Source: Reyranella soli (GTDB taxonomy: Bacteria; Pseudomonadota; Alphaproteobacteria; Reyranellales; Reyranellaceae). From it: a stretch of DNA of 64,000 bases. A program made the translations under genes and the position numbers. Location of the stretch: contig NZ_BKAJ01000004.1 in NCBI RefSeq assembly GCF_007992495.1, positions 186,001 to 250,000 of the forward strand, given 5' to 3'. Shown here one piece after another: positions 1-64,000 of this stretch; position 1 is the first letter of the stretch, and each line of letters opens with the position of its first letter. The notes beneath the pieces are model-generated. The model was not told where the DNA came from. It was given only the letters and a program-made list of their open reading frames with translations, and did not search any database.

Positions 1-99
1 CTGACCGTCTCGACCGACGAGATCGATCGGGCCGTCGACATCCTCGACAAGTCGCTCCGCGACAGCCTCGCCGAGATCGGCACGGCGGGGATCGAGTGA
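1..99 (+). CDS. C-terminus of a class III aminotransferase (partial)
   Basis: The window opens inside a coding frame that ends at a TGA at 97-99. The 32 visible residues (starting LTVSTDEIDRAVDIL, ending AGIE) look like the extreme C-terminus of a PLP-dependent class III aminotransferase, where a helix of the form eidra-ildksl is typical. The PLP-binding part lies outside the window, so the substrate cannot be inferred. The next gene, an amino-acid binding protein, starts 17 bases downstream on the same strand, so the two may share an operon devoted to amino-acid use. The family call rests on a short tail and is tentative. Confidence 0.5.
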   Translation: MTVSTDEIDRAVDILDKSLRDSLAEIGTAGIE

Positions 100-116
100 T
101 CATCGGGAGGGATGCC

Positions 117-1139
117 ATGTCGTCACGTTCGAAGTTCTCTGCGGGCCTGTGCGGCCTTCTTGCACTGGCGCTTGCCGGCACGCCGTCGGAGGCCGCGCCG
201 ATGCTCGACACGGTGCGGGCCAATGGCGTCGTTCGGTGTGGCGTGTCGACCGGCTTTCCGGGTTTCAGCCTGGCCGACAGCCAGGGCGTCTTTCGCGGCC
301 TCGATGTCGATGTGTGCCGCGCCGTCGCCGCCGCCGTCTTCGGCGACGCCGCGAAAGTGAAGTTCGTGCCACTCACGGCCGTGCAGCGCTTCACTGCCCT
401 GCAATCGGGCGAGGTCGACGTGCTGGCGCGCAACGCCACCTGGACCTATCAACGCAGCGCCCAGCTCGGCCTCACCTTCACCGGCGTCAACTACTACGAC
501 GGCACGGCCTTCCTGGTCGCGAAAAGCTCGCCGGCGAAGCAGGCGAGGGACCTGAACGGCGGCACGATCTGCGCGCAGTCCGGCACGGACACGCTGGTCG
601 GCGTGCAGGACTACTTTTCGCGCAACGGATTGAAGTTCTCGCCGGTCACCTTCGAGCATGTCGACACCATGAAGTCGGCGTTCGTCGGCGGCCGCTGCGA
701 TGCGATGACCAGCGATTCGACCCAGTTGATGGGCATCCGCTCGACGTTGGCCAATGCGGCCGACTATCGGCTGCTGCCGGAGATCGTCACCAAGGAGCCG
801 CTCAGCCCCGCGGTCCGCGGCGGCGACGACCAGTGGGCCAACATCGTCCGATGGAGCTTCTGGGCCATGGTCAACGCCGAGGAGCTCGGTCTCAGCGCCG
901 ACAACGTGAAGGCGCAGGCGGCATCCAGCACCGATCCCGGCGTGCTACGGCTGGTCGGCAAATCGGGCGACCTCGGCAAGATGCTGGGACTGGATGCGGT
1001 CTGGGCATTGAACGTCGTCGCCCAGGTCGGCAACTACGGTGAGAGCTTCCGCCGCAATCTCGAGCCTCTGGGCGTCGAGCGCGGCCTCAATCGGCTGTGG
1101 CGCGACGGCGGTCTCATGTTCGCGCCACCCATGCGCTGA
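117..1139 (+). CDS. Amino-acid ABC transporter substrate-binding protein, AapJ-like
   Basis: 340-residue periplasmic binding protein. An N-terminal signal peptide (hydrophobic LCGLLALALAG, then AxA near residue 27) is followed by a family 3 solute-binding fold with the sequence VRANGVVRCGVSTGFPGF, typical of general L-amino-acid binding proteins such as AapJ. Length matches that family. I chose ATG 117 because GGGAGG lies six bases upstream; an upstream in-frame GTG at 96 has no such site. No permease or ATPase genes follow; the next gene is a dehydrogenase. It therefore either works with a transporter encoded elsewhere or is an orphan receptor. The ligand is not predictable beyond a polar amino acid. 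Confidence 0.85.
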   Translation: MSSRSKFSAGLCGLLALALAGTPSEAAPMLDTVRANGVVRCGVSTGFPGFSLADSQGVFRGLDVDVCRAVAAAVFGDAAKVKFVPLTAVQRFTALQSGEVDVLARNATWTYQRSAQLGLTFTGVNYYDGTAFLVAKSSPAKQARDLNGGTICAQSGTDTLVGVQDYFSRNGLKFSPVTFEHVDTMKSAFVGGRCDAMTSDSTQLMGIRSTLANAADYRLLPEIVTKEPLSPAVRGGDDQWANIVRWSFWAMVNAEELGLSADNVKAQAASSTDPGVLRLVGKSGDLGKMLGLDAVWALNVVAQVGNYGESFRRNLEPLGVERGLNRLWRDGGLMFAPPMR

Positions 1140-1201
1140 CGACGGTCGCCGGCTTCGCACCGATCCGATAGGCTTCCCCGCAACGAATAGCGGAGGAAAC
1201 C

Positions 1202-2251
1202 ATGCGTGGCGTTACCTTTCCCGGCGAGCGTGCTGTCGAGATCATGAACTTCCCCGATCCCACGCCGGGACCGGGCGAAGTGGTGCTGGAGATGAAGGCA
1301 TCGGGCATGTGCGGGTCTGACCTGCACCAGTACCGCCGCTCGAAGACCGTGCCGCGGGCCTCGGGTATCCCGGCCAGTTCCGAGCCCGTCATCGCCGGGC
1401 ACGAGCCCTGTGGCGTGGTCGTTGCCGTCGGACCCGGTGTCACCGCCGCGGAAGCCAAGGTCGGCGACCGCATGATGGTGCATCACTATCAGGGCTGTAC
1501 CCAGTGCAGCCATTGCCGCTCCGGCTGGCAGCAGCTTTGCCAAGAGGTGCCGGTGAAGGTCTATGGCAACAACGCCCATGGCGGTCACGCCAAGTATCTG
1601 AAGGTGCCGGCCAACACGATGGTGCCATTGCATGAAGCCCTGAGCTTCACGGCGGGTGCCGCCATCTCCTGCGGCTCCGGCACCGCCTATGGCGCGTTGC
1701 GACGCATGAACGTTTCCGGCCGCGACACGATCGCGATCTTCGGGCAGGGGCCGGTGGGCCTCGCCGGCACGCAATTCGCCAAGGCGATGGGCGCGCGGGT
1801 GATTGCGCTCGACACCAGCGCGCAGCGGCTGGAACGCGCCCGCGAGTTCGGCGCCGACGAGCTGGTCAACCCGGGCTCCAACGATCCGGTCGCCGCGATC
1901 AAGGAACTGACACACGGTAAATATGCGGACCTGACGCTCGATACGTCTTCCAACCGCGACGCCCGCCTCAACGCCATTCGCAGCACCAAGGTCTGGGGCA
2001 CCATGTGCTTCGTCGGCGAGGGCGGGGACATCACGATCGACGTCAGCCCGCACCTGCTGCGGCGGCAGATGACGCTGATCGCCTCCTGGACGTTCTCGAC
2101 CGTCATCCAGGCCGAGTGCGCCGCCTTCTGCGTCGAGCGCAAGGTCGACGTCGACAAGCTGTTCACGCACCGCTGGTCGCTCGACCAGGCGGACGAGGCC
2201 TATAAGCTGTTCGACAAGCAGGCCGACGGCAAAGGCGTCTTCCTGATTTGA
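1202..2251 (+). CDS. Zinc-dependent medium-chain alcohol dehydrogenase
   Basis: 349-residue MDR-superfamily oxidoreductase. The catalytic zinc region CGSDLHQ is near residue 38. The structural-zinc cysteine cluster (CTQCSHCRSGWQQLC) is near residues 100-115. The nucleotide-binding region reads IFGQGPVGLAGTQFAKAMGA around residues 180-200. This is the sorbitol/threonine-dehydrogenase-like branch, expected to oxidise a secondary alcohol with NAD(P)+ in the cytoplasm. A good ribosome site (GGAGGAAA) precedes ATG 1202. The rhodanese gene follows after 24 bases, so the two are probably co-transcribed. The precise substrate is unknown. Confidence 0.9.
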   Translation: MRGVTFPGERAVEIMNFPDPTPGPGEVVLEMKASGMCGSDLHQYRRSKTVPRASGIPASSEPVIAGHEPCGVVVAVGPGVTAAEAKVGDRMMVHHYQGCTQCSHCRSGWQQLCQEVPVKVYGNNAHGGHAKYLKVPANTMVPLHEALSFTAGAAISCGSGTAYGALRRMNVSGRDTIAIFGQGPVGLAGTQFAKAMGARVIALDTSAQRLERAREFGADELVNPGSNDPVAAIKELTHGKYADLTLDTSSNRDARLNAIRSTKVWGTMCFVGEGGDITIDVSPHLLRRQMTLIASWTFSTVIQAECAAFCVERKVDVDKLFTHRWSLDQADEAYKLFDKQADGKGVFLI

Positions 2252-2275
2252 GGCCAGAACTTGGAGGATACCGCG

Positions 2276-3163
2276 ATGCGTGACCCGCGCGCCTTGATCG
2301 ACACCAATACCCTGGCCGCTTCGCTCGGCGATCCGTCGCTGCGCGTGTTCGATTGCACGACCTACCTCGAGCCGACGCCCGCTGGCTCGGCCGAGCCCTA
2401 CAACGCCGTACCCGGCCGCAAGACGTTCGAGGACGGTCATGTCCCCGGTGCCGACTTCCTCGACCTCCAGGGCGAGTTCTCCGATACCGACACGCATCTC
2501 CATTTCATGATGCCGTCCGTCGCCAGGCTGCAGGCCGCGTTCGGCCGGCACGGTATCGGGACTGGCACGCGCCCGGCCACGCGCGTCGTGCTCTACAGCA
2601 TCGGCACGATGATGTGGGCGACCCGATTCTGGTGGATGCTGCGCTCGCTCGGTTTCGACGACGCAGCCGTGCTCGACGGCGGCCTCGACAAATGGAAGGC
2701 CGAAGGCCGTCCTCTCGAAACAGGCGCGCCGCGCGGCTATCCGCCGGCGACCTTCGCAGCAACGCCGCGCGAGGGCCTGTTCGTCGATGCCGCCAGGGTC
2801 AAGGCCGCCATCGGGCGCCGCGACACCGTCACCGTGAACGCGCTGGGGCCGCAGTTCCATCGCGGGCTGGAGCCCAGCCGCTACGGTCGCCCCGGCCGCG
2901 TACCCGGCAGCGTCAACGTTCCGGCGGCCACGCTGGTCGATCCCGCGACCAAGGGCTTCACCACGCTGGCCGACGCGGCGGCGAAATTCGCCGCCCAGGG
3001 CATTTCGAAGGACAAGCGCACGATCTGCTATTGCGGCGGTGGCATCTCGGCCACGATCGACCTGTTTCTGCTGCACCAGCTCGGCCACGACGACATCACG
3101 CTCTACGACGGCTCCATGGGCGAATGGGCGAAGACGGAGTCGCTGCCGATAGAGAGGGACTGA
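2276..3163 (+). CDS. Thiosulfate/3-mercaptopyruvate sulfurtransferase (tandem rhodanese)
   Basis: 295-residue protein with two rhodanese domains: an inactive N-terminal domain (about 1-150) and a catalytic C-terminal domain (about 165-290). The presumed persulfide-forming cysteine is C251 in the loop CYCGGGI. Such enzymes move sulfane sulfur from thiosulfate or 3-mercaptopyruvate to an acceptor. The loop (C-Y-C-G-G-G-I) differs from the CRKGVT/CGSGVT loops of classical rhodanese and mercaptopyruvate enzymes, so the donor is uncertain. I prefer ATG 2276, seven bases after GGAGGA, over an upstream TTG at 2261 that overlaps this ribosome site. It follows the alcohol dehydrogenase closely and converges on the poxB-like gene. 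Confidence 0.88.
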   Translation: MRDPRALIDTNTLAASLGDPSLRVFDCTTYLEPTPAGSAEPYNAVPGRKTFEDGHVPGADFLDLQGEFSDTDTHLHFMMPSVARLQAAFGRHGIGTGTRPATRVVLYSIGTMMWATRFWWMLRSLGFDDAAVLDGGLDKWKAEGRPLETGAPRGYPPATFAATPREGLFVDAARVKAAIGRRDTVTVNALGPQFHRGLEPSRYGRPGRVPGSVNVPAATLVDPATKGFTTLADAAAKFAAQGISKDKRTICYCGGGISATIDLFLLHQLGHDDITLYDGSMGEWAKTESLPIERD

Positions 3164-3183
3164 CCCCGGGGCAGATCCTGAAG

Positions 3184-4902
3184 TCAGATCCGGAGATTGA
3201 CGCGCGCCAGGTCGACGACCTGGGCAGCGCGGCCGTCCATCACCGCCTTCAGCAGGAAGAGGTTGAAGTTCAGCGCCTGGCCGATCGTGGCCTTGGGCGG
3301 CATGGCGAGCTCCTGTCGCGCACTCACGACGTCAACCAGAGCAGGTCCGTCGTGCGCCAGGGCATCGCGCAGGGCGCCTTCGAGATCGCCCGGTGCCTCT
3401 ACGCGCACGCCCTTGATGCCCATGGCCTCGGCCATGGCGGCGAAGTTGGGGTTCTTGAGCTCGCAGCCGACGTCCAGAAAGCCGCTCGCCTTCATCTCCA
3501 TCTCGACGAAGCCCAGCGTGCCATTATTCAGCACCACCACCTTTACCGGCAGGCCGAGCTGCGAGAGGCTGATGAAATCGCCCATCATCATCGAGAAGCC
3601 GCCGTCGCCCGACATCGATACGACCTGCCGCTTGGGGAACGCCGCCTGGGCGCCGATCGCCTGCAGGAGTGCATTGGCCATCGAGCCATGGTTGAACGAA
3701 CCGATCAGCCGCCGCTTGCCGTTCATCTTGAGGTAACGCGCCGCCCACACCGTCTGGGTGCCGACGTCGCAGGTGAAGACCGCGTCGTCGCTGGCGAGGT
3801 CACTCAAGAGCCGCGCGACATACTGCGGATGGATGATCTTGCCGCCCGGCTTGCCCTCGGCCAGCTTGTCGAGATCGGCGCGGGCCTTGCCGTAGTGGGC
3901 GCGGGCGGCATCGAGGAACTTCGAATCGGTCTTCTTCTTGAGCTTGGGCAGGAGCGCGACCACCGTTGCCGACACGTCGCCCACCACACCCAGTGCCAGA
4001 TGGCAGCGGTTGCCGAGACTCTCCGGCCGGATGTCGACCTGCGCCACCGTGGCACCCTCGGGATAGAACTGGCGGTAGGGGAAGTCGCAGCCCAGCAGCA
4101 GCAGGGTGTCGCAGGCCTTCATGGCGGCGTAGCCCGAAGAGAAGCCGATCAGGCCGGTCATGCCGACGTCGTAGGGGTTGTCGTACTCGACATACTCCTT
4201 GCCGCGCAGTGAGTGCACGATCGGCGCGTTGAGCACCTCCGCGAGCTTCACAATCTCGGCATGCGCGCCAGCGCAGCCCGCGCCGCACATCAGGGTGATG
4301 CGCTCGCCGTCGTTCAGGATCTTCGCCAGCGCATCGATGTCGGGCTCGGAGGGCCGCACGATGGGCGGTTTCGGCGCCAGCCACTTGGCGGCTTTGGCGT
4401 CGGTCGACTGCAGCGCGATGTCACCCGGGATCACCACGACGGCGACGCCGCGCTCGGCAATGGCGATACGGATCGCCTTCTCGAAAATGCGCGGCATCTG
4501 GTCGACGTTGGAGACCAGCTCGACATAGTGCGCGCACTCAGCGAACAGGTGCTCGGGATGCGTGGCCTGGAAATACGAGCCGCCGATCTCGGAGCTCGGG
4601 ATGTGGGCGGCGATCGCCAGCACCGGCACGCGGCTGCGCTGGCAGTCGAACAGGCCGTTGATCAGGTGCAGGTTGCCCGGCCCGCAGCTGCCCGCACAGA
4701 CCGCGAGCTCGCCGGTCAGATGGGCCTCGGCGCCGGCAGCGAAGGCCGCGGCCTCCTCGTGGCGCATGTGGATCCAGTCGATCTTCTTCTGCTTGCGCAG
4801 GGAATCCGTGAAGCCGTTCAGCGAGTCGCCGACCACGCCATAGATGCGCTTCACGCCGGCGACGGTCAGGGTCTGGGCCATCAGGTCGGCGACGGTCGGC
4901 AT
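3184..4902 (-). CDS. poxB: Pyruvate dehydrogenase (quinone) / pyruvate oxidase, PoxB-type
   Basis: 572-residue ThDP- and FAD-dependent enzyme, the same length as E. coli PoxB, which decarboxylates pyruvate to acetate and CO2 and passes electrons to ubiquinone at the membrane. The N-terminal ThDP domain holds the active-site glutamate in [19 protein letters not shown] (around residues 45-63). A central FAD-type domain follows, and the C-terminal pyrophosphate domain carries GDGGFSM and, about 25 residues on, the LNNGTLGF segment that coordinates magnesium and ThDP. Start ATG 4902 gives the family length and begins with [12 protein letters not shown]; the frame stays open upstream but that stretch has no family similarity. 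Acetolactate synthase relatives are possible, but the GDSLNG and [11 protein letters not shown] segments favour PoxB. Confidence 0.88.
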
Positions 4903-5105
4903 GGCGTGCTCCGTTGTTGGTGACTGGGCGCGGACTATGCCACGCGCCGACCCGCGCGCGAAGCTCGTCCCCTCACGGGAGCGCCATGCGGTCCGGAAGA
5001 GCATTAGGAGCCGCATCGGTCCATGTGCAATAGGAGACAGACCGGATGCCGCAATGGGCGTACGGACAACACACCAAGGCGCAGCCTCCGGCCAAAGGAT
5101 GACCG

Positions 5106-5447
5106 ATGCCCTCAAGCGACGCGGTATTGCTTGCCCTGACGATTTCGATCTTTGCCTGTGGTGCGGCTCTGCTCTCGCACAGGTTCTACGTGGTTTATCA
5201 TGGCTGGTCTCTCGGCGAGTTCGGCTACAAGCCGCACCTTCCGGGCATCCTGGGAACGGCACTGATGGTCTTCGCGATCCTTTTCGCATCGTCTCTGGGA
5301 TGGCCGTACGCCATCGTGCCGGTCCTGGGCGGATTCGCCGTCTCGTACTTGTATGTGTACGTCTTCCAGATGTGGACCGAGGCGGCGCTGCTCGGGCCGG
5401 TGCTTGCTGCGCTGTCGATCTTTCTGGAGATCCGCACTCCAGTATGA
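5106..5447 (+). CDS. Small hypothetical membrane protein
   Basis: 113 residues, about four hydrophobic segments (residues 7-25, 47-65, 67-86 and 90-108), few charges, no recognised domain. AAAGGA sits about seven bases before ATG 5106. A hairpin directly after the stop (5448-5489) supports a real transcription unit ending here. The neighbours are poxB (divergent) and the amidohydrolase-like gene (convergent), and neither suggests a role. Function unknown. Confidence 0.6.
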
Positions 5448-5489
5448 CGCGCCACTTACGGCGGAGTTTACTTCGCCTCTAGTGGCGCG
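5448..5489. terminator. Bidirectional terminator hairpin between convergent genes
   Basis: Inverted repeat with arms CGCGCCACT (5448-5456) and AGTGGCGCG (5481-5489). The loop contains a second short pairing (GGCG with CGCC). It lies exactly between the stop of the small membrane protein and the stop of the convergent amidohydrolase-like gene. No long T-run follows, so it may act as a weak intrinsic terminator or an mRNA 3' stabiliser. Confidence 0.55.
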
Positions 5490-5496
5490 CCCCCAG

Positions 5497-6525
5497 CTAT
5501 GAGCGGCCTTTCTCGAAGCCGGACAGGAACTGCACCAGGTTGCGGCCGAGGTCGTCGCTGAGATAGCCGCCTTCCTGCACCAGGACGGTCGGCAGGCCGA
5601 GGCTTGCGATCTTGCCGGCCATGGCGTGGAAACCTGCACCGGTCACCTTGAGCCCCTGCAGCGGATCGCTTTCGCTGGCGTCGAGGCCCAGCGCCACGAC
5701 CAGCACCGTCGGCGCGAAGTCGCGGATGCGCGCCAGCGCCTTGTCGCCCGCGGCGAGCCACGGCGCATCGCCGGAACCAAGCGGCAGCGGCAGATTGAGG
5801 TTGAAGCCGTGGCCCTTGCCGACGCCGGTCTCGTGGGCATGGCCCCAGAAGTAGGGATAGTAGTTGTCCGGATCGGCGTGGATCGAGATCGTGAGCACGT
5901 CGTCGCGTTCGAAGAAGATGCCCTGCGTGCCGTTGCCGTGGTGGACGTCGACGTCGAGCACGGCGACGCGCTGGTGCTTCTGCCGCAAGCGCTGGGCGGC
6001 GATGGCGGTGTTGTTCAGGAAGCAGAAGCCGCCCGCCATGTCGGCATAGGCGTGATGGCCGGGCGGCCGGCAGAGCGCATAGGCCTCGTGCGCGCCGTCG
6101 AGCACGAGATCAGTGGCCGTTGCCGCCGATTCGCTGGCGGCGAGGGCGGCATCCCAGGTGTGCGGGCCGATCGGGCAGGCGAGATCGACCTGATGCCAAC
6201 CGGCACGGCCGGCCAGCGCCTTCGGGTACGTCGCGGGATAGCGTGCCGGATGGACGTTGGGCATGACCTCGACCGAGGCGTTGGGCAGCTTCGCCCAGTC
6301 GCGCGCGATGGTCTTGAGGAAGTCGATGTATTCGGGCGTATGCACAGTCTCGGCTGGCGCCGTGCCATGCGCCTTGGCGCCGACGATCTCGTGGCCGGCG
6401 CCCTTGGCCGCGGCCAGCAGGCGCTCGGCGCGTTCGGGCTGCTCGGCGCTGCGCTGCTTGACGCCGCGCACGAAGAAAGACTGCGGGTCGTGCTGGGCGT
6501 GCTTGTCGGAATAGATGATTTTCAC
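5497..6525 (-). CDS. Histone-deacetylase-family acetylpolyamine amidohydrolase
   Basis: 342-residue zinc amidohydrolase of the class II HDAC/AphA group. The catalytic histidine pair is H157-H158 in CRPPGHHAYAD. Zinc ligands D193 and H195 lie in LDVDVHHGNGTQ, and a third aspartate lies in ALGLDASESDPL. Length and the N-terminal insertion (residues 20-120) match bacterial acetylpolyamine amidohydrolases, which remove acetyl groups from acetylated polyamines or other small amides. Translation starts with GTG 6525; GGAG lies 11 bases upstream. A Pot-type polyamine importer is encoded 11 kb away, which fits polyamine use but is not proof. A protein lysine deacetylase role remains possible. Confidence 0.87.
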   Translation of the reverse strand: MKIIYSDKHAQHDPQSFFVRGVKQRSAEQPERAERLLAAAKGAGHEIVGAKAHGTAPAETVHTPEYIDFLKTIARDWAKLPNASVEVMPNVHPARYPATYPKALAGRAGWHQVDLACPIGPHTWDAALAASESAATATDLVLDGAHEAYALCRPPGHHAYADMAGGFCFLNNTAIAAQRLRQKHQRVAVLDVDVHHGNGTQGIFFERDDVLTISIHADPDNYYPYFWGHAHETGVGKGHGFNLNLPLPLGSGDAPWLAAGDKALARIRDFAPTVLVVALGLDASESDPLQGLKVTGAGFHAMAGKIASLGLPTVLVQEGGYLSDDLGRNLVQFLSGFEKGRS

Positions 6526-6559
6526 GGGACAAACGGCTCCTTGATCGGTGGTCCATATA

Positions 6560-7305
6560 CTACGACTCGCGAAGCGCCCGCAGCACAGCGCGCCGGCGCT
6601 TCCACGACCGGCGTATCATCCAGGCCACGCCCACCGGCAGCATCACGAGGATGGCCACGGCCTCGCCGCCACGGTGGCGGGTGGCCGCGCCTTCCCACAT
6701 GCCCCACAAGGCGACGACGGCCAACGCCAGGCTTGCCAGAAACATGATGCCGAACAGGCTAAGCCCCACCGGGCGATTCCAGAAGCAGAGCCCGTCGGCC
6801 ACCGGCGGCGCAGCGCTACCCGCCGCCGTCATCGCCGCCTGCAGCGCACCGGCGAAGGCGCCAAGCCCCGCCTGGTCAGGCGCACGGATCAGGCCCTGGC
6901 CCGGCGCCAGGCTGGGCGGCAGCACGAAGCGCTCGCCGTCGCGGGTGGTGAGCGTCAGCAGATCGTCGGTGGCGTTCTGCACCGAGTTCAGGCCGGCGAT
7001 CTCAGCGAACGGCACGCGCCGCACGCGACGGCGGCCGGTCAGCGGCACCAGAGGACGCTCCTCGACCAGCACGGTTGTGCCTCGATGGTCCAGCGATGCT
7101 GGCGCAGCGCCATCAGCAGGAACACCAAGAACACCAGCACGAACAGGCCCAACGTGCCGAACATTAGGGGCAACAGCTCGTCGCCCGTAGTGGCGACGTG
7201 CATGGAAGCAGCGATCCCGCCGATCAGCAGCGCGATCGCTCCGAGCAATCCGCCGAACATCAGCGGTGAGTTGCGATAGAGGCCTTGGTGGCTGAGCGGC
7301 GTCAT
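6560..7305 (-). pseudogene. Membrane protein of unknown function, apparent frameshift
   Basis: Two adjoining frames together make one plausible membrane protein. From ATG 7305 one frame gives two transmembrane segments (MFGGLLGAIALLIGGIA, then GTLGLFVLVFLVFLLMAL) and RQHRWTIE. A second frame continues with GTTVLVEERPLVPLTGRR, a soluble domain with FAEIAGL and LTLTTRDGERFVLPP, then two more transmembrane segments ending at 6560. The join falls near 7078-7085, where one base too few or too many breaks the frame. It may be a real mutation or a sequencing error. I do not recognise the family. It starts a leftward unit ending 34 bases before the amidohydrolase-like gene. Confidence 0.5.
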
Positions 7306-7648
7306 GTGGCAAGCGCAGAATGCCATACATCGATTCAAGCGCGCTCAAATTATTCCGGAGGCTGAGCCCGCGCTGTCGGTGTTGCGCAAATACATCAGCC
7401 TGGAGGCGCGCCTCGCCGCGTTTCGTAGACGCCGCCCGGGGCGCACGCCATCGAGCATTCCGCAATGCCGTAGCGACAGTTTCAAACCCCGCATTGCAAC
7501 AACCATGGTTGATCATGCTGCGCCTGCGTACAACGCATGCGGGCTTGTAAGCCTGCCGAAATTCTGCCGCCAGATTCCCGCCGCGGCCGCCGTCGAAAAG
7601 CACGCCGCTCGCAAACACGCGGGCACAACAAGAGCAGTGGAGGCTCAC
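7306..7648. other. Intergenic region, 343 bp, no gene recognised
   Basis: The stretch separates the divergent frameshifted membrane protein and the small secreted protein, so it should contain promoters for both. Open frames cross it but none has credible composition. I see no strong dyad, terminator or RNA gene. A ribosome site (GTGGAGG) lies at its right end, just before ATG 7649. Confidence 0.4.
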
Positions 7649-7939
7649 ATGACGAAGATGATCACCAAGACGATGACCCTGACCGTCGGCAGCGTTCTGG
7701 CCGCCGCGTTCCTGCTGGCCGCCGGCGCCTCAGCCGACACCAAGCAGGCCGCCTATTGCGATGCCGTGGTCCAGAAGTACGAGCGCTACCTCGCCGGCGG
7801 TTCGGCCAAGAGCCGCCCGCCGGTGGGTGTCGAGACCCGCGATGCCGTCGAGCGCTGCAAGGCCGGCGACACCAGCGGCATCGCCGCCATCGAGAAGGCG
7901 CTGCAGAACGCCAAGATCTCCCTGCCGCCGCGCGGCTAA
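7649..7939 (+). CDS. Small secreted protein of unknown function
   Basis: 96 residues. The N-terminal signal peptide (MTLTVGSVLAAAFLLAAG, cleavage likely after ASA near residue 29) is followed by a short alpha-helical domain with two cysteines (YCDAV and VERCK) that could form a disulfide. It ends with ALQNAKISLPPRG. GTGGAGG lies six bases before ATG 7649. No domain is recognised; small exported helical proteins of this form are common in alphaproteobacteria. It is monocistronic; the next gene is convergent. Confidence 0.65.
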   Translation: MTKMITKTMTLTVGSVLAAAFLLAAGASADTKQAAYCDAVVQKYERYLAGGSAKSRPPVGVETRDAVERCKAGDTSGIAAIEKALQNAKISLPPRG

Positions 7940-8027
7940 GAGGTCCAGCGAGGGTGCGGCGCCGTCCTTCCCCCGGGCGGCGCCGCATTCTCTTCAGGCT
8001 CTTCCGGACCGCGAGCTTGATGCCTCT

Positions 8028-9206
8028 TTAGTCGGCTTGCGTCGCGATCGCCTTGGCGTCGCGCAGGGCGGCGATCTCGGCGTCGTTGAAACCCACCTCA
8101 CGCATGATCTCGACCGTGTGCTCGCCGACGCCGGGCGACTTCAGCCGCGTCTCGACCGGCACGTCGGATAGCTTGATGGGATTGTTCGCCGATTTCACCG
8201 GGCCGATGCCCGGATAGTCGATCTCCAGAACGCTGCCGCGCGCCTGGGCGTGCGGGCTCACCATGGCCTCGCTGATCCTGTACGCGGCCGAGCAGGCCAT
8301 GCCGGCGGGGATCAGTTTGTCCAAAAGCTCGTCGCAGGTGTGTTGCAGGAAATGCGCCTCGATCAGCGGCTCGAGGATCGCGCGGTTGGCGACGCGGTCG
8401 GCGTTGGTGGTGAAACGCTTGTCCTCCAGCCAGTCCTTCTTGCCGAGCGCCGTGCACAGGATCTTCCAGAAGGCGTCGTTGGTGCCGGCGATGAAGATCG
8501 GCTGGGTCTTTGTCGGGAACACGCGCAAGGGGCAGATGATCGAGTTCGACGTGCCCATGCGGATGGGATCCTCGCCGGTCAGCCCGTGGTTGGTGATCCA
8601 GTGGCTCATCAGGTGCATGCCGACATCGAACAGCGACAGGTCGAGCCGTTGACCGCGGCCGGTCTTGTGGCGTGCCAGCAGGGCGAAGGCGATGCCGGCG
8701 GCGCAGAACGAGCCGGTCGAGTAGTCGATGGCGGCGGTGCCGACGCGGCACATCTCGCCGCCGTCGGGGCCGGTCGCATCCATCAGGCCGATCTCGGCCT
8801 GGATGCAGGGATCGTAGCCGGCGCGGCTGGCGTAGGGGCCGGTCTGGCCGTAGCCCGACACGGAGGCGTAGATCAGCCGCGGGTTCTCCTTCGACAGCTT
8901 CTCCCAGCCGAAGCCCAGCTTGTCGATGACGCCCGGCGTGAAGGCCTCCATGAAGACGTCGGCCTTGCGGGCGAGCCGCATCAGCACCTCACGGCCGCCC
9001 TCGGTGCGCAGATCGACGGCCAGCCCGCGCTTGTTGCGGTTCATCGACGGCACCCACGCGCCGCCGAAATGCGGGCGGAAATGTTCGCCGTGCAGGGGCT
9101 CGACCTTGATCACATCGGCGCCCATGTCGCCCAGGATCTGGCCGGCGGTCGGACCGGCGATGACTTGCGTAAGGTCGAGGACGAGCGTGTCGGAGAGCGG
9201 AAGCAT
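8028..9206 (-). CDS. Family III (CaiB/BaiF) CoA-transferase
   Basis: 392-residue CoA-transferase that moves CoA between an acyl-CoA and a free carboxylate. It opens with the family signature LDLTQVIAGPTAGQILGDMGADVIKVE (split here as LDLTQVIAGPTAGQ and LGDMGADVIKVE), and has NRNKRGLAVDL near residue 58. The catalytic aspartate is expected in GYDPCIQAE, around residue 128. Acyl donor and acceptor cannot be read from sequence. It stands alone between two convergent or divergent units. A second paralog lies at 61300-62481, where it is in an operon with an SDR gene. Confidence 0.88.
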   Translation of the reverse strand: MLPLSDTLVLDLTQVIAGPTAGQILGDMGADVIKVEPLHGEHFRPHFGGAWVPSMNRNKRGLAVDLRTEGGREVLMRLARKADVFMEAFTPGVIDKLGFGWEKLSKENPRLIYASVSGYGQTGPYASRAGYDPCIQAEIGLMDATGPDGGEMCRVGTAAIDYSTGSFCAAGIAFALLARHKTGRGQRLDLSLFDVGMHLMSHWITNHGLTGEDPIRMGTSNSIICPLRVFPTKTQPIFIAGTNDAFWKILCTALGKKDWLEDKRFTTNADRVANRAILEPLIEAHFLQHTCDELLDKLIPAGMACSAAYRISEAMVSPHAQARGSVLEIDYPGIGPVKSANNPIKLSDVPVETRLKSPGVGEHTVEIMREVGFNDAEIAALRDAKAIATQAD

Positions 9207-9393
9207 CTTTCGGAATAGTGTCCCAGGTGGCGAAGCATCGACCCATAGCCTCGCCAGGGCCGTCCGGCCAGCCTTGGCCTAGGCGTTCAGGAGGCGGCTG
9301 GCCAGTTGCGCTCGCATAGCGCGTTGCCCGGCAGTGCCCGGTCTGCCATAAGCACCACGCAAGTCGCCGACATCGTCGCGAGGAGGACGCCGT

Positions 9394-10377
9394 TTGAGTC
9401 CGATCGCCATCTTCAGTGGCAGCGCTCATCCCGCATTGGCTGAAGAGATTTGCGCGAAGCTTGGCGTTCCGTTGCTGCCGACGAGGCTGAAGCGGTTCTC
9501 GAACGACTGCATAGAAGTGCAGCTGCAGGCCAACTGCCGCGAGCAGGATGTCTTTCTCATTCAACCGTTGAGCTCGCCCGTCCAGGACCACCTCGTCGAA
9601 CTCCTGTTGATGCTCGATGCCGCCCGCGGCGCGTCGGCGGCGCGGATCACGGCCGTCATCCCTTTTTATGCCTATGCGCGATCCGACAAGAAGGATGCAC
9701 CACGCATCTCGATCGGTGGCCGCCTCGTCGCTGACCTGCTGGCGACAGCGGGGGCCGACCGGATTCTCACGATGACGCTCCATTCCCCGCAGGTTCACGG
9801 GTTTTTCAGCGTTCCCGTCGACCACTTGCATGCGCTGGGCGAGCTCGCGCAGCATTTCCAGCGCTACGACCTCGCCAATGGCGTCGTGGTGTCGCCCGAC
9901 CTGGGAAATGCCAAGAGTGCCGCGGCCTTCGCCAAGCGGCTGGGAGTACCCATGGCCGCGGGAGCGAAGGAGCGGCTGAGCGACACCGAGGTCAGGATTT
10001 CGATGCTGATTGGCGATGTCCGCGACCGTGACGTCATCGTCCTCGATGATGAGATCGTGACCGGCGGATCCATCCTGGAACTGCTGCGGCACCTGCGCGA
10101 CCACAAGGCCCGTTCCATCCGGATCGCCTGCACGCACGGAATTCTCTCCGGTTCTGCCACCCGGCGGCTGGCGGCGGAACCCGACGTGCTCGAGATCGTC
10201 TGCACGAACACGGTGCCCATTGCCGCCGAGAAGCGGGTGCCGAAGCTCACGGTACTGTCAATCGCGCCGGCCCTGGCTGAAGCCATGCGTCGGATCAACA
10301 GCGGTGAATCCGTCAGCGCCCTGTTCCATTCGGATCCGACAGTCCAGGACAATGCGAGGCCCGCGTTGCGGGCCTGA
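9394..10377 (+). CDS. Ribose-phosphate pyrophosphokinase paralog
   Basis: 327-residue member of the PRPP-synthetase family (ATP + ribose 5-phosphate to PRPP + AMP). The two phosphoribosyltransferase-like halves are visible, with FYAYARSDKKD in the first and the ribose-phosphate loop DDEIVTGGSI in the second. Several conserved motifs differ from the housekeeping enzyme: RSDKK for RQDRK/R, TLHSPQVHGFF for DLHAEQIQGFF (the histidine is kept), AKER for the flexible-loop DKRR, and DDEIVTGGS for DDMIDTGGT. This suggests a secondary paralog. Start is TTG 9394, seven bases after GAGGAGGA. A hairpin covers the stop. The M20 hydrolase gene follows after 63 bases. Confidence 0.8.
   Translation: MSPIAIFSGSAHPALAEEICAKLGVPLLPTRLKRFSNDCIEVQLQANCREQDVFLIQPLSSPVQDHLVELLLMLDAARGASAARITAVIPFYAYARSDKKDAPRISIGGRLVADLLATAGADRILTMTLHSPQVHGFFSVPVDHLHALGELAQHFQRYDLANGVVVSPDLGNAKSAAAFAKRLGVPMAAGAKERLSDTEVRISMLIGDVRDRDVIVLDDEIVTGGSILELLRHLRDHKARSIRIACTHGILSGSATRRLAAEPDVLEIVCTNTVPIAAEKRVPKLTVLSIAPALAEAMRRINSGESVSALFHSDPTVQDNARPALRA
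10357..10375 (+). terminator. Terminator-like hairpin at the end of the PRPP-synthetase gene
   Basis: Perfect 8-bp arms AGGCCCGC and GCGGGCCT with a three-base loop, overlapping the last codons and stop. There is no clear T-run, so it could be a weak terminator or an attenuator before the downstream hydrolase-transporter pair. Confidence 0.45.
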
Positions 10378-10440
10378 AAGGCGTGCTAGGTTTGGCAGCA
10401 GTGATCTGCCTTCCAACACCAGTTGCCTAATGGAATTCGC

Positions 10441-11685
10441 ATGAAGCCCTCCGACCGTCCCAACCTAAAGATCGAATCCGACCGTCTGTGGTCGAGCCTG
10501 ATGGAGCTGGCAGAGATCGGCGGCACGGAGAAGGGCGGCGTGTGCCGCATCGCCCTGACCGACCTCGACCGCCAGGGCCGCGATCTCTTCGTGCGCTGGG
10601 CAAAGGAGGCGGGCTGCAGCATCAAGGTCGACCAGCTCGGCAACATCTTCGCCCGCCGCGAGGGCCGCGATCCGGCCAAGCCGCCGGTGATGACCGGCTC
10701 GCATCTCGACACCCAGCCGACCGGCGGCAAGTTCGATGGCGCCTATGGCGTGATGGCCGGGCTCGAGGTCCTGCGCGTGCTGCACGATTCGGGGTACGTC
10801 ACCGAGGCGCCGATCGAAGTGGCCGTGTGGACCAACGAGGAGGGCTGCCGCTTCGCGCCGGCCATGGTGGCCTCGGGCGTGTTCGGCGGCGCTTTCACGC
10901 TCGACCATGCGCTCGGCATCAAGGATCGCGACGGCGTCAGCTTCGCCGAGGCATTGAAGGCGATCGGCTATGACGGCAAGGAGCCGGTCGGCGGTCGCAA
11001 GGTCGGCGCCTTCTTCGAAGCGCATATCGAGCAGGGGCCAATCCTCGAGCAGCAGAACAAGACCATCGGCGTCGTTACCGGCGCGCAGGGCCAGCGCTGG
11101 TACGAGATCTCGTGGACCGGCATGGAAAGCCACGCCGGCACCACGCCCATGGAAGGCCGCCGCGATGCGCTGGTCGGCGCGGCCGAGCTGATCGTCGAGT
11201 GCCGCAGGATCGGCAATCGGCCGAACGGGCGCTCGACCATCGGCGTGATCGAAAGCCAGCCGCAGTCGCGCAACACCATCCCCGGCCGCGTGTTCATGAC
11301 CGTGGACTTCCGCCATCCCGACGACGGCGAGCTGACCAGGATGGACGCCGAGATGCGGGCGGCGGCCGCCGACATCGCGAGCCGCCATCGGCTGGAGGTG
11401 AAGATCGAGCAGATCTGGTACTTCCCGCCGTCGCCTTTCGCCCGCGAGCTGGTCGATTCGGTGCGACGCGGGGCGGAGCAGGCGGGCTATGCCCACATGG
11501 ACATCGTGAGCGGCGCGGGCCACGACGCTTGCTACGTCAGCCGCGTCGCGCCGACCGCCATGATCTTCGTGCCGTGCAAGGATGGCATCAGCCACAACGA
11601 GATCGAGGACGCCGACAAGGCCGACATCGGCGCCGGCGCCCAGATCCTCCTGCAGGCGATGGTCGACCGAGCGAACTCTCCGTGA
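10441..11685 (+). CDS. M20 metallo-amidohydrolase (N-carbamoyl-amino-acid / allantoate type)
   Basis: 414-residue cytoplasmic hydrolase of the AmaB/AllC/HyuC group, which cleaves N-carbamoyl or ureido C-N bonds. Metal-binding elements are all present: GSHLDTQPTGGKFDGAYGV (His and Asp near residues 88-100), TNEEGCRF (Glu-Glu pair near 132), HIEQGP (near 200) and a C-terminal SHNEIE. ATG 10441 starts the family-like region; an in-frame TTG at 10423 is less likely. Its stop overlaps the GTG start of the BenE-like transporter by four bases, so the two proteins are translated together and may act on the same compound. A hydrolase for an N-acyl or carbamoyl aromatic is conceivable but unproven. Confidence 0.85.
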   Translation: MKPSDRPNLKIESDRLWSSLMELAEIGGTEKGGVCRIALTDLDRQGRDLFVRWAKEAGCSIKVDQLGNIFARREGRDPAKPPVMTGSHLDTQPTGGKFDGAYGVMAGLEVLRVLHDSGYVTEAPIEVAVWTNEEGCRFAPAMVASGVFGGAFTLDHALGIKDRDGVSFAEALKAIGYDGKEPVGGRKVGAFFEAHIEQGPILEQQNKTIGVVTGAQGQRWYEISWTGMESHAGTTPMEGRRDALVGAAELIVECRRIGNRPNGRSTIGVIESQPQSRNTIPGRVFMTVDFRHPDDGELTRMDAEMRAAAADIASRHRLEVKIEQIWYFPPSPFARELVDSVRRGAEQAGYAHMDIVSGAGHDACYVSRVAPTAMIFVPCKDGISHNEIEDADKADIGAGAQILLQAMVDRANSP

Positions 11686-12836
11686 AATCCGGCCTTGTCT
11701 CGACCGCCACCGCGGCGTTGGTCGCGACTGTGGCGGGGCTCGGCGGGACCTTGCCCGTCGTGCTGGCGGCGGCGGCGGCCGTCGGCGCCACGCCGGCGCA
11801 AGCGAGCTCATGGGTCTCGGGGCTCGCCATCGCCATGGCGCTCTCCGGTCTCTGGCTCAGCGTGCGCTATCGCATGCCCATTATCACCGCCTGGTCGACG
11901 CCGGGCGCGGCGCTGATCGCCTCGACCTCGGGCGTGCCGGGCATCGGCGCCGCCGTGGGCGCCTTCGTGCTGGCGGCGGTGTTGATCCTGTTGACGGCGT
12001 CCATCAGGCCATTGGCTCGCCTGATCGAGAAGATACCGGCGAGCATCGCCGCGGCGATGCTGGCGGGCATCCTGCTGCGCCTCGTCATCGCCATGGTCGA
12101 GCACGTGCCCAGCGCGCCGCTTCTGGTGCTGCCCATGGTCGCGCTGTTCCTGGTGGCGCGCATCCTGGCGCCGACACTTGCCTCGCTGATCGTGCTGGTC
12201 GCCGGCGCTTTGATCGCGGTCGGCCTCGGCCTGGTGAAGCCGATACCGGCGCTCGGCCTGTCGCAGCCCGAACTGGTGATGCCGGCCTGGGATGTCGCGA
12301 CGCTGATCGGGCTCGGCGTGCCGCTTTATCTCGTCACCATGGCGTCGCAGAACCTGCCTGGCTTTGCCGTGCTGCGCGCCTCCGGTTACGAGCCGCCGAC
12401 GCAAGCCGTGCTCGCCGCCACCGGTGCGGCCTCGCTCGGCAGCGCCTTCCTCGGCGCCCACACCACCAATCTCGCAGCGATCTCCGCCGCACTCTGCACC
12501 GGTCCCGAGGCGCATCCCGATCCTGCCGAGCGTTGGAAAGCCGGCGTCTTCTATGCCGTGTGGTGGAGCCTGATCGCCCTGTTCGGCGCGTCGCTGGTTG
12601 GCGTGTTCGGCGCCTTGCCGCCGGCGTTGCTGGCCACCGTCGCCGGCACGGCGCTGCTGGGCTCGATGGCGAGCGCCATGGGCTCCGCGCTCTCGGCTGA
12701 CCAGGATCGCTTCGCCGCGGCCGGCACGCTCGCAGTGACTGCTTCAGGTGTCACGTTGATGGGCGTGGGCTCTGCTTTCTGGGGCCTCGTCTTCGGCGTC
12801 GTCGTGCTCGGCATCGATCGCTACGTGAGGCGCTAA
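11682..12836 (+). CDS. benE: BenE-family benzoate/H+ symporter
   Basis: 384-residue inner-membrane protein, hydrophobic throughout with about 11-12 transmembrane segments. It carries family features such as WSTPGAALIA, IPASIAAAMLAGILL, VTMASQNLPGFAVLRA and GAHTTNLAAISAALCTGPEAHPD (motif shown in parts). BenE of Acinetobacter imports benzoate with protons. Translation starts at GTG 11682, overlapping the hydrolase stop. It fits the benzoate catabolic genes 15-28 kb away, which also have an ABC importer of their own; the substrate here may be a different aromatic or heterocyclic acid. Confidence 0.85.
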   Translation: MKSGLVSTATAALVATVAGLGGTLPVVLAAAAAVGATPAQASSWVSGLAIAMALSGLWLSVRYRMPIITAWSTPGAALIASTSGVPGIGAAVGAFVLAAVLILLTASIRPLARLIEKIPASIAAAMLAGILLRLVIAMVEHVPSAPLLVLPMVALFLVARILAPTLASLIVLVAGALIAVGLGLVKPIPALGLSQPELVMPAWDVATLIGLGVPLYLVTMASQNLPGFAVLRASGYEPPTQAVLAATGAASLGSAFLGAHTTNLAAISAALCTGPEAHPDPAERWKAGVFYAVWWSLIALFGASLVGVFGALPPALLATVAGTALLGSMASAMGSALSADQDRFAAAGTLAVTASGVTLMGVGSAFWGLVFGVVVLGIDRYVRR

Positions 12837-13206
12837 GAGAACAGATTGTGTTCGCGATGTGGCGTGCAGACTAAATGTGGACGTGAGCAAAATCACAGTA
12901 CGCCTGAGAGCCCGGGCCTACGCTCGCATGACTTTACGAGTGCTGAGGTGCCCTATGACGCTTTTAGTATTGCATCGGCCCGTGGCGAGATCACATCGAC
13001 GCTCGGGGCATTCGCAAACCAGCCGCTCATTCCGAGACGGCGGTCTCTACATCGATCGCAGCGCCACCGGCGCCGTGGTCATGGCCTGGGACAAGGCCCA
13101 GCGCGAAAACCATGAATGGGTGCCGATCGACAATGTCGATCTGCAGCTCTGGTTCGCCGGGCTTCCGAACTACGTCGCGACGCCGAGGCGTTGCGCAGCC
13201 TCCTGA
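12837..13206 (+). other. Possible decayed coding region (370 bp without a confident gene)
   Basis: No convincing complete gene lies between the BenE-like gene and the convergent serine hydrolase. A frame from ATG 12955 to the TGA at 13204-13206 has a protein-like C-terminal part with GLYIDRSATGAVVMAWDK and WVPIDNVDLQLWFAGLP. A second frame between about 12948 and 13030 has YDAFSIASARGEITSTLGA. The two could be pieces of one gene broken by a frameshift. The first 120 bases are less GC-rich than the flanks. I do not recognise the source family. Confidence 0.25.
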
Positions 13207-14751
13207 TCACCTGGCAGGGACGCGCACCAGGCGTCCCATGCCGTATTCGTTGAGGTCCTCGATCGTGACCTCGCTCGCCTTGCCGTCCGGTCCGATCAGG
13301 AAGCTCACTCCGCTGCGTGCCTTCGGCGCTTCCGCCATCGGCGCGTAGGTGAACACGTCGCGATTGAAGGGGTTGAGCGGGAAGCGCCGGCCGGCCGGAC
13401 CGAGGCTAAGGTAGAGCGTTCCTCCTGAGTCGGTCACCTTGGCATCGCCGACATAATCGTTGCCGTAGTCGCCGAGATAGGCCTCGGGCGGCAGCGGCGG
13501 CGCCGGCGAGGCGGGCTCCGTCGCATAGGCCATCGACGGCTTCAGCATCGCGGCGTAGCCGGCCTGGAAGACATCGTTGGCCATCGTCACCCAGTCCTTG
13601 GTCGGCTGGCCTTCGAAGACCAGGTCGAAGAAGGTCATCGCGATGCCTTCGGGTACGCCCGTCGGGAAGGCGTTCGACAGCACGACGATGCCAAGCTGCT
13701 CGCCCGGGATCAGGTGGACCAGCGTGCGCGCCCCCGCACTGAAGGCGCCGGCATGGCTCCATTCGACGCCGTGCGCGCGATAGTCGATGTTCCAGCCGAG
13801 GCCATAGAACGACGCGGCGCCGGTGTTCGGGTCGACGCTGCGCACGGTCGCGGGAATGTGCGCCTGTTGCAGGGCCTCCTTGGCAATCAGCTGGCGGGCG
13901 CCATAGCGGCCCTCGGCCAGCAGCAGGCGCAGCCATCGCGCGAGGTCTCGCGCGCTCGAGCTGGCGCCGCCGGCGGGCGCCTGCGCATCCGGGTTGCGCT
14001 TTGTGAACGAGGCCCAAGTGCCGTCCGGCGTGCCGTCGACCGGCACATGAAGGGCGGCGCGGTTGGGACGGTCCAGGAAGTCGCGGTAGCGCGAGCTGGT
14101 CGAGGCCATGCCCAGCGGCTTGTAAAGCTTGTCCTCGGCGGCTTCCTCCCAGCCCTGGCTCGAGATCCGGGCCGCGGCGACGGCGGCCTCGGTCAGGCCG
14201 AAGTTGCTGTAGGAGTAGCCATTGCGGAAGCCGTAGGCGGGCTTGGCCAGGCGCAGGCGATGCAGGATCTCGCCCTGGCTGAACCCCAGCTCCTCGATGT
14301 CGTCGCCGACATGGCCCGGCAATCCGCTGCGATGGGCGAACAGGTCGCGGACGGTGACGTTCACGGCGGCGAGCTCGTCCTGCAGGGCAAATCCGGGATC
14401 GATGTCGCGCAGGCGGCTGTCCCACGAGACCTTGCCGTCGCTCACCAGGGCGGCGACGACGGTCGAGGACAACGGCTTGGACAGCGAGGCGAGCTGGAAG
14501 ACCGTGTCGGCGTCGACGGTTTCGGGCCTGCCGACCTGGCGCAGGCCGAAGCCCTCGAGGAGGACGACCTCGTCGCGATGGACGATGGCGATCGAGAGGC
14601 CGGGCACTTGCGCCTTGTCCGTGATCTGCCGCGCGAAGTCCTTGAGCTTCGGCAGCGCCGCAGCGACCTTCTCGCGCGTTGCGGACTGTGCAAGGGCGGG
14701 CAATGGAGCCAGCAACCCTGCGGCGCCGACAAGGAACGTCCGCCGGAACAT
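13207..14751 (-). CDS. Exported serine hydrolase, beta-lactamase class C fold
   Basis: 514 residues. A signal peptide (MFRRTFLVGAAGLLAPLPALAQ) precedes a penicillin-binding/class C beta-lactamase domain. The nucleophile motif SxxK is S89-L-S-K92 and the Y-x-N motif is Y181-S-N183. The C-terminal about 110 residues form an extra beta-rich domain, common in esterases and D-aminopeptidases of this family. The physiological substrate is probably an ester or D-peptide rather than an antibiotic. ATG 14751 is preceded by AAGGGAG; an upstream in-frame start at 14775 is less likely because it would precede the signal peptide. The carboxymuconolactone-decarboxylase-like gene lies 61 bases upstream on the same strand, so the pair may be one operon. 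Confidence 0.85.
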   Translation of the reverse strand: MFRRTFLVGAAGLLAPLPALAQSATREKVAAALPKLKDFARQITDKAQVPGLSIAIVHRDEVVLLEGFGLRQVGRPETVDADTVFQLASLSKPLSSTVVAALVSDGKVSWDSRLRDIDPGFALQDELAAVNVTVRDLFAHRSGLPGHVGDDIEELGFSQGEILHRLRLAKPAYGFRNGYSYSNFGLTEAAVAAARISSQGWEEAAEDKLYKPLGMASTSSRYRDFLDRPNRAALHVPVDGTPDGTWASFTKRNPDAQAPAGGASSSARDLARWLRLLLAEGRYGARQLIAKEALQQAHIPATVRSVDPNTGAASFYGLGWNIDYRAHGVEWSHAGAFSAGARTLVHLIPGEQLGIVVLSNAFPTGVPEGIAMTFFDLVFEGQPTKDWVTMANDVFQAGYAAMLKPSMAYATEPASPAPPLPPEAYLGDYGNDYVGDAKVTDSGGTLYLSLGPAGRRFPLNPFNRDVFTYAPMAEAPKARSGVSFLIGPDGKASEVTIEDLNEYGMGRLVRVPAR

Positions 14752-14812
14752 CGCGTACTCCCTTGGAAGCAACACGATCGAACGATGGCACAGGACGCGC
14801 CCGTGCGCACGC

Positions 14813-15355
14813 TCAACGGGGAAAGCGCGCGGCGTAGCTTTCCAGCGGCAGTTTCAGGCCGCGGCAGAGGAAGCTGATCGTGTGGTAGTAGCCCACGAGC
14901 GCGATCGCCTCGAGGATCTGCGCTTCGTCGAAGTGCGCGGTGAGGCGGCGCCAGGTGTCGTCGCCGATGGACCGGCGGTCGACCAGGTCGTCGACCAGGG
15001 CGATCAAGGCCTGCTCGTCGGCCGTCCAGCATGGCGCGTCGCTCGCGCCGCTGATCGTGGCGGCCGATTGCTCGGGCGTGAAGCCGGCTCGCTCGGCGAA
15101 GAAGGTGACGTGGACGCCCCATTCGTATTCGCAGCCCAGCCGTGCCGTGGTGCGGTCGATCACGATCTCGCGCTGGGGCAGGGAGAGCGGGCCTTTGTCT
15201 AAAAGGGCGCCGGCGAACATCCGGGCGAAGACGCGCGGGCTCTTCGCCATGGCGCGGAACAGCCCGAGCGGCGGCACGCCGGGCGGCATGATGCGCTCGA
15301 GCGCGGCGGCGATCTGGGGCTCGTAGGGCGGTTCAGCGGGGGCGATGCGGGGCAT
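14813..15355 (-). CDS. Carboxymuconolactone decarboxylase (AhpD-like) family protein
   Basis: 180-residue all-helical protein of the CMD/AhpD superfamily, with LSLPQREIVIDRTTARLGCEYEWGVH (in parts) around residues 57-82 in the usual active-site helix region. It has CEYEWGVH in place of the CxxC-x2-H of peroxidase-type members, so thiol peroxidase activity is unlikely and the role is uncertain. It is divergent from an HxlR regulator; the 63-bp gap contains four regularly spaced half-sites, so this gene is a good candidate for the regulator's target. ATG 15355 is the natural start. Confidence 0.82.
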   Translation of the reverse strand: MPRIAPAEPPYEPQIAAALERIMPPGVPPLGLFRAMAKSPRVFARMFAGALLDKGPLSLPQREIVIDRTTARLGCEYEWGVHVTFFAERAGFTPEQSAATISGASDAPCWTADEQALIALVDDLVDRRSIGDDTWRRLTAHFDEAQILEAIALVGYYHTISFLCRGLKLPLESYAARFPR

Positions 15356-15363
15356 GCCGTTGT

Positions 15364-15403
15364 GCTACACTTCTTGTAGCAAACTTGCTACAGAAATTGT
15401 AGT
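15364..15403. promoter_or_regulatory. Operator array for the HxlR-type regulator
   Basis: Four hexamer half-sites alternate in orientation: GCTACA (15364-15369), TGTAGC (15375-15380), GCTACA (15387-15392) and TGTAGT (15398-15403). Their starts are 11, 12 and 11 bases apart, about one helical turn. The middle two form a perfect 8-bp dyad, TGTAGCAA-AC-TTGCTACA (15375-15392). The array fills the gap between two divergent genes, one of which encodes a DNA-binding protein, so auto- and cross-regulation is the obvious inference. Confidence 0.75.
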
Positions 15404-15418
15404 AACGGAGTGTAATAG

Positions 15419-15727
15419 ATGGTGAAGCGCGTACGCGGTTCGCGCACCGGCCGGCCGATCATGGTGCTGCTCGACCTTTTGGGTCGGCGGTGGACGCTAC
15501 GCATCGTCTGGGAGCTGCGCGAGGAGCCGCGGCGGTTCCGCGAGTTGCAGGACGCGATCGGCGCCAGCCCGACCATCATTAACACGCGACTGGCCGAGCT
15601 CAGGGAGGCGAAGCTGGTGCTCCTCGACGAAGCGGCGGGCTACCGGCTGACGACCCTGGGCGAGGAGCTGCTGCGGCTGTTCCTGCCGCTCCATGTCTGG
15701 TCGGAAAAATGGGCGAAGGCTATTTGA
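15419..15727 (+). CDS. HxlR-family winged-helix transcriptional regulator
   Basis: 102 residues, the usual size of a one-domain HxlR/MarR-like regulator. The core contains LLGRRWTLRIVWELREEPRR, FRELQDAIGASPTIINTRLAEL (recognition helix) and the wing YRLTTLGEELL. The N-terminal redox cysteine found in HypR/YodB-like members is absent, so it probably senses a small molecule rather than oxidation. It likely binds the half-site array just upstream and controls itself and the divergent carboxymuconolactone-decarboxylase-like gene. Its stop overlaps the end of the convergent cytochrome gene by eight bases. Confidence 0.88.
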   Translation: MVKRVRGSRTGRPIMVLLDLLGRRWTLRIVWELREEPRRFRELQDAIGASPTIINTRLAELREAKLVLLDEAAGYRLTTLGEELLRLFLPLHVWSEKWAKAI

Positions 15728-16160
15728 ACGGATTGTCGTCGCCGCGTCCGCGCCGGCGCGGCGGGAAGGTCGCGGCGAGATAATCGAGGATCTCGCCACG
15801 CTCGGCTGCCGGCACCGGCGGCATGCGATGCTTCTCGAGCATCAGGTCGAAGGTCGAATCCCACAGTTCGCGCGTCAGGCCCTGCGCCTTGATCAGCGCC
15901 ACGCCGTGGCAGGCCGTGCAGGTATAGAAGGTCACGTCGCGGCCCTTGCCGTCGGGCAGGTCCTCGGGCTTGTCGTTGTGCGGCGGCGGCTTGCCCTTGT
16001 CGGGATCGTGCTCGGGCGCCGCCACGGTCGCGGACTTGGCCGCCGGCGGCACATAGGCCGGCCGGTTCGGCCGCAACTCGCCCGCGCGGTCGAGGCCAAG
16101 CAGGACGAACGTCGCGGTCAGGGTGATGACGACGACGTGGGTGACGGTGATCTCTCTCAA
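15720..16160 (-). CDS. sorB: Cytochrome c subunit of sulfite dehydrogenase
   Basis: 146 residues: one N-terminal membrane anchor or signal segment (VTHVVVITLTATFVLLGL), a proline-rich linker, then a monoheme cytochrome c domain with the heme motif C81-T-A-C-H85 and a likely axial methionine in EKHRMPPVP. It lies directly behind the molybdenum subunit, and its TTG start (16160) overlaps the upstream stop, so the two are translationally coupled as in sorAB operons. It would take electrons from the molybdenum centre and pass them to the respiratory chain. Confidence 0.85.
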   Translation of the reverse strand: MREITVTHVVVITLTATFVLLGLDRAGELRPNRPAYVPPAAKSATVAAPEHDPDKGKPPPHNDKPEDLPDGKGRDVTFYTCTACHGVALIKAQGLTRELWDSTFDLMLEKHRMPPVPAAERGEILDYLAATFPPRRRGRGDDNPFK

Positions 16161-17377
16161 GATTCGACGAGGACGCGGATGCGACTGATCGGGTTGGCGC
16201 CGTAGCCCTGCGGGTTCCAGTTGGTCGCCAGGAAGGGCTGGGTGACGCCGTTGCTATCGGTCGCGCGCGACCAGACCTCGTAGTAGCCCGAGCTCGGCAG
16301 GTCGATCGACGCGGTGAAGCGCTGCCAGGCGAACTTGTTGGCCGGTGGATTGACCTTGGCGCTCCTCCACGTCTTGCCGGCATCGATCGAGATGTCGACG
16401 GTCTTGATGTCCCAGTCGCCCGCCCAGGCATTGCCGCGCAGGTCGAGCTTCTTGGTGCCGGCGGCGAGCTTGGTGCCATCGGCCGGGAAGGTGATGACCG
16501 AGCGCACGGGCATCGATTCCAGGATGGCCATGTCCTTCTCGTCGCCCTTGCTGCCCGGCACGATGGGCTTCCTCGGCGTGCGGTAGGAGAAGCCGCCCAT
16601 GCCCGGACCGTCATGCTCCTTGTCGCGCACCCAGATGCGGGTCAGCCACTTGGTCGAGAGCGAGCCCGCCCAGCCCGGCACGATCAGGCGCACCGGCGCA
16701 CCATGGATCAACGGCAGGTCCTGGCCATTCAGCTTGAAGGCGATCAGCGTGTGCTCGTCCATCGCCTTCTTGATCGGCATGCCGCGCGAGATGGTCGGTT
16801 TGTCGGTCTCGCCGGCCAGCGTCGGATCGGCGCCGTAGTGGCCGGTGAAGACCGCGCTCGACTTCAGCCCGGCGGCCTTCAGCACGTCGGCGAGGCGGAC
16901 ACCGGTCCATTGCGGGCAGCCCGCGCCGCCATTGGTCCACTGGTTGCCGCGCGCCTCGGGCTCGAAGAAGGAGCGGCCGTTGCCGCCGCATTCCAGCACG
17001 AGCTGGTAGGTGACGTTGGGGAAGCGGCTCATCAAGTCGCCCAGCGTGATCTCGAGCGGCGTGTTGACCTCGCCGTCGACCTTGATCTTCCACGCCTTGG
17101 GATCGCGCGTCGCTTCCGGCACCTGGCCGTTGTTGCGCACGAAGAGCTTGGCGGTCGGCGTGACGTCGTCGTCCATCAGCGCCGCCTGCGTCTCGGCGAC
17201 CAATGGGCGATCACCGAGAACGGCAAGCTTGGCCTTGCCTTCCATTTCGAGGAGCTTGGGAGCCTTGGCGGCTGGTGCGGCCGCCGGCGCGTTCTGCGCC
17301 AGGACACCGCTGATCGGCAGAGACGCACCGATAGTGGCCATTCCCACCCCCTTCAGCACATTACGTCGCGATGCCAT
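16157..17377 (-). CDS. sorA: Molybdopterin sulfite dehydrogenase, catalytic subunit
   Basis: 406-residue periplasmic sulfite-oxidase-family enzyme (sulfite + H2O to sulfate, two electrons). A Tat signal (SRRNVLKG, then a hydrophobic stretch) precedes the molybdopterin domain, with the molybdenum-ligating C130 in LVLECGGNGRSFF and HGAPVRLIVPGWAG further on. The Mo-cofactor dimerisation domain occupies the C-terminal 130 residues. Together with the overlapping sorB gene it forms a two-gene operon. Sulfite could come from organosulfonate use; no sulfonatase is in the window. Confidence 0.9.
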   Translation of the reverse strand: MASRRNVLKGVGMATIGASLPISGVLAQNAPAAAPAAKAPKLLEMEGKAKLAVLGDRPLVAETQAALMDDDVTPTAKLFVRNNGQVPEATRDPKAWKIKVDGEVNTPLEITLGDLMSRFPNVTYQLVLECGGNGRSFFEPEARGNQWTNGGAGCPQWTGVRLADVLKAAGLKSSAVFTGHYGADPTLAGETDKPTISRGMPIKKAMDEHTLIAFKLNGQDLPLIHGAPVRLIVPGWAGSLSTKWLTRIWVRDKEHDGPGMGGFSYRTPRKPIVPGSKGDEKDMAILESMPVRSVITFPADGTKLAAGTKKLDLRGNAWAGDWDIKTVDISIDAGKTWRSAKVNPPANKFAWQRFTASIDLPSSGYYEVWSRATDSNGVTQPFLATNWNPQGYGANPISRIRVLVES

Positions 17378-17428
17378 CCTGGTTCCCCCACTACAGAAAA
17401 TTCTTCTGTTCTTGGGGCCGAACTTAGC

Positions 17429-18295
17429 TCAAGCTTTTCGTCGCGTCAGCCATCCGGAAAAAATCAGCGCACAGGCAGCGACGACCATGATGATGGTGGC
17501 GAGCGCATTGATCTGCGGATCGACGCCCAGCCGCACGCTGGAATAGACGCGCATCGGCAGGGTCTCCGACTGCGCGCCGGCGACGAACTGCGTGAGGATC
17601 AGGTCGTCGAGCGACAGCGTGAAGGCGAGCAGCCAGCCCGAGCCGACCGCGGGCGCGATCAGGGGCAGGGTGATGGTGCGGAAGGTGGTCCACGGCGTGG
17701 CGCCGAGATCCATCGCCGCTTCTTCGAGCGAGCGGTCGAAGTCGGCGAGGCGGGCCTGCACGACGACGGCCACGAAGGCGATCGAGAAGGTGATGTGGGC
17801 GATGGCGATGGTGAGGAAGCCGCGGATCGGCCAGCCCATGAGCCGGTCGGAGCCGACGAACAGCAGCAGCATGGAGATGCCCATCACCACTTCGGGCATG
17901 ACCATGGGCGCGATCACCAGGCTGCCGAACAGGGTGCGGCCGAAGAAGCGCGGCACGCGGGCGAGCGCATAGCCGGCCGCGAGGCCGATGACGGCCGCGA
18001 CGGTGGCGCTCACCAGCGCGATGCGCAGCGACAGCCAGGCGGCGCCGAGCATCGCCTCATTGGCGAACAGGGCGCTCCACCATTTGGTGGAGAAGCCGGC
18101 CCATACCGTGACCAGCCGCGATTCATTGAACGAATAGACGATCACCAGCGCGATCGGCAGGTAAAGAAAGGCGTAGCCGAAGGCGAGCATCGTGAAGGCG
18201 AAGCCTGCCTGCGCGAAGCCGAAGCGGGACTGGGGCGATGCCGTGCCTACGTCTCGGCTTCGCTTCGGCGAAGGCAGCCGCGCGCGGCCTGGCAT
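17429..18295 (-). CDS. Polyamine-type ABC transporter permease, PotI/PotC-like
   Basis: 288-residue permease with about six transmembrane segments and the ATPase-coupling loop EEAAMDLGATPWTTFRTITLP. It begins MPGRARLP; ATG 18295 shares its A with the TGA of the preceding permease gene (TGATG), a typical coupling arrangement. Residues 1-30 are a charged cytoplasmic tail. With the binding protein, ATPase and first permease upstream it completes a PotFGHI-type importer for putrescine or spermidine; the substrate is by family only. Confidence 0.88.
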   Translation of the reverse strand: MPGRARLPSPKRSRDVGTASPQSRFGFAQAGFAFTMLAFGYAFLYLPIALVIVYSFNESRLVTVWAGFSTKWWSALFANEAMLGAAWLSLRIALVSATVAAVIGLAAGYALARVPRFFGRTLFGSLVIAPMVMPEVVMGISMLLLFVGSDRLMGWPIRGFLTIAIAHITFSIAFVAVVVQARLADFDRSLEEAAMDLGATPWTTFRTITLPLIAPAVGSGWLLAFTLSLDDLILTQFVAGAQSETLPMRVYSSVRLGVDPQINALATIIMVVAACALIFSGWLTRRKA

Positions 18296-19131
18296 CACTG
18301 CCGCTCCAGGTTCTTGGCCTGCTGGCGCTGGAAGAGCGCGATCGGACCGACCAGCAACACCAGAAGACAGATCGCCACCGCGGAAGCGAGCGGCCAATCC
18401 GAATTGAGGAAGAATTCGTCCCACAGCACCTTGCCGATCATCAGCGTGCCGGTGCCGCCCAAAAGGTCGGGGATGACGAACTCGCCGACGGCCGGGATGA
18501 AGACCAGCAGGCAGCCCGCGAGGATGCCGGGCAGGGATTGCGGCAGGGTGACGGTGAGGAAGGCGACCAGCGGGCTGGCGCCGAGATCGGCCGCGGCTTC
18601 GAGCAGGCTGGTGTCGAGCTTCTCCAGCGCCGCATAGACCGGCAGCACCATGAAGGGCAGGTAAGCGTAGACGATGCCGAGATGGACGGCCCATTCGGTG
18701 CCCAGGATGGTGCCGGGATTGTCGACCAGGCCGGTGGCGCGCAGGAACTGGTTCAAGATGCCGTTGCTGGCAAGCAGGCCCATCCAGGCATAGACGCGGA
18801 TCAGGAACGACGTCCAGAAGGGCAGGATGACGGCCATCAGCAGCAGCGGCCGCAGGCCTGGCCGCGCGCGGGCGATGGCGTAGGCCATGGGATAGCCCAG
18901 CAGCAGGCAGAGCACCGTCGAGGCCGCGGCGATGCGCAAGGAGCCCAGCCAGGCCGCGAGGTAGAGATCGTCGGTGAAGAGCAGGCGGAAGTTCTTCAGC
19001 GACACGCCGAGATCGACCGGCGGCACGGCATCGGGATTGTTGACGCCGAAGGCGATCGCCAACACCAGCGCGAACGGCAGCAGGAAGAAGGTGGCGAGCC
19101 AGAGGTAGGGGAGCGCGATGACGAGGCGCAT
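18295..19131 (-). CDS. Polyamine-type ABC transporter permease, PotH/PotB-like
   Basis: 278-residue inner-membrane permease with six predicted segments and the EAA loop LEAAADLGASPLVAFLTVTLP. I chose ATG 19131 (MRLVIALPYLWLA). An in-frame ATG at 19164 lies within an intergenic repeat element, and the 11 extra residues are unlike the family. It is the third gene of the operon and is followed by the second permease with a one-base overlap. It is separated from the ATPase gene upstream by about 130 bases that hold the repeat. Confidence 0.87.
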   Translation of the reverse strand: MRLVIALPYLWLATFFLLPFALVLAIAFGVNNPDAVPPVDLGVSLKNFRLLFTDDLYLAAWLGSLRIAAASTVLCLLLGYPMAYAIARARPGLRPLLLMAVILPFWTSFLIRVYAWMGLLASNGILNQFLRATGLVDNPGTILGTEWAVHLGIVYAYLPFMVLPVYAALEKLDTSLLEAAADLGASPLVAFLTVTLPQSLPGILAGCLLVFIPAVGEFVIPDLLGGTGTLMIGKVLWDEFFLNSDWPLASAVAICLLVLLVGPIALFQRQQAKNLERQ

Positions 19132-19158
19132 GACTCTAGGTGCCCGCCGCGAGAAAGC

Positions 19159-19232
19159 TGTCATCCCGAGCGTAGCGAGGGACCTTTCCTGTTGCCTTAA
19201 AGGTCCCTCGGGCTTCGCCCTCGGGATGGCAG
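19159..19232. repeat. Intergenic hairpin repeat, family A, inside the pot operon
   Basis: Imperfect palindrome: TGTCATCCCGAGCGTAGCGA on the left and its near complement ending CCCTCGGGATGGCA on the right, around a short centre. Related copies are at 28629-28706, 41338-41412 (nested), 54213-54247 (one arm) and 54875-54951. It lies between the ATPase and permease genes of the polyamine operon. Confidence 0.75.
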
Positions 19233-19260
19233 TGGTCGCTGTTCGCGCGGCTATGCGTCA

Positions 19261-20262
19261 TCATTCTTCCAGCCTCTGCCCCGCATCCGCGGCCCAGCCC
19301 AGCCACACCTGCTGGCCGCGCGGCCAGGGTTCGCGCGGATGACGCGCGATGTTGGCCGTCGAGACCAGCAGTGTGCTGCCGTCCGTCAGCGCCACGCGGT
19401 AGAGCGAGCGGTCGCCCTCGTAGGCGATCTCGACGATGCAGCCCTGCTCGGCGTGGTCGGTGCTGGGCCGGGCGGCGAACAGGGCGATCTTCTCGGGCCG
19501 CAGCGCCAGCCAGGCGCGGCCGCCGTCGACGGGCAGGATGTTGGCGATGCCGATGAAGTCGGCGACGAAGCGCGAGCGCGGGTGCTCGTAGACCTCGTGC
19601 GGCGTGCCGACCTGGGCGATGCGGCCCTCGTTCATGACGGCGAGCCGGCCCGCCATGGACATCGCCTCCTCCTGGTCGTGCGTCACCATGACGAAGGTGA
19701 GCCCGAGCTGCTCCTGCAGGCGCACCAGTTCGAAGCGCGTGCCCTCGCGCAGCTTGCGGTCGAGCGCGGCCAGCGGCTCGTCGAGCAGCAGGAGCTTCGG
19801 CCGCTTGATCAGCGCGCGGGCCAGCGCCACGCGCTGGCGCTGCCCACCCGAGAGCTGCGCCGGCCGGCGCTTGCCGTGGTCGCCAAGCCGCACCTGGTCC
19901 AGCGCCTCGCCGACGCGTCGCGCGATCTCGCTGGCCGGCAGGCCCTCGCGGCGCAGGCCGTACCCCACGTTCGCCGCCACATCCATGTGCGGGAACAGGG
20001 CGTAGGACTGGAACATCATGTTGACCGGCCGGCGATGCGGCGGCACGCCGGTCATGTCCTGGCCATCGATCAGGACGTGGCCGGTATCGGGCGTCTCGAA
20101 GCCCGCGATCATGCGCAGCAAGGTGGTCTTGCCGCAGCCCGAGCCACCCAGGAGGGCGAACAGCTCGCCGCGCTGGATGTCGAGATCGACGCCGTCGACG
20201 GCGACGACCGTGCCGAAGCGCTTGGCGACCCCGGCGATGCTGACGATCGGCCCGGCGCTCAA
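19261..20262 (-). CDS. Polyamine-type ABC transporter ATPase, PotA/PotG-like
   Basis: 333 residues. The ATPase domain has Walker A GGSGCGKTT, Q-loop FQSYALFPHM, signature LSGGQRQRVALARAL, Walker B LLLLDEPLAALD and the switch VTHDQEEA; a C-terminal TOBE-type regulatory domain follows (from about 245). Start TTG 20262 is two bases past the binding-protein stop; no in-frame ATG fits better. It energises uptake through the two permeases encoded downstream. Confidence 0.9.
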   Translation of the reverse strand: MSAGPIVSIAGVAKRFGTVVAVDGVDLDIQRGELFALLGGSGCGKTTLLRMIAGFETPDTGHVLIDGQDMTGVPPHRRPVNMMFQSYALFPHMDVAANVGYGLRREGLPASEIARRVGEALDQVRLGDHGKRRPAQLSGGQRQRVALARALIKRPKLLLLDEPLAALDRKLREGTRFELVRLQEQLGLTFVMVTHDQEEAMSMAGRLAVMNEGRIAQVGTPHEVYEHPRSRFVADFIGIANILPVDGGRAWLALRPEKIALFAARPSTDHAEQGCIVEIAYEGDRSLYRVALTDGSTLLVSTANIARHPREPWPRGQQVWLGWAADAGQRLEE

Positions 20263-20263
20263 T

Positions 20264-21346
20264 TCATCGACCCGTCTTCACCGTGGTCCACAGCCTGGTG
20301 CGCTCGCGCGTCTGCTCGGCGTTGCCGGCGGTGATGGTATAGAACTTGGCGCGCACGTCGGCGGGCGGATAGATCAGCGGGTTGCTGGAAATGTCCTTGG
20401 GCAGCAGTGCCGTCGCCGGCAGGTTGGCGTTGGCGTAGCCGGTGAGCTCGCTCGAGGCCGCCGCGACCTTGGGCTCGAGCAGGAAGTCGAGGAAGCGCAG
20501 CGCATTGTCGGCGTTGGGCGCATCCTTGGGGATCGCGGCGACGTCGATCCACAGCAGCGAGCCCTCGCGCGGGATGGCATAGGCGATGGTCTGCTTGTCC
20601 TTGGCCTTGGCGGCGCGATCGCGCGCCTGGAAGATGTCGCCGGAATAGCCGAAGGCGAGGCAGATGTCGCCGCCGGCCAGCGCGTTGATGTACTCCGAGG
20701 AATGGAACTTGCGGATGAAGGGTCGCACCGCCTTCACGACGTCGGCCGCCTTGGCGAGGTCCTCGGGCTTCTTGGAATCGGGGTCGAGCCCGAGATATTT
20801 CAACGCCGCGGGGAAGACGTCGGTGGCGCTGTCGAGGATCATGACGCCGCAATCGGCGAACTTCGACACGATCGCGGGATCGAAGATCATCTTCAGCGAA
20901 TCGACCGGCGCGTCGGCCATGCGTTTCTTCACGGCGTCGACGTTGTAGCCGATGCCCGTGGTGCCCCACATCCAGGGGATGGCGTGCGCGTTGCCCGGAT
21001 CGTACTTGGCCAGCGCGCCCATGATCTCGGGATCGAGGTTCTTCAGGTTCTTGAGCCTGGCCTTGTCGAGCGGCTTGTAGAGGTTGGCGGCGAGCTGGCG
21101 CACGAAGAACGGCGAGGCCGTCGGCACCACGACGTCGTAGCCCGAGCGGCCGGCGCGCAATTTGGCTTCCAGGATCTCGTTGGAATCGTAGGTCGTGTAG
21201 TTGACCTTTATGCCGGTGTCCTTCTCGAAGGCTTTTAGCTGATCCTCGGCGATATAGTCGGACCAGTTGTAGACGTTGACCTGCCCCTGGCCGAAGGCGG
21301 GGGCGACCGCGAAGGCAAGCAGCGAGGCGAGACGAGGCAGGCGCAT
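20264..21346 (-). CDS. Polyamine-type ABC transporter substrate-binding protein, PotD/PotF-like
   Basis: 360-residue periplasmic binding protein: a signal peptide (LASLLAFAVAPAFGQ), then the hallmark VNVYNWSDYIAEDQLKAFEK of spermidine/putrescine receptors. Aromatic residues that usually line the polyamine pocket (the W of YNWSDY, the W of IPWMWGTTGIGYN) are present. It is first in the operon, ahead of the ATPase and two permeases. Putrescine is the likely ligand by family, but the pocket residues were not compared in detail. Confidence 0.9.
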   Translation of the reverse strand: MRLPRLASLLAFAVAPAFGQGQVNVYNWSDYIAEDQLKAFEKDTGIKVNYTTYDSNEILEAKLRAGRSGYDVVVPTASPFFVRQLAANLYKPLDKARLKNLKNLDPEIMGALAKYDPGNAHAIPWMWGTTGIGYNVDAVKKRMADAPVDSLKMIFDPAIVSKFADCGVMILDSATDVFPAALKYLGLDPDSKKPEDLAKAADVVKAVRPFIRKFHSSEYINALAGGDICLAFGYSGDIFQARDRAAKAKDKQTIAYAIPREGSLLWIDVAAIPKDAPNADNALRFLDFLLEPKVAAASSELTGYANANLPATALLPKDISSNPLIYPPADVRAKFYTITAGNAEQTRERTRLWTTVKTGR

Positions 21347-21433
21347 TAAATACTCCGGAACGACGCGGCATCATTCCGGCGGGCCCTGTGAAAGGCAAGC
21401 GGCCCCTGCCGGACGGCCGCGCCCTTTCGTCCT

Positions 21434-22783
21434 TCAGGCCAGTTGCTGCCGATGCAGATTGCGCGTCAGCCACATGGCGATGGACAGCACCGCGAACAGC
21501 ACTACCGAGCCCGTGAGCAGGGCCACATCCTCGAGCTGGAGCAGGCCGTAGAGACCGCCGAACAGGCCGGCGAGGATGGTGCCGAAGGCCAACGCCGGGG
21601 CGGTGCGGCCCTGCAGGGCGCGGCTGTAGATCGTCGCCTGGATGACCACGGCCGCCGCACTCGCCAGGTAGGCCAGGGCAAAGCCGATCTGTTCGCTGAT
21701 CGACAGCAGCAGCAGGTAGAACACGCAGAGCGACAGGCCGATCAGGCCATATTGGGCGGCGTGCGGGCGCGTGCCGGTGGCGAGCTCGAACAGGAGGCTG
21801 GCCGCGAAGGTGAGCCCGATGAACATGATGCCGTACTTGATAGCGCGGTCGGTCTCGCGATAGGCGTCGACCGGCGTTAGCAGCGTCACGCCGAAGGCCG
21901 AGCCCAGCACGGTTTTCGCCGAAGGGTCGTTGCGCACGTTGAGGGTGTCCCAGAGCTGGCCGTAGGGCCGGCCGAGATCCGACGTCGCCCATTTGGCGCT
22001 GAAGCCGCCGGTGGCGACCGTCTGGCTGAGGGGCAGTCGTCCGAAGAAGCTGGGCGAGGGCCATGGGGCGTCGAGCGTCGCCTCCGTGCGGCGGCCGAGC
22101 GGCACCAGGGCAAGCTTGCCGCTGCCGGCGATGGCGATGCGAAAGCGCACCTGGACGACCTCGCGGTCGCTGAGCGTGGCGGCGGCAACCGCGGCCTTGA
22201 GCGACGACAGCGAGCCTCCCGAGATCGACGTCCAGTCGACCTTCTGGCCATCGATCTCGACGCCGTCGCCGTCGATCGAGCGCGTATCGCTGACGCCGAT
22301 CTCGAGGCGGGCCGCCGACCATTCGGCTTCGCGCTGGTCGGCGAGAAGCTCGCGCAGGGCGCTGGTCTGGAACTCGGCCGTGACGTCGAGCGTGGCGGTG
22401 TAGACGTTGACGCTGAACAGGCCGCGCCGGCGCTGCTGCGGCTGGATATGGCCGTCGATCGTGAGCTTCTCGGGCAGGAGAGTGAGTGCTCCCAGGTAGG
22501 TGCGCCGGTAGGGCACCACGATCATCGGGCCGACGAAGGTCTGCTCGCCGCCCCATGCCTCGCTGACGCTCTTGGTCGCCTCGGCCTCGAAGGTGAGCCG
22601 ATCGGCGATGACGCCGCCGATCATGTTGAGGGGAATGGTGAGCACGAGCGTCAGGAAGCCCAGCACGGCCAGGCGCGCGACAAGGTTGTCGCTTGCCAGG
22701 AACGTCCGCAGCTGCTGCAGCCCGCCGGGCGCGGTTTGCCGCGGCGGCGTCGGAAGGGGCGGGGGCAGGGCGTCGTCGGTCAT
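21434..22783 (-). CDS. creD: CreD-family inner membrane protein
   Basis: 449 residues. A first transmembrane segment (near 35-60) is followed by a large periplasmic domain (about 65-300) and then about five transmembrane segments. The sequences VGPMIVVPYRR, FGRLPLSQ-type loops and YGLIGLSLCVFYLLLLSISEQIGF (in part) identify the CreD family. In E. coli, CreD is the main target of the CreBC two-component system and affects envelope properties and colicin tolerance. Here creD is divergent from creBC across a 131-bp gap that contains a candidate CreB site. Function beyond the family name is unknown. Confidence 0.88.
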   Translation of the reverse strand: MTDDALPPPLPTPPRQTAPGGLQQLRTFLASDNLVARLAVLGFLTLVLTIPLNMIGGVIADRLTFEAEATKSVSEAWGGEQTFVGPMIVVPYRRTYLGALTLLPEKLTIDGHIQPQQRRRGLFSVNVYTATLDVTAEFQTSALRELLADQREAEWSAARLEIGVSDTRSIDGDGVEIDGQKVDWTSISGGSLSSLKAAVAAATLSDREVVQVRFRIAIAGSGKLALVPLGRRTEATLDAPWPSPSFFGRLPLSQTVATGGFSAKWATSDLGRPYGQLWDTLNVRNDPSAKTVLGSAFGVTLLTPVDAYRETDRAIKYGIMFIGLTFAASLLFELATGTRPHAAQYGLIGLSLCVFYLLLLSISEQIGFALAYLASAAAVVIQATIYSRALQGRTAPALAFGTILAGLFGGLYGLLQLEDVALLTGSVVLFAVLSIAMWLTRNLHRQQLA

Positions 22784-22837
22784 CGAATACCTCCACGGGG
22801 CGGAGGCGGCAGGATCGGTTGGCGGCGTGCAGCACCG

Positions 22838-22854
22838 GTGGAGCGTTTGTGGAG
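22838..22854 (+). promoter_or_regulatory. Candidate CreB-binding direct repeat
   Basis: GTGGAG at 22838-22843 is repeated at 22849-22854, an 11-base period. E. coli CreB recognises a direct repeat of the same period (TTCAC, six bases, TTCAC). A further inverted copy (CTCCAC) occurs near 22793. The repeat lies 55 bases from creD and 60 from creB, in the divergent promoter region. Confidence 0.45.
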
Positions 22855-22914
22855 ATTTGGTGCAAATGCCTTCACGCCCGTCGACACCGTCGGGCCGGGC
22901 GCTAGACTCCTGTC

Positions 22915-23589
22915 ATGCAGAAGGTCCTGGTCGTCGACGACGATCCGCATATCCGGGATGTCGTGTGCTTTGCCCTGCGGCGCGCCGGCTACCAGCCGCT
23001 GACCGCGGGCGATGGCATGGCCGCCCTCGACGTTGCCGGGCGCGAGAGACCGGCGCTGGTGGTCCTCGATATCCTGATGCCCGAGCTCGACGGCACCGAA
23101 GTGTGCAAGCGCCTGCGCAAGGGCTCGGACGTGCCGATCATCTTCCTCACCTCCAAGGACGAGGAACTGGATCGCATCCTGGGCCTCGAGCTCGGCGCCG
23201 ACGACTATGTGGTGAAGCCGTTCAGCCCGCGCGAGCTGGTGGCGCGCGTCAAGACTGTGCTGCGCCGCAAGGCACCGGTGGAGAGCGAGCAGCAGAGGCT
23301 GGTGCGCGGCCGGCTGGTGATCGACGTCGAGGCGATCGCGGCGCGCTGGGATGGCACCGAGGTGCCGCTCACCGCCACCGAGTTCGCGCTCCTGAAGGCG
23401 ATCGCCGCCCAGCCGCGCCGCGTCTTCACGCGCGAGAACCTGATGACCGCCTCCTATGCCGGCGCCCGCTTCGTCAGCGACCGCACCATCGACAGCCACG
23501 TCCGCCACATCCGCGCCAAGTTCCAGTCGGCGGGCGGCGATCCGATCGAGACGGTGCATGGCGTAGGCTATCGCCTGGCCGCGACCTGA
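22915..23589 (+). CDS. creB: Response regulator, OmpR/CreB type
   Basis: 224 residues: a receiver domain (1-118) with acidic pocket DDD (8-10), phospho-acceptor D52 in VLDILMPELDG and K in DDYVVKPFSP, then an OmpR-type winged helix (about 130-224) ending in HGVGYRLAAT. It lies one base upstream of the kinase gene and divergent from creD, so it is the obvious CreB equivalent. Its likely targets are creD and itself via the direct repeat in the shared promoter region. Confidence 0.9.
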   Translation: MQKVLVVDDDPHIRDVVCFALRRAGYQPLTAGDGMAALDVAGRERPALVVLDILMPELDGTEVCKRLRKGSDVPIIFLTSKDEELDRILGLELGADDYVVKPFSPRELVARVKTVLRRKAPVESEQQRLVRGRLVIDVEAIAARWDGTEVPLTATEFALLKAIAAQPRRVFTRENLMTASYAGARFVSDRTIDSHVRHIRAKFQSAGGDPIETVHGVGYRLAAT

Positions 23590-23590
23590 C

Positions 23591-25192
23591 ATGCGCCGCC
23601 GCCTGCCGCGCGCGCGCACGCTGCTGCTCGCGACGTATCTCGCCGTGCTGCTGCTGCCGGTGGGCGGCATCACCTTCCTGCGGCTCTATGAAAGCGCGCT
23701 GATCCGCCAGACCGAGGCCGAGCTTCTGGCCCAGGCCGCCGTGCTGTCGGCGGCCTATCGCACGGCCTGGCTCGAGCGCGCTACGCCGGCCGAACTCGTC
23801 GCCACGCCGCGCGCAACCGCGGACTGGAATGTGACGCCCACGCCCTATTCGCCGGAGCGCTGGCGCGCCCTGCTACCGCAACTCGATCTCGCCGATTCGC
23901 CCATCCTGCCGCGCGCGCCCGAAGCTGCGCCGGCAAACGAGCCGGCCGACCCGATTGCGCGCGCCGTGGCCAAGACGCTGACACCGGTGCTCGCCAACGT
24001 GCGCGAGATGACGCTGGCTGCCATCCGCGTCGTCGATGCGCACGGGATCGTGGTCGCGGCGACCGCCGATGCCGATCTCGGCCGGAGCCTGATCGGCCAG
24101 CAGGAGGTGGCGCAGGCGCTGCAGGGGGCACCGGTGGCAGTGCTGCGCGAACGCCCACCGATCACCGGCAGCCCGAGCTGGGAATCGATCAGCCGCGCCA
24201 CGACGCTGCGCGTGTTCGTCACGGTGCCGGTGGTGGCGGACGGGCACGTGCTGGGGGCCGTGCTGGTGTCGCGGACGCCGCGCAACATCGTGCAGACGCT
24301 GTACAGCAAGCGCCATGCCCTGTTGGCGCTGGCGGTGGTGCTGATCGCTGCGGTGGCGGTGCTGGCCTGGTTCGCGGGCTATACGGTGGTGCGGCCGACG
24401 CGCCAGCTGGCGGCAATGGCCGAGCGCGTGGCGGCAGGCGATGTGCGCGCCGTCCAGCCGCTGGCGGCGCCGATGACGCGCGAGGCGCAATCGCTGTCGG
24501 ACTCGATCATGGTCATGGCGCGCACCCTGCAGGCGCGTGCCGACTATGTGCGCGAACTGGCGCTCAGCGTCAGCCACGAGCTCAAGACGCCGCTCACCGG
24601 CATCCGCGGCAGCACCGAGCTTTTGCGCGACCATCTCGAGGAGATGTCCGCGGAGGAGAGCGCCAAGTTTTTGGCCAACATCCTGGACGATACCGCGCGG
24701 CTGGAGCGGCTGGTGCGCCGCATCCTCGAACTGGCGCGGGCCGATGCTCTCATGCCGAGCGGCAAGGAGACCTGCGACGTGGCCGGCATCGTGCGTGAGA
24801 TGGCGGAGACCGCGCGCGGCAAGGGGCAGAAGGTGTCGGTCGAGGGCGCGGAGCCGCTCGCCGCCGCGATTGACCGTGAGTCATTCGATATCGTGCTCTC
24901 GAACCTGCTGGAGAATGCCTGGCAACACGGCGGGCCCGCGGCGTCGGTACGCATCGCGGCGCGCGCCGCGCCAGACGGCGTGGTGGTCGAGGTCTCGGAC
25001 GATGGGCGCGGCATCTCATCGGGCAACAGCGAGCGCGTGTTCGACCGCTTCTTCACGACGGCGCGCGAGGCCGGCGGCACGGGCCTTGGCCTCGCGATCG
25101 CTCGCCAGCGCGTGGCGGCGTTCGGTGGTGACATCACCCTGCTGCCGGCCGAGCGCGGCGCGGCGTTTCGCGTCAGGCTGCGGGCGGCCTAG
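23591..25192 (+). CDS. creC: Sensor histidine kinase, CreC type
   Basis: 533 residues. Transmembrane segment 1 (about 11-30), a periplasmic sensor region (30-235), transmembrane segment 2 (about 240-262), HAMP, then a dimerisation domain with H329 in SVSHELKTPLTGI and an ATPase domain with LSNLLENAWQHGG, VEVSDDGRGI, FDRFFTTAREAGGTGLGLAI. It would phosphorylate CreB; the signal is unknown, although CreC in E. coli responds to carbon and fermentation state. Its stop abuts the stop of the convergent livF gene with no gap. Confidence 0.9.
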   Translation: MRRRLPRARTLLLATYLAVLLLPVGGITFLRLYESALIRQTEAELLAQAAVLSAAYRTAWLERATPAELVATPRATADWNVTPTPYSPERWRALLPQLDLADSPILPRAPEAAPANEPADPIARAVAKTLTPVLANVREMTLAAIRVVDAHGIVVAATADADLGRSLIGQQEVAQALQGAPVAVLRERPPITGSPSWESISRATTLRVFVTVPVVADGHVLGAVLVSRTPRNIVQTLYSKRHALLALAVVLIAAVAVLAWFAGYTVVRPTRQLAAMAERVAAGDVRAVQPLAAPMTREAQSLSDSIMVMARTLQARADYVRELALSVSHELKTPLTGIRGSTELLRDHLEEMSAEESAKFLANILDDTARLERLVRRILELARADALMPSGKETCDVAGIVREMAETARGKGQKVSVEGAEPLAAAIDRESFDIVLSNLLENAWQHGGPAASVRIAARAAPDGVVVEVSDDGRGISSGNSERVFDRFFTTAREAGGTGLGLAIARQRVAAFGGDITLLPAERGAAFRVRLRAA

Positions 25193-25893
<701 letters not shown>

Positions 25894-25894
<1 letters not shown>

Positions 25895-26646
25895 CAGGCG
25901 TCTCCCTCGCCGAGATAGGCCTGGCGCACCTCGGCGTTGGCGCGGATCTCGGCCGGCGTGCCCGAGGCAATGGCGCGGCCGTAGACCAGCACGGTGATGC
26001 GGTCGGCGAGCTGGAAGACGGCATCCATGTCATGCTCGATCAGCAGCATGCCGCGGCGGTCCTTCAGCCCCTGCAGGAAGCCGATCATGCGCTGCGATTC
26101 CTCGACACCCATGCCGGCCATGGGCTCGTCGAGCAGCAGCAGCTTGGGATCGCCCGCCAGCGCCATGGCGATCTCGAGCTGGCGCTGCTCACCGTGGCTC
26201 AACGCCGAGGCGGGCGTGTTGGCGCGGGCGGGCAGTCCGACCGCTTCGAGACCGCGCCGCGCAGGCGCCCGCAGGCTTTCGTCGCGGCGCGTGTCGGCCA
26301 GGAAGCGGAAGGAATGGCCGGCATGGGCCTGCACGGCCAGCGCCACGTTGTCGAGGGCGGTGAACTCGCGCAGCACCGAGGTGATCTGGAAGGAGCGTGC
26401 GAGGCCGAGCCGCACCCGCGCATGCATGGGCAGATGGGTGATGTCGCGGCCGGCGAAATGGATGGTGCCGGTGTCGGGCCTGAGGTTGCCGGTGAGCTGG
26501 CTCACCAAGGTGGTCTTGCCGGCGCCGTTCGGGCCGATCAGGGCATGGATCTCGCCTGGGCGCACGTCGATCGAGACGTTGTCGGTCGCGACCAAGCCGC
26601 CGAAGCGCTTGATCAGGCCGGTGGCGGAGAGCAGCGGCTCAGCCAT
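25894..26646 (-). CDS. livG: Liv-type ABC transporter ATPase 1, benzoate operon
   Basis: 250 residues with Walker A GPNGAGKTT, Q-loop region SFQITSVLREFTALDNVALA, signature LSHGEQRQLEIAMAL, Walker B LLLLDEPMAGMG and switch LIEHDMDAVF. I chose ATG 26646 (MAEPLLSATGLIKRFGG), which overlaps livM by eight bases; an in-frame start at 26673 would add a non-conserved tail. It pairs with livF and the two permeases. Confidence 0.88.
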
Positions 26647-27628
26647 GGCGGCGCCACTCTTTCGGTGAACCAAACAGGGAATCGATGCCGCCCTTGGCGT
26701 AGAGCGCGATCAGCACCAGCATGGGGCCGAACACGATCTGCCAGTACTCGCCCCAGCCTTTGTGGAACAGGTCGAGGATCGGCTTCAGCGATTCCTCCAG
26801 CACGAAGAAGGCGATGGTGCCGTAGAGCGGTCCGAACAAGGTGCCCATGCCGCCCAGCACGACGATGACGATGAGATCGCCCGACTTCACCCAGGACATC
26901 ATGGCGGGCGAGATGTAGGCGCCCTCGTTGGCGAGCAGGATGCCGGCGAGGCCACCAAAGGCGCCCGACAGCGTGAACGCAGCCAGGCGATAGCGGAACA
27001 CCGGGAAGCCCAGCGCCGTCATGCGCAGGTCGTTGGACTTGGCGCCGCGGATCACCAGGCCGAAGCGCGAGTTGGCGAAGCGGCTGCAGAACCAAAGGGT
27101 GCCGCAGAGCAGCGCGAAGCACAGCCAGTAGAACGACGCTTTGTCGCGCAGGTCGATGACGCCGGGGAAGCGGCTGCGGCTGATATTGAGGCCGTCGTCG
27201 GCGCCGTAGGCCTCCAGCCCGCCACCGACATAGAAGACGAGCTGGGCGAAGGCCAAGGTGATCATGATGAAGTAGAGGCCGCGCGTGCGCAGTGACAGCG
27301 CACCGACCAGCGCAGCCCACAGCGTCGCCGCGATGATGGCGACGGGCCATTGGATCCAGCCGCTGGCGACGCCGTGATGGCTCAGGATGCCGACGGCATA
27401 GCCGCCGATGCCGAAGAACACGGCGTGGCCAAAGCTCACCAGGCCGCCATAGCCCAGGATCATGTTGAGGCTGACGGCGGCGATCGCCCAGATGACGATG
27501 CGGGTGCCGATCGACAGGAGATAGCGCTGGTCGAAGGCCTGGGTCAGCAACGGCAGGACGGCGAGGATGACCAGCAGCAGGGCGGTGATGAGCCCGCGCG
27601 GCGTGCGGAGGGAGGCGATGAAGCTCAT
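26639..27628 (-). CDS. livM: Liv-type ABC transporter permease LivM, benzoate operon
   Basis: 329-residue permease with about nine or ten transmembrane segments. Typical LivM sequences are present: SLNMILGYGGLVSFGHAVFFGIGGYAVG (in part) near residue 55 and VVLGGMGTLFGPLYGTIAF near residue 270. ATG 27628 is preceded by GGAAGA, which comes from the arm of a hairpin repeat. An upstream in-frame start at 27703 would lie in that repeat and is rejected. It is the fourth gene of the ligase-transporter operon. Confidence 0.88.
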   Translation of the reverse strand: MSFIASLRTPRGLITALLLVILAVLPLLTQAFDQRYLLSIGTRIVIWAIAAVSLNMILGYGGLVSFGHAVFFGIGGYAVGILSHHGVASGWIQWPVAIIAATLWAALVGALSLRTRGLYFIMITLAFAQLVFYVGGGLEAYGADDGLNISRSRFPGVIDLRDKASFYWLCFALLCGTLWFCSRFANSRFGLVIRGAKSNDLRMTALGFPVFRYRLAAFTLSGAFGGLAGILLANEGAYISPAMMSWVKSGDLIVIVVLGGMGTLFGPLYGTIAFFVLEESLKPILDLFHKGWGEYWQIVFGPMLVLIALYAKGGIDSLFGSPKEWRRHG

Positions 27629-27632
27629 GATT

Positions 27633-27698
27633 CTTCCGGACCGCGAGCCTCTGGCTCGCTCAAGCTCATGAGCGAGCCAAAGGCTCGCGGTCCGGAAG
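27633..27698. repeat. Intergenic hairpin repeat, family B, between livH and livM
   Basis: Long inverted repeat: the left arm begins CTTCCGGACCGCGAGCC and the right arm ends GGCTCGCGGTCCGGAAG, with a centre of about ten bases. Each arm also folds on itself. Other members are at 41299-41443, 46955-47000 and 62500-62556. The last arm supplies the purine-rich ribosome site of livM. Confidence 0.8.
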
Positions 27699-27713
27699 AG
27701 CATGAAAACCGGA

Positions 27714-28628
27714 TCACGTGCGCTGCCCGAACAGGCCGGTCGGGCGCCACACCAGAACGCCCGCCATGACGACGTAGATCAGGACCTGCGAGATCGCCGG
27801 CGCGGCGCTCGAGGCGGCGCTGGCACTGAGGAAGGTCTTCAGCAGATCGGGCAGGAACGCGCGGCCGACGATGTCGATCTGGCCAACCACCATGGCGGCG
27901 ACGAAGGCGCCCTTGATCGAGCCGATGCCGCCGATGACGATGATGACGAAGGCGAGGATCAGGATGTCGTCGCCCATACCGATCTTCACCGAGGTGAGGG
28001 GCGCCGCCATCAGGCCCGCAAGGCCGGCGAACACCGCGCCCAGGCCGAACACCAGGCTGAACAGCAGCTCGATATTGATGCCGAGCGCGCCGATCATGCG
28101 CCGATTGGAAGCGCCGGCGCGGATCAGCATGCCGATGCGCGTGCGGGCCACCAGCCAGGCCAGCAGGACCGCCACCACCGCACCGACGACGATGATGGCG
28201 AAGCGGTAGGCGGGGTAGGGGACGCCGGGCAGGATCTCGACGGTGCGGTTGAGGAATGCCGGCACGGCGATGCTCTTGCCGGCCGGGCCCCAGATCACGC
28301 GGACCAGCTCGTTGAAGAACAGGATCAGGCCGAAGGTCGCCAGCACCTGCTCGAGATGGTCGCGCACGTAGAGCCTTCGCATCACAACGGCTTCGACGAC
28401 GATGCCCAGCAGGAAGGTGGCGGGCAGCGCCAGCAATGCGCCCAGCACGAACGAATCGGTCCAGCCGATCAGCGTCCAGGCGATGTAGGCGCCCATCATG
28501 TAGAGCGACCCGTGCGCCAGGTTCACCAGGTCCATGATGCCGAAAGTGAGCGTCAGTCCGGCGGCGAGCAGGAACATCAGCAGACCGAGCTGCACGCCGT
28601 TCAGCATCTGGAGCAGTAAGTAATCCAT
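27714..28628 (-). CDS. livH: Liv-type ABC transporter permease LivH, benzoate operon
   Basis: 304-residue permease with about eight transmembrane segments. LTLTFGIMDLVNLAHGSLYMMGAY (in part) and VIVIGGIGSIKGAFVAAM are typical of LivH. It is third in the operon. Its start codon touches the end of a family A repeat, which also provides the purine-rich GGGATGA just upstream, so translation initiation may depend on the fold of that repeat. Confidence 0.88.
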   Translation of the reverse strand: MDYLLLQMLNGVQLGLLMFLLAAGLTLTFGIMDLVNLAHGSLYMMGAYIAWTLIGWTDSFVLGALLALPATFLLGIVVEAVVMRRLYVRDHLEQVLATFGLILFFNELVRVIWGPAGKSIAVPAFLNRTVEILPGVPYPAYRFAIIVVGAVVAVLLAWLVARTRIGMLIRAGASNRRMIGALGINIELLFSLVFGLGAVFAGLAGLMAAPLTSVKIGMGDDILILAFVIIVIGGIGSIKGAFVAAMVVGQIDIVGRAFLPDLLKTFLSASAASSAAPAISQVLIYVVMAGVLVWRPTGLFGQRT

Positions 28629-28706
28629 GTCATCCCGAGCGGAGCGAAGCGTAGTCGAGGGACCTTTTCCGCTGCCTCAAAGATCCCTCGCTACGCTCGG
28701 GATGAC
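28629..28706. repeat. Intergenic hairpin repeat, family A, between binding protein and permease
   Basis: Inverted repeat whose ends read GTCATCCCGAGCGGAGCGAA on the left and GCTCGGGATGAC on the right. It fills most of the 98-bp gap between the binding-protein gene and livH. In other operons such hairpins protect the upstream message from 3' decay, allowing more binding protein than permease; that effect is inferred here. Confidence 0.75.
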
Positions 28707-28726
28707 AGCGACGCTGCGCGCCGCTG

Positions 28727-29902
28727 TCATTTCATCGGGCACTTCTCGTAGTACGGATCCCTGCCGTCCTTCACCGCGGTGGCGATGGTCTTCACCGTCA
28801 TCATGCCTTCCGGATCCTTGACGGCTTCCTGGATGTAGAAGTTCTGGATCGGGAACTGGTTGGTGTTGTACTTGAAGTCGCCGCGCAGCGACTTGAAGTT
28901 GGCCTTCTTCATCTCGGCGCGGACCTTGTCCTTGTTCGACAGGTCGCCCTTCAGCGCCTCGGCGGCCGACGCGATCAGCATGATCGAATCGTAGCTCTGC
29001 GCGCCATAGTAGGACGGGTAGACGCCATGCTTCTTCTTGAAGTCGGCGACGTACTTCTTGTTGGCGTCGTTGGGCAGGTCGTTGACCCACTCCTGCGCAC
29101 CCAGGGTGCCGAGCGCCAGCTCCTTCTGCTGCGGCAGGGTGATCGCGTCGATCGAGAACACCTGGTAGAGCGGGATCTGGCCCTTGAGACCGGCCTGCAC
29201 GTACTGCTGCAGGAACTGCACGCCGTGCGCGCCGGGATAGAAGATGAAGATGCCGTCCGGCTTGGCGGCGCGGATCTTGGCGAGCTCGGCCGAGAAGTCG
29301 AGCTGGTCGGGCCACTTGGTCAGGTCTTCGCCCTTGATCTCGCCCTTGAAGGTGCGCTTCACGCCCGCGAGCATGTCCTTGCCGGCGGCGTAGTTGCCGG
29401 CCATCAGGTAGAGGCTCTTGACGCCCTTCTCCTGCAGGTACTGACCCATCGCCATCGGCGTCTGGTCATTGTTCCACGAGGTCGAGAAGAAGTGCTTGTT
29501 GCAGAGCTCGCCCGCGATCTGCGAGGGGCCAGCGTTGGACGAGATCAGGATGGTATCGCCCTCGTCGGTCACGCTCTTCAGCGAGGCCAGCAGCACGTTG
29601 GACCAGATGTAGCCCGCGATGACGTTCACCTTGTCCTGCTGGACGAGCTTCTCCGAGCGCGCCTTGCCGACGTCGGGCTTGAACTGGTCGTCCTCGTAGA
29701 TGATCTCGAAGGGCACGCCGCCCATCTTGCCGCCGAGATGCTCCTTGGCGAGCTCGACCGAGCGGCGCATGTCCTCGCCGATCGCGGCCTGCGGGCCTGA
29801 GAAGGTGCTGACGAAGCCGATCTTGATCGGCGTCTGAGCCACCGCGGGCAGGCCAAAGGCCAGCGCCGCAATTGTTGCGGTACCAAACAACCTGATTTTC
29901 AT
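28727..29902 (-). CDS. Liv-type ABC substrate-binding protein, probable benzoate receptor
   Basis: 391 residues. A signal peptide (FGTATIAALAFGLPAVAQ) precedes a type I periplasmic binding fold, with the opening IKIGFVSTFSGPQAAIGEDMRR (in part) typical of branched-chain-amino-acid-type receptors for aromatic acids and amides. ATG 29902 starts the signal peptide; an in-frame start at 29947 would put a charged tail before it. It lies 60 bases after benzoate-CoA ligase and precedes livHMGF, so benzoate or a close analogue is the likely ligand by context. Confidence 0.85.
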   Translation of the reverse strand: MKIRLFGTATIAALAFGLPAVAQTPIKIGFVSTFSGPQAAIGEDMRRSVELAKEHLGGKMGGVPFEIIYEDDQFKPDVGKARSEKLVQQDKVNVIAGYIWSNVLLASLKSVTDEGDTILISSNAGPSQIAGELCNKHFFSTSWNNDQTPMAMGQYLQEKGVKSLYLMAGNYAAGKDMLAGVKRTFKGEIKGEDLTKWPDQLDFSAELAKIRAAKPDGIFIFYPGAHGVQFLQQYVQAGLKGQIPLYQVFSIDAITLPQQKELALGTLGAQEWVNDLPNDANKKYVADFKKKHGVYPSYYGAQSYDSIMLIASAAEALKGDLSNKDKVRAEMKKANFKSLRGDFKYNTNQFPIQNFYIQEAVKDPEGMMTVKTIATAVKDGRDPYYEKCPMK

Positions 29903-29962
29903 GGGTTCTCGCTCCCTGTCGTGATCCCCGTCCCCTGATGACGGCATAAAACCCGAAAACGC

Positions 29963-31507
29963 CTAGCTGCGCAATTTGAAGCGCTGGATCTTGCCAGTCG
30001 CGGTCTTGGGCAGCTCGGGTACGTACTCGACCCAGCGTGGATATTTGTACGGTGCGAGCGTCTTCTTGCAGACCGCCATCAATTCCTCGGTGAGCGCCGG
30101 CCCGCCAACGCCCGCCTGCTTCAGCACCACGAAGGCTTTCGGCTTGATCAGGCTATGCTCGTCGGCATGGCCAACCACGGCCGCCTCCAGCACCGCGGGA
30201 TGCGTGATCAGGCAGCTCTCGACCTCGACCGGCGAGCACCAGATGCCGCCGACCTTCAGCATGTCGTCGCTGCGGCCGTCATAGATGAAGAAGCCATCCT
30301 CGTCCTGGCGATAGGTGTCGCCGGTGTTGAGCCAGCCCTCGACCATGGTCTCGGCCGTCTTCTCGGGCTTGTTCCAGTAGTACTTGGCCGCCGATTCCGA
30401 GCGGATCCACAGCCGGCCGCTCTCGCCCTGGGGCACCGGCTTGCCGTGCTCGTCGACGATCTTGACCTCGTAGCCCGGCACCGGCTTACCGCTGGTGCCC
30501 GGCTTGTACTCGTCGAGCCGATTGCCAATGAAGATGTGCAGGCACTCGGTCGAGCCGATGCCGTCCAGGATCACGGTGCCCGTCTTCTCCTTCCAGCGGC
30601 GGAAGATGTCGGAGGGCAGCGCCTCGGCTGCCGAGACGCAGGCGCGGATGCTGGAGAAGTCGCGCGGCTTCTTCTCCAGCGCCGCGAGCTGGGCGGCAAA
30701 GAGCGTCGGTGCGCCGAAGTAGAGCGTGGGCTTGAAGGTCTCGATGGTCTCGAAGGTCGAGTCGGGCGTCGGACGGCGGTCGTCGAGCACCGCGGTGCTG
30801 CCGGTCCACAGCGGGAAGGTCATGGAGTTGCCGAGCCCGTAGGCGAAGAAGAGCTTGCCCGCGGAGTAGCTCACATCGTCCTCGCGTACTCCCAGTGCTC
30901 GCACGCCGTAGCACTCGCTGGTCACCACCATGTCGCGCTGCAGGTGCACGGCCCCCTTGGGCCGTCCGGTCGAGCCGGAGGAGTAGAGCCAGAAGCAGTC
31001 GGCGGTCGGCGAGGCGAGCCGCGCTTCCAGCCTGTCGGAGGCCTTGGGCAGCTCGGCCAGGAAGGCGTCGATGGTGCTCGCCTTGACGCCGACCTGCGTC
31101 AAGGCCGGCTCGACCTCGGCGGCGAATTCGGTGGAATAGACCACGAGCCCACAGCCCGAATCCTCGAACAGGTAGGCGTAGTCGGCGGCGCGCAGCATGG
31201 TGTTGAGCGGCGCCGGGACGATGCCTGCCTTGATGGCTCCCCAGAACAGATAGAAGAAGGCCGGGCAGTCCTTCACGACCATCAGCACGCGGTCGCCGGG
31301 CTTCAGCCCGGAGGCCAGCAAGGCATTGCCAGCGCGGTTCACGCGCTCGGCGAGCTCGGCATACGTGACGGTCTCGCTGGCCGTGCGGATGGCGACCTTG
31401 GCGCCGCGGCCTTCCGCGATGTGCCGGTCGACGAACGGCACGGCGACGTTGAAGCGGGCGGGTAACCTCACCTTGAGGTCCGACCCGAATTCAATGCCTT
31501 CGATCAT
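29963..31507 (-). CDS. bclA: Benzoate-CoA ligase
   Basis: 514-residue ANL-family enzyme (benzoate + ATP + CoA to benzoyl-CoA + AMP + PPi). The ATP loop is at 175-185 (YSSGSTGRPKG). GIGSTECLHIFIGNR and WLNTGDTYRQDEDGFFIYDGR are characteristic of benzoate/4-hydroxybenzoate ligases, and the catalytic lysine is K506 in TATGKIQRFKLRS. GGGAGGAA lies nine bases before ATG 31507. The gene opens the ligase-importer operon, and its promoter region carries the 31-bp element shared with boxC. Benzoyl-CoA would feed BoxB. Confidence 0.93.
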   Translation of the reverse strand: MIEGIEFGSDLKVRLPARFNVAVPFVDRHIAEGRGAKVAIRTASETVTYAELAERVNRAGNALLASGLKPGDRVLMVVKDCPAFFYLFWGAIKAGIVPAPLNTMLRAADYAYLFEDSGCGLVVYSTEFAAEVEPALTQVGVKASTIDAFLAELPKASDRLEARLASPTADCFWLYSSGSTGRPKGAVHLQRDMVVTSECYGVRALGVREDDVSYSAGKLFFAYGLGNSMTFPLWTGSTAVLDDRRPTPDSTFETIETFKPTLYFGAPTLFAAQLAALEKKPRDFSSIRACVSAAEALPSDIFRRWKEKTGTVILDGIGSTECLHIFIGNRLDEYKPGTSGKPVPGYEVKIVDEHGKPVPQGESGRLWIRSESAAKYYWNKPEKTAETMVEGWLNTGDTYRQDEDGFFIYDGRSDDMLKVGGIWCSPVEVESCLITHPAVLEAAVVGHADEHSLIKPKAFVVLKQAGVGGPALTEELMAVCKKTLAPYKYPRWVEYVPELPKTATGKIQRFKLRS

Positions 31508-31549
31508 GCCGATCCCATTCCTCCCATGCTTCGGCTGTTGAGCTTCTTA

Positions 31550-31580
31550 TTGCGTAATTTGGTACTGAAATACCTATTTA
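31550..31580 (-). promoter_or_regulatory. Shared operator/promoter element upstream of benzoate-CoA ligase
   Basis: This 31-bp block is identical at 30 of 31 positions to 39756-39786. Its centre on the plus strand is GGTACTGAAATACC, an inverted repeat (GGTA, six bases, TACC) with further partial symmetry outside. On the minus strand TTGCGA, 17 bases and TATTTC could be a promoter whose -10 lies in the dyad. It begins 42 bases before the ligase start and overlaps the stop codon of the upstream cyclase gene. Confidence 0.75.
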
Positions 31581-33464
31581 AGCTTCCCCTCGCAAGTCCC
31601 TTATTAGACCGCCCTCTATCAAGCCATCTAACCGGCCCCTGAGCAGGGACAACGGGACGGCATCGGCCGCGACATCGGCCGGGCCGCCGTCGAGTGGCAG
31701 CCAGAGGAAACCGTCGAGCGCGGCCGTCCGGCAACTCGCGCTGGCTACGATCGTGACCTCGCCGTGCCGCGGCGCGCGGCGGCCGAACTGCTCCAGCCGC
31801 GAGGCGACGTTCACCGCCTCGCCGATCGCGGTGTAGTCGACGCGGCCGGCGAAGCCGACATTGCCCACCAGGACCGTCCCGGTGTGCAGGCCAACCCGCA
31901 TGCGGCAGGCGGCGAGGCCGGCGAAGCGGCGCTCGCGATTGAACGCCTCGACCTCGTGCGCGATGGACAGCGCGCCGAGGCAGGCCGCGCGCGCATGCTG
32001 GGCGTTGGGCTCGGGTGCGCCCCAGAAGGCCATCAGCCCGTCACCCATGTATTTATCGATGGTGCCGCCCGTCGCTTCGATCGCCGGACCGACGCGCGCC
32101 ATCAGGTCGTTGAGATAAGTGGCGGTCTCGGTCGCCGGGCGGCCGCGCGAGTAGGCGGTGTAACCTTCGAGATCGCAGAACAGGATGGTGATAGCGCGAT
32201 CCTCGGCGGGTGGCAGGGCGCCCTGCTGAGCGATCAGTCGCGCGACCAGGGCACGCGGCAGGTAGGTGGCGGCGAGGTGCAGACCACGCGCCATGCGCTC
32301 AAAGGCGCGGTTCGCGAGGTTGAGCTCGCGCACCTTGCTGTCGCTGAGCTTCGGCACCTTCTCGAGCTCCAGCCGTTCGACGGCGCGCGCGGCGTCGGCC
32401 AGCGCCAGGATGGGCCGTGACAGGCGACGGCCGACCATGATCGCGATGATGCCCGTCAACAGCATCAGGACGGCGCCCGCAATCAGGATGCCGCGCACGA
32501 TCCAGCGCGCCCATGCCGATTCGCGGCCGGCGATGTGATAGCCGATGATCAGCGACGCGGGTTGGTACTCGTCGATCTTGCGGTAGATCCAGCCGTGGCT
32601 GCTGTCGCCGACCCAGTTCCAATGGCCTGACACCGTGCTGCCGCCGTTCAGCCAGGAGATCTCGTTGGGCTCAGGCCCCCACATCGCCGCCAGCACCGGA
32701 TCGTTGACCTCGTTCAGGCCAGAGAGCCGCCCACGGGCGCGCTGCTCGACTGTGCCTTGCTCCTTGCCGAGCCAGGGATGGGCCAGCACCTTGTCACGCC
32801 CGGCCAGGATGAACGGCTTGCGCTCACCCGCGAGCTCGAGGCTCTTGAGGAAGCGCGACAGGTCCGACGTGCCGATGGCCGCGCCGATGACGCCGCGGAA
32901 CTGCCCACGCACGCGGATCGGCACGATGATCGGCAGGATCGGCTCGCCGACCACGAGCGACCATTGCGGCTCGGCCCATTGCGGGCCGTTCAAGTTGCGG
33001 GCCTGGGCGAACAGGGCGTCGGTGAAGGGCAGGTTCTCGCGCCGCTCGAGCTGCACGCTGCGGTCGGTGCGGGTGAAGCGCATCGGCTCGCCGTCGACGG
33101 GAATGACGACGAAGCCAACGGCCTGCGGTGCGGCGGCGAGCGTACCCAGCGCGAAGGCCTTCCATTGCTCGCGGTTGTCGAAGTCGATCTCGCCCTTGGC
33201 GACGGCGTCGCTGATATAGGCGAGCTGGTCGCGCACCGGGCTGACGTGGGCCTGCAGACGCTGCTCGATCATGTCGACCATGACCTCGTTGAGCTGGCGT
33301 GACGAACTCTCGAAATTGCTCTGGGCGGCGTAGTAGGCGATGCCGATCACTGGCACCATGGCGAGGAAGATCAGGCCGACGAGCACGACGGGCAGCAGTC
33401 GCGTGATCGGCCAGCCTGAGGGCCTCGTCGATCGTGGGCCGGGGCCCGTCAGTTCAAGCACCAT
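31578..33464 (-). CDS. Membrane class III adenylate cyclase with extracytoplasmic sensor domain
   Basis: 628 residues. Transmembrane segment 1 (about 22-45), a Cache-like periplasmic sensor (45-325), transmembrane segment 2 (about 330-350), HAMP, then a cyclase domain. Catalytic features look intact: metal aspartates in LFCDLEGYT and KYMGDGLMAF, the adenine-selecting lysine in DKYMGDG and aspartate in VDYTAIGEAVN, and the transition-state Asn/Arg in NVASRLEQ. It should make cAMP in response to an external ligand. ATG 33464 is used; TTG 33482 is possible. It ends 70 bases before benzoate-CoA ligase, so read-through into the benzoate operon is possible. Confidence 0.85.
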   Translation of the reverse strand: MVLELTGPGPRSTRPSGWPITRLLPVVLVGLIFLAMVPVIGIAYYAAQSNFESSSRQLNEVMVDMIEQRLQAHVSPVRDQLAYISDAVAKGEIDFDNREQWKAFALGTLAAAPQAVGFVVIPVDGEPMRFTRTDRSVQLERRENLPFTDALFAQARNLNGPQWAEPQWSLVVGEPILPIIVPIRVRGQFRGVIGAAIGTSDLSRFLKSLELAGERKPFILAGRDKVLAHPWLGKEQGTVEQRARGRLSGLNEVNDPVLAAMWGPEPNEISWLNGGSTVSGHWNWVGDSSHGWIYRKIDEYQPASLIIGYHIAGRESAWARWIVRGILIAGAVLMLLTGIIAIMVGRRLSRPILALADAARAVERLELEKVPKLSDSKVRELNLANRAFERMARGLHLAATYLPRALVARLIAQQGALPPAEDRAITILFCDLEGYTAYSRGRPATETATYLNDLMARVGPAIEATGGTIDKYMGDGLMAFWGAPEPNAQHARAACLGALSIAHEVEAFNRERRFAGLAACRMRVGLHTGTVLVGNVGFAGRVDYTAIGEAVNVASRLEQFGRRAPRHGEVTIVASASCRTAALDGFLWLPLDGGPADVAADAVPLSLLRGRLDGLIEGGLIRDLRGEA

Positions 33465-33513
33465 CCGGGAACGCTCGCGCAAGAGCGCGTCAAAAAAGTG
33501 GCGCGGTCCGCAA

Positions 33514-34133
33514 CTAGCCGCTGCGGCCCATCCAGAGCGTTCGTCCTTCCGGCAGACTGTCGAATGCCAACACCTCGAAAGCGCGCGCCCGCCAGAATTG
33601 CACGGCTCCCGTATTCTCGCGGTTCACACCAACGTGAAATGCCCGGGCGCCGCGGCAGGTCGCGAGGCCCAACCAAGCGTCCAGCAGCTTCGATCCCATG
33701 CCACGACGCTGCAAGCGCGGCAGGAGGTTCATATGGAGGTGGGCCGGATATCGCGCGACAACCGCAGGCGGGGTTTTAGCCGGATGATGGATCATGAACG
33801 CCCGGCGCTGATCGGCAGTCCGCGATGCCGATGGAATGTCGGAGGGATCGACACAGTGCTCTCGCAGCGACGGCCACCAGTCACGTTCGAGCCTGTCCTC
33901 CCAGGCGACGGTATCTTCCGTGCCGGCCACGAAGCCTGCCACGCCGGCTTCGTCCTCCACGACGAGCGTCAGGCCGGGCTCGAGCAGCGCATACGGGGCG
34001 ATGTAAATCCCATCATTCGCGGATCGCAGTAGAGATGCGAGGCATCGCCGCCGGCAAGCCCCGTCGCCAGGGAAATCGCGTAGCAGGCGTCGAGGTCCTT
34101 CGCCTCGACCTGGCGAATCGAACAGAGCGTCAT
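33514..34133 (-). pseudogene. GNAT acetyltransferase with apparent frameshift
   Basis: From ATG 34133 one frame reads MTLCSIRQVEAKDLDACY and GGDASHLYCDPRMMG, a GNAT N-terminus. The rest of the domain (IYIAPYALLEPGLTLVV, then EDEAGVAGFV, LQRRGMGSKLLDAWLG as acetyl-CoA loop, and VNRENTGAVQFWRARAF) is in another frame ending at 33514. The frames join near 34007-34012, in a GGG-ATTT context where one base seems missing. The downstream frame alone, from a GTG at 33960, would lack the first strand and helix. It is either a recently broken gene or a sequence error. Confidence 0.6.
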
Positions 34134-34219
34134 GGTCCGACCAGATTGGAGGCTTCTTCAGTAGCCCAGGCCCGTACCAAATGGCAGAGTTTGCGTCTCA
34201 ATGGGGTGGAGGAAACGCA

Positions 34220-34603
34220 ATGCCGGTCGTTGACTACGGAGCGCTGCCGGAATTTCCCATGCGACCGGGCATCACCGGCAAGTGGATCGCCAGTCGCGAA
34301 CGCGGCGCCGCCGGCGTTGGCGTCCTCTCCAACACCATAGAGGCCGGTTGCGGGGCGCCGCTGCACCGCCACGAGTACGAGGAGATCATCCTCGTCGAGG
34401 CCGGCAAGATCTGGGTCGAGATGGACAAGGTCCGCACGACGGCGACGCCCGGGCAGTGCGTGATCATTCCTGCCAACGCCGCGCATGCCTGGGGCAACGA
34501 GGGGCCGGAGGTCCTGCGCGTGCTGTTCGTCTGGAACTCGCCCGAGCCGTTCGCGCCGGGCAAGAGCACCTATCTCGAAGGCGCGCCGCCGGCCGTGACC
34601 TGA
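34220..34603 (+). CDS. Cupin-domain protein
   Basis: 127-residue single-domain cupin. Motif 1 is PLHRHEYEEIILVEAGKIWV (two histidines and a glutamate of the metal site). Motif 2 includes PGQCVIIPANAAHAWGN (last histidine). GGAGGAAA precedes ATG 34220 by five bases, so I prefer it to an upstream in-frame ATG at 34181. Such proteins may be dioxygenases, isomerases or sugar-binding regulators; nothing in the context decides. A hairpin (34614-34644) follows. Confidence 0.8.
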   Translation: MPVVDYGALPEFPMRPGITGKWIASRERGAAGVGVLSNTIEAGCGAPLHRHEYEEIILVEAGKIWVEMDKVRTTATPGQCVIIPANAAHAWGNEGPEVLRVLFVWNSPEPFAPGKSTYLEGAPPAVT

Positions 34604-34613
34604 CGGCTGCGCG

Positions 34614-34644
34614 CCCGGGCCGATCCTGTGCAGACCGGCCCGGG
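34614..34644 (+). terminator. Terminator-like hairpin after the cupin gene
   Basis: Arms CCCGGGCCG (34614-34622) and CGGCCCGGG (34636-34644) with a 13-base loop, between the cupin stop and the stop of the convergent acidic protein. There is no T-run on either side. Confidence 0.5.
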
Positions 34645-34664
34645 AACGGGTTGCGTGCTAGCGC

Positions 34665-35123
34665 TCAGCCCGCGACCTGGAGGACGTGAATCCGGTAGGT
34701 ACCCTCGGCCGTCTGCTTGCCGATCGGTTCCAGCCGAATGACGGCGGCGCGAACGGTCACGCTGTTGCCGCTGGCGACGGTGTAGGTCCGGCCCTTGGCG
34801 GAGTGCTCGGCCTCTTCACCGTCCTCTTCTTCCTCGTCTTCGTCCTCGTCCGTCTCTTCGTCTTCCGACGCTTCCTCGGACGCTTCCTCCGACTCCTCCT
34901 CGGTCTCGGCCTCGTCGTCGGCTTCGTCCTCGGCCTCCTCCAGAGCGGTCATCGAGGAATCGAGGCAATGCAGCAGGACGACGCCGTCGGAAACTTCGAC
35001 GGTCGTGAGCGTGATCAGCTCGTCATTGTCCATGTCGACGATCGTGCTGCTGGCGGCGTGCTGGTCGCTCTTGCGCAGCCGGAAGCTGCCGGTCGCGACA
35101 TCGGTGACTGCTCTGTGCTCCAT
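34665..35123 (-). CDS. Hypothetical protein with a long acidic tract
   Basis: 152 residues. Two beta-rich segments (about 10-60, with DNDELITLTTVEVSDGVVLLH, and 107-152, with GRTYTVASGNSVTVRAAVIR, both in part) flank a low-complexity stretch at 62-106 in which 33 of 45 residues are Asp or Glu. GAAGGG lies before ATG 35123. No domain is recognised. Acidic tracts can bind cations or basic proteins, or act as flexible spacers; no role can be assigned. The opposite strand reads as a serine-rich frame and is a mirror of the acidic codons. Confidence 0.6.
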   Translation of the reverse strand: MEHRAVTDVATGSFRLRKSDQHAASSTIVDMDNDELITLTTVEVSDGVVLLHCLDSSMTALEEAEDEADDEAETEEESEEASEEASEDEETDEDEDEEEEDGEEAEHSAKGRTYTVASGNSVTVRAAVIRLEPIGKQTAEGTYRIHVLQVAG

Positions 35124-35266
35124 TTTGCTACCCTTCGCTGAGGCGGCCCGTGCGACATCCGCTGGCCGCCCTCATGGCGTAGCAACCCTGGCTTGGGGGA
35201 TTGTTGGCGCGCCCGTTAAACTTATGCGTCGGTCCTGCGACAGGGCCTGGACAGACCTTCAGAAGG

Positions 35267-36235
35267 TCACAGCTTGGCGCCCGACGCCTTCACCGGCGCC
35301 TGGAAGCTCTGCACCTGGTTGGCGACGAAGGCGGTGAACTCGGCCGGGCTCATCGGCTTGGTGACGAAGCCGAGATCGCCCAGGCGCTCGACGATCTTGG
35401 GATCGGCCAGCACCTCGGCGGCAGCCTTGTGCAGCTTGGCCTGTGCGTCGGCCGGCATGCCGGCAGGGGCGGAAATGCCGACGAAGTTCTCGGCGACCAG
35501 CTTGGGGTAGCCGAGCTCGGTGACCAGCGGCACGTCGGGTGCGCTCGGCGCCTTCTGCGTCGACGTGAGCGCGATCATGCGCAGCTTGCCGTCCTTGGCG
35601 AGCGGCAGCACTTCGGTGAGCGTGACCACGGCGAAGTCGAGCTGGTCGGCCATCATGTCCTGGAACATGGGTGCGGCGCCGCGATAGCCGATGTGCTCCA
35701 TGTTCAAGCCGAGCTCGGCCTTGAACATCTCGCCGATGATATGGCCGATCGAGCCCTGGCCGCCCGAGCCGAACGGCACCGGTTTGCCTTGTCCTTTGAT
35801 CCAGGCGATCAGCTCCGGCATGGTCTTGGCCGGCACGGCGGGCCGCACGACGAAGGCGTTGGCGACCGAGCCGATGTAGACGACGTGGGCAAAGTCCTTG
35901 ATCGGATCGTACGGCGGCTTGTCGAACAGATAGGGCGCGATCGAGAGCGGCGCGGAGTTCGACAGCATCAGCGTGTGATAGTCGTCCTTGGCCGCCAGCA
36001 CGAAGTTGGCGCCGATGGTCGTGCCGCCGCCCGGCTTGTTGTCGACGATCACCGTCTGGCCAAGCTTGTCCGACAACGGCCCCGCGACGACGCGCGCTGC
36101 GGCGTCGGACGCCCCGCCCGGCGGGAAAGTGACGATCAGCTTTAGCGCACGATTGGGCCACGGCGCCTGCGCGGCGGCCGTGCCGGCGAAGGCGAGGCTG
36201 GCGGTCATGCCAAGAAGCTGTCTGCGTGCGATCAT
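35267..36235 (-). CDS. Tripartite tricarboxylate (Bug-type) binding protein, box operon
   Basis: 322 residues: a Tat-like or Sec signal (MIARRQLLGMTASLAFAGTAAA, in part), then the Bug family fold with LIVTFPPGGASDAAARVVA, VDNKPGGGTTIGAN and HIGYRGAAPMFQDMMADQLD. Such proteins bind carboxylates in the periplasm. No TctA/TctB membrane genes are nearby. It is 52 bases downstream of the HIU-hydrolase-like gene and probably the last gene of the boxC-boxB operon, so an aromatic or dicarboxylic acid is a reasonable ligand. ATG 36235 begins the signal peptide. Confidence 0.83.
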   Translation of the reverse strand: MIARRQLLGMTASLAFAGTAAAQAPWPNRALKLIVTFPPGGASDAAARVVAGPLSDKLGQTVIVDNKPGGGTTIGANFVLAAKDDYHTLMLSNSAPLSIAPYLFDKPPYDPIKDFAHVVYIGSVANAFVVRPAVPAKTMPELIAWIKGQGKPVPFGSGGQGSIGHIIGEMFKAELGLNMEHIGYRGAAPMFQDMMADQLDFAVVTLTEVLPLAKDGKLRMIALTSTQKAPSAPDVPLVTELGYPKLVAENFVGISAPAGMPADAQAKLHKAAAEVLADPKIVERLGDLGFVTKPMSPAEFTAFVANQVQSFQAPVKASGAKL

Positions 36236-36287
36236 CGTTTCCCCCAAGCAGTGTCTTGCGCCTGAGTAGCAACGAGCGTGCCGCGCG

Positions 36288-36623
36288 TCAGGCCCCGCCA
36301 CGGAAAAGTGAGAAGCCCCAGGGCGTCATCTTGAGCGGCAGGTGATAGTGCTGCGCAAGATCTGCAACGCCAAAGCGGTAGGGTACCATCTCGAGGAAGG
36401 CGGGTGAGGGCACGGCGACGCCCTGGGCGCGGTACCAGTCACCGATATGGAAGACCGCCTCGTAAGTGCCGGTGGCCGGCGTCGGCGCGTCGAGCGTGCC
36501 GGGCTTCGCGGTTTGGCCATCGACCAGGAGCTTGCCGTCGGGACCACGTACTTCGACCCGCAGGCCCGCAGCGGGCACGCCGCGGGAGACGTCGTAGACG
36601 TGGATCGAGATTCCGCCGGCCAT
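36288..36623 (-). CDS. Transthyretin/5-hydroxyisourate-hydrolase-like protein, altered active site
   Basis: 111-residue member of the transthyretin-like family, the usual size of a HIU hydrolase. The N-terminal histidine (H8 in ISIHVYD) and the C-terminal region YHLPLKMTPWGFS are conserved. The catalytic arginine of the DGR motif is Q37 (VDGQTAK), and the C-terminal YRGS signature is FRGGA. The complete version in this genome (51869-52750) keeps all of these. It lies 13 bases behind boxB in the same operon, which is not a purine context. A different reaction or a binding role is likely. Confidence 0.8.
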   Translation of the reverse strand: MAGGISIHVYDVSRGVPAAGLRVEVRGPDGKLLVDGQTAKPGTLDAPTPATGTYEAVFHIGDWYRAQGVAVPSPAFLEMVPYRFGVADLAQHYHLPLKMTPWGFSLFRGGA

Positions 36624-36636
36624 CAGTTGAAGCGCC

Positions 36637-38055
36637 CTAATTGAACCTGACGTACTCGAAGTTGGCTGGCTGGTTGTTGATGCCGCGCTGCGGCGGGGCG
36701 ATCCAGTTGGCGAACTTGCCGGGCTCGACCACCGCCGGTCCCATCAGCGAGGTGACGTAGGCGCGGTCCTCGTCGGTCGGCAGCCACTTGTGCTCATTGG
36801 CCTTCCATTCGGCCTCGCTCATAACCTTGCCCTCGGGCGAGACATTGAGCTCGTTGAAGGCGCCGATGCGGCGGTTGAAGGCGCGGTGTGGCAGCCTGAG
36901 CTCGAAGGCGATGCCGGCCTGCTCGATCACGCGGTTCCAGCGGATCAGGCCGCGGGCGCAATCCTCGATGTAGTCGTTGCGCAGGCGCTCGTTCAGTGCC
37001 GACAGCGCCGGCACGGTCTTGCGCACGATGCGGCCGGCGTCGGCCGTGTCCATGTCGAAGCTCGAATCGGTCAGCACGTGGTCGTCTTCGATGCGCGTCT
37101 CGAGGTAACGGCCCTTGACGCCCATCGTGTAGTAGTTGGCCGCGTTAGTGGACGCCTCCTGGCCGAACAGGTCGAGCGACACCGAGAAGTGGAAGTTGAG
37201 GTACTTCTGGATGGTCGGCAGGTCGATCGCACCCAGGCTGCGCACGTCGTCGGTCTTGTGCTCCTTCATGAGGTCGCAGGTGCGCTGGACGATGCGCTGC
37301 ACGCCCGATTCGCCCACGAACATGTGATGGGCTTCCTCGATCAGCATGAAGCGGCAGGAACGCGCCAGCGGATCGAAGCCCGATTCGGCCAGCGACGCCA
37401 GCTGGTACTTGCCGTCGCGGTCGGTGAAGTAGGTGAACATGAAGAAGCTGAGCCAGTCCGGCGTCTTCTCGTTGAAGGCGCCGAGGATACGCGGCTTGTC
37501 GGGGTCGCCGGAATGGCGCTCCAGCAGCATCTCCGCCTCCTCGCGGCCATCGCGGCCGAAATAGGCGTGCAGCAGGTAGACCATGGCCCACAGGTGCCGG
37601 CCTTCCTCGCAGTTGATCTGGAAGACGTTGCGCAGGTCGTAGAGCGAGGGCGCGGTCTTGCCCAGAAGACGCTGCTGCTCGACCGACGCGGGCTCGGTAT
37701 CGCCCTGGGTGACGATCAGGCGGCGCAGGGTCGAGCGCAGCTCGCCCGGAACCTCCTGCCACACCGGCTTGCCCTTGTTGTCGCCATAGGCGATCACGCG
37801 GTTGGGATCCTGGCCGGCGAGGAAGATGCCCCAGCGATAGTCCGGCATCTTCACGTAGCCGAAATTGGCCCAGCCATTGGCCTCGGCCGAGATGGCGGTG
37901 CGCAGGTAGACGTCGAAGTTCAGCGTCCCGTCCGGCCCCATGTCTTTCCACCACTCGAGGAAGCGGGGCTGCCAGTTCTCCAGCGCCCGCTGCAGGCGGC
38001 GGTCGCTCGAGAGGTCGACGTTGTTGGGGATGCGCTGGGTATAGTCGATGGACAT
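36637..38055 (-). CDS. boxB: Benzoyl-CoA 2,3-epoxidase, oxygenase subunit BoxB
   Basis: 472 residues, matching BoxB. It is a diiron enzyme that adds one oxygen atom of O2 to benzoyl-CoA to form the 2,3-epoxide, with electrons from the BoxA reductase. Both E-x-x-H pairs are visible (E151/H154 in NCEEGRHLW and E241/H244 in IEEAHHMF), together with E121 and D212, spaced as in known BoxB. ATG 38055 starts MSIDYTQRIPNNVDL. It follows boxC by 11 bases. BoxA is not encoded in this window. Confidence 0.95.
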   Translation of the reverse strand: MSIDYTQRIPNNVDLSSDRRLQRALENWQPRFLEWWKDMGPDGTLNFDVYLRTAISAEANGWANFGYVKMPDYRWGIFLAGQDPNRVIAYGDNKGKPVWQEVPGELRSTLRRLIVTQGDTEPASVEQQRLLGKTAPSLYDLRNVFQINCEEGRHLWAMVYLLHAYFGRDGREEAEMLLERHSGDPDKPRILGAFNEKTPDWLSFFMFTYFTDRDGKYQLASLAESGFDPLARSCRFMLIEEAHHMFVGESGVQRIVQRTCDLMKEHKTDDVRSLGAIDLPTIQKYLNFHFSVSLDLFGQEASTNAANYYTMGVKGRYLETRIEDDHVLTDSSFDMDTADAGRIVRKTVPALSALNERLRNDYIEDCARGLIRWNRVIEQAGIAFELRLPHRAFNRRIGAFNELNVSPEGKVMSEAEWKANEHKWLPTDEDRAYVTSLMGPAVVEPGKFANWIAPPQRGINNQPANFEYVRFN

Positions 38056-38066
38056 GGTGTGCTCCC

Positions 38067-39740
38067 TCAGGCGCGCTTGCGGTCGTATTTGGATTGCTTG
38101 CCCGTGCCGTAGAGTTTCAGCGCGCCGTCGGGTCCGGTCGCGTTGGGCCGCTGGAAGATCCAGTTCTGCCAGGCCGACAGGCGGGCGAAGATCTTGGTCT
38201 CCATGGTCTCGGGGCCGGCGAAGCGCAGGTTGGCTTCCATGCCGATGAGCCCGTCGGGCGAGAAGCCGGCGCGCTCCTCGATGGCGAGCCGCACCTCGTC
38301 CTCCCAGTCGATGTCGTCGGGGGTGAAGGTGACCAGGCCGAGCTCGTCGGCCGTCTCGGCATCGAGCGCCTCGCCGATCTCGTCCCTGAGCTCGTTGACG
38401 CGGCTCGGCTCGGCGAGGAAGCGCGTGCCGAGCCGTGTGAGTCCGTTGCCCATGGGGTAGGGGCCGAAGTTCATGGCGGTCAGCCGCACCGTCGCGGCTT
38501 CCTGGTTGGAGCCCTCGAAGGCACCGTCCAGCATGTAGGAGCGGTCGGCCGCCAACACGATCTCGAACAGCGTGCCGGTGAAGCACGAGCCCGGCTCGAC
38601 CAGGGCGATCAGGCTGCGCGAGCTGACGTCGAGCCGCTTCAAGGTGCGCTTCCAGTAGAGCACGATCTCGCGCACCAGCCAGTTCGACGCCTCCTTGGCC
38701 AGCAGCGCGTCGTAGGCCTCCACGAGGTCGGCATCGCCCTGGCTCAGAAGCACCCAGGTGCCGATCTCGGTTTCGTTGAGCCGCAGATGCATCATGGCGT
38801 CGTCGAGATCGCGCGCCAGCGCCAGCGGCCAGAAGGCGGCGCCCTGGGCATGCACGGCGGTCGCATCGGCCGGCGGCGCGGCGGCCGGACCTTTCACCCG
38901 GAACTTCGCGGCGCGGCGCTCGCGGTCGATCTCGATGGTGAGATGGCCGTAGCGGATCGTGTCACCCTCGATCGCACGCTCGACCGCGGGCAGGGCGATG
39001 CCTTTGGCGGCCTTGGGGCGGCTCGATCGCGCAGCAACCTCCTCGGCGATCTTCCTGGTTTCGTCCGACAGCTTGCTGGGCGGGATCAGCTTGTCGACCA
39101 GGCGCCAGTCGCGCGCCCGCTTGCCGCGCACGCCCTCGGCGGTGGTGCAGAAGAAGTCGGCGTGGTCGCGCCGCACCATCCGCTTGTCGACGAGGCGGGT
39201 GAGGCCGCCGGTGCCCGGGAGCACGGCGAGCAACGGCAGCTCGGGCAGAGACACCGCGCTCGAGCCGTCGTCGGCCAGAAGGATCTGCTCGCAGGCCAGT
39301 GCGAGCTCGTAGCCGCCGCCGGCGGCGATGCCGTTGATCGAGCAGATGTAGGTCTGCCCCGAGTGCTCGCTGGCATCCTCGATGGCAAGCCGCGTCTCGT
39401 TGGTGAACTTGCAGAAGTTCACCTTGTGATCGTGGGTCGACAGGCCAAGCATGTTGATGTTGGCGCCCGAGCAGAAGATGCGGTCGCGGAGGGAGCGGAT
39501 GACCACGGCGGCGACCTCGGGGTGCTCGAAGCGCAGGCGCTGAACGGCGTCCGCCAGCTCGATGTCGACGCCGAGATCGTAGGAATTGAGCTTCAGCTTG
39601 TAGCCGGGTTTCAACCCGCCATCCTCGTTCACGTCCATGGTGAGGTAGGCCACACCGTTTTCGGTGCTGATCTTCCAATGCCGGTAGCGGTCGGGCGCGG
39701 TGCGGAAGTCGATGGGCGTATCGGGCTTACCGTTTTCCAT
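38067..39740 (-). CDS. boxC: 2,3-epoxybenzoyl-CoA dihydrolase (ring-opening lyase) BoxC
   Basis: 557-residue enoyl-CoA-hydratase-related enzyme with two crotonase-like halves. It opens the epoxide ring of 2,3-epoxybenzoyl-CoA with two waters to 3,4-dehydroadipyl-CoA semialdehyde and formate. Family features include the start DFRTAPDRYRHWKI, the oxyanion regions RIFCSGANINMLGLS and INGIAAGGGYELALACEQI, and WILFQ-type C-terminal text (NWIFQRPNATGPDGALKLYG, in part). It is the first gene of the operon; ATG 39740 lies 15 bases after the shared 31-bp operator. Confidence 0.95.
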   Translation of the reverse strand: MENGKPDTPIDFRTAPDRYRHWKISTENGVAYLTMDVNEDGGLKPGYKLKLNSYDLGVDIELADAVQRLRFEHPEVAAVVIRSLRDRIFCSGANINMLGLSTHDHKVNFCKFTNETRLAIEDASEHSGQTYICSINGIAAGGGYELALACEQILLADDGSSAVSLPELPLLAVLPGTGGLTRLVDKRMVRRDHADFFCTTAEGVRGKRARDWRLVDKLIPPSKLSDETRKIAEEVAARSSRPKAAKGIALPAVERAIEGDTIRYGHLTIEIDRERRAAKFRVKGPAAAPPADATAVHAQGAAFWPLALARDLDDAMMHLRLNETEIGTWVLLSQGDADLVEAYDALLAKEASNWLVREIVLYWKRTLKRLDVSSRSLIALVEPGSCFTGTLFEIVLAADRSYMLDGAFEGSNQEAATVRLTAMNFGPYPMGNGLTRLGTRFLAEPSRVNELRDEIGEALDAETADELGLVTFTPDDIDWEDEVRLAIEERAGFSPDGLIGMEANLRFAGPETMETKIFARLSAWQNWIFQRPNATGPDGALKLYGTGKQSKYDRKRA

Positions 39741-39755
39741 GGGCGCGTTCCCTAT

Positions 39756-39786
39756 TTGCGTAATTCGGTACTGAAATACCTATTTA
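39756..39786. promoter_or_regulatory. Shared operator/promoter element between boxC and the GNAT-Rrf2 pair
   Basis: Second copy of the 31-bp element (one mismatch to 31550-31580), with the same dyad GGTACTGAAATACC. In the boxC direction TTGCCG, 17 bases and TATTTC form a possible promoter, the -10 lying inside the dyad. The copy sits in the 82-bp gap between divergent boxC and the acetyltransferase-regulator operon, so one bound repressor could control both directions. Confidence 0.78.
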
Positions 39787-39822
39787 CTTTCTCCACGGCA
39801 AGCGCATTCTATTCTCTGACAT

Positions 39823-40242
39823 ATGGTTGCGATCCGCCCCGCTCAAGCCTCTGATCTGCCTGCGATTTCAGCGCTGGACGCGCGGCTGACCGGCCTCGAC
39901 AAGCCGGATTACTGGCGCGACATGCTGGCGCCCGAGCGCAATCTCCTGGTTGCCGAGAGCGAGGCCGGCAAGCTTTTGGGCTTCATCGCGGGCGAGGTCC
40001 GCGCCTGGGAGTTCGGCCAGCCGGCGGCCGGCTGGGTGTTCGCCATCCAGATCGAACCCAAGCAGCGCGAGCGTGGCGTGGCGAGCGCGCTGTTCGAGGC
40101 TTTGGTGACGCGCTTCCGAGAAAAGGGCGTGACGCGGGTGCGCACCCTGGTCGACCGCAAGGATCATCTGATCCTGTCGTTCTTCCGCGCGCAGGGCATG
40201 GTGGCGGGCCCCTCGCTTCAGCTCGACATGGATTTGGCGTGA
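39823..40242 (+). CDS. GNAT acetyltransferase, BadL-like position
   Basis: 139-residue GNAT-fold protein: MVAIRPAQASDLPAISALD at the start, the acetyl-CoA pyrophosphate loop in IEPKQRERGVASALFEALV and a C-terminal RAQGMVAG segment. In Rhodopseudomonas palustris a GNAT gene (badL) accompanies the Rrf2 regulator gene badM in the benzoate cluster. This pair has the same order and the genes overlap. Its substrate is unknown; acetylation of an aromatic effector is speculative. It is transcribed away from boxC from the shared regulatory gap. Confidence 0.82.
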   Translation: MVAIRPAQASDLPAISALDARLTGLDKPDYWRDMLAPERNLLVAESEAGKLLGFIAGEVRAWEFGQPAAGWVFAIQIEPKQRERGVASALFEALVTRFREKGVTRVRTLVDRKDHLILSFFRAQGMVAGPSLQLDMDLA

Positions 40243-40634
40243 AGCTGCAGACGGGCACGCGGCTTGGCCTCTACGCCGTGCTCGAACTGGCGCGCGATTC
40301 CGAGCGCACCCTCTCGGCTGCCGATCTGGCCGAGCGTTTCGGCGTGTCGACCCATCACCTGGCCAAGGTCCTGCGCACCTTGGCGGCGGCCGGTCTGGTG
40401 CGCGGCGGCCGCGGGGCGGCGGGCGGCTATCGGTTCACCGGCAACCGCCGGCGCACGACGCTCATGGACATCGTCGCCCTGTTCGAACCGGCGCCGGGGC
40501 AGCGCTCCAGGGAGCCGGGAGAGGAAACCGACATCGGCGCGGCCCTGCAGCGCGTGCTCCTGGAAGTCGACGAGATCGCCGAAGCGACCTTGCGGTCCAT
40601 CAGCCTGGAGACCATGCTGAAGCCGAGGCGGTGA
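40239..40634 (+). CDS. Rrf2-family transcriptional regulator, BadM-like
   Basis: 131 residues with an Rrf2 winged helix: LYAVLELARDSERTLSAADLAERFGVSTHHLAKVLRTL (in part) followed by the wing GGRGAAGGYRFTGN. It has no cysteine at all, so unlike IscR or NsrR it cannot hold an Fe-S cluster. BadM of R. palustris is an Rrf2 repressor of the benzoyl-CoA reductase operon; this protein is encoded beside box genes instead. GTG 40239 overlaps the GNAT stop. It is the best candidate to bind the GGTA-N6-TACC element in its own promoter and in that of the ligase operon. Confidence 0.85.
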   Translation: MKLQTGTRLGLYAVLELARDSERTLSAADLAERFGVSTHHLAKVLRTLAAAGLVRGGRGAAGGYRFTGNRRRTTLMDIVALFEPAPGQRSREPGEETDIGAALQRVLLEVDEIAEATLRSISLETMLKPRR

Positions 40635-41296
40635 TGCGTATCCTCGTGCTCCTGGTCGCGGTCGTGGCGAGCCTGCTGACGGTGCCAGCGGGCGCTGAGA
40701 CGAGTTGCATGCCGGGCGACCGGCCGATCGATCCCTACTACGAGAACGATACGTTCGCCGAATGGCCGCAGGAAGCACAGCGCTTCAAGAACAACGCCGA
40801 ACTCGTGTCGCGGCAGCGCGACCGCCTGCGGCTGGTGCTGGATGGCGGCAGGTCGGTCGAGCTGGTCGACTGCCCCTACGGTGACGACGGCTACCACTTC
40901 CTCTACGAGCGCTACGACCAGGCCGGCCGCTTCTATGTCGTGCGCAAGTCGTCGCATGACGATTTCTCGTACACGCTGGTGATGATGCCGACCGGCCGCC
41001 TGTTCACCGTCTACGGCGCGCCGGTGTGGACGTCGGAGAAGTCGAAGTTCCTCACCATCGGCTGCTCCCTGCAGCCGGCGCGCAACGCGCTTGTCATTCA
41101 CGCGCTGGACGGCGCGGAGCTCACGAAAGAAGCGGAGTTCGAATTGCCGTGCGACACCGAAAGCTGCTCGGCGCGCTGGGATCATCAGTCGTGGATCTCG
41201 GTCACCTGTGCACCGCGCGACGGCGGCGGCAAGAAGGGCAAGGAATTCGTGCTGATGCGCGGGACCAACGGCACCTGGAACAGGTTCGGTCGGTGA
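40634..41296 (+). CDS. Hypothetical secreted protein
   Basis: 220 residues: signal peptide (MRILVLLVAVVASLLTVPAGAE, in part), then a soluble domain with five cysteines, including TSCMPGDRP, VDCPYGDDG and LPCDTESCSARW. Its ATG overlaps the regulator stop (TGATG), so it is the third gene of the GNAT-Rrf2 operon. I recognise no domain. Beta-rich text (KSSHDDFSYTLVMMPTG, FLTIGCSLQPARNALVIHAL in part) suggests an exported beta domain. The link to benzoate is positional only. Confidence 0.72.
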   Translation: MRILVLLVAVVASLLTVPAGAETSCMPGDRPIDPYYENDTFAEWPQEAQRFKNNAELVSRQRDRLRLVLDGGRSVELVDCPYGDDGYHFLYERYDQAGRFYVVRKSSHDDFSYTLVMMPTGRLFTVYGAPVWTSEKSKFLTIGCSLQPARNALVIHALDGAELTKEAEFELPCDTESCSARWDHQSWISVTCAPRDGGGKKGKEFVLMRGTNGTWNRFGR

Positions 41297-41298
41297 AT

Positions 41299-41443
41299 CT
41301 TGCCGGACCGCGGGCCTCCAGGCCCGCTCATTTTTGTCGTCCTGAGCGAAGCGAAGGACCTCATCGCCGCTTGCAACCAGCATGAGATCCTTCGCTTCGC
41401 TCAGGATGACTGAGGCGGGCCTGGAGGCCCGCGGTCCGGCAAG
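41299..41443. repeat. Nested double palindrome: family A repeat inside a family B repeat
   Basis: Outer arms start CTTGCCGGACCGCGGGCC (41299) and end GGCCCGCGGTCCGGCAAG (41443) and pair perfectly over about 29 bases. Inside lies a second inverted repeat with ends GTCCTGAGCGAAGCGAAGGA and TCCTTCGCTTCGCTCAGGA. It fills the gap between the convergent secreted-protein and acyl-CoA dehydrogenase genes and could serve as a two-way terminator. It looks like one repeat family inserted into another. Confidence 0.85.
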
Positions 41444-41446
41444 AGA

Positions 41447-42640
41447 CTACGCCTTGCCCCAGCCGTCGCGCGTCTGCGGCAACTTCTTCTTCAAGAGCGC
41501 CCCCGCCACGACGTTGCGCAGCACCTCGGCCGTGCCGCCGCCGATGGTGAACATTCGGACGTCGCGCGCCATGCGCTCGAGCGGAAGCTCGCGCGAGTAG
41601 CCGCGGGCGCCGAAGAACTGCAGGGCGTCGTTCACGACCTGGATGGCGTTCTCCGAGGTGAAGACCTTGGCCTGCGCGGCCAGCAGCATGTCCGGGAACC
41701 CGCCTTCCCCCGAGCGGGCGGCGTCGTAGACCAGCGCCTGCGCGGCCCTGAGCTTGATCGACATGTCGGCGAGCTTCCATTGCAGCCCCTGGAACTCGTT
41801 GATCGGGCGGCCAAACTGGTGGCGCTTCTCCGACCAGTCCAGCGCCAATTCATACGCGCCCTCGGCGATGCCCAGCGCCACCGTGGCGGCGCCCACGCGC
41901 TGGCTGTTGTAGGCGTTCATCAGGTCGGCGAAGCCCTTCTTCAGGCCGCGCGGCGGGATCACCAGCGCCGAGGGCGGCAATTCCATGTCCTCGAAGTCGA
42001 TCACCGCCTCGGGGATGCCGCGCAGGCCCATGGTCGGCTCGCGCTTGGTGATCTTGAGGCCCTGGGTCTCGTCGCGAATGGCCAGAAAACCGCCGATGCC
42101 TTCCTCGTTGCCCTTCTCGTCATAGACCTTGGCGAAGATCAGGTGCAGGCGCGAGACGCCGCCGCCGGTGATCCAGTGCTTGCGGCCGTTGACGACGTAG
42201 CGGTTGCCCTTCTTGTCGGCGCGCGTGGTCATGCCGTTGGCATCGGACCCGGCCTCGGGCTCGGTGATGCAGATGGCGGGCTTGTCGCCCGATAGCACCA
42301 TGTCGGCCGCGAGCTTCTTCTGCTCCTCCGAACCGTAGGCCATCACCGCGCTGATCGCGCCCATGTTGGTCTCGACGGCGATGCGGCCGGTGACCGAGCA
42401 GGCTGCGGACAGCGCTTCGATGACCAGCACGGCGTCGAGCCAGTTCTTGCCCTGGCCGCCATACTGCTGCGGGATGGTCATGCCCAGGAGCCTGGCGTCC
42501 TTCAGCAGCTCGACATTGTCCCAGGGATACTGCTCGGTGCGGTCGACCTCGGCGGCGCGCTTGGCCACCGGCCCCGCCGCCAGCTCGCGCACACGCGCCT
42601 GCAGCTTCAGTTGATCGGACGACAGTCCAGACGCATTCAT
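41447..42640 (-). CDS. Acyl-CoA dehydrogenase
   Basis: 397-residue FAD flavoprotein of the acyl-CoA dehydrogenase family (alpha-beta desaturation of an acyl-CoA, electrons to ETF). FAD/substrate signatures are ICITEPEAGSDANGMTTRA and RKHWITGGG. The C-terminal QFFGARGYSRELPLERMARDVR (in part) carries the likely catalytic glutamate. ATG 42640 is four bases past the stop of the cyclase gene and has AAGGA before it; an in-frame start at 42688 inside the cyclase gene is less likely. It is last in a three-gene operon with two cyclases, an unusual partnership. Chain length specificity is unknown. Confidence 0.88.
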   Translation of the reverse strand: MNASGLSSDQLKLQARVRELAAGPVAKRAAEVDRTEQYPWDNVELLKDARLLGMTIPQQYGGQGKNWLDAVLVIEALSAACSVTGRIAVETNMGAISAVMAYGSEEQKKLAADMVLSGDKPAICITEPEAGSDANGMTTRADKKGNRYVVNGRKHWITGGGVSRLHLIFAKVYDEKGNEEGIGGFLAIRDETQGLKITKREPTMGLRGIPEAVIDFEDMELPPSALVIPPRGLKKGFADLMNAYNSQRVGAATVALGIAEGAYELALDWSEKRHQFGRPINEFQGLQWKLADMSIKLRAAQALVYDAARSGEGGFPDMLLAAQAKVFTSENAIQVVNDALQFFGARGYSRELPLERMARDVRMFTIGGGTAEVLRNVVAGALLKKKLPQTRDGWGKA

Positions 42641-42644
42641 CACT

Positions 42645-44150
42645 TCATCCTTGGCCAAGGTGGTCGACGCTGAAGACGAAAGCGGCATCGCTGCGGCCGC
42701 GCACGGCTACGCTGCCGAGGTCGGTGAAGACGAACTGGTCGCCACAGGCCTCGCGCGTGGTCTTCGAGACGAGAATGCGCGTGCGGTAGTCTTTGTTCAA
42801 CTGTTCGAGGCGTGCCGCAAGATTGACTGTGTCGCCAAGCAACGTGAAAGTCAGGCGTCGGCTTGCGCCAATCGATCCGCCGATCACGTGGCCCGTGCTG
42901 ATGCCGATGCGGGTGGGGAGCGCCAAGCCCATGTCGCCGAAGGTGCGGCTGCCAACGGCGCGCTGAATGTCGATGGCTGCGCGCACCGCCGCGTAGGCAT
43001 GGTCCTCGCAGGCCAGCGGCATGTTGAACGAGGCGAACAGGCCGTCGCCGATGAAGGTGTTGACAACGCCACCATGGGCGCGGATCGGCTCCAGCACCGT
43101 CTCGAGATATTCGTTGAGTGCGGCGACCAGCTCATGCGGCGCCAGGTATTCGGTGATGGTGGTGAAGCCCGCGATGTCGGTGAACAGGATGGTCGCCTCG
43201 CGCGTCTCGCCGGCCAGCACGCCTTCGCCCTCGCGCTGCAGGATGGTGGCGGCGACGTTCTCGTCGACATAGCGGCCGAAGGTTTCGCGGAAACGCTCGC
43301 GCTCGCGCAGACCCTCGACCATGTTGTTGAATTGCCCGGTCAGCTCGCCGACCTCGTCGTTGGAGGTCACCGGGATGCGCTGGCTGAGATCGCCCTCGGC
43401 GACCTTGCCCATCGCCTGCGACAGGTTGCGGATCGGCCCCAGCAAGGTGCGGGCGACGAAGTAGGCGGAAATCCCCAGGCCCATCGTGGCCACGACCACG
43501 ACGTTGGCGATCTCGAACTTCAGCCGGTCACCCTCGTAGGAGAACAGGGCAACGACGGTCGCCGCCAGCGGTGCGATCGAGATCACCATCAAGGCCACGA
43601 TCAGCTTGACGGTGTAGCTGCCGAAGAACAGCGCGAGATTGCGGCCGCGATGATGGAAGATGAAGGCGCACAGCCCGGCCAGATAATCGCTGATGACGAA
43701 GTAGGTGTAGGTGAAGAAGAAGACCGGCAGGACCAGGCAAAGGGTGATGACCTGCGCGATGGTGGGCTGTGGTACGTTGGTGAGGCTGGGGTCGGTGAAG
43801 ATGTAGGTGGCGGTGAGCCTGAAGACGGTCAGCACCAGGTCGAGGATCGCCACATGCCGCGCGGTCAGGAGCGGCAGCTGGGTGATGCGCCGCTGTGTGT
43901 CCTCGAAGCTCGCCTCGCCCCTCAGATAGCGCTCGATAGGGGCGAACCGGCGGCTTGCCAGATACCAGTTCACGAGCCCCAGCAGCACGACGCTGGCGCC
44001 GAGCGAGCGCGGCACGAAGCTCCAGGCGCCGGTCATGACGATGAAGACCAGGGTGAAGGCGACGTCGACAGCCAGCGTCGACACCGTCATCAGGAGATAA
44101 CGGCGACGCAGGCCGGCGATGTCGTCGCCAGCGATGTCGTTGGGCGTCAT
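42645..44150 (-). CDS. Membrane class III nucleotide cyclase, copy 2 of tandem pair
   Basis: 501 residues: an N-terminal membrane domain with about six segments (20-245), HAMP (SQAMGKVAEGDLSQRIPV) and a cyclase domain (about 310-495). Metal aspartates are present (LFTDIAGFT and IGDGLFASF), and the Asn/Arg pair is in NLAARLEQ. The base-selecting lysine is replaced by threonine (VVNTFIGDG) and its partner aspartate by threonine (LTFTLLGDT). Nucleotide preference is therefore open. It overlaps its paralog upstream by four bases and is followed by the acyl-CoA dehydrogenase. Confidence 0.85.
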   Translation of the reverse strand: MTPNDIAGDDIAGLRRRYLLMTVSTLAVDVAFTLVFIVMTGAWSFVPRSLGASVVLLGLVNWYLASRRFAPIERYLRGEASFEDTQRRITQLPLLTARHVAILDLVLTVFRLTATYIFTDPSLTNVPQPTIAQVITLCLVLPVFFFTYTYFVISDYLAGLCAFIFHHRGRNLALFFGSYTVKLIVALMVISIAPLAATVVALFSYEGDRLKFEIANVVVVATMGLGISAYFVARTLLGPIRNLSQAMGKVAEGDLSQRIPVTSNDEVGELTGQFNNMVEGLRERERFRETFGRYVDENVAATILQREGEGVLAGETREATILFTDIAGFTTITEYLAPHELVAALNEYLETVLEPIRAHGGVVNTFIGDGLFASFNMPLACEDHAYAAVRAAIDIQRAVGSRTFGDMGLALPTRIGISTGHVIGGSIGASRRLTFTLLGDTVNLAARLEQLNKDYRTRILVSKTTREACGDQFVFTDLGSVAVRGRSDAAFVFSVDHLGQG

Positions 44151-45634
44151 GCCGGCCCGATGCGATAGACCACGACGTTCTCGTGGCCACGCACGTCGAC
44201 CGTGCCCAAGCGCTCACAGTCCGACGAGTCGGCAGCGCACACCGTGCTCTCCGTCGCCAGGATGCGGGTGCCGAATTTCTTGTTGAGCTGTTCGACTCGC
44301 GAGGCGACGTTCACGGCATCGCCCAGCAGCGTGTAGTTCAGCCGGTTCTCGGTGCCGATGGTGACGCCAATCACCGTGCCGGTATTGAGGCCGATGCGCG
44401 TGCGCAGGGCGACGTGGCCGGCGAATGGCCCCTCGTCGAGCACCTGCTGGATATCGATCGCCGCGGCGATCGCGGCTGCGGCATGGTTCTCGCAAGGCAG
44501 CGGCAGGTTGAAGGTGGCGAACAGGCCGTCGCCGATGAAGCTGTTGACGACGCCGCCATGGCGCTGGATCACCGGCACGACGGCGCCGAGATAGGCGTTC
44601 AGCACGGACGCGACCTCGGCGGGCGCCAGGCGCTCGGAGAGGCCGGTGAAGCCCTCGATGTCGGTGAACATCAGCGTCGCCTCCCCGGTGGTATCGACGA
44701 CGCGGCCGGTGCGGTTGTCGAGGATCGCAGTGGCCACGCTCGTGCTGACATACTTGCCGAACGTGTCGCGCAGGTATTCGCGCTCCGACAGGCCTTCCAC
44801 CATCTCGTTGAAACGGCCGGCAGCGTGGCCCATCTCGTCGTCGGACGTCACCGGCAGGCGGACCTGATAGTCGCCCTTGGCGACCTGCCGCATGCCGTGA
44901 TCGAGGCGGGCGACCGGGCGGCTGAGGGCGTGGTTGATCCAGAACACCATGAATAGGGCGCCGACGATCGTGGCGACAACATCCATCGTCGCCTCGCGGA
45001 CCAGGCGCTGGCCGCTGTAGCTCGCAATGTCGGCCGACAGCAGCATCACGCCGGCGAAGGCCATGTACAGCAGGGCGACGGAAACCTTGCGGCGAAAACG
45101 GCCGTGGAAGACGTGGAGGTTCACGTTGCGCGTGCGGAACAGGTGCTCGCAGAGCTGGTCGAGATAGGCGCTGACGATGAAGAAGATCAGCAGGACATTG
45201 CCGCCCGTGCCGACCACGAACGAGGCGAGCAGGTCGGGCCAGTTCGGATCTTCCTGCATGGCATCGATGTCGATGCCGTATCGCCGTGGCAGCATCCGCA
45301 GCATCACCATCGGCATGTAGCAGATCGCCATGACCATCGCGGACCGGCGCGGCAAGCTGGTCAGAGCAGGTTCGATCTCGCCGAACGAGATCTCGCCGGC
45401 GATGAACCGGCTGACGGGCCGGATCAGGAAATAGGCGCCGATGCTGACGGCGACCACCAGGAACGCCGCGGACATCGCCACATTCAGCGGCAGGAGCTCG
45501 AATTCTCCGTGCATCACGCCGTAGACGACCAGCGTGATCACGTCGATCGCGAACGGCACGGCCATCGCCAGGTAGTAGCGGCCGATGACGGCATTGACTG
45601 CCGTGCGTGGCGCCGCGTCGGTCGATGCGGTCAT
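44147..45634 (-). CDS. Membrane class III nucleotide cyclase, copy 1 of tandem pair
   Basis: 495 residues, same architecture as the next gene: six-segment membrane domain, HAMP (GMRQVAKGDYQVRLPV) and cyclase domain with MFTDIEGFTGLSERLAP, VVNSFIGDGLFATF and NYTLLGDAVNVASRVEQ. Metal aspartates and the Asn/Arg pair are kept. The adenine-selecting lysine is serine and the partner residue is asparagine. The pair arose by tandem duplication and is translationally coupled (ATGA overlap). It may form a heterodimer, since class III cyclases act as dimers. Confidence 0.85.
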   Translation of the reverse strand: MTASTDAAPRTAVNAVIGRYYLAMAVPFAIDVITLVVYGVMHGEFELLPLNVAMSAAFLVVAVSIGAYFLIRPVSRFIAGEISFGEIEPALTSLPRRSAMVMAICYMPMVMLRMLPRRYGIDIDAMQEDPNWPDLLASFVVGTGGNVLLIFFIVSAYLDQLCEHLFRTRNVNLHVFHGRFRRKVSVALLYMAFAGVMLLSADIASYSGQRLVREATMDVVATIVGALFMVFWINHALSRPVARLDHGMRQVAKGDYQVRLPVTSDDEMGHAAGRFNEMVEGLSEREYLRDTFGKYVSTSVATAILDNRTGRVVDTTGEATLMFTDIEGFTGLSERLAPAEVASVLNAYLGAVVPVIQRHGGVVNSFIGDGLFATFNLPLPCENHAAAAIAAAIDIQQVLDEGPFAGHVALRTRIGLNTGTVIGVTIGTENRLNYTLLGDAVNVASRVEQLNKKFGTRILATESTVCAADSSDCERLGTVDVRGHENVVVYRIGPA

Positions 45635-45672
45635 GCCCGCGGGTATAGATCGGATCGGGACGGAGCGAAACG

Positions 45673-45705
45673 GCCTCTCCTTCGCGGGCTCCGCGAAGGA
45701 GAGGC
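45673..45705 (-). terminator. Strong hairpin after the transglutaminase-like gene
   Basis: Perfect 15-bp arms GCCTCTCCTTCGCGG and CCGCGAAGGAGAGGC with a three-base loop, eight bases after the transglutaminase stop (minus strand) and 38 bases before the cyclase start. It probably ends the upstream unit; there is no T-run. Confidence 0.6.
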
Positions 45706-45713
45706 AGGAGATA

Positions 45714-46802
45714 CTAGGACGTCAGCTCACGCGCGGTGATGCGGTACTTGAACTTGTCGGGATCGAGCGAATCGAGGAACCCGGACTTGTTCTCGGCCTG
45801 TGGGTACATCAGGAAGGGGATGGCAGCCTCCTTCGAGCCCGGCAGCTTCACGTCATGTGCGGTGTTGAAGGCGACCCAGTTGCCCTCCCACGAGCCGAAC
45901 AGCGCCTTGCGTGCGGCCAACACCTTGGGATCGGCCATGGCGAGATTGCCCGGCGGCTCCTCGAGCACGACCTTGCGCACGTCGGCCGGATCGACCGGCG
46001 TCCAGCCGCTGCCCGACAGCCAGACCTCGGCGCGGCAATGCTGCGCCTTGGTGACGTTCTCCGAGCCCGCGCCCAACGCCTTGAAGCCGAACTGCGAAGG
46101 CACGACACGGATGCCGTAGACGTCGCGCGCCGGCAGGCCGACCGAGCGGGCGAGGCCGACGAACAGCGCGTTGAGGTCGGCACACTTGCCGTTGAGGTTG
46201 CCCGTCCTGATCATGGTGGTGATGTCGCCGACGCCGCAGCCCAGCGTCTTGGGATTTCGGAAGGTGTTCTCGACCACCCACTCGTAGAGGGCGCGTGCCT
46301 TGGCGACGTCGTCCTTCTTGCCCTTGACGATATCCTCGGCCGTCTCCTTCACGAGACCGTCGGTCGGCAGCAGCTCGGTGGCGGCGAGGTTGAGCTTGCG
46401 CTCGACGTCGCTGAGCGGCGCCGCGTTGCCCTGGCCCGGCACCAGCGCGCGGTCCTGCGCCTGGACCTGGGCGGTGACCTCGACCACCGGCGACTGCTGA
46501 TCGGCTGCCCATTCGACACGCAGCATCTCGGCGCCGTACTTCGGATCCTTGACGCGCTCGGCGAGCTTGGCATTGCCGGTCCAGGTGACGTTGCCGGCGC
46601 GTTGCCAGTCTGCGGCGTCGAAGGTCGGCAGGGGAATCCACGCCCGGGTGGCGCCGGCCGCGGGCTCGATGCGCGCGACAAGCACATAAGTGCGCCAGCC
46701 TTTCGGCGTGGGCGCGTAGGTCGCCTGTGCAGAGGCGAGGCGCGGTGCCAGGCCGATGGCGCCGGCAGCGACGCCGGCTTTCAAGATGTCACGACGATTC
46801 AT
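45714..46802 (-). CDS. Tat-exported transglutaminase-like domain protein
   Basis: 362 residues. It has a Tat signal (NRRDILKAGVAAGAIGLAP), an N-terminal beta domain (about 40-150), then a transglutaminase-like cysteine-protease fold with C207 (NGKCADLNALFVGLARSVG), the histidine in KAQHCRAEVWLSG and the aspartate in WTPVDPADV. Such periplasmic proteins act on peptides or amide bonds, but substrates are rarely known. ATG 46802 begins the Tat motif; upstream in-frame starts give a non-conserved tail. It stands alone between a family B repeat and the terminator. Confidence 0.85.
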   Translation of the reverse strand: MNRRDILKAGVAAGAIGLAPRLASAQATYAPTPKGWRTYVLVARIEPAAGATRAWIPLPTFDAADWQRAGNVTWTGNAKLAERVKDPKYGAEMLRVEWAADQQSPVVEVTAQVQAQDRALVPGQGNAAPLSDVERKLNLAATELLPTDGLVKETAEDIVKGKKDDVAKARALYEWVVENTFRNPKTLGCGVGDITTMIRTGNLNGKCADLNALFVGLARSVGLPARDVYGIRVVPSQFGFKALGAGSENVTKAQHCRAEVWLSGSGWTPVDPADVRKVVLEEPPGNLAMADPKVLAARKALFGSWEGNWVAFNTAHDVKLPGSKEAAIPFLMYPQAENKSGFLDSLDPDKFKYRITARELTS

Positions 46803-46954
46803 TTGGATCCCCTCCCCAATGGCTGAAGCTGGCGGGGAGGGTGGGCGTTCCGTCGGCGGAACTGTCCGAGCCATCCCGAACCGTCCGCATCGCACGCGAC
46901 AGCGGTCCGTATCGAATGAGGCGAGGATTGCAGGGCAGCGTGGCGCCCGTCAAT

Positions 46955-47000
46955 GCGGGCCTCTGGCCCGCATCAGATCATGAGCGGGCCAGAGGCCCGC
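46955..47000. repeat. Intergenic hairpin repeat, family B
   Basis: Arms GCGGGCCTCTGGCCCGC and GCGGGCCAGAGGCCCGC, each nearly self-complementary, separated by 12 bases. It sits between the transglutaminase-like gene start and the end of the second Liv operon, where it may act as terminator for livF. Confidence 0.8.
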
Positions 47001-47008
47001 GCTCCCAG

Positions 47009-47718
<710 letters not shown>

Positions 47719-47722
<4 letters not shown>

Positions 47723-48450
47723 AGCTCCTCCTGCTCGCCGAGATAGACGTCGAGCACGGCCTGGTGGCGGCTGATCTCCTGCGGCGTGCCCTCGGCGATC
47801 TTCTCGCCGTAGCTCACCACCACGACCTCGGCGGCGAGCGCCATCACCGCACGCATGACATGCTCGATCAGCAGGATGGTGAGACCGCTACGCTGATTGA
47901 GCTCGCGCAGGAACCCCACCATGACGTCGACCTCGGTAGGCCTGAGCCCCGCCATCACCTCGTCGAGCAGCAGCAGCTTGGGCTCGGTGGCGAGCGCGCG
48001 CGCCACTTCCAGGCGCTTACGGTCGGGCAGGGTGAGGCTCTCGGCAAGCTGATGACGTCGATCGTAGAGGCCGAGGCGCGCCAGGATCGCGTTGGCACTC
48101 TCTTGCGCCTCGGCAAGCCGCGGCTTGCGATGCAGGGCGCCCACGGTGACGTTCTCCAGCACGCTCAGCCCCTTGAACGGCTTGACGAGCTGGAAGGTGC
48201 GGCCGACGCCGGCGTCGCAGATGAGATCGGGCCTGAGCCCCGAGATGGCCTTGCCGTCCAGGCGCACGACGCCGCCATTGGGGGCGTAGACTCCGGCGAT
48301 CATGTTGAAGATCGTGGTCTTGCCCGCGCCGTTGGGACCGATCAGGGCGTGGATGGCCCCGGCGGGCACCGTGAAGCTGACCTCGTGCACCGCGCGCAGG
48401 CCGCGGAAGTGCTTGGTCACTCCCCCGAGGTCGAGGCGCGCGCCGCTCAT
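47719..48450 (-). CDS. livG: Liv-type ABC transporter ATPase LivG, second operon
   Basis: 243 residues: Walker A GPNGAGKTT, QLVKPFKGLSVLENV after the Q-loop, Walker B LLLLDEVMAGLRPTE and switch LIEHVMRAV. The usual LSxGQ signature is TLPDRKRLEVARAL, which occurs in one LivG subgroup. ATG 48450 overlaps the livM stop (ATGA). Confidence 0.88.
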
Positions 48451-49445
48451 GGTTGGCGCTCTTTTAGGCCGAGCTTGTCGGCCAGCCACGGCCAAACGCC
48501 GGCCGGCCGGTACGCCACGATCACCAGCAGCGCCAGGCCATAGAAGATCTGTTTTATGCCGGGAATGCGCAGCACGTCGCCCAGGTCGGTGAAGGCCTCG
48601 CCCAGGCCGGTCAGCACCACGGCGCCGACGATCGGGCCGAAGAGCGTGCCCAGGCCGCCGATGATGGGGGCCAAAGTGATCTCGATCGAGCGGCCCATGG
48701 CGAAGGCCGTCTCGGGGAAGAGGTTGTTGTAGTAGAAGGCGTTCCACACGCCGGCCAACGACGTCAGCGCCGCCGAGATCACGATGGCGATCATCTTGCA
48801 GCGCAGGACGGGGACGCCGACCGCCTGGGCTGCCTCGGCATCTTCGCGGATGGCGAGCCAGTACTGGCCGAGACGACTCCGCAGCAGGGCGCGGCAGAGG
48901 ATGAAGGCACCGGCCGCCAGCGCCAGGATCAGGTAGTAGAAGAGAACCGGTCCGCCGCGCAGGTTCACGATGTCGGTCGCATGCTCGACCTTGAGGAACA
49001 GGCCGCCCGAGCCGCCGGCCCACCCCCAATGATCGAAGGCGACGCGCGTGAACTCGGCGAAGGCGATGGTCAGCAGGGCGAAGTACACGCCCGCGAGCGA
49101 GAAGCGGAAGCCGAGATAACCGACGATCGCGCCGGCCACGCCCGCGACGGCCACAGCGGCAAAGAGGCCGGCCCACGGGCCGATGCCGTAGTGGAAGTAG
49201 AGACCGGCGGCGATGTAGCCGCCCAACCCGGCATAGAGCGCGTGGCCGAGCGAGAGCTGGCCCGCGAAGCCCATCAGGATGTTCCAGGCCTGGCCGACAT
49301 AGGCGAAGTAGAGGATCAGGATCAGGACGGAGAGCCAGTATTTGCCGAGCAACGCCGGGGCCAAGAGCAGCAGCGCCAGCAGGACGCCAAGGCTCCACAG
49401 GATGCGCGGCGGCGCATTGCCGGCGAGACGGCGGATGAAACTCAC
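48447..49445 (-). CDS. livM: Liv-type ABC transporter permease LivM, second operon
   Basis: 332 residues, about nine transmembrane segments, with AWNILMGFAGQLSLGHALYAGLGGY (in part) and IIGGLGTLFGPIVGAVVL. GTG 49445 overlaps the livH stop by four bases (GTGA). All four membrane and ATPase genes of this operon are joined by stop-start overlaps, implying tightly matched synthesis. Confidence 0.88.
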   Translation of the reverse strand: MSFIRRLAGNAPPRILWSLGVLLALLLLAPALLGKYWLSVLILILYFAYVGQAWNILMGFAGQLSLGHALYAGLGGYIAAGLYFHYGIGPWAGLFAAVAVAGVAGAIVGYLGFRFSLAGVYFALLTIAFAEFTRVAFDHWGWAGGSGGLFLKVEHATDIVNLRGGPVLFYYLILALAAGAFILCRALLRSRLGQYWLAIREDAEAAQAVGVPVLRCKMIAIVISAALTSLAGVWNAFYYNNLFPETAFAMGRSIEITLAPIIGGLGTLFGPIVGAVVLTGLGEAFTDLGDVLRIPGIKQIFYGLALLVIVAYRPAGVWPWLADKLGLKERQP

Positions 49446-50323
49446 TGCGGGCCCTTGCCGAGAAGACCCTGCGGGCGCAGCAGCAGGACCAGGATCAGGA
49501 GCCCGAAGCTGAACATACTTTTCAGTGACGGCTGCAGCAGCAGGCCGGCCACGGCCTCGCTGACGCCGATCAGCAGGCCGCCCAGAAGCGCGCCGGTCAT
49601 GCTGCCGAGCCCGCCCACGATCACGATGACGAAGGCCAGCAGGGTGTATTCGACGGCGAGGAAGGGCGACACCGGGATGATGGTGATCATAAGGGCGCCG
49701 GCCGCACCAACGCAGGCGGCGCCGACGCCGAAGGTGACGGCATAGAGACGGCGCACGTCGAGGCCGACCACGAGGGCCGCGAGGTTGTTGTCGGCGGCGG
49801 CGCGGATCGACTTGCCGGTGCGCGTGCGCGTGAAGAAGAGCCACAGCAGCAGGGCGATGGCGATGGCGGCCAGGGCGGCGTGCAGACGCACGGCATCGAA
49901 CACCAGGGGGCCGAGCTCGTAGGAATCGAACTGCGATTCCATCTGGACGCCGCGCGAATCGGGACCGGCGATGGCGAGCGAGGCATTGACCAGCAGGATG
50001 GCGACGGCCAGCAGCAACAGGAACTGCTGGTGCTCCGGCCGGCCGATGAAAGGCGAGATCAGGCCGCGCTGCAGGACGTAGCCTGCGGCGAAGAAGATCG
50101 CCGCAATCACGGGCAGGCTGAGCATGGGCGAGACCTGCAGGTACTCGAAGCCCATCCAGGCGAGATACATGCCCACCACCATCATCTCGCCGTGCGCGAA
50201 GTTGACGATGCGCATGACGCCGAAGATCACCGACAGGCCGAGCGCCATCAGCCCGTAGACCATGCCGGTGAGCAGACCATTGACGATGGCCTGCGCGAGA
50301 GTGAGGAGGAAGTCGGCGGTCAT
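49442..50323 (-). CDS. livH: Liv-type ABC transporter permease LivH, second operon
   Basis: 293 residues, about eight transmembrane segments, with LGLSVIFGVMRIVNFAHGEMMVVG (in part) and VIVGGLGSMTGALLGGLLIG. ATG 50323 begins MTADFLLTLAQAIVNGL. It is separated from the binding-protein gene by 231 bases holding a large inverted repeat, while the three following genes overlap. Confidence 0.87.
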   Translation of the reverse strand: MTADFLLTLAQAIVNGLLTGMVYGLMALGLSVIFGVMRIVNFAHGEMMVVGMYLAWMGFEYLQVSPMLSLPVIAAIFFAAGYVLQRGLISPFIGRPEHQQFLLLLAVAILLVNASLAIAGPDSRGVQMESQFDSYELGPLVFDAVRLHAALAAIAIALLLWLFFTRTRTGKSIRAAADNNLAALVVGLDVRRLYAVTFGVGAACVGAAGALMITIIPVSPFLAVEYTLLAFVIVIVGGLGSMTGALLGGLLIGVSEAVAGLLLQPSLKSMFSFGLLILVLLLRPQGLLGKGPQ

Positions 50324-50351
50324 CGCGTCAAAGGCGAACTGACCGTCAAAC

Positions 50352-50527
50352 GCCCTCTCCGCCCGCGCAGCGGGGGGAGAGGGAGGGGACCCGCGCGTAG
50401 CGCGGGGAGGGTGAGGTGGGCCGCGGTGTTGGCAACCGGAACATCTCGTATTTGGGAAGCACCACCTCACCCTCCCATCGCTTCGCGATGGGCCCCTCCC
50501 TCTCCCCCGCTGCGCGGCGGAGAGGGG
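50352..50527. repeat. Large inverted repeat between binding-protein and permease genes
   Basis: The left arm begins GCCCTCTCCGCCCGCGCAGC and continues through GGGGAGGGTGAGGTGG near 50419. The right arm starts CCACCTCACCCTCCC near 50461 and ends GGCGGAGAGGGGC. Internal short hairpins (for example CATCGCTTCGCGATG) decorate it. Dispersed elements rich in CTCCCTCTCCCCC are common between genes of high-GC proteobacteria. It lies in the liv operon after the receptor gene. Confidence 0.75.
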
Positions 50528-50554
50528 CTTGAGTGCGGGTGGCTGCCCCTGAAC

Positions 50555-51805
50555 TCAAGTACGCCGCTTGTCGTTCCAGCCCGGCATCGGGAAGACCAGC
50601 GGGGCGGCCGCCGATTCGACCGGCATCACCACGGTCGGCTTGCGCTTGAGGTTCTCGACGGCGGCGGCCTTGATGTTGACGTTCTGGCCCTTGGCGTCGA
50701 ACTGGATCGGCCCGCCGATGATGACGTGCTGGTCGATCTTGGTCTTGCGCAGCGCGTCCATCAGGGCGTCGGCCTTGGTCGACTTGGCGCTGAGCCAGGC
50801 TTGCGCGGCAACCAGCAGCCCTTCGAAGGTGAAGCCGGCATTGATGTCGAGCTGGTCGTTGGGGAACTTCGCGGCATGGCGCTTCTCCAGCGACTGGGTC
50901 ATCGCCGACTTCGGATCGAGCCACGGCACGTTGGAGATCAAGAAGTCGCTGTACTTGCCCATGGTCTTGAAGAAGTCCTGCTCGTACAGGCCGGGCGCGC
51001 CGGGGTTCATCACGCCCATCGGCTCCCAGCGCTGCTTCACCATTTCCTGGATCATCAGCTTGGCGTCGTTGAGGCGGTTGACCGGCAATAGCAGCTCGGC
51101 CTTGGTCGCCTTGGCGCGGCCGACCTCGACGGAAAGATCCTTGGCGGCGGGATCGTAGGTGATGGTGTCGACGATCTCGTAGGGCATGTCGAGCTTGGGG
51201 AAGAGCGCCTTGATGCCGTTCACCATCGAGGTGCCGAACGTGTCGTTGACGCCCATCATCACCGCGGTCTTGGGCGTCTTGCCGGAGACCTTGAAGATCT
51301 CCTTGTGCAGCGCGAGCGCGCCGGTGATCAGCATCGGCGCCGTCGGGAAGTTGCGCACGACGAACTTGTAGCCCTGCTCGGTGATCTGCGGCGCCGCCGC
51401 GATGTTCACCACCAGCGGGATACTGCGCTGCTCGGCGACCCCGGCGATGGCGATGGTCTGGCCAGAATCGAAGGCGCCGACCAGCATCTGGCAGCCGGCG
51501 TCGATCGCCTTCTCGGCCTGGGTGCGTGCCACGTCGGGCTTGGATTCGGTGTCGTAGTTCACGATTTCGAGCTTCACCGGCAGCTTCACGTCGGCGAAGA
51601 CGTCGTTGGCGATGTCGGCGCCGCGCCGGCAGGCCTGGCCGATCTGCGCCTGGATGCCAGAGGTCGGCAGCAGCAGGGCGACCTTGAGGTTGGCGGGCGC
51701 CTGCGCGGCGGCGTAGCGAAGCGGCAGGGGCGCGCCCATCAGGGTGGCGCCGGCCAATGCGGCCTGACCGAGACGGCGGCGGGTGAAGTTGTTGCGGCTT
51801 GTCAT
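50555..51805 (-). CDS. Liv-type ABC substrate-binding protein, second operon
   Basis: 416 residues. A long signal with a twin-arginine-like NFTRRRLGQAALAGATLMG precedes a type I periplasmic binding fold (VALLLPTSGIQAQIGQACRRG in part, NYDTESKPDVARTQAEKAI in part). It heads the second Liv operon. The ligand is unknown: the fold serves amino acids, amides, urea and aromatic acids. Genes for urate breakdown are divergent from it, which makes a nitrogen compound possible. Confidence 0.85.
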   Translation of the reverse strand: MTSRNNFTRRRLGQAALAGATLMGAPLPLRYAAAQAPANLKVALLLPTSGIQAQIGQACRRGADIANDVFADVKLPVKLEIVNYDTESKPDVARTQAEKAIDAGCQMLVGAFDSGQTIAIAGVAEQRSIPLVVNIAAAPQITEQGYKFVVRNFPTAPMLITGALALHKEIFKVSGKTPKTAVMMGVNDTFGTSMVNGIKALFPKLDMPYEIVDTITYDPAAKDLSVEVGRAKATKAELLLPVNRLNDAKLMIQEMVKQRWEPMGVMNPGAPGLYEQDFFKTMGKYSDFLISNVPWLDPKSAMTQSLEKRHAAKFPNDQLDINAGFTFEGLLVAAQAWLSAKSTKADALMDALRKTKIDQHVIIGGPIQFDAKGQNVNIKAAAVENLKRKPTVVMPVESAAAPLVFPMPGWNDKRRT

Positions 51806-51868
51806 GAAGCCCTCCCTAATTCATGGCCGGACTATAGAGACGGCCGCCGGGTCATGCTAGGTGGCGGC

Positions 51869-52750
51869 ATGACGCTTACGCTCGACGCGCTCAACCGGAT
51901 GAACCCGGCGGATTTTGCAGCCGCCATCGGCGACACTTTTGAGCTGGCGTCCTGGGTGGCCGAAAGCGCGGCGACGCGACGACCTTTCCCGACGGTAACC
52001 AGCCTGCACAACGCCATGATCGGCACGGTGCGGGCGGCACCGCGCGAGCATCAGGTCGAGTTCCTGAGCGGCCATCCCGATCTTGCCGGCAAGGCCGCCC
52101 GGGCCGGCGCCATGACCGACGATTCCAAGCGCGAGCAGGCGAGCGTTGGCCTGGACAGTCTGAGCGAGGAGGAATTCGCACGCTTCCATCGGCTGAACGA
52201 CGCCTACAAGGCGAAGTTCGGCTTTCCCTTCATCGTCTGCGTGCGCCGCCATACGCGCGATTCCATTCTGGCGCAGTTCGAGCGCCGGCTGGGGCACGAC
52301 CAGGCGACGGAGTTCGCCGCGGCCCTGCATGAAGTGTTCTTCATCACGCGACTTAGGATCGCAGCCAAGGTGACGGGCGAGGGCATGCCCATCGTCAATG
52401 GCCGGCTCAGCACCCATGTGCTCGATACCGATGCCGGCCGTCCGGCTGTCGGCGTGGCGATCGAGCTCTACGAGTTCGTCGGCGAAAAAGCCCACTATAT
52501 TCAGTCAGCTATAACGAATGCCGACGGCCGCACCGACCAGCCGCTGATCGGCGGCCGGCCGCTGCCGATCGGGCGCTACGAACTGCGCTTCGCCGTCGGC
52601 GACCACTTTCGCAGCAGGGGTATTGCGACCGGCGATCCGCCGTTTCTCGACATCGTGCCTTTGCGCTTTTCCATCGCCGAGCCGGAGGGGCATTATCACG
52701 TCCCATTGCTCTGCACGCCCTGGAGCTACTCGACCTATCGCGGAAGTTAA
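51869..52750 (+). CDS. Bifunctional OHCU decarboxylase / 5-hydroxyisourate hydrolase
   Basis: 293 residues with two urate-pathway domains. Residues 1-165 are OHCU decarboxylase, with the catalytic histidine H47 (TSLHNAMIG), S86 and E89 (DDSKREQ) and [11 protein letters not shown]. Residues 175-293 are a HIU hydrolase with H183 (STHVLD), R221 (ADGRTDQP), YHVPLL and the C-terminal YRGS. The protein would convert 5-hydroxyisourate to OHCU and then to S-allantoin, similar to fused allantoin synthases. ATG 51869 follows GGTGGCGG. The aldehyde dehydrogenase gene starts 10 bases after its stop. Urate oxidase is not in the window. Confidence 0.92.
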
Positions 52751-52760
52751 GGAGGAACAA

Positions 52761-54197
52761 ATGACCTATAGCGATGTCTCCCTGATGATCGACGGTGCCT
52801 GGACCAAGGGCGCCAACGGCCGGACGATTCCGGTGATCAATCCCGCGACCGAAGAAGTGATCGGCCAGGTGGCACATGCCGAGAAGAGCGACCTCGATCG
52901 CGCGCTCGCCGCCGCCGACAAGGGCTTCAAGCAGTGGCGCAAGGTCTCGGCCTACGAGCGCTACAAGATCATGCGCAAGGCGGCCGACCTGATGCGCCAG
53001 CGCCTCGACGAGATCGCCACCATCATGACCACCGAGCAGGGCAAGCCGCTGTTCGAGGCCAAGGTCGAGACCAACCTCGCCGCCGACATCATCGACTGGA
53101 TGGCCGAGGAAGGCCGCCGCACCTACGGCCGTATCGTGCCGGCGCGCGCCGAGAACGTTTACCAGCTGGTCATGAAGGAGCCGGTCGGTCCCGTCGCGGC
53201 CTTCACGCCGTGGAACTTCCCGATCAACCAGGTGGTGCGCAAGGCCTCGGCGGCGCTCGCCACCGGCTGCTCGATCATCATCAAGGGACCGGAGGACACG
53301 CCCGGCTCGTGCGCGCAGCTCATCAAGGCCTTCGTCGATGCCGGCGTGCCGGCGGGCGTCATCCAGCTCGTCTACGGCGTGCCGTCGGAGATCAGCGAAT
53401 ATTTGATCCCGCACCCGGTCATCAAGAAGGTGACCTTCACGGGCTCGACTCCCGTCGGCAAGCAGCTTGCCGCACTCGCCGGCGCGCACATGAAGCGCGT
53501 CACCATGGAACTGGGCGGTCACGCGCCAGCCGTGGTGTTCGAGGATGCCGATCTCGAGCAGGCGGTGAATGTCCTGGGCGCCAACAAGTTCCGCAACGCT
53601 GGCCAGGTCTGCGTCGCGCCGACGCGCTTCCTGGTGCACGAGAAGGTGTACCCCGAGTTCGTCGAGCGTTTCACCGCCTACGCCAAGAACATGAAGGTGG
53701 GCAACGGGCTCGAGGCCGACACCAAGATGGGTCCGCTGGTCGCCGAGCGCCGCCTGCATGCGATGGACAGCTTCGTCAGCGACGCCATCGCCAAGGGTGC
53801 CAAGATCCAGACCGGTGGCCAGCGCAAGGGCAACAAGGGCTACTTCTACGAGCCCACGGTCATGACCGACGTGCCGCTCAATGCCAAGATCATGAACGAC
53901 GAACCGTTCGGCCCCCTGGCGCCGATCACGCCGTTCAAGGATTTCGACGGCTTGGTAAAGGAAGCCAACCGCCTGCCGTGGGGCCTGGCGGCCTACGCCT
54001 ACACCAAGAACACCAAGACCGCGGCGGCGATCGGTGCCGCGTTCGAGAGCGGCATGGTGTCGATCAACCACCATGGCCTGGCGCTGCCCGAAGTGCCGTT
54101 CGGTGGCGTCAAGGATTCGGGCTACGGGTCGGAAGGCGGCCTCGAGGCGCTCGAGGCGTACCTCAACACCAAGTTCGTCAGCCAGTTGGGGATGTGA
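52761..54197 (+). CDS. NAD(P)-dependent aldehyde dehydrogenase, succinate-semialdehyde type
   Basis: 478 residues of the ALDH superfamily: [20 protein letters not shown] (cofactor site), [11 protein letters not shown], catalytic glutamate in ELGGHAP and cysteine in [13 protein letters not shown]. GabD and related semialdehyde dehydrogenases are the closest in form. AGGAGGAAC precedes ATG 52761, and the gene is co-transcribed with the urate fusion gene. A semialdehyde from purine or box-pathway metabolism could be the substrate; BoxD proteins are a different, longer ALDH group, so I do not call it boxD. Confidence 0.88.
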
Positions 54198-54218
54198 CGA
54201 ACGGCGCAGCCGTTCGTC
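54196..54218 (+). terminator. Hairpin at the aldehyde dehydrogenase stop
   Basis: Perfect 10-bp arms GACGAACGGC and GCCGTTCGTC with a three-base loop, overlapping the stop codon. It is followed by one arm of a family A repeat ending in six T residues (54241-54246), which could supply the U-tract. Confidence 0.5.
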
Positions 54219-54247
54219 ATCCTGAGCGCAACGAAGGATCTTTTTTC
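54213..54247. repeat. Half of a family A intergenic repeat
   Basis: CGTCATCCTGAGCGCAACGA and the following GGATC match the left arm of the family A elements, but no right arm follows. It looks like a decayed or truncated copy. Confidence 0.55.
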
Positions 54248-54253
54248 AAAGCG

Positions 54254-54277
54254 TCGAGGGCCCGAAAGGGCCCTCGA
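54254..54277. terminator. Bidirectional terminator hairpin
   Basis: Perfect 10-bp arms TCGAGGGCCC and GGGCCCTCGA closed by a GAAA tetraloop, in the gap between the convergent aldehyde dehydrogenase gene and a secreted-protein gene. A T-rich stretch precedes it, which is the U-tract side for the minus-strand gene. Confidence 0.7.
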
Positions 54278-54294
54278 TTACGTTGGGGGATTGC

Positions 54295-54825
54295 TCAGAG
54301 CGGCAGCAGCGCAAGGGAGTTGATGAAGCGCTGCGTCTCGGCGCCATTCTCCTGCCCGGCCGACACGACCGCGATCGCCTTGTACAGCTGGTCGCCGCGC
54401 AGCACCTGTAGCAGGACACACACCTTGTGGTCCTCGGGGATGTCGATCACGGAGCGCCGCGCCGGCTGGCCGTCGATGGTGATCCGCTTCTCTTCGCGCA
54501 ATTTTCCATTTACCCACGACACGGTGTCATCACGGACCCGGTCGAGCAGCGCCTGAGGATCGCCGCCGGTAAAACCGGTCGGGCGTTCGGGAAGGGCGGT
54601 CATGAAAGTGAGGGAAACGCCCTCGCGCCGGCTTTCGAAGGTGGCGAGCTCCGTTGGGCGCACACCGGTATCGGTCTTTGCATCGTAGCGCACGATATTG
54701 GGGGCCTGGGGGAACTCCAGGCGGAAGCCCGCGCCCTGCGGTTTGTATTCGACCCATTTCTGCGCGCTCGCCGGCGCGAAACTGCCGAGGACGACAAGCA
54801 ACAGGGCAAGCGGAAGGCAGCGCAT
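54295..54825 (-). CDS. Hypothetical secreted protein
   Basis: 176 residues. A signal peptide (LPLALLLVVLGSFAPASAQ) is followed by a small alpha/beta domain starting WVEYKPQGAGFRLEFP, a pattern seen in exported PsbP-like or DUF1795-type proteins. ETQRFINSLALLPL closes it. No enzymatic motif is visible. It is a single gene between the terminator and a family A repeat. Confidence 0.75.
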   Translation of the reverse strand: MRCLPLALLLVVLGSFAPASAQKWVEYKPQGAGFRLEFPQAPNIVRYDAKTDTGVRPTELATFESRREGVSLTFMTALPERPTGFTGGDPQALLDRVRDDTVSWVNGKLREEKRITIDGQPARRSVIDIPEDHKVCVLLQVLRGDQLYKAIAVVSAGQENGAETQRFINSLALLPL

Positions 54826-54874
54826 GGCGGCTCCGTCGAGGTTTGGCTCAGCCTACCGCGAATACCCCGCAACC

Positions 54875-54951
54875 GTCATCCCGAGCGTAGTCGAGGGACC
54901 TCTTCATGCAGCGCCTGCCACGTGAGGAGATCCCTCGCTTCGCTCGGGATG
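54875..54951. repeat. Intergenic hairpin repeat, family A
   Basis: Ends GTCATCCCGAGCGTAGTCGA and TCGCTTCGCTCGGGAT with a centre of about 30 bases. It lies between the secreted-protein gene start and the end of the Bug-type binding-protein gene, next to a further hairpin. Confidence 0.75.
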
Positions 54952-54979
54952 GATTGATCGCACTTCGTGCGATCAATCC
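54951..54979 (-). terminator. Hairpin covering the stop of the Bug-type binding-protein gene
   Basis: Perfect 13-bp arms GGATTGATCGCAC and GTGCGATCAATCC with a TTC loop. The stop codon (54973-54975) lies within one arm. It probably terminates or stabilises the minus-strand message. Confidence 0.6.
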
Positions 54980-55968
54980 ACCTTGGCGCCCGATGCCTTG
55001 ATGATCGGCGCGAGATCCTGCTCCTGCTTGCGGCGGAACGCGGCGGTGTCCGCCGGGCTCATCCAACTCGTCGTCGCGGCTTGCTGGATGAACGTCTTCT
55101 TCAGGTTCTCGCTCTCCAGGGCCTTCTTGGTCAGCGCCGCGGCCTTCTCAACCATAGCCGGCGGCAGGCCGGCCGGGCCGCACAGGCCGCCCCACGAGGT
55201 GATGTTGAAGCCGGGATAGAACTCCGACATGGTCGGCAGTTCTGGCGCGGCAGGATGGCGTTCAGCCGACGTGACGGCGAGCGCTTTCACCTTGCCCGCC
55301 TTGTACTGGGCGAGCGGCGTGGAGATGTTGTCGTACATCATATCGAGCTGGCCCGAGAGCATGTCCTGCATCGCCGGCGCACCGCCGCGATAAGGCACAT
55401 GCTGCATGTCGAGACCGGCGCGATTTTTCAGCATCTCGCCGCAGAGATGCGGGCTGGTGCCCGATCCGCCAGAACCGAAGAAGTATTTGCCGGGACTGGC
55501 CTTCACCATCGCGACCAGCTCGGGCACCGAGTTCGGCGGCAGGGAAAGCTTGGTGACGAAGATGTTGGGCACCCCCCACAGCATGCTGATGGGCGTAAAA
55601 TCCTTCTCGGCATCGAACGGCAGCTTGGCGTAGAGCGTCGGCGAGATCGCGTGACTGGCGATGCTGTAGAGGCCGACCGTGTAGCCGTCGGGCGCCGACT
55701 TGGCGATGACGTCGGCGCCGACATTGCCGCCTGAGCCGCTGCGATTCTCGACGATGAACTGCTGGCCGGTGAGCTCGCTCAGTTCCTGGCAGACGATGCG
55801 CGACAGCACGTCGGTGGTGGCGCCGGCCGGGAAAAGGTTGACGTAGCGCACTGACTTGGTGGGCCAGTCGGCATTCGCCCGGGCAATACCCGAGGCGAGC
55901 ATCGGGGACGCAAGAACGCCGCCTGCGGCGGCGAGTACGCGACGACGAGGCAAGAGTACGCGGACCAT
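54973..55968 (-). CDS. Tripartite tricarboxylate (Bug-type) binding protein
   Basis: 331 residues with a Tat-like signal (LPRRRVLAAAGGVLASP), then VRYVNLFPAGATTDVLSRIV, VENRSGSGGNVGADVIAK and HVPYRGGAPAMQDMLSGQLD. The asparagine/aspartate and glycine loops that hold a carboxylate are recognisable. GGAGGTGTTGGT precedes ATG 55968. It is divergent from the CocE-type hydrolase gene. No TctAB genes are near. Confidence 0.84.
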   Translation of the reverse strand: MVRVLLPRRRVLAAAGGVLASPMLASGIARANADWPTKSVRYVNLFPAGATTDVLSRIVCQELSELTGQQFIVENRSGSGGNVGADVIAKSAPDGYTVGLYSIASHAISPTLYAKLPFDAEKDFTPISMLWGVPNIFVTKLSLPPNSVPELVAMVKASPGKYFFGSGGSGTSPHLCGEMLKNRAGLDMQHVPYRGGAPAMQDMLSGQLDMMYDNISTPLAQYKAGKVKALAVTSAERHPAAPELPTMSEFYPGFNITSWGGLCGPAGLPPAMVEKAAALTKKALESENLKKTFIQQAATTSWMSPADTAAFRRKQEQDLAPIIKASGAKVD

Positions 55969-56042
55969 ACCAACACCTCCCTGGATATTTTTTGATTGGC
56001 GCTATCCTATACTGCAAATGCCCCTGAATGAAAGGAACGACG

Positions 56043-57863
56043 ATGCCGGATCGTGACGACCTAGGCTCGGCCTGGAAGGTGCCGCCGAGCCGCTACCTCG
56101 CCGATCGTCCGGCTGAGCACCGCGTCGGCGCGCCAAGCTCGGTCTACGTGACCATGGCCGATGGCTGCCGGCTCGCCGTCGACGTCATGCTGCCCGATGG
56201 CGATGCCTCCAAACGCTGGCCGACGGTGCTGATCCTCACGCCCTACGTGCGCCGCTTCCAGCTCACCGCCGGCAGTAATGTCGAGCCGTCCCCCAACAGC
56301 TACAAGTACCGCGACATGTTCGTGCCGCGTGGCTATGCGGTGGTGGTGGTCGATGCGCGCGGCACGGGAGCGAGCTTCGGCACACGCGATTCCTTCAGGA
56401 GCCCGCGCGAGCGCGCCGATTACAAGGAAATCGCCGATTGGATCGTCGCCCAGTCGTGGAGCGACGGATGCATCGGCGCCACCGGCATCTCCTATCTCGG
56501 CGCGGCCTGCGATTTCCTGGCCAGCACCGGCCACAAGGCGGTGAAGGCGATCGCGCCGCTGTTCGCGGTATGGGACACCTGGGCCGACAACTATTATCCC
56601 GGCGGCATGCTGATCAAGCGGCTGGCGCTGGTCTATGACGAGCTGATGCTGGCGCTCGATCACGATCGGCGCGATCTCAGGGCGAAGTTCAGCTACTTCG
56701 CCGATCCTGCGCTGCAGGGGCCGATGCCGGTCGACGACGACAAGGACGGCTCGCTGGCGCGCCAGGCGGTGAAGGAGCATCTCGCGAACTTCCGCATGCC
56801 CGACTTCATGAACGAGTTCAAATTCCGCGACGATACGCTGGCCTACGATCCGTCCTTCAGCAGCGCTTCGTTCAGTCCCTACAACTATCTCGACCAGATC
56901 CCGAAGGACGTCGCGGTCTACGCCATTTCCGGCTGGATGGACGGCGCGGGCTACGCCAACGGCACGCTGTCGCGTTACCTCACGCTGCCCAACGCCCACC
57001 GGCGCATCATGCTGGGGCCGTGGGACCATGGCGCGCGCGTCAACGTCTCGCCGTGGCGGACCAGGGTCGAGCCGGAACTGCCGGTGCTTGGCGAGGTGCT
57101 GCGCTTCTTCGACCAGCATCTTGCCGGCCGCGAGACCGGCCTTCTGGACGAGGCGCCCATCCATTACTTCGCCATGCATGCCGAGGAGTGGCGGGCGGCC
57201 GAGAGCTGGCCGCCGGTCAAGGGAAGCCGGCAGTTCTTCACCGCGCCCGACCAGCGGCTGGCCAAGTCGCCGTCGGAGAAAGCCACGCCGACGGCGTACC
57301 AGTCTGACTTCTCTGTCGGCAGCGGTGCGCAGACGCGTTACGAGCGCATCGCCGGCATCGACGCCACCGCCTACTACGCCGACTGGACTGAGCGCGAGAG
57401 CAAGCTGCTGTCCTTCACCAGCGAGCCGCTGGCGGCGCCTCTCGAGATCGCGGGCCATCCGGTGGTGTCGCTGTGGCTTGCGTCCAGCGAGCCCGATGCC
57501 GCGGTGTTCGTCTATCTCTCCGAAGTCGAGACCGACGGCACGGCGCGCTACGTCACCGAAGGGCTGCTGCGCGCCATCCATCGTGTCGAAGCGTCCGCGC
57601 CCAGGAACTACAAGACGACCTGGCCGTGGCGCACTTTCGCGCGCAAGGATGCCAAGCCGATGCCGGTAGGTGTCCCGCAGCTCCTGCGCTTCGCCCTGCT
57701 GCCGACGGCTTGGCGCTTCGCCCCCGGCAGCCGTATCCGGTTGTCGGTCGCGGGCGGCGATGGCGACCATTTCGTTCAGACGCCACACGGCCGGCCGCCG
57801 CTGCTGACCGTCATGAGCGGGGCTGAGCAGGCGACCCGTCTCGACCTTCCAACCGACGCATAA
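56043..57863 (+). CDS. CocE/NonD-family serine hydrolase (X-Pro dipeptidyl-peptidase-like)
   Basis: 606 residues. An alpha/beta-hydrolase domain has its nucleophile S150 in GATGISYLGAAC and the oxyanion text VVVDARGTGASFG. The catalytic aspartate is probably in ISGWMDGAGYANG and the histidine in LGPWDHGARVNV. A C-terminal jelly-roll domain (about 390-600) includes RLSVAGGDGDHF. Relatives hydrolyse esters (cocaine esterase) or amides (glutaryl-7-ACA acylase). ATG 56043 is seven bases after AAAGGA, so it is preferred over ATG 56028. A small membrane-protein gene follows after 14 bases. Confidence 0.88.
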   Translation: MPDRDDLGSAWKVPPSRYLADRPAEHRVGAPSSVYVTMADGCRLAVDVMLPDGDASKRWPTVLILTPYVRRFQLTAGSNVEPSPNSYKYRDMFVPRGYAVVVVDARGTGASFGTRDSFRSPRERADYKEIADWIVAQSWSDGCIGATGISYLGAACDFLASTGHKAVKAIAPLFAVWDTWADNYYPGGMLIKRLALVYDELMLALDHDRRDLRAKFSYFADPALQGPMPVDDDKDGSLARQAVKEHLANFRMPDFMNEFKFRDDTLAYDPSFSSASFSPYNYLDQIPKDVAVYAISGWMDGAGYANGTLSRYLTLPNAHRRIMLGPWDHGARVNVSPWRTRVEPELPVLGEVLRFFDQHLAGRETGLLDEAPIHYFAMHAEEWRAAESWPPVKGSRQFFTAPDQRLAKSPSEKATPTAYQSDFSVGSGAQTRYERIAGIDATAYYADWTERESKLLSFTSEPLAAPLEIAGHPVVSLWLASSEPDAAVFVYLSEVETDGTARYVTEGLLRAIHRVEASAPRNYKTTWPWRTFARKDAKPMPVGVPQLLRFALLPTAWRFAPGSRIRLSVAGGDGDHFVQTPHGRPPLLTVMSGAEQATRLDLPTDA

Positions 57864-57877
57864 GAGAGAGGCTAGCG

Positions 57878-58444
57878 ATGCGCAGCCCGTTATGGTTCGT
57901 GGTCGCCGGCTTGATCGCGCTGGCGGGCTTCGCCGGTGCGCTGTTCTACGTGATGCCGCGGCTCAGCGCCGCCGACTCGGCGATGATCCGCGTCGTCGTG
58001 CCGGGCAACGCCGTGCTGACGCTCGACAAGGCCGGCCGCTACACGATCTATCATGAGACAAGGAGCATGGTGGATGGCCGCTACTACGCATCCGGGACAG
58101 TGAGCGGGCTGCGGCTCGGCCTCACCGACGAGGCGACACGCGAGCCGGTCACGCTTACCGGGCCAGCCATGCAGTCCAGTTACAAGATCGGTAACAGGAG
58201 CGGCACTTCGATCTATGCCTTCACGATCGACCGTCCGGGTCGATATCGGCTGGCGGCCGACCTGGCCGGTGGCCGCAACGAACCCAAGGCGGTGCTGGCC
58301 ATCGAGCAGGGCATGCTCGGCGGGATGTTCAGCCTGATCGTCGGCGCCATAGCCATTGCCTTTGCCGGCTTCGGCGTCGCCGGCGCCCTTGTGCTGGTGG
58401 TCCTGTGGCGGCGCTCGAAAGCTGTGGCACCGCGTGCCTCCTGA
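57878..58444 (+). CDS. Hypothetical membrane-anchored protein
   Basis: 188 residues: transmembrane segment near 6-27, an exported beta-rich domain (35-145, with GNAVLTLDKAGRYTIYHETRS and GRYRLAADLAGG in part), second transmembrane segment near 152-178 and a short basic tail. GAGAGG precedes ATG 57878. It is probably co-transcribed with the CocE-type hydrolase. Family not recognised. Confidence 0.72.
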   Translation: MRSPLWFVVAGLIALAGFAGALFYVMPRLSAADSAMIRVVVPGNAVLTLDKAGRYTIYHETRSMVDGRYYASGTVSGLRLGLTDEATREPVTLTGPAMQSSYKIGNRSGTSIYAFTIDRPGRYRLAADLAGGRNEPKAVLAIEQGMLGGMFSLIVGAIAIAFAGFGVAGALVLVVLWRRSKAVAPRAS

Positions 58445-58579
58445 TTTCCTCCCGACACCTTTGTCGTTCTCCCGACCTTTTTGGCGGCCGTTGACTGCAA
58501 CATTACGGCAACCTGCACGGACACGCGAGCGGTGGCCACAATCAAAGCGCGCCGCTAAGCTGGGCGAAATTGGGGGCAT

Positions 58580-59554
58580 GTGATCGTTCTTTCGCGACGC
58601 GCCACGATCATGGGATTGACGGCAGCTGGTGTGACCGATGCTGCGCGCGCAGCCGGCTGGCCCGACAAGACCATCGCCATGATCGTGCCCTATCCGGCGG
58701 GCGGCGGCTCGGACACCTTCGCCCGCCCGGTCGCCGCGGCGATGGCCGATCTCTTGAAGCAGTCGATCGTGATCGACAACAAGAGCGGCGCCGGAGGGAC
58801 CGTCGGCACGGCTGTGGCCGCCCGCGCGCCTGCCGACGGCTACACCTTGCTGTTGGGCGACACCGGGCTCACCTACGCATCGGAGGTTTATGCCAAGACC
58901 GGCTTCGATTTCGATCGCGACTTCGTGCCGATCAGCGCGGTTGCTCGCGTGCCCTATGTGCTGGTCGTCAATCCGGCCAAGCTGAACGTCGCCACACTCG
59001 CAGACTTCATCGCGGCGGCGAAGAAGGCGCCCAGCGGCATCGACGTCGGCTCGGCGGGTCTCGGCTCTGTCACGCATCTGGCAATCGGCCTGTTCGAGGA
59101 GAAGACGGGCACCAGGCTGAACGACGCGCCCTATCGCGGCGGCGCGCCGATGCTGCAGGACCTGCTGGCCGGCCAGGTCGCCGCCGCGTTCGTCGTGGCG
59201 GGCGCCATCGCCCCGCACGTGAAGGCGGGCAAGTTGCGCGCGCTCGGCGTCGCCAGCCGTCGCCGCGAACCCTTGCTCCCCGACGTGCCGACCATGGACG
59301 AGGCGGGTCTGCCGGATTTCCGCGCCACCATCTGGTTCGGCCTGTTCGCACCGAGGAAGACACCCGACGCCATCCTCGATCGCCTGCACGCCGCGACGCA
59401 GGCCGCGCTCGAGGGGGAGAAGATCAAGGCGATGTGGATCGAGCAGGGCGCCCGGGTCGAACCGGAAAGCCGTGCCGACTTCGCCCGCTTCGTCGCCGCT
59501 GACAGCGAGCGCTGGAGCCGCATCGCCAAGGCCGCCAACATCAAGATGGAGTAA
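58580..59554 (+). CDS. Tripartite tricarboxylate (Bug-type) binding protein, tandem copy 1
   Basis: 324 residues: signal segment (SRRATIMGLTAAGVTDAARA, in part), then IVPYPAGGGSDTFARPVAAA, DNKSGAGGTVGTAVAA and DAPYRGGAPMLQDLLAGQVA. GTG 58580 is used because the ATG at 58578 is out of frame. It is followed after three bases by a clearly related gene, a tandem duplication with divergence. No membrane partner is nearby. Confidence 0.85.
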   Translation: MIVLSRRATIMGLTAAGVTDAARAAGWPDKTIAMIVPYPAGGGSDTFARPVAAAMADLLKQSIVIDNKSGAGGTVGTAVAARAPADGYTLLLGDTGLTYASEVYAKTGFDFDRDFVPISAVARVPYVLVVNPAKLNVATLADFIAAAKKAPSGIDVGSAGLGSVTHLAIGLFEEKTGTRLNDAPYRGGAPMLQDLLAGQVAAAFVVAGAIAPHVKAGKLRALGVASRRREPLLPDVPTMDEAGLPDFRATIWFGLFAPRKTPDAILDRLHAATQAALEGEKIKAMWIEQGARVEPESRADFARFVAADSERWSRIAKAANIKME

Positions 59555-59557
59555 CGC

Positions 59558-60541
59558 GTGATCCTTCTTCGTCGAACCGCGCTGGCCGGTGTTTTTGCCG
59601 GCGGCGTGACGGGCCTCATGACCGCCCCCGCTCGTGCCGCCGACTTCCCGTCGCGTCAGATGAACTGGATCGTGCCGTTCCCGCCCGGCGGTTCCAACGA
59701 CATCTTCACCCGGCCGGTCGCGGCCTTCGTCGGCGAACGCCTGGGCCAGCCGGTCGTGGTCGAGAACCGCGGCGGCGCCGGCGGCACGATCGGCGGCATG
59801 ACGGCGGCGCGCTCGAAGCCCGACGGCTGCACGCTGCTGGTGGTCAATCCCAGCCTGACCTTCGCCTCGATCGTCTATGCCGAATCGGGCTTCGACCTGA
59901 TGCGCGACTTCGCGCCGGTGTCGGGCTTGGCCCAGGTGCCGGTGGCGCTGGTCGTCAACCCTTCGAAGATCGACGCCAAGGATCTGGCAAGCTTTCTCGC
60001 GCTGGCGCGCAAGTCTCCGGGAGCGATCAACATCGGCTCGTCCGGCCTCGGCACGATCCCGCATCTCGCCATCGTGCTTCTGCAACAGCGGACAGGCATC
60101 CAGCTCACGCACGTGCCCTATCGCGGCGGCGGACCGGCGCTGCAGGACATGATGGCCGGACAGATCGACGCGACTTTCGCGCCGCTCAGCACCGTCGCGT
60201 CCTACGTGCAGTCCGGCCGCCTGCGCGCGCTGGCCGTCGCGGCGCCCAAGCGCGAGCCTGTGCTGCCCGACGTGCCGACTTTCGCCCAGGCAGGCGTGGC
60301 CGATTTCAATGTCAGCACTTGGTACGGCCTGTTCGCGCCCGAGGCGACGCCGGCTGCGATCCTCGACACGCTGCATGGCGCTGTGCAGGCGGCGCTCGCC
60401 GATCCCAGTGTGAAGCACATCTGGGCCGAGCAGGGCGCCGAGCCCGATCTGCAGAGCCGCGCCGCTTTCACCGACTTCGTGAACCACGAGGTCGAGCGCT
60501 GGACCCGGATCGCGAAGACGGTCGGGCTGCCCATGGAATGA
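59558..60541 (+). CDS. Tripartite tricarboxylate (Bug-type) binding protein, tandem copy 2
   Basis: 327 residues: signal peptide (RRTALAGVFAGGVTGLMTAPARA, in part), then IVPFPPGGSNDIFTRPVAAF, ENRGGAGGTIGGMTAA and HVPYRGGGPALQDMMAGQID. GTG 59558. The FARPVAA/FTRPVAA segment is shared with copy 1, and in most Bug proteins the position reads differently, which supports a local duplication. Ligand unknown. It converges on the SDR gene. Confidence 0.85.
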   Translation: MILLRRTALAGVFAGGVTGLMTAPARAADFPSRQMNWIVPFPPGGSNDIFTRPVAAFVGERLGQPVVVENRGGAGGTIGGMTAARSKPDGCTLLVVNPSLTFASIVYAESGFDLMRDFAPVSGLAQVPVALVVNPSKIDAKDLASFLALARKSPGAINIGSSGLGTIPHLAIVLLQQRTGIQLTHVPYRGGGPALQDMMAGQIDATFAPLSTVASYVQSGRLRALAVAAPKREPVLPDVPTFAQAGVADFNVSTWYGLFAPEATPAAILDTLHGAVQAALADPSVKHIWAEQGAEPDLQSRAAFTDFVNHEVERWTRIAKTVGLPME

Positions 60542-60553
60542 TGCCGGGGCGCG

Positions 60554-61300
60554 TCAGGTCGCTCCGCCGCCGTTCACCTGGATCATCTGGCCGTTGATGT
60601 AGCCGCCCGCCTCCGACACCAGCAGCCGAGCCGCAGCGGCGACCTCGGCCGGCTTGCCCATGCGGCCGAGCGGCACGCGGCTGATCGACTGCGCGCGGGC
60701 CTGGGCCGACGCGTTCTTCTCCTCGGTATCCGGTGCTATGGGGCCGGGGGAGATGGTGTTGACCGTGATGTTCTTCGGCCCGAACTCCATGGCCAGAGCC
60801 TTGGTCAGGCCCCACACGCCGTGCTTGGCGACCGACACCGGCGTGCGGCCGGCATGGCCGTGGATGGCGTTCATGCCCGCGAAATTGACGATGCGGCCCC
60901 AGCCTTTCTGCACCATGCCGGGCAGGCAGGCGCGCGCGAGCCACACCGCGGCGTCGAGGTCGACCGAAATAACCCGTCGCCATTCGGCCTCGGTCATTTC
61001 GAGGAACGGCTTGTTGGGTCGCAGCGCCGCATTGTTCAGCAGCGCGTCGACCGCGCCGAAGCGCTTGATCGCCTCGCCCGCGATGCGCTGGCAATCCTCG
61101 GCCTTGCCGACATCGCCCATGACCACCAGCGTCTCAGCGCCGAGCTTCTCGGCCTCCTTGGCGACGCTCTCGCAGGCGGCGCGGTCGCTCGAGCCGTTGA
61201 GCACGATGTTGAAGCCGTCCTCGGCCAAGCCCAGCACGCAGGCGCGACCGATGTTGCGGCCCGCGCCGGTGATCAGCGCGGCCTTCCTCGCATGAGCCAT
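60554..61300 (-). CDS. SDR-family protein lacking most of the catalytic tetrad
   Basis: 248-residue short-chain dehydrogenase fold. The NAD(P) loop (ITGAGRNIGRA, 10-20) and LLNNAALRP (88-96) are normal, and the C-terminal NGQMIQVNGGG is typical. At the active site, D114 replaces Asn (ISVDLDAA), G142 replaces Ser (NFAGMNA) and V155 replaces Tyr (TPVSVAK); only K159 remains. It may not be a dehydrogenase in the usual sense. Its ATG shares a base with the CoA-transferase stop (TGATG), so the two are co-translated. Confidence 0.82.
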   Translation of the reverse strand: MAHARKAALITGAGRNIGRACVLGLAEDGFNIVLNGSSDRAACESVAKEAEKLGAETLVVMGDVGKAEDCQRIAGEAIKRFGAVDALLNNAALRPNKPFLEMTEAEWRRVISVDLDAAVWLARACLPGMVQKGWGRIVNFAGMNAIHGHAGRTPVSVAKHGVWGLTKALAMEFGPKNITVNTISPGPIAPDTEEKNASAQARAQSISRVPLGRMGKPAEVAAAARLLVSEAGGYINGQMIQVNGGGAT

Positions 61301-62481
61301 CAGATGACGCCGGCCGTCTTGAGGGCAGCGATCGCCTTGCCGTCATAGCCCAGGCCCGTCAGCACCTCCTCGGTGTGCTCGCCGAGATCGGGCGTGGGCT
61401 TCAGCTCCTTGGGCTGCGGCGCGTCCGACAGGTTGATCGGCTGGCCGACCACCTTGATGTCGCCGAGCTTGGGATGCTTGACCGCTCGGGCGATGCCGAG
61501 GTGCTTCACCTGCGGCTCGGCGAAGGTCTGGTCGATGGTGTTGATCGGCCCGCACGGCACGCCGGCCTTGTTCATGGCTTCCAGCCAGTGGGCCGAAGGC
61601 TTGGTCCGGGTGATCGCGGCGATGCGTTCGTTCACGGCCTTGCGGTTCTGTGAGCGCAATGGTCCCGTCAGATGCTCGGGATGGTCTATGAGCTCCGGCG
61701 CGCCCAGGGCCTTGGCGCAGCGCTGCCACAGGTTCTGGCCGGAGGCGGCGATGTTGATGTGACCGTCGGCCGTCGGGAACACACCGGTCGGGATGCCCGT
61801 GGGATGATCGTTGCCGGCCTGCTTGGGCACCTCACCCTTGATCAGCCAGCGCGAAGCCTGGAAGTCGAGCATGAAGATCTGCGCTTCGATCAGCGAGGTA
61901 TGGACCCATTGGCCCTTGCCGGTGCGCTCGCGATTGTAGAGGGCGAGGATGATGCCCTGGGCCAGCAGCAGGCCCGAGGTGAGGTCGGCGATGGGAATGC
62001 CGACGCGCATCGGTCCGCGGCCGGGCTCGCCGGTGATCGACATCAGGCCGCCCATGCCCTGCGCGATCTGGTCGACGCCGGGACGCGCCGCGTCGGGGCC
62101 GCTCTGGCCGAAGCCCGCGATCGAGCCGTAGACGATGCGCGGGTTGATCTTGGCCACCGTGTCGTAGTCGACCTTGAGCCGATGCTTCACGTCGGAGCGG
62201 TAGTTCTCGACGATGACGTCGGCCTTCTCGGCGAGCTTCATGAAGATCGCATGGCCCTCTGGAGTCTTGAGGTTCAGCGTCATCGCCTTCTTGTTGCGAT
62301 GCAGGTTCTGAAAGTCGAAGCCGTGGCGCGAACCACCCGTGGCGTCGGTGCCCTCGCTGGCCGGGGCCTCGATCTTGATGACATGCGCGCCCCAGTCGGC
62401 GAGCTGGCGCACCGCGGTCGGACCGGCGCGGTGCGCCGTCAGGTCAAGGACGGAGATATGGGACAAAGGCAGGGTGGTCAT
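61300..62481 (-). CDS. Family III (CaiB/BaiF) CoA-transferase
   Basis: 393 residues. The opening SVLDLTAHRAGPTAVRQLADWGAHVIKIE (in part) and the NLHRNKKAMTLNLK region mark the family; the catalytic aspartate is expected in RPGVDQIAQG near residue 130. The C-terminal dimer arm (about 330-393) includes DLGEHTEEVLTGLGYDG. It is co-translated with the SDR gene, and the enoyl-CoA hydratase gene lies just upstream behind a repeat, so the three may form one acyl-CoA degradation route for an unknown acid. Confidence 0.88.
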   Translation of the reverse strand: MTTLPLSHISVLDLTAHRAGPTAVRQLADWGAHVIKIEAPASEGTDATGGSRHGFDFQNLHRNKKAMTLNLKTPEGHAIFMKLAEKADVIVENYRSDVKHRLKVDYDTVAKINPRIVYGSIAGFGQSGPDAARPGVDQIAQGMGGLMSITGEPGRGPMRVGIPIADLTSGLLLAQGIILALYNRERTGKGQWVHTSLIEAQIFMLDFQASRWLIKGEVPKQAGNDHPTGIPTGVFPTADGHINIAASGQNLWQRCAKALGAPELIDHPEHLTGPLRSQNRKAVNERIAAITRTKPSAHWLEAMNKAGVPCGPINTIDQTFAEPQVKHLGIARAVKHPKLGDIKVVGQPINLSDAPQPKELKPTPDLGEHTEEVLTGLGYDGKAIAALKTAGVI

Positions 62482-62499
62482 GGTGTTTCCTCTGGGAGC

Positions 62500-62556
62500 G
62501 CGGGCCTCCGGCCCGCATTATGAGAATAAGCGGGCCGGAGGCCCGCGGTCCGGAAG
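62500..62556. repeat. Intergenic hairpin repeat, family B
   Basis: GCGGGCCTCCGGCCCGC followed after 13 bases by GCGGGCCGGAGGCCCGC and GGTCCGGAAG, between the hydratase stop and the CoA-transferase start. It is another in-operon placement. Confidence 0.8.
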
Positions 62557-62557
62557 A

Positions 62558-63346
62558 CTAACGTCCTTTGAAAGCCGGCTTCCGCTTCTCCATGAAGGCG
62601 CGGCGGCCTTCCTTGAAATCCTCGCTGTCGAAGCAGGCCTTGGCCATGACGTCGAGCTTCTTGTGGTCCTGCTGGGATTCCGGCTTGGCGATCTCGCGTG
62701 CGGCGGCCTTGGCGAGGGCAATGGTGAGCGGCGCGTTCTGGGCGATGGCGCCGGTGATGTTGTTGATCATCGAGTCGAGTTCGGCATCGGGCGCCACGCC
62801 GTTCACCAGGCCCATCTCGTAGGCTTCTTCCGCCGAATATTGCTTGGCGGTGAACAGGAACTCCATCGAGCGCGACAGGCCGATGATGCGCGACAGCCGC
62901 TCGATGCGCAGGAAGCCGTAGCCCAGGCCGAGCTTGGCCGCGGGCACGCCGAAGCGCGCGCCTTCGTTGCAGTAGCGCAGGTCGCAGCAGGCGGCGAGAT
63001 TCATGCCGCCGCCGATGCAATAGCCGGTGATCTTGGCGATGGTCGGCTTGGGAAAATCGTAGAGCGCCTCGTAGCCTTCCTTGGAGATCGCGTCGTAGCG
63101 GACCTGCGCCTCGGCGTTGGCGCGCTCGGTCTCGAACTTGGAGATATCGGCGCCGGATACGAAGGCCTTGCCACCGGCGCCGCTCACCACGACGCAGCGT
63201 ACCTCGGGGTCCTTGGCGTAGTCCTTCAGGAGGCCGACGAAGCCGTCCCACATGTCGAGCGACACGGCATTCAACTTGGCCGGATTGTTGAACACGACAT
63301 GGCCGACAGCGCCCTCGCGCCGTCCGTAGATTTTCTGTTCCTGCAT
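62558..63346 (-). CDS. Enoyl-CoA hydratase/isomerase (crotonase family)
   Basis: 262 residues of the crotonase superfamily: oxyanion-hole regions GKAFVSGADISKFE (near 60-75) and GYCIGGGMNLAACCDLRYC (near 108-126, shown in full at 19 residues), C-terminal KRKPAFKGR. The usual second catalytic glutamate region reads AKLGLGYGFLRIERLSRIIG (in full), without the classical PExxLG glutamate, so activity may not be standard hydration. AAGGATCG precedes ATG 63346. It is upstream of the CoA-transferase and SDR genes. Confidence 0.87.
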   Translation of the reverse strand: MQEQKIYGRREGAVGHVVFNNPAKLNAVSLDMWDGFVGLLKDYAKDPEVRCVVVSGAGGKAFVSGADISKFETERANAEAQVRYDAISKEGYEALYDFPKPTIAKITGYCIGGGMNLAACCDLRYCNEGARFGVPAAKLGLGYGFLRIERLSRIIGLSRSMEFLFTAKQYSAEEAYEMGLVNGVAPDAELDSMINNITGAIAQNAPLTIALAKAAAREIAKPESQQDHKKLDVMAKACFDSEDFKEGRRAFMEKRKPAFKGR

Positions 63347-63424
63347 TTGACCGATCCTTCAGATGTGGCCGGCAATATAGCGCGCGTCCGGCGATTTGAA
63401 TAAGGTGTGCGACAGGGAGGAAAC

Positions 63425-64000
63425 GTGGCCGCAGTTGAGCTGAAAGGCCTCACCAAACGCTATGGCCAAACGACCGCGGTGGTGGATGTTTCGCTGCGCA
63501 TCGAGCATGGCCAGCTCGTCTGCCTTCTGGGGCCGTCGGGCTGCGGCAAGACCACGACGCTGCGCCTGATCGCGGGCTTCATCGAGCCCTCGGCAGGCGA
63601 AATCGTGGTGGGCGGCAAGGTCCTGTCCTCGCCCCAGCGCACGGTGCCACCGGAAGGTCGCAACATGTCGATGATCTTCCAGAGCTATGCGCTGTGGCCG
63701 CACATGACGGTGGCCGAGAACGTGGCCTATGGCCTGAAGATCCGGAAGCTCGACAGGGCCGTCATCGACGCCAAGCTCAAGGCCATCCTGTCGACGGCCC
63801 ACCTCGAGGCGCTGGCGGATCGCTATCCCGGCGAATTGTCGGGCGGCCAGCAGCAACGCGTCTCGCTGGCGCGAGCGCTGGTGGTCGAGCCCGAGACATT
63901 GCTGCTCGATGAGCCACTTTCGAACCTCGATGCCAACCTGCGCGAAGAGATGCGTTTCGAGATCCGCCGTCTGCACGATCAGTACCGCTACACCACAGTC
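63425..64000 (+). CDS. ABC transporter ATPase, cut by the window end (partial)
   Basis: The first 192 residues of an ATPase of the spermidine/iron/sugar (CUT1-like) group: Walker A GPSGCGKTT, Q-loop FQSYALWPHM, signature LSGGQQQRVSLARAL, Walker B LLLLDEPLSNLD, and the start of the helical region MRFEIRRLHDQY. GTG 63425 follows GGGAGGAAAC. No partner genes are visible because the window ends. Confidence 0.88.
   Translation, partial: MAAVELKGLTKRYGQTTAVVDVSLRIEHGQLVCLLGPSGCGKTTTLRLIAGFIEPSAGEIVVGGKVLSSPQRTVPPEGRNMSMIFQSYALWPHMTVAENVAYGLKIRKLDRAVIDAKLKAILSTAHLEALADRYPGELSGGQQQRVSLARALVVEPETLLLDEPLSNLDANLREEMRFEIRRLHDQYRYTTV

Follow-up and report, generated by a model that had tools for sequence, protein, structure and literature searches.

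5-Hydroxyisourate (5-HIU) hydrolase (HIUase, PucM/HiuH/UraH) and vertebrate transthyretin are built on one fold, and transthyretin does not keep both histidines of the hydrolase. In the K. pneumoniae enzyme HIUH, His7, His92 and Arg41 are used and Tyr105 and Ser108 lie at the substrate; the exchange R41K costs only fivefold in this enzyme and S108A little (PMC8272043). With the Salmonella dublin protein TLP, rapid 5-HIU hydrolysis was not seen for the mutants H6A, H95A and Y108F (PMC4324301). TmuH, a trimethyl-HIU hydrolase of caffeine C-8 oxidation whose cluster holds caffeine dehydrogenase and TmuM, has also been put forward as a relative of HIU hydrolase that takes a modified substrate (PMC4408171). 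Box clusters hold boxABCD, bclA and a lactonase, and a survey of the BoxR regulon named boxABCD, a lactonase, a thioesterase and transporters (PMC6449761).

Here we analysed a protein encoded directly behind boxB in a 64,000-nucleotide stretch of Reyranella soli DNA (hereafter, the window). We call it TTR-K, a name used here for lysine-type transthyretin-like protein. TTR-K has the whole fold, the length and both catalytic histidines in common with 5-hydroxyisourate hydrolase, but the arginine of the ADGR motif is T43, a leucine has become Lys98, a tyrosine has become Phe107 and the C-terminal serine is gone; it also falls in a separate clade and scores below the equivalog cut-off. With vertebrate transthyretin it shares the fold and the loss of the hydrolase arginine and tyrosine. 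Unlike transthyretin, in which hydrolase histidine is replaced, TTR-K keeps both histidines, gains a channel lysine and has bacterial catabolic neighbours. Its likeness to box clusters is one of genome position in Reyranellaceae; the BoxR regulon survey (PMC6449761) lists no such protein, and most genomes of the order that hold boxB lack it.

Fold, family and gene neighbourhood

TTR-K matched PF00576 at 75.2 bits, far above chance and above the family cut-off of 25.3, which places it in the HIUase/transthyretin fold family. Against TIGR02962, the hydroxyisourate hydrolase equivalog, it scored 70.2 bits and so fell short of the cut-off of 87.45, which the canonical copy of locus L132 passed at 124.9. 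The public annotation of its relatives is hydroxyisourate hydrolase. An AlphaFold2 model of TTR-K, made with 21 aligned sequences (pLDDT 93.5), had the transthyretin fold; the best matches among solved structures were the HIU hydrolases 8uw4 and 4q14 (VIA Z 17.8; rmsd 1.5 and 37% identity for 8uw4), and vertebrate transthyretin matched with a Z of 16.4. Purifying selection was evident in nine pairwise comparisons (dN/dS 0.05–0.22), and strong constraint acts on the gene. A chance open reading frame or a pseudogene was ruled out by family score, fold and dN/dS.

The initial annotation had described an HIU-hydrolase-like protein with a changed active site, starting 13 bases after the boxB stop. 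Fold, family score and the residue losses given below agree with this description, the spacing follows from the open reading frame coordinates, and the names boxB and boxC are borne out by their profile matches (Table 1).

Table 1. Genes and active-site codons in and around the TTR-K locus (window coordinates)
Feature	Position	Strand	Basis
TTR-K, lysine-type transthyretin-fold protein, 111 aa	36288..36623	-	ORF and translation, PF00576, AlphaFold2
TctC-family periplasmic substrate-binding protein	35267..36238	-	PF03401, 192 bits
boxB, benzoyl-CoA 2,3-epoxidase, 472 aa (start codon set as in relatives)	36637..38055	-	TIGR03225, 848.9 bits
boxC, 2,3-epoxybenzoyl-CoA dihydrolase	38067..39740	-	TIGR03222, 920.3 bits
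Benzoate-CoA ligase family protein, farther downstream in the same box region	29963..31507	-	TIGR02262, 607.9 bits
OHCU decarboxylase-HIU hydrolase fusion, ADGR and YRGS intact	51869..52750	+	TIGR03164, 190.6 bits; PF00576, 116.2 bits
H8 codon, retained catalytic His (His7 of K. pneumoniae HIUH)	36600..36602	-	His in 55/55 subfamily and 82/82 canonical
Q37 codon, residue named in the initial annotation	36513..36515	-	column variable in both sets
T43 codon, true catalytic-Arg column	36495..36497	-	Arg in 82/82 canonical, 0/55 subfamily
H94 codon, retained second catalytic His (His92 of K. pneumoniae HIUH)	36342..36344	-	55/55 subfamily and 82/82 canonical
K98 codon in HLPLK, subfamily-defining Lys	36330..36332	-	Lys in 55/55 subfamily
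C-terminal FRGGA, replaces YRGS	36291..36305	-	Phe in 53/55 subfamily; YRGS in 82/82 canonical, by construction, this set being partly chosen by C-terminal ending

The genome encodes two PF00576 proteins, both inside the window. The second forms the C-terminal domain of the fusion protein (52403–52750), so a complete HIU hydrolase is indeed encoded elsewhere in the window, as had been stated. This urate gene lies about 15 kb off, and purine genes do not adjoin TTR-K in the window. Across the order Reyranellales, boxB and a canonical HIU hydrolase gene were 4.8–28.5 kb apart in 43 genomes (window included); since the order thus keeps its box genes close to the canonical urate gene, we regard the region as a conserved, mixed benzoate and urate island. 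Between the genes for TctC and benzoate-CoA ligase lies one (31578–33482) whose product resembles guanylate/adenylate cyclases and matches Cache and HAMP weakly, and cyclase/sensor-like proteins of similar kind are encoded at 42645–45634.

Active-site residues of the lysine-type subfamily

We compared 55 subfamily proteins, that of the window included, with 82 canonical proteins. H8, the HYHLPL region and the FRGGA ending, all noted earlier, are present in the window protein, and both catalytic histidines of HIU hydrolase are kept (H8 and H94). The reported loss of the catalytic arginine (Arg41 of K. pneumoniae) also stands, but not at the residue originally named. LVDGQT had been taken for the ADGR motif, with Q37 at the arginine position; ADGRTD aligns on KPGTLD, which puts T43 in the arginine column. 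Three alignments, to solved HIU hydrolases, to relatives and to the 82 canonical sequences, rule out Q37, a column in which 21 of the 55 subfamily proteins carry arginine. At the T43 column, subfamily members have Ala, Thr, Val, Leu, Met, Ser or Gln.

The canonical tyrosine is phenylalanine in 53 of the 55 (F107 in the window protein) and is retained in two. The C-terminal serine is likewise lost in 53/55, the chains ending in FRGGA, FRGA, FRGG or similar in place of YRGS. A further position had been overlooked: the K98 column is lysine in all 55 subfamily proteins, some of which were found by patterns that favour the lysine motif (QHYHLPLK and MTPWGFSL), and leucine (80) or valine (2) in the canonical set. 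Members recovered by profile searches without those patterns keep the lysine too.

Structural alignment placed model residues 4–111 on human transthyretin 11–123. With no gap assumed in the last strands, this implies transthyretin positions 15 for H8, 106 for H94, 110 for K98 and 119 for F107. K98 would thus fall on position 110, in the ligand channel, as judged by the aligned range of a single-chain model.

The natural exchange of tyrosine for phenylalanine is that of the Salmonella mutant Y108F, which makes efficient 5-HIU hydrolysis by the subfamily, TTR-K included, appear unlikely by analogy. Judged on its sequence, TTR-K belongs to a known family but to a new variant of it, one with consistent marker residues; databases name this subfamily hydroxyisourate hydrolase, though three active-site features are gone and an invariant lysine is found instead. 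No description of a lysine-type subfamily was found in the literature searched, which took in few subscription journals.

Linkage to boxB and TctC in Reyranellales

Presence and absence were scored in 76 genomes of the order, 385 of the class and 398 of the phylum; at GC-rich loci, open reading frames were called by GC3-weighted choice and by tblastn with named references. Within the order, 72 genomes hold boxB and 28 hold TTR-K, which is absent from 44 of the 72 boxB genomes and so does not occur wherever the box pathway does. Where both genes are on one contig, they are always adjacent (24/24 genomes; gap 2–2442 bases, median 94), and in 12 of these 24 genomes TTR-K lies within 23 bases of boxB. 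The conserved boxB linkage therefore holds within Reyranellaceae. Several genomes have 0.3–2.4 kb between the two genes, where other genes can intervene, for instance one for a Tim44-like protein or, in L109 and L136, one for a sulfate permease on the opposite strand. Benzoate-CoA ligase directly follows boxB in some boxB genomes that lack TTR-K, and one genome (G017) has a frameshifted TTR-K remnant behind boxB. The association with boxB is genuine, though a local one.

The tighter and constant partner of TTR-K in Reyranellales is TctC. Of the 76 genomes, the 28 with TTR-K, and no others, had a TctC ortholog, at a distance of 21–82 bases in 27 of the 28; in G002 the contig that carries the TctC-TTR-K pair lacks boxB. 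The window's own genome has 144 matches to the TctC-type family. The closest other TctC in this genome is 37% identical, compared with 58% for the TctC linked to TTR-K in Hydrogenophaga; TctC proteins linked to TTR-K group together, that of Hydrogenophaga with that of the window. TctC families are promiscuous and numerous, so the pairing names no ligand.

Outside the order, six of eight tested subfamily genomes hold an unlinked boxB, above the class background, and G599 and G503 have the subfamily without boxB. Among the sampled class genomes that do not belong to the order, boxB was found in 4/4 subfamily genomes versus 38/90 canonical-only genomes (p = 0.037, uncorrected for ancestry). Relatives of those genomes that lack TTR-K hold boxB too, so shared ancestry may suffice for the co-occurrence. 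Since 45% of HIU-type genomes of the class hold boxB, co-occurrence at the genome level is a weak signal, with ancestry and genome size as confounders. Presence and absence across the order, class and phylum genomes disfavour a box-specific enzyme.

Relatives outside Reyranellaceae and candidate function

We found 45 loci on scanning 84,980 species genomes, and further ones in plasmid records and in scans of the class and the phylum. The lysine-type clade separated from the canonical clade with 100/100 support, and the Reyranellaceae box copies formed a single clade (96/90). The subfamily extends over Alpha-, Beta- and Gammaproteobacteria and cyanobacteria. No boxB was found near non-Reyranellaceae copies in the examined loci, up to 8–12 kb per side where the contig allowed.

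The neighbours at these loci are of other kinds. OHCU decarboxylase and TctC accompany the copy in a Hydrogenophaga MAG (L129), and uraD with TctBAC that in Defluviimonas (L170). At L205 we found an OHCU decarboxylase-TctB fusion (9661–10659) next to TctA and TctC, an arrangement that points to uptake of a urate-type compound by a TctABC transporter. Genes for xanthine/uracil permease, a deaminase and TTR-K overlap at L208 and lie near one another at L119, and L137 has TctC, a PuuE-like allantoinase and an Asp/Glu/hydantoin racemase. At most of the other loci, those of Azospirillum, cyanobacteria and Methylobacterium among them, a Pot-type ABC transporter is found with varying sets of partner genes. 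The FRGGA ending is common to seven non-box relatives, five of which lie beside OHCU decarboxylase or xanthine permease. A canonical-scoring second PF00576 copy was present in 8/8 tested subfamily genomes outside the order.

A conserved catabolic module of this Pot-type kind recurs at L204, L206, L209, L169, L168, L132 and L128, combining in varying sets the ABC transporter, TTR-K, MFS, amidase, AMDase-like protein, dihydropyrimidinase and GntR/FCD regulator.

The initial annotation had proposed a step in benzoyl-CoA metabolism. Its account of an altered HIU-hydrolase-like protein, a canonical urate copy and linkage to boxB stands; the benzoyl-CoA role is not supported, given the 44 of 72 boxB genomes without TTR-K and the purine- or ureide-type neighbours outside the family. 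Homologs lying mainly next to purine genes had been named beforehand as evidence against that role, and these neighbours come close to it. We therefore regard as distinctly unlikely an accessory box-pathway enzyme that hydrolyses or scavenges a reactive side product (epoxide, lactone or thioester) formed when benzoyl-CoA is oxidised. TTR-K is on the same strand as boxCB, adjacent to boxB in every testable Reyranellaceae genome and within 23 bases of it in half of these, and the unlinked boxB of six of the eight tested genomes outside the order would fit such an enzyme; against it stand the patchy occurrence within the order, the wide spacing with an opposite-strand sulfate permease at L109 and L136, copies outside the family that were never near boxB where examined, the two subfamily genomes without boxB, and a BoxR regulon survey that names no such protein (PMC6449761). 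Adjacency to boxB alone does not place a gene in the box pathway.

A second ordinary 5-HIU hydrolase for urate, tolerating its substitutions, would account for the fold, both retained histidines, the public annotation of the relatives and the OHCU decarboxylase neighbours at L129, L205 and L170, and the mild effects of R41K (fivefold) and S108A in K. pneumoniae HIUH (PMC8272043) are in its favour. We nevertheless consider it unlikely: the arginine is lost in 55/55 proteins, the tyrosine and the C-terminal serine each in 53/55, Y108F was inactive in the Salmonella protein (PMC4324301), the TIGR02962 score is under the cut-off, and all eight tested genomes outside the order already have a canonical-scoring copy. 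The tyrosine loss resembles the one in the step from HIU hydrolase to transthyretin (PMC4324301), and Lys98 aligns with the channel site at transthyretin position 110, as might be expected of a non-catalytic protein that binds an aromatic or heterocyclic ligand in its central channel like vertebrate transthyretin. Such a binding role is improbable, however, with both catalytic histidines invariant and neighbours that are mostly catabolic enzymes and transporters.

The rebuilt form lies beside purine- or ureide-type degradation genes in many bacteria, and TTR-K is thus probably no benzoate enzyme but one that opens rings with a specialisation of its own. We give about even chances to the reading that it belongs to an undescribed lysine-type subfamily and is a tetrameric hydrolase for a purine-, hydantoin- or ureide-like cyclic amide, with no step in the box pathway. 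As such a cytosolic tetrameric hydrolase, TTR-K would use H94, aided by H8, to activate water as in HIU hydrolase; the water would attack a ring carbonyl and the cyclic amide would open. Lys98 in the channel may polarise the carbonyl or anchor the substrate, replacing the lost arginine. A purine-, hydantoin- or ureide-like cyclic amide as substrate would fit the neighbour genes, and TctC possibly helps to import it. The site behind boxB, a position specific to Reyranellaceae, probably gives shared transcription with the benzoate genes there. Tentatively, and at slightly less than even chances, we propose as a whole that the HIU-hydrolase fold has here taken on a new activity, with a channel lysine in place of arginine, which opens a ring of purine- or ureide-like type in catabolic routes yet to be characterised, and that the Reyranellaceae copy sits with its TctC partner in a benzoate operon. 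Conserved catabolic clusters that encode an ABC transporter, amidase, dihydropyrimidinase and racemase/decarboxylase-like enzyme are marked by the subfamily, which opens a direct way to look for their substrate.

Elsewhere in the order, several PF00576 genes, some strongly diverged, occur in a row at G063:C23:17009-19337 and G015:C6:47645-49448, a pattern suggesting that HIU hydrolase genes have been duplicated locally in Reyranella.
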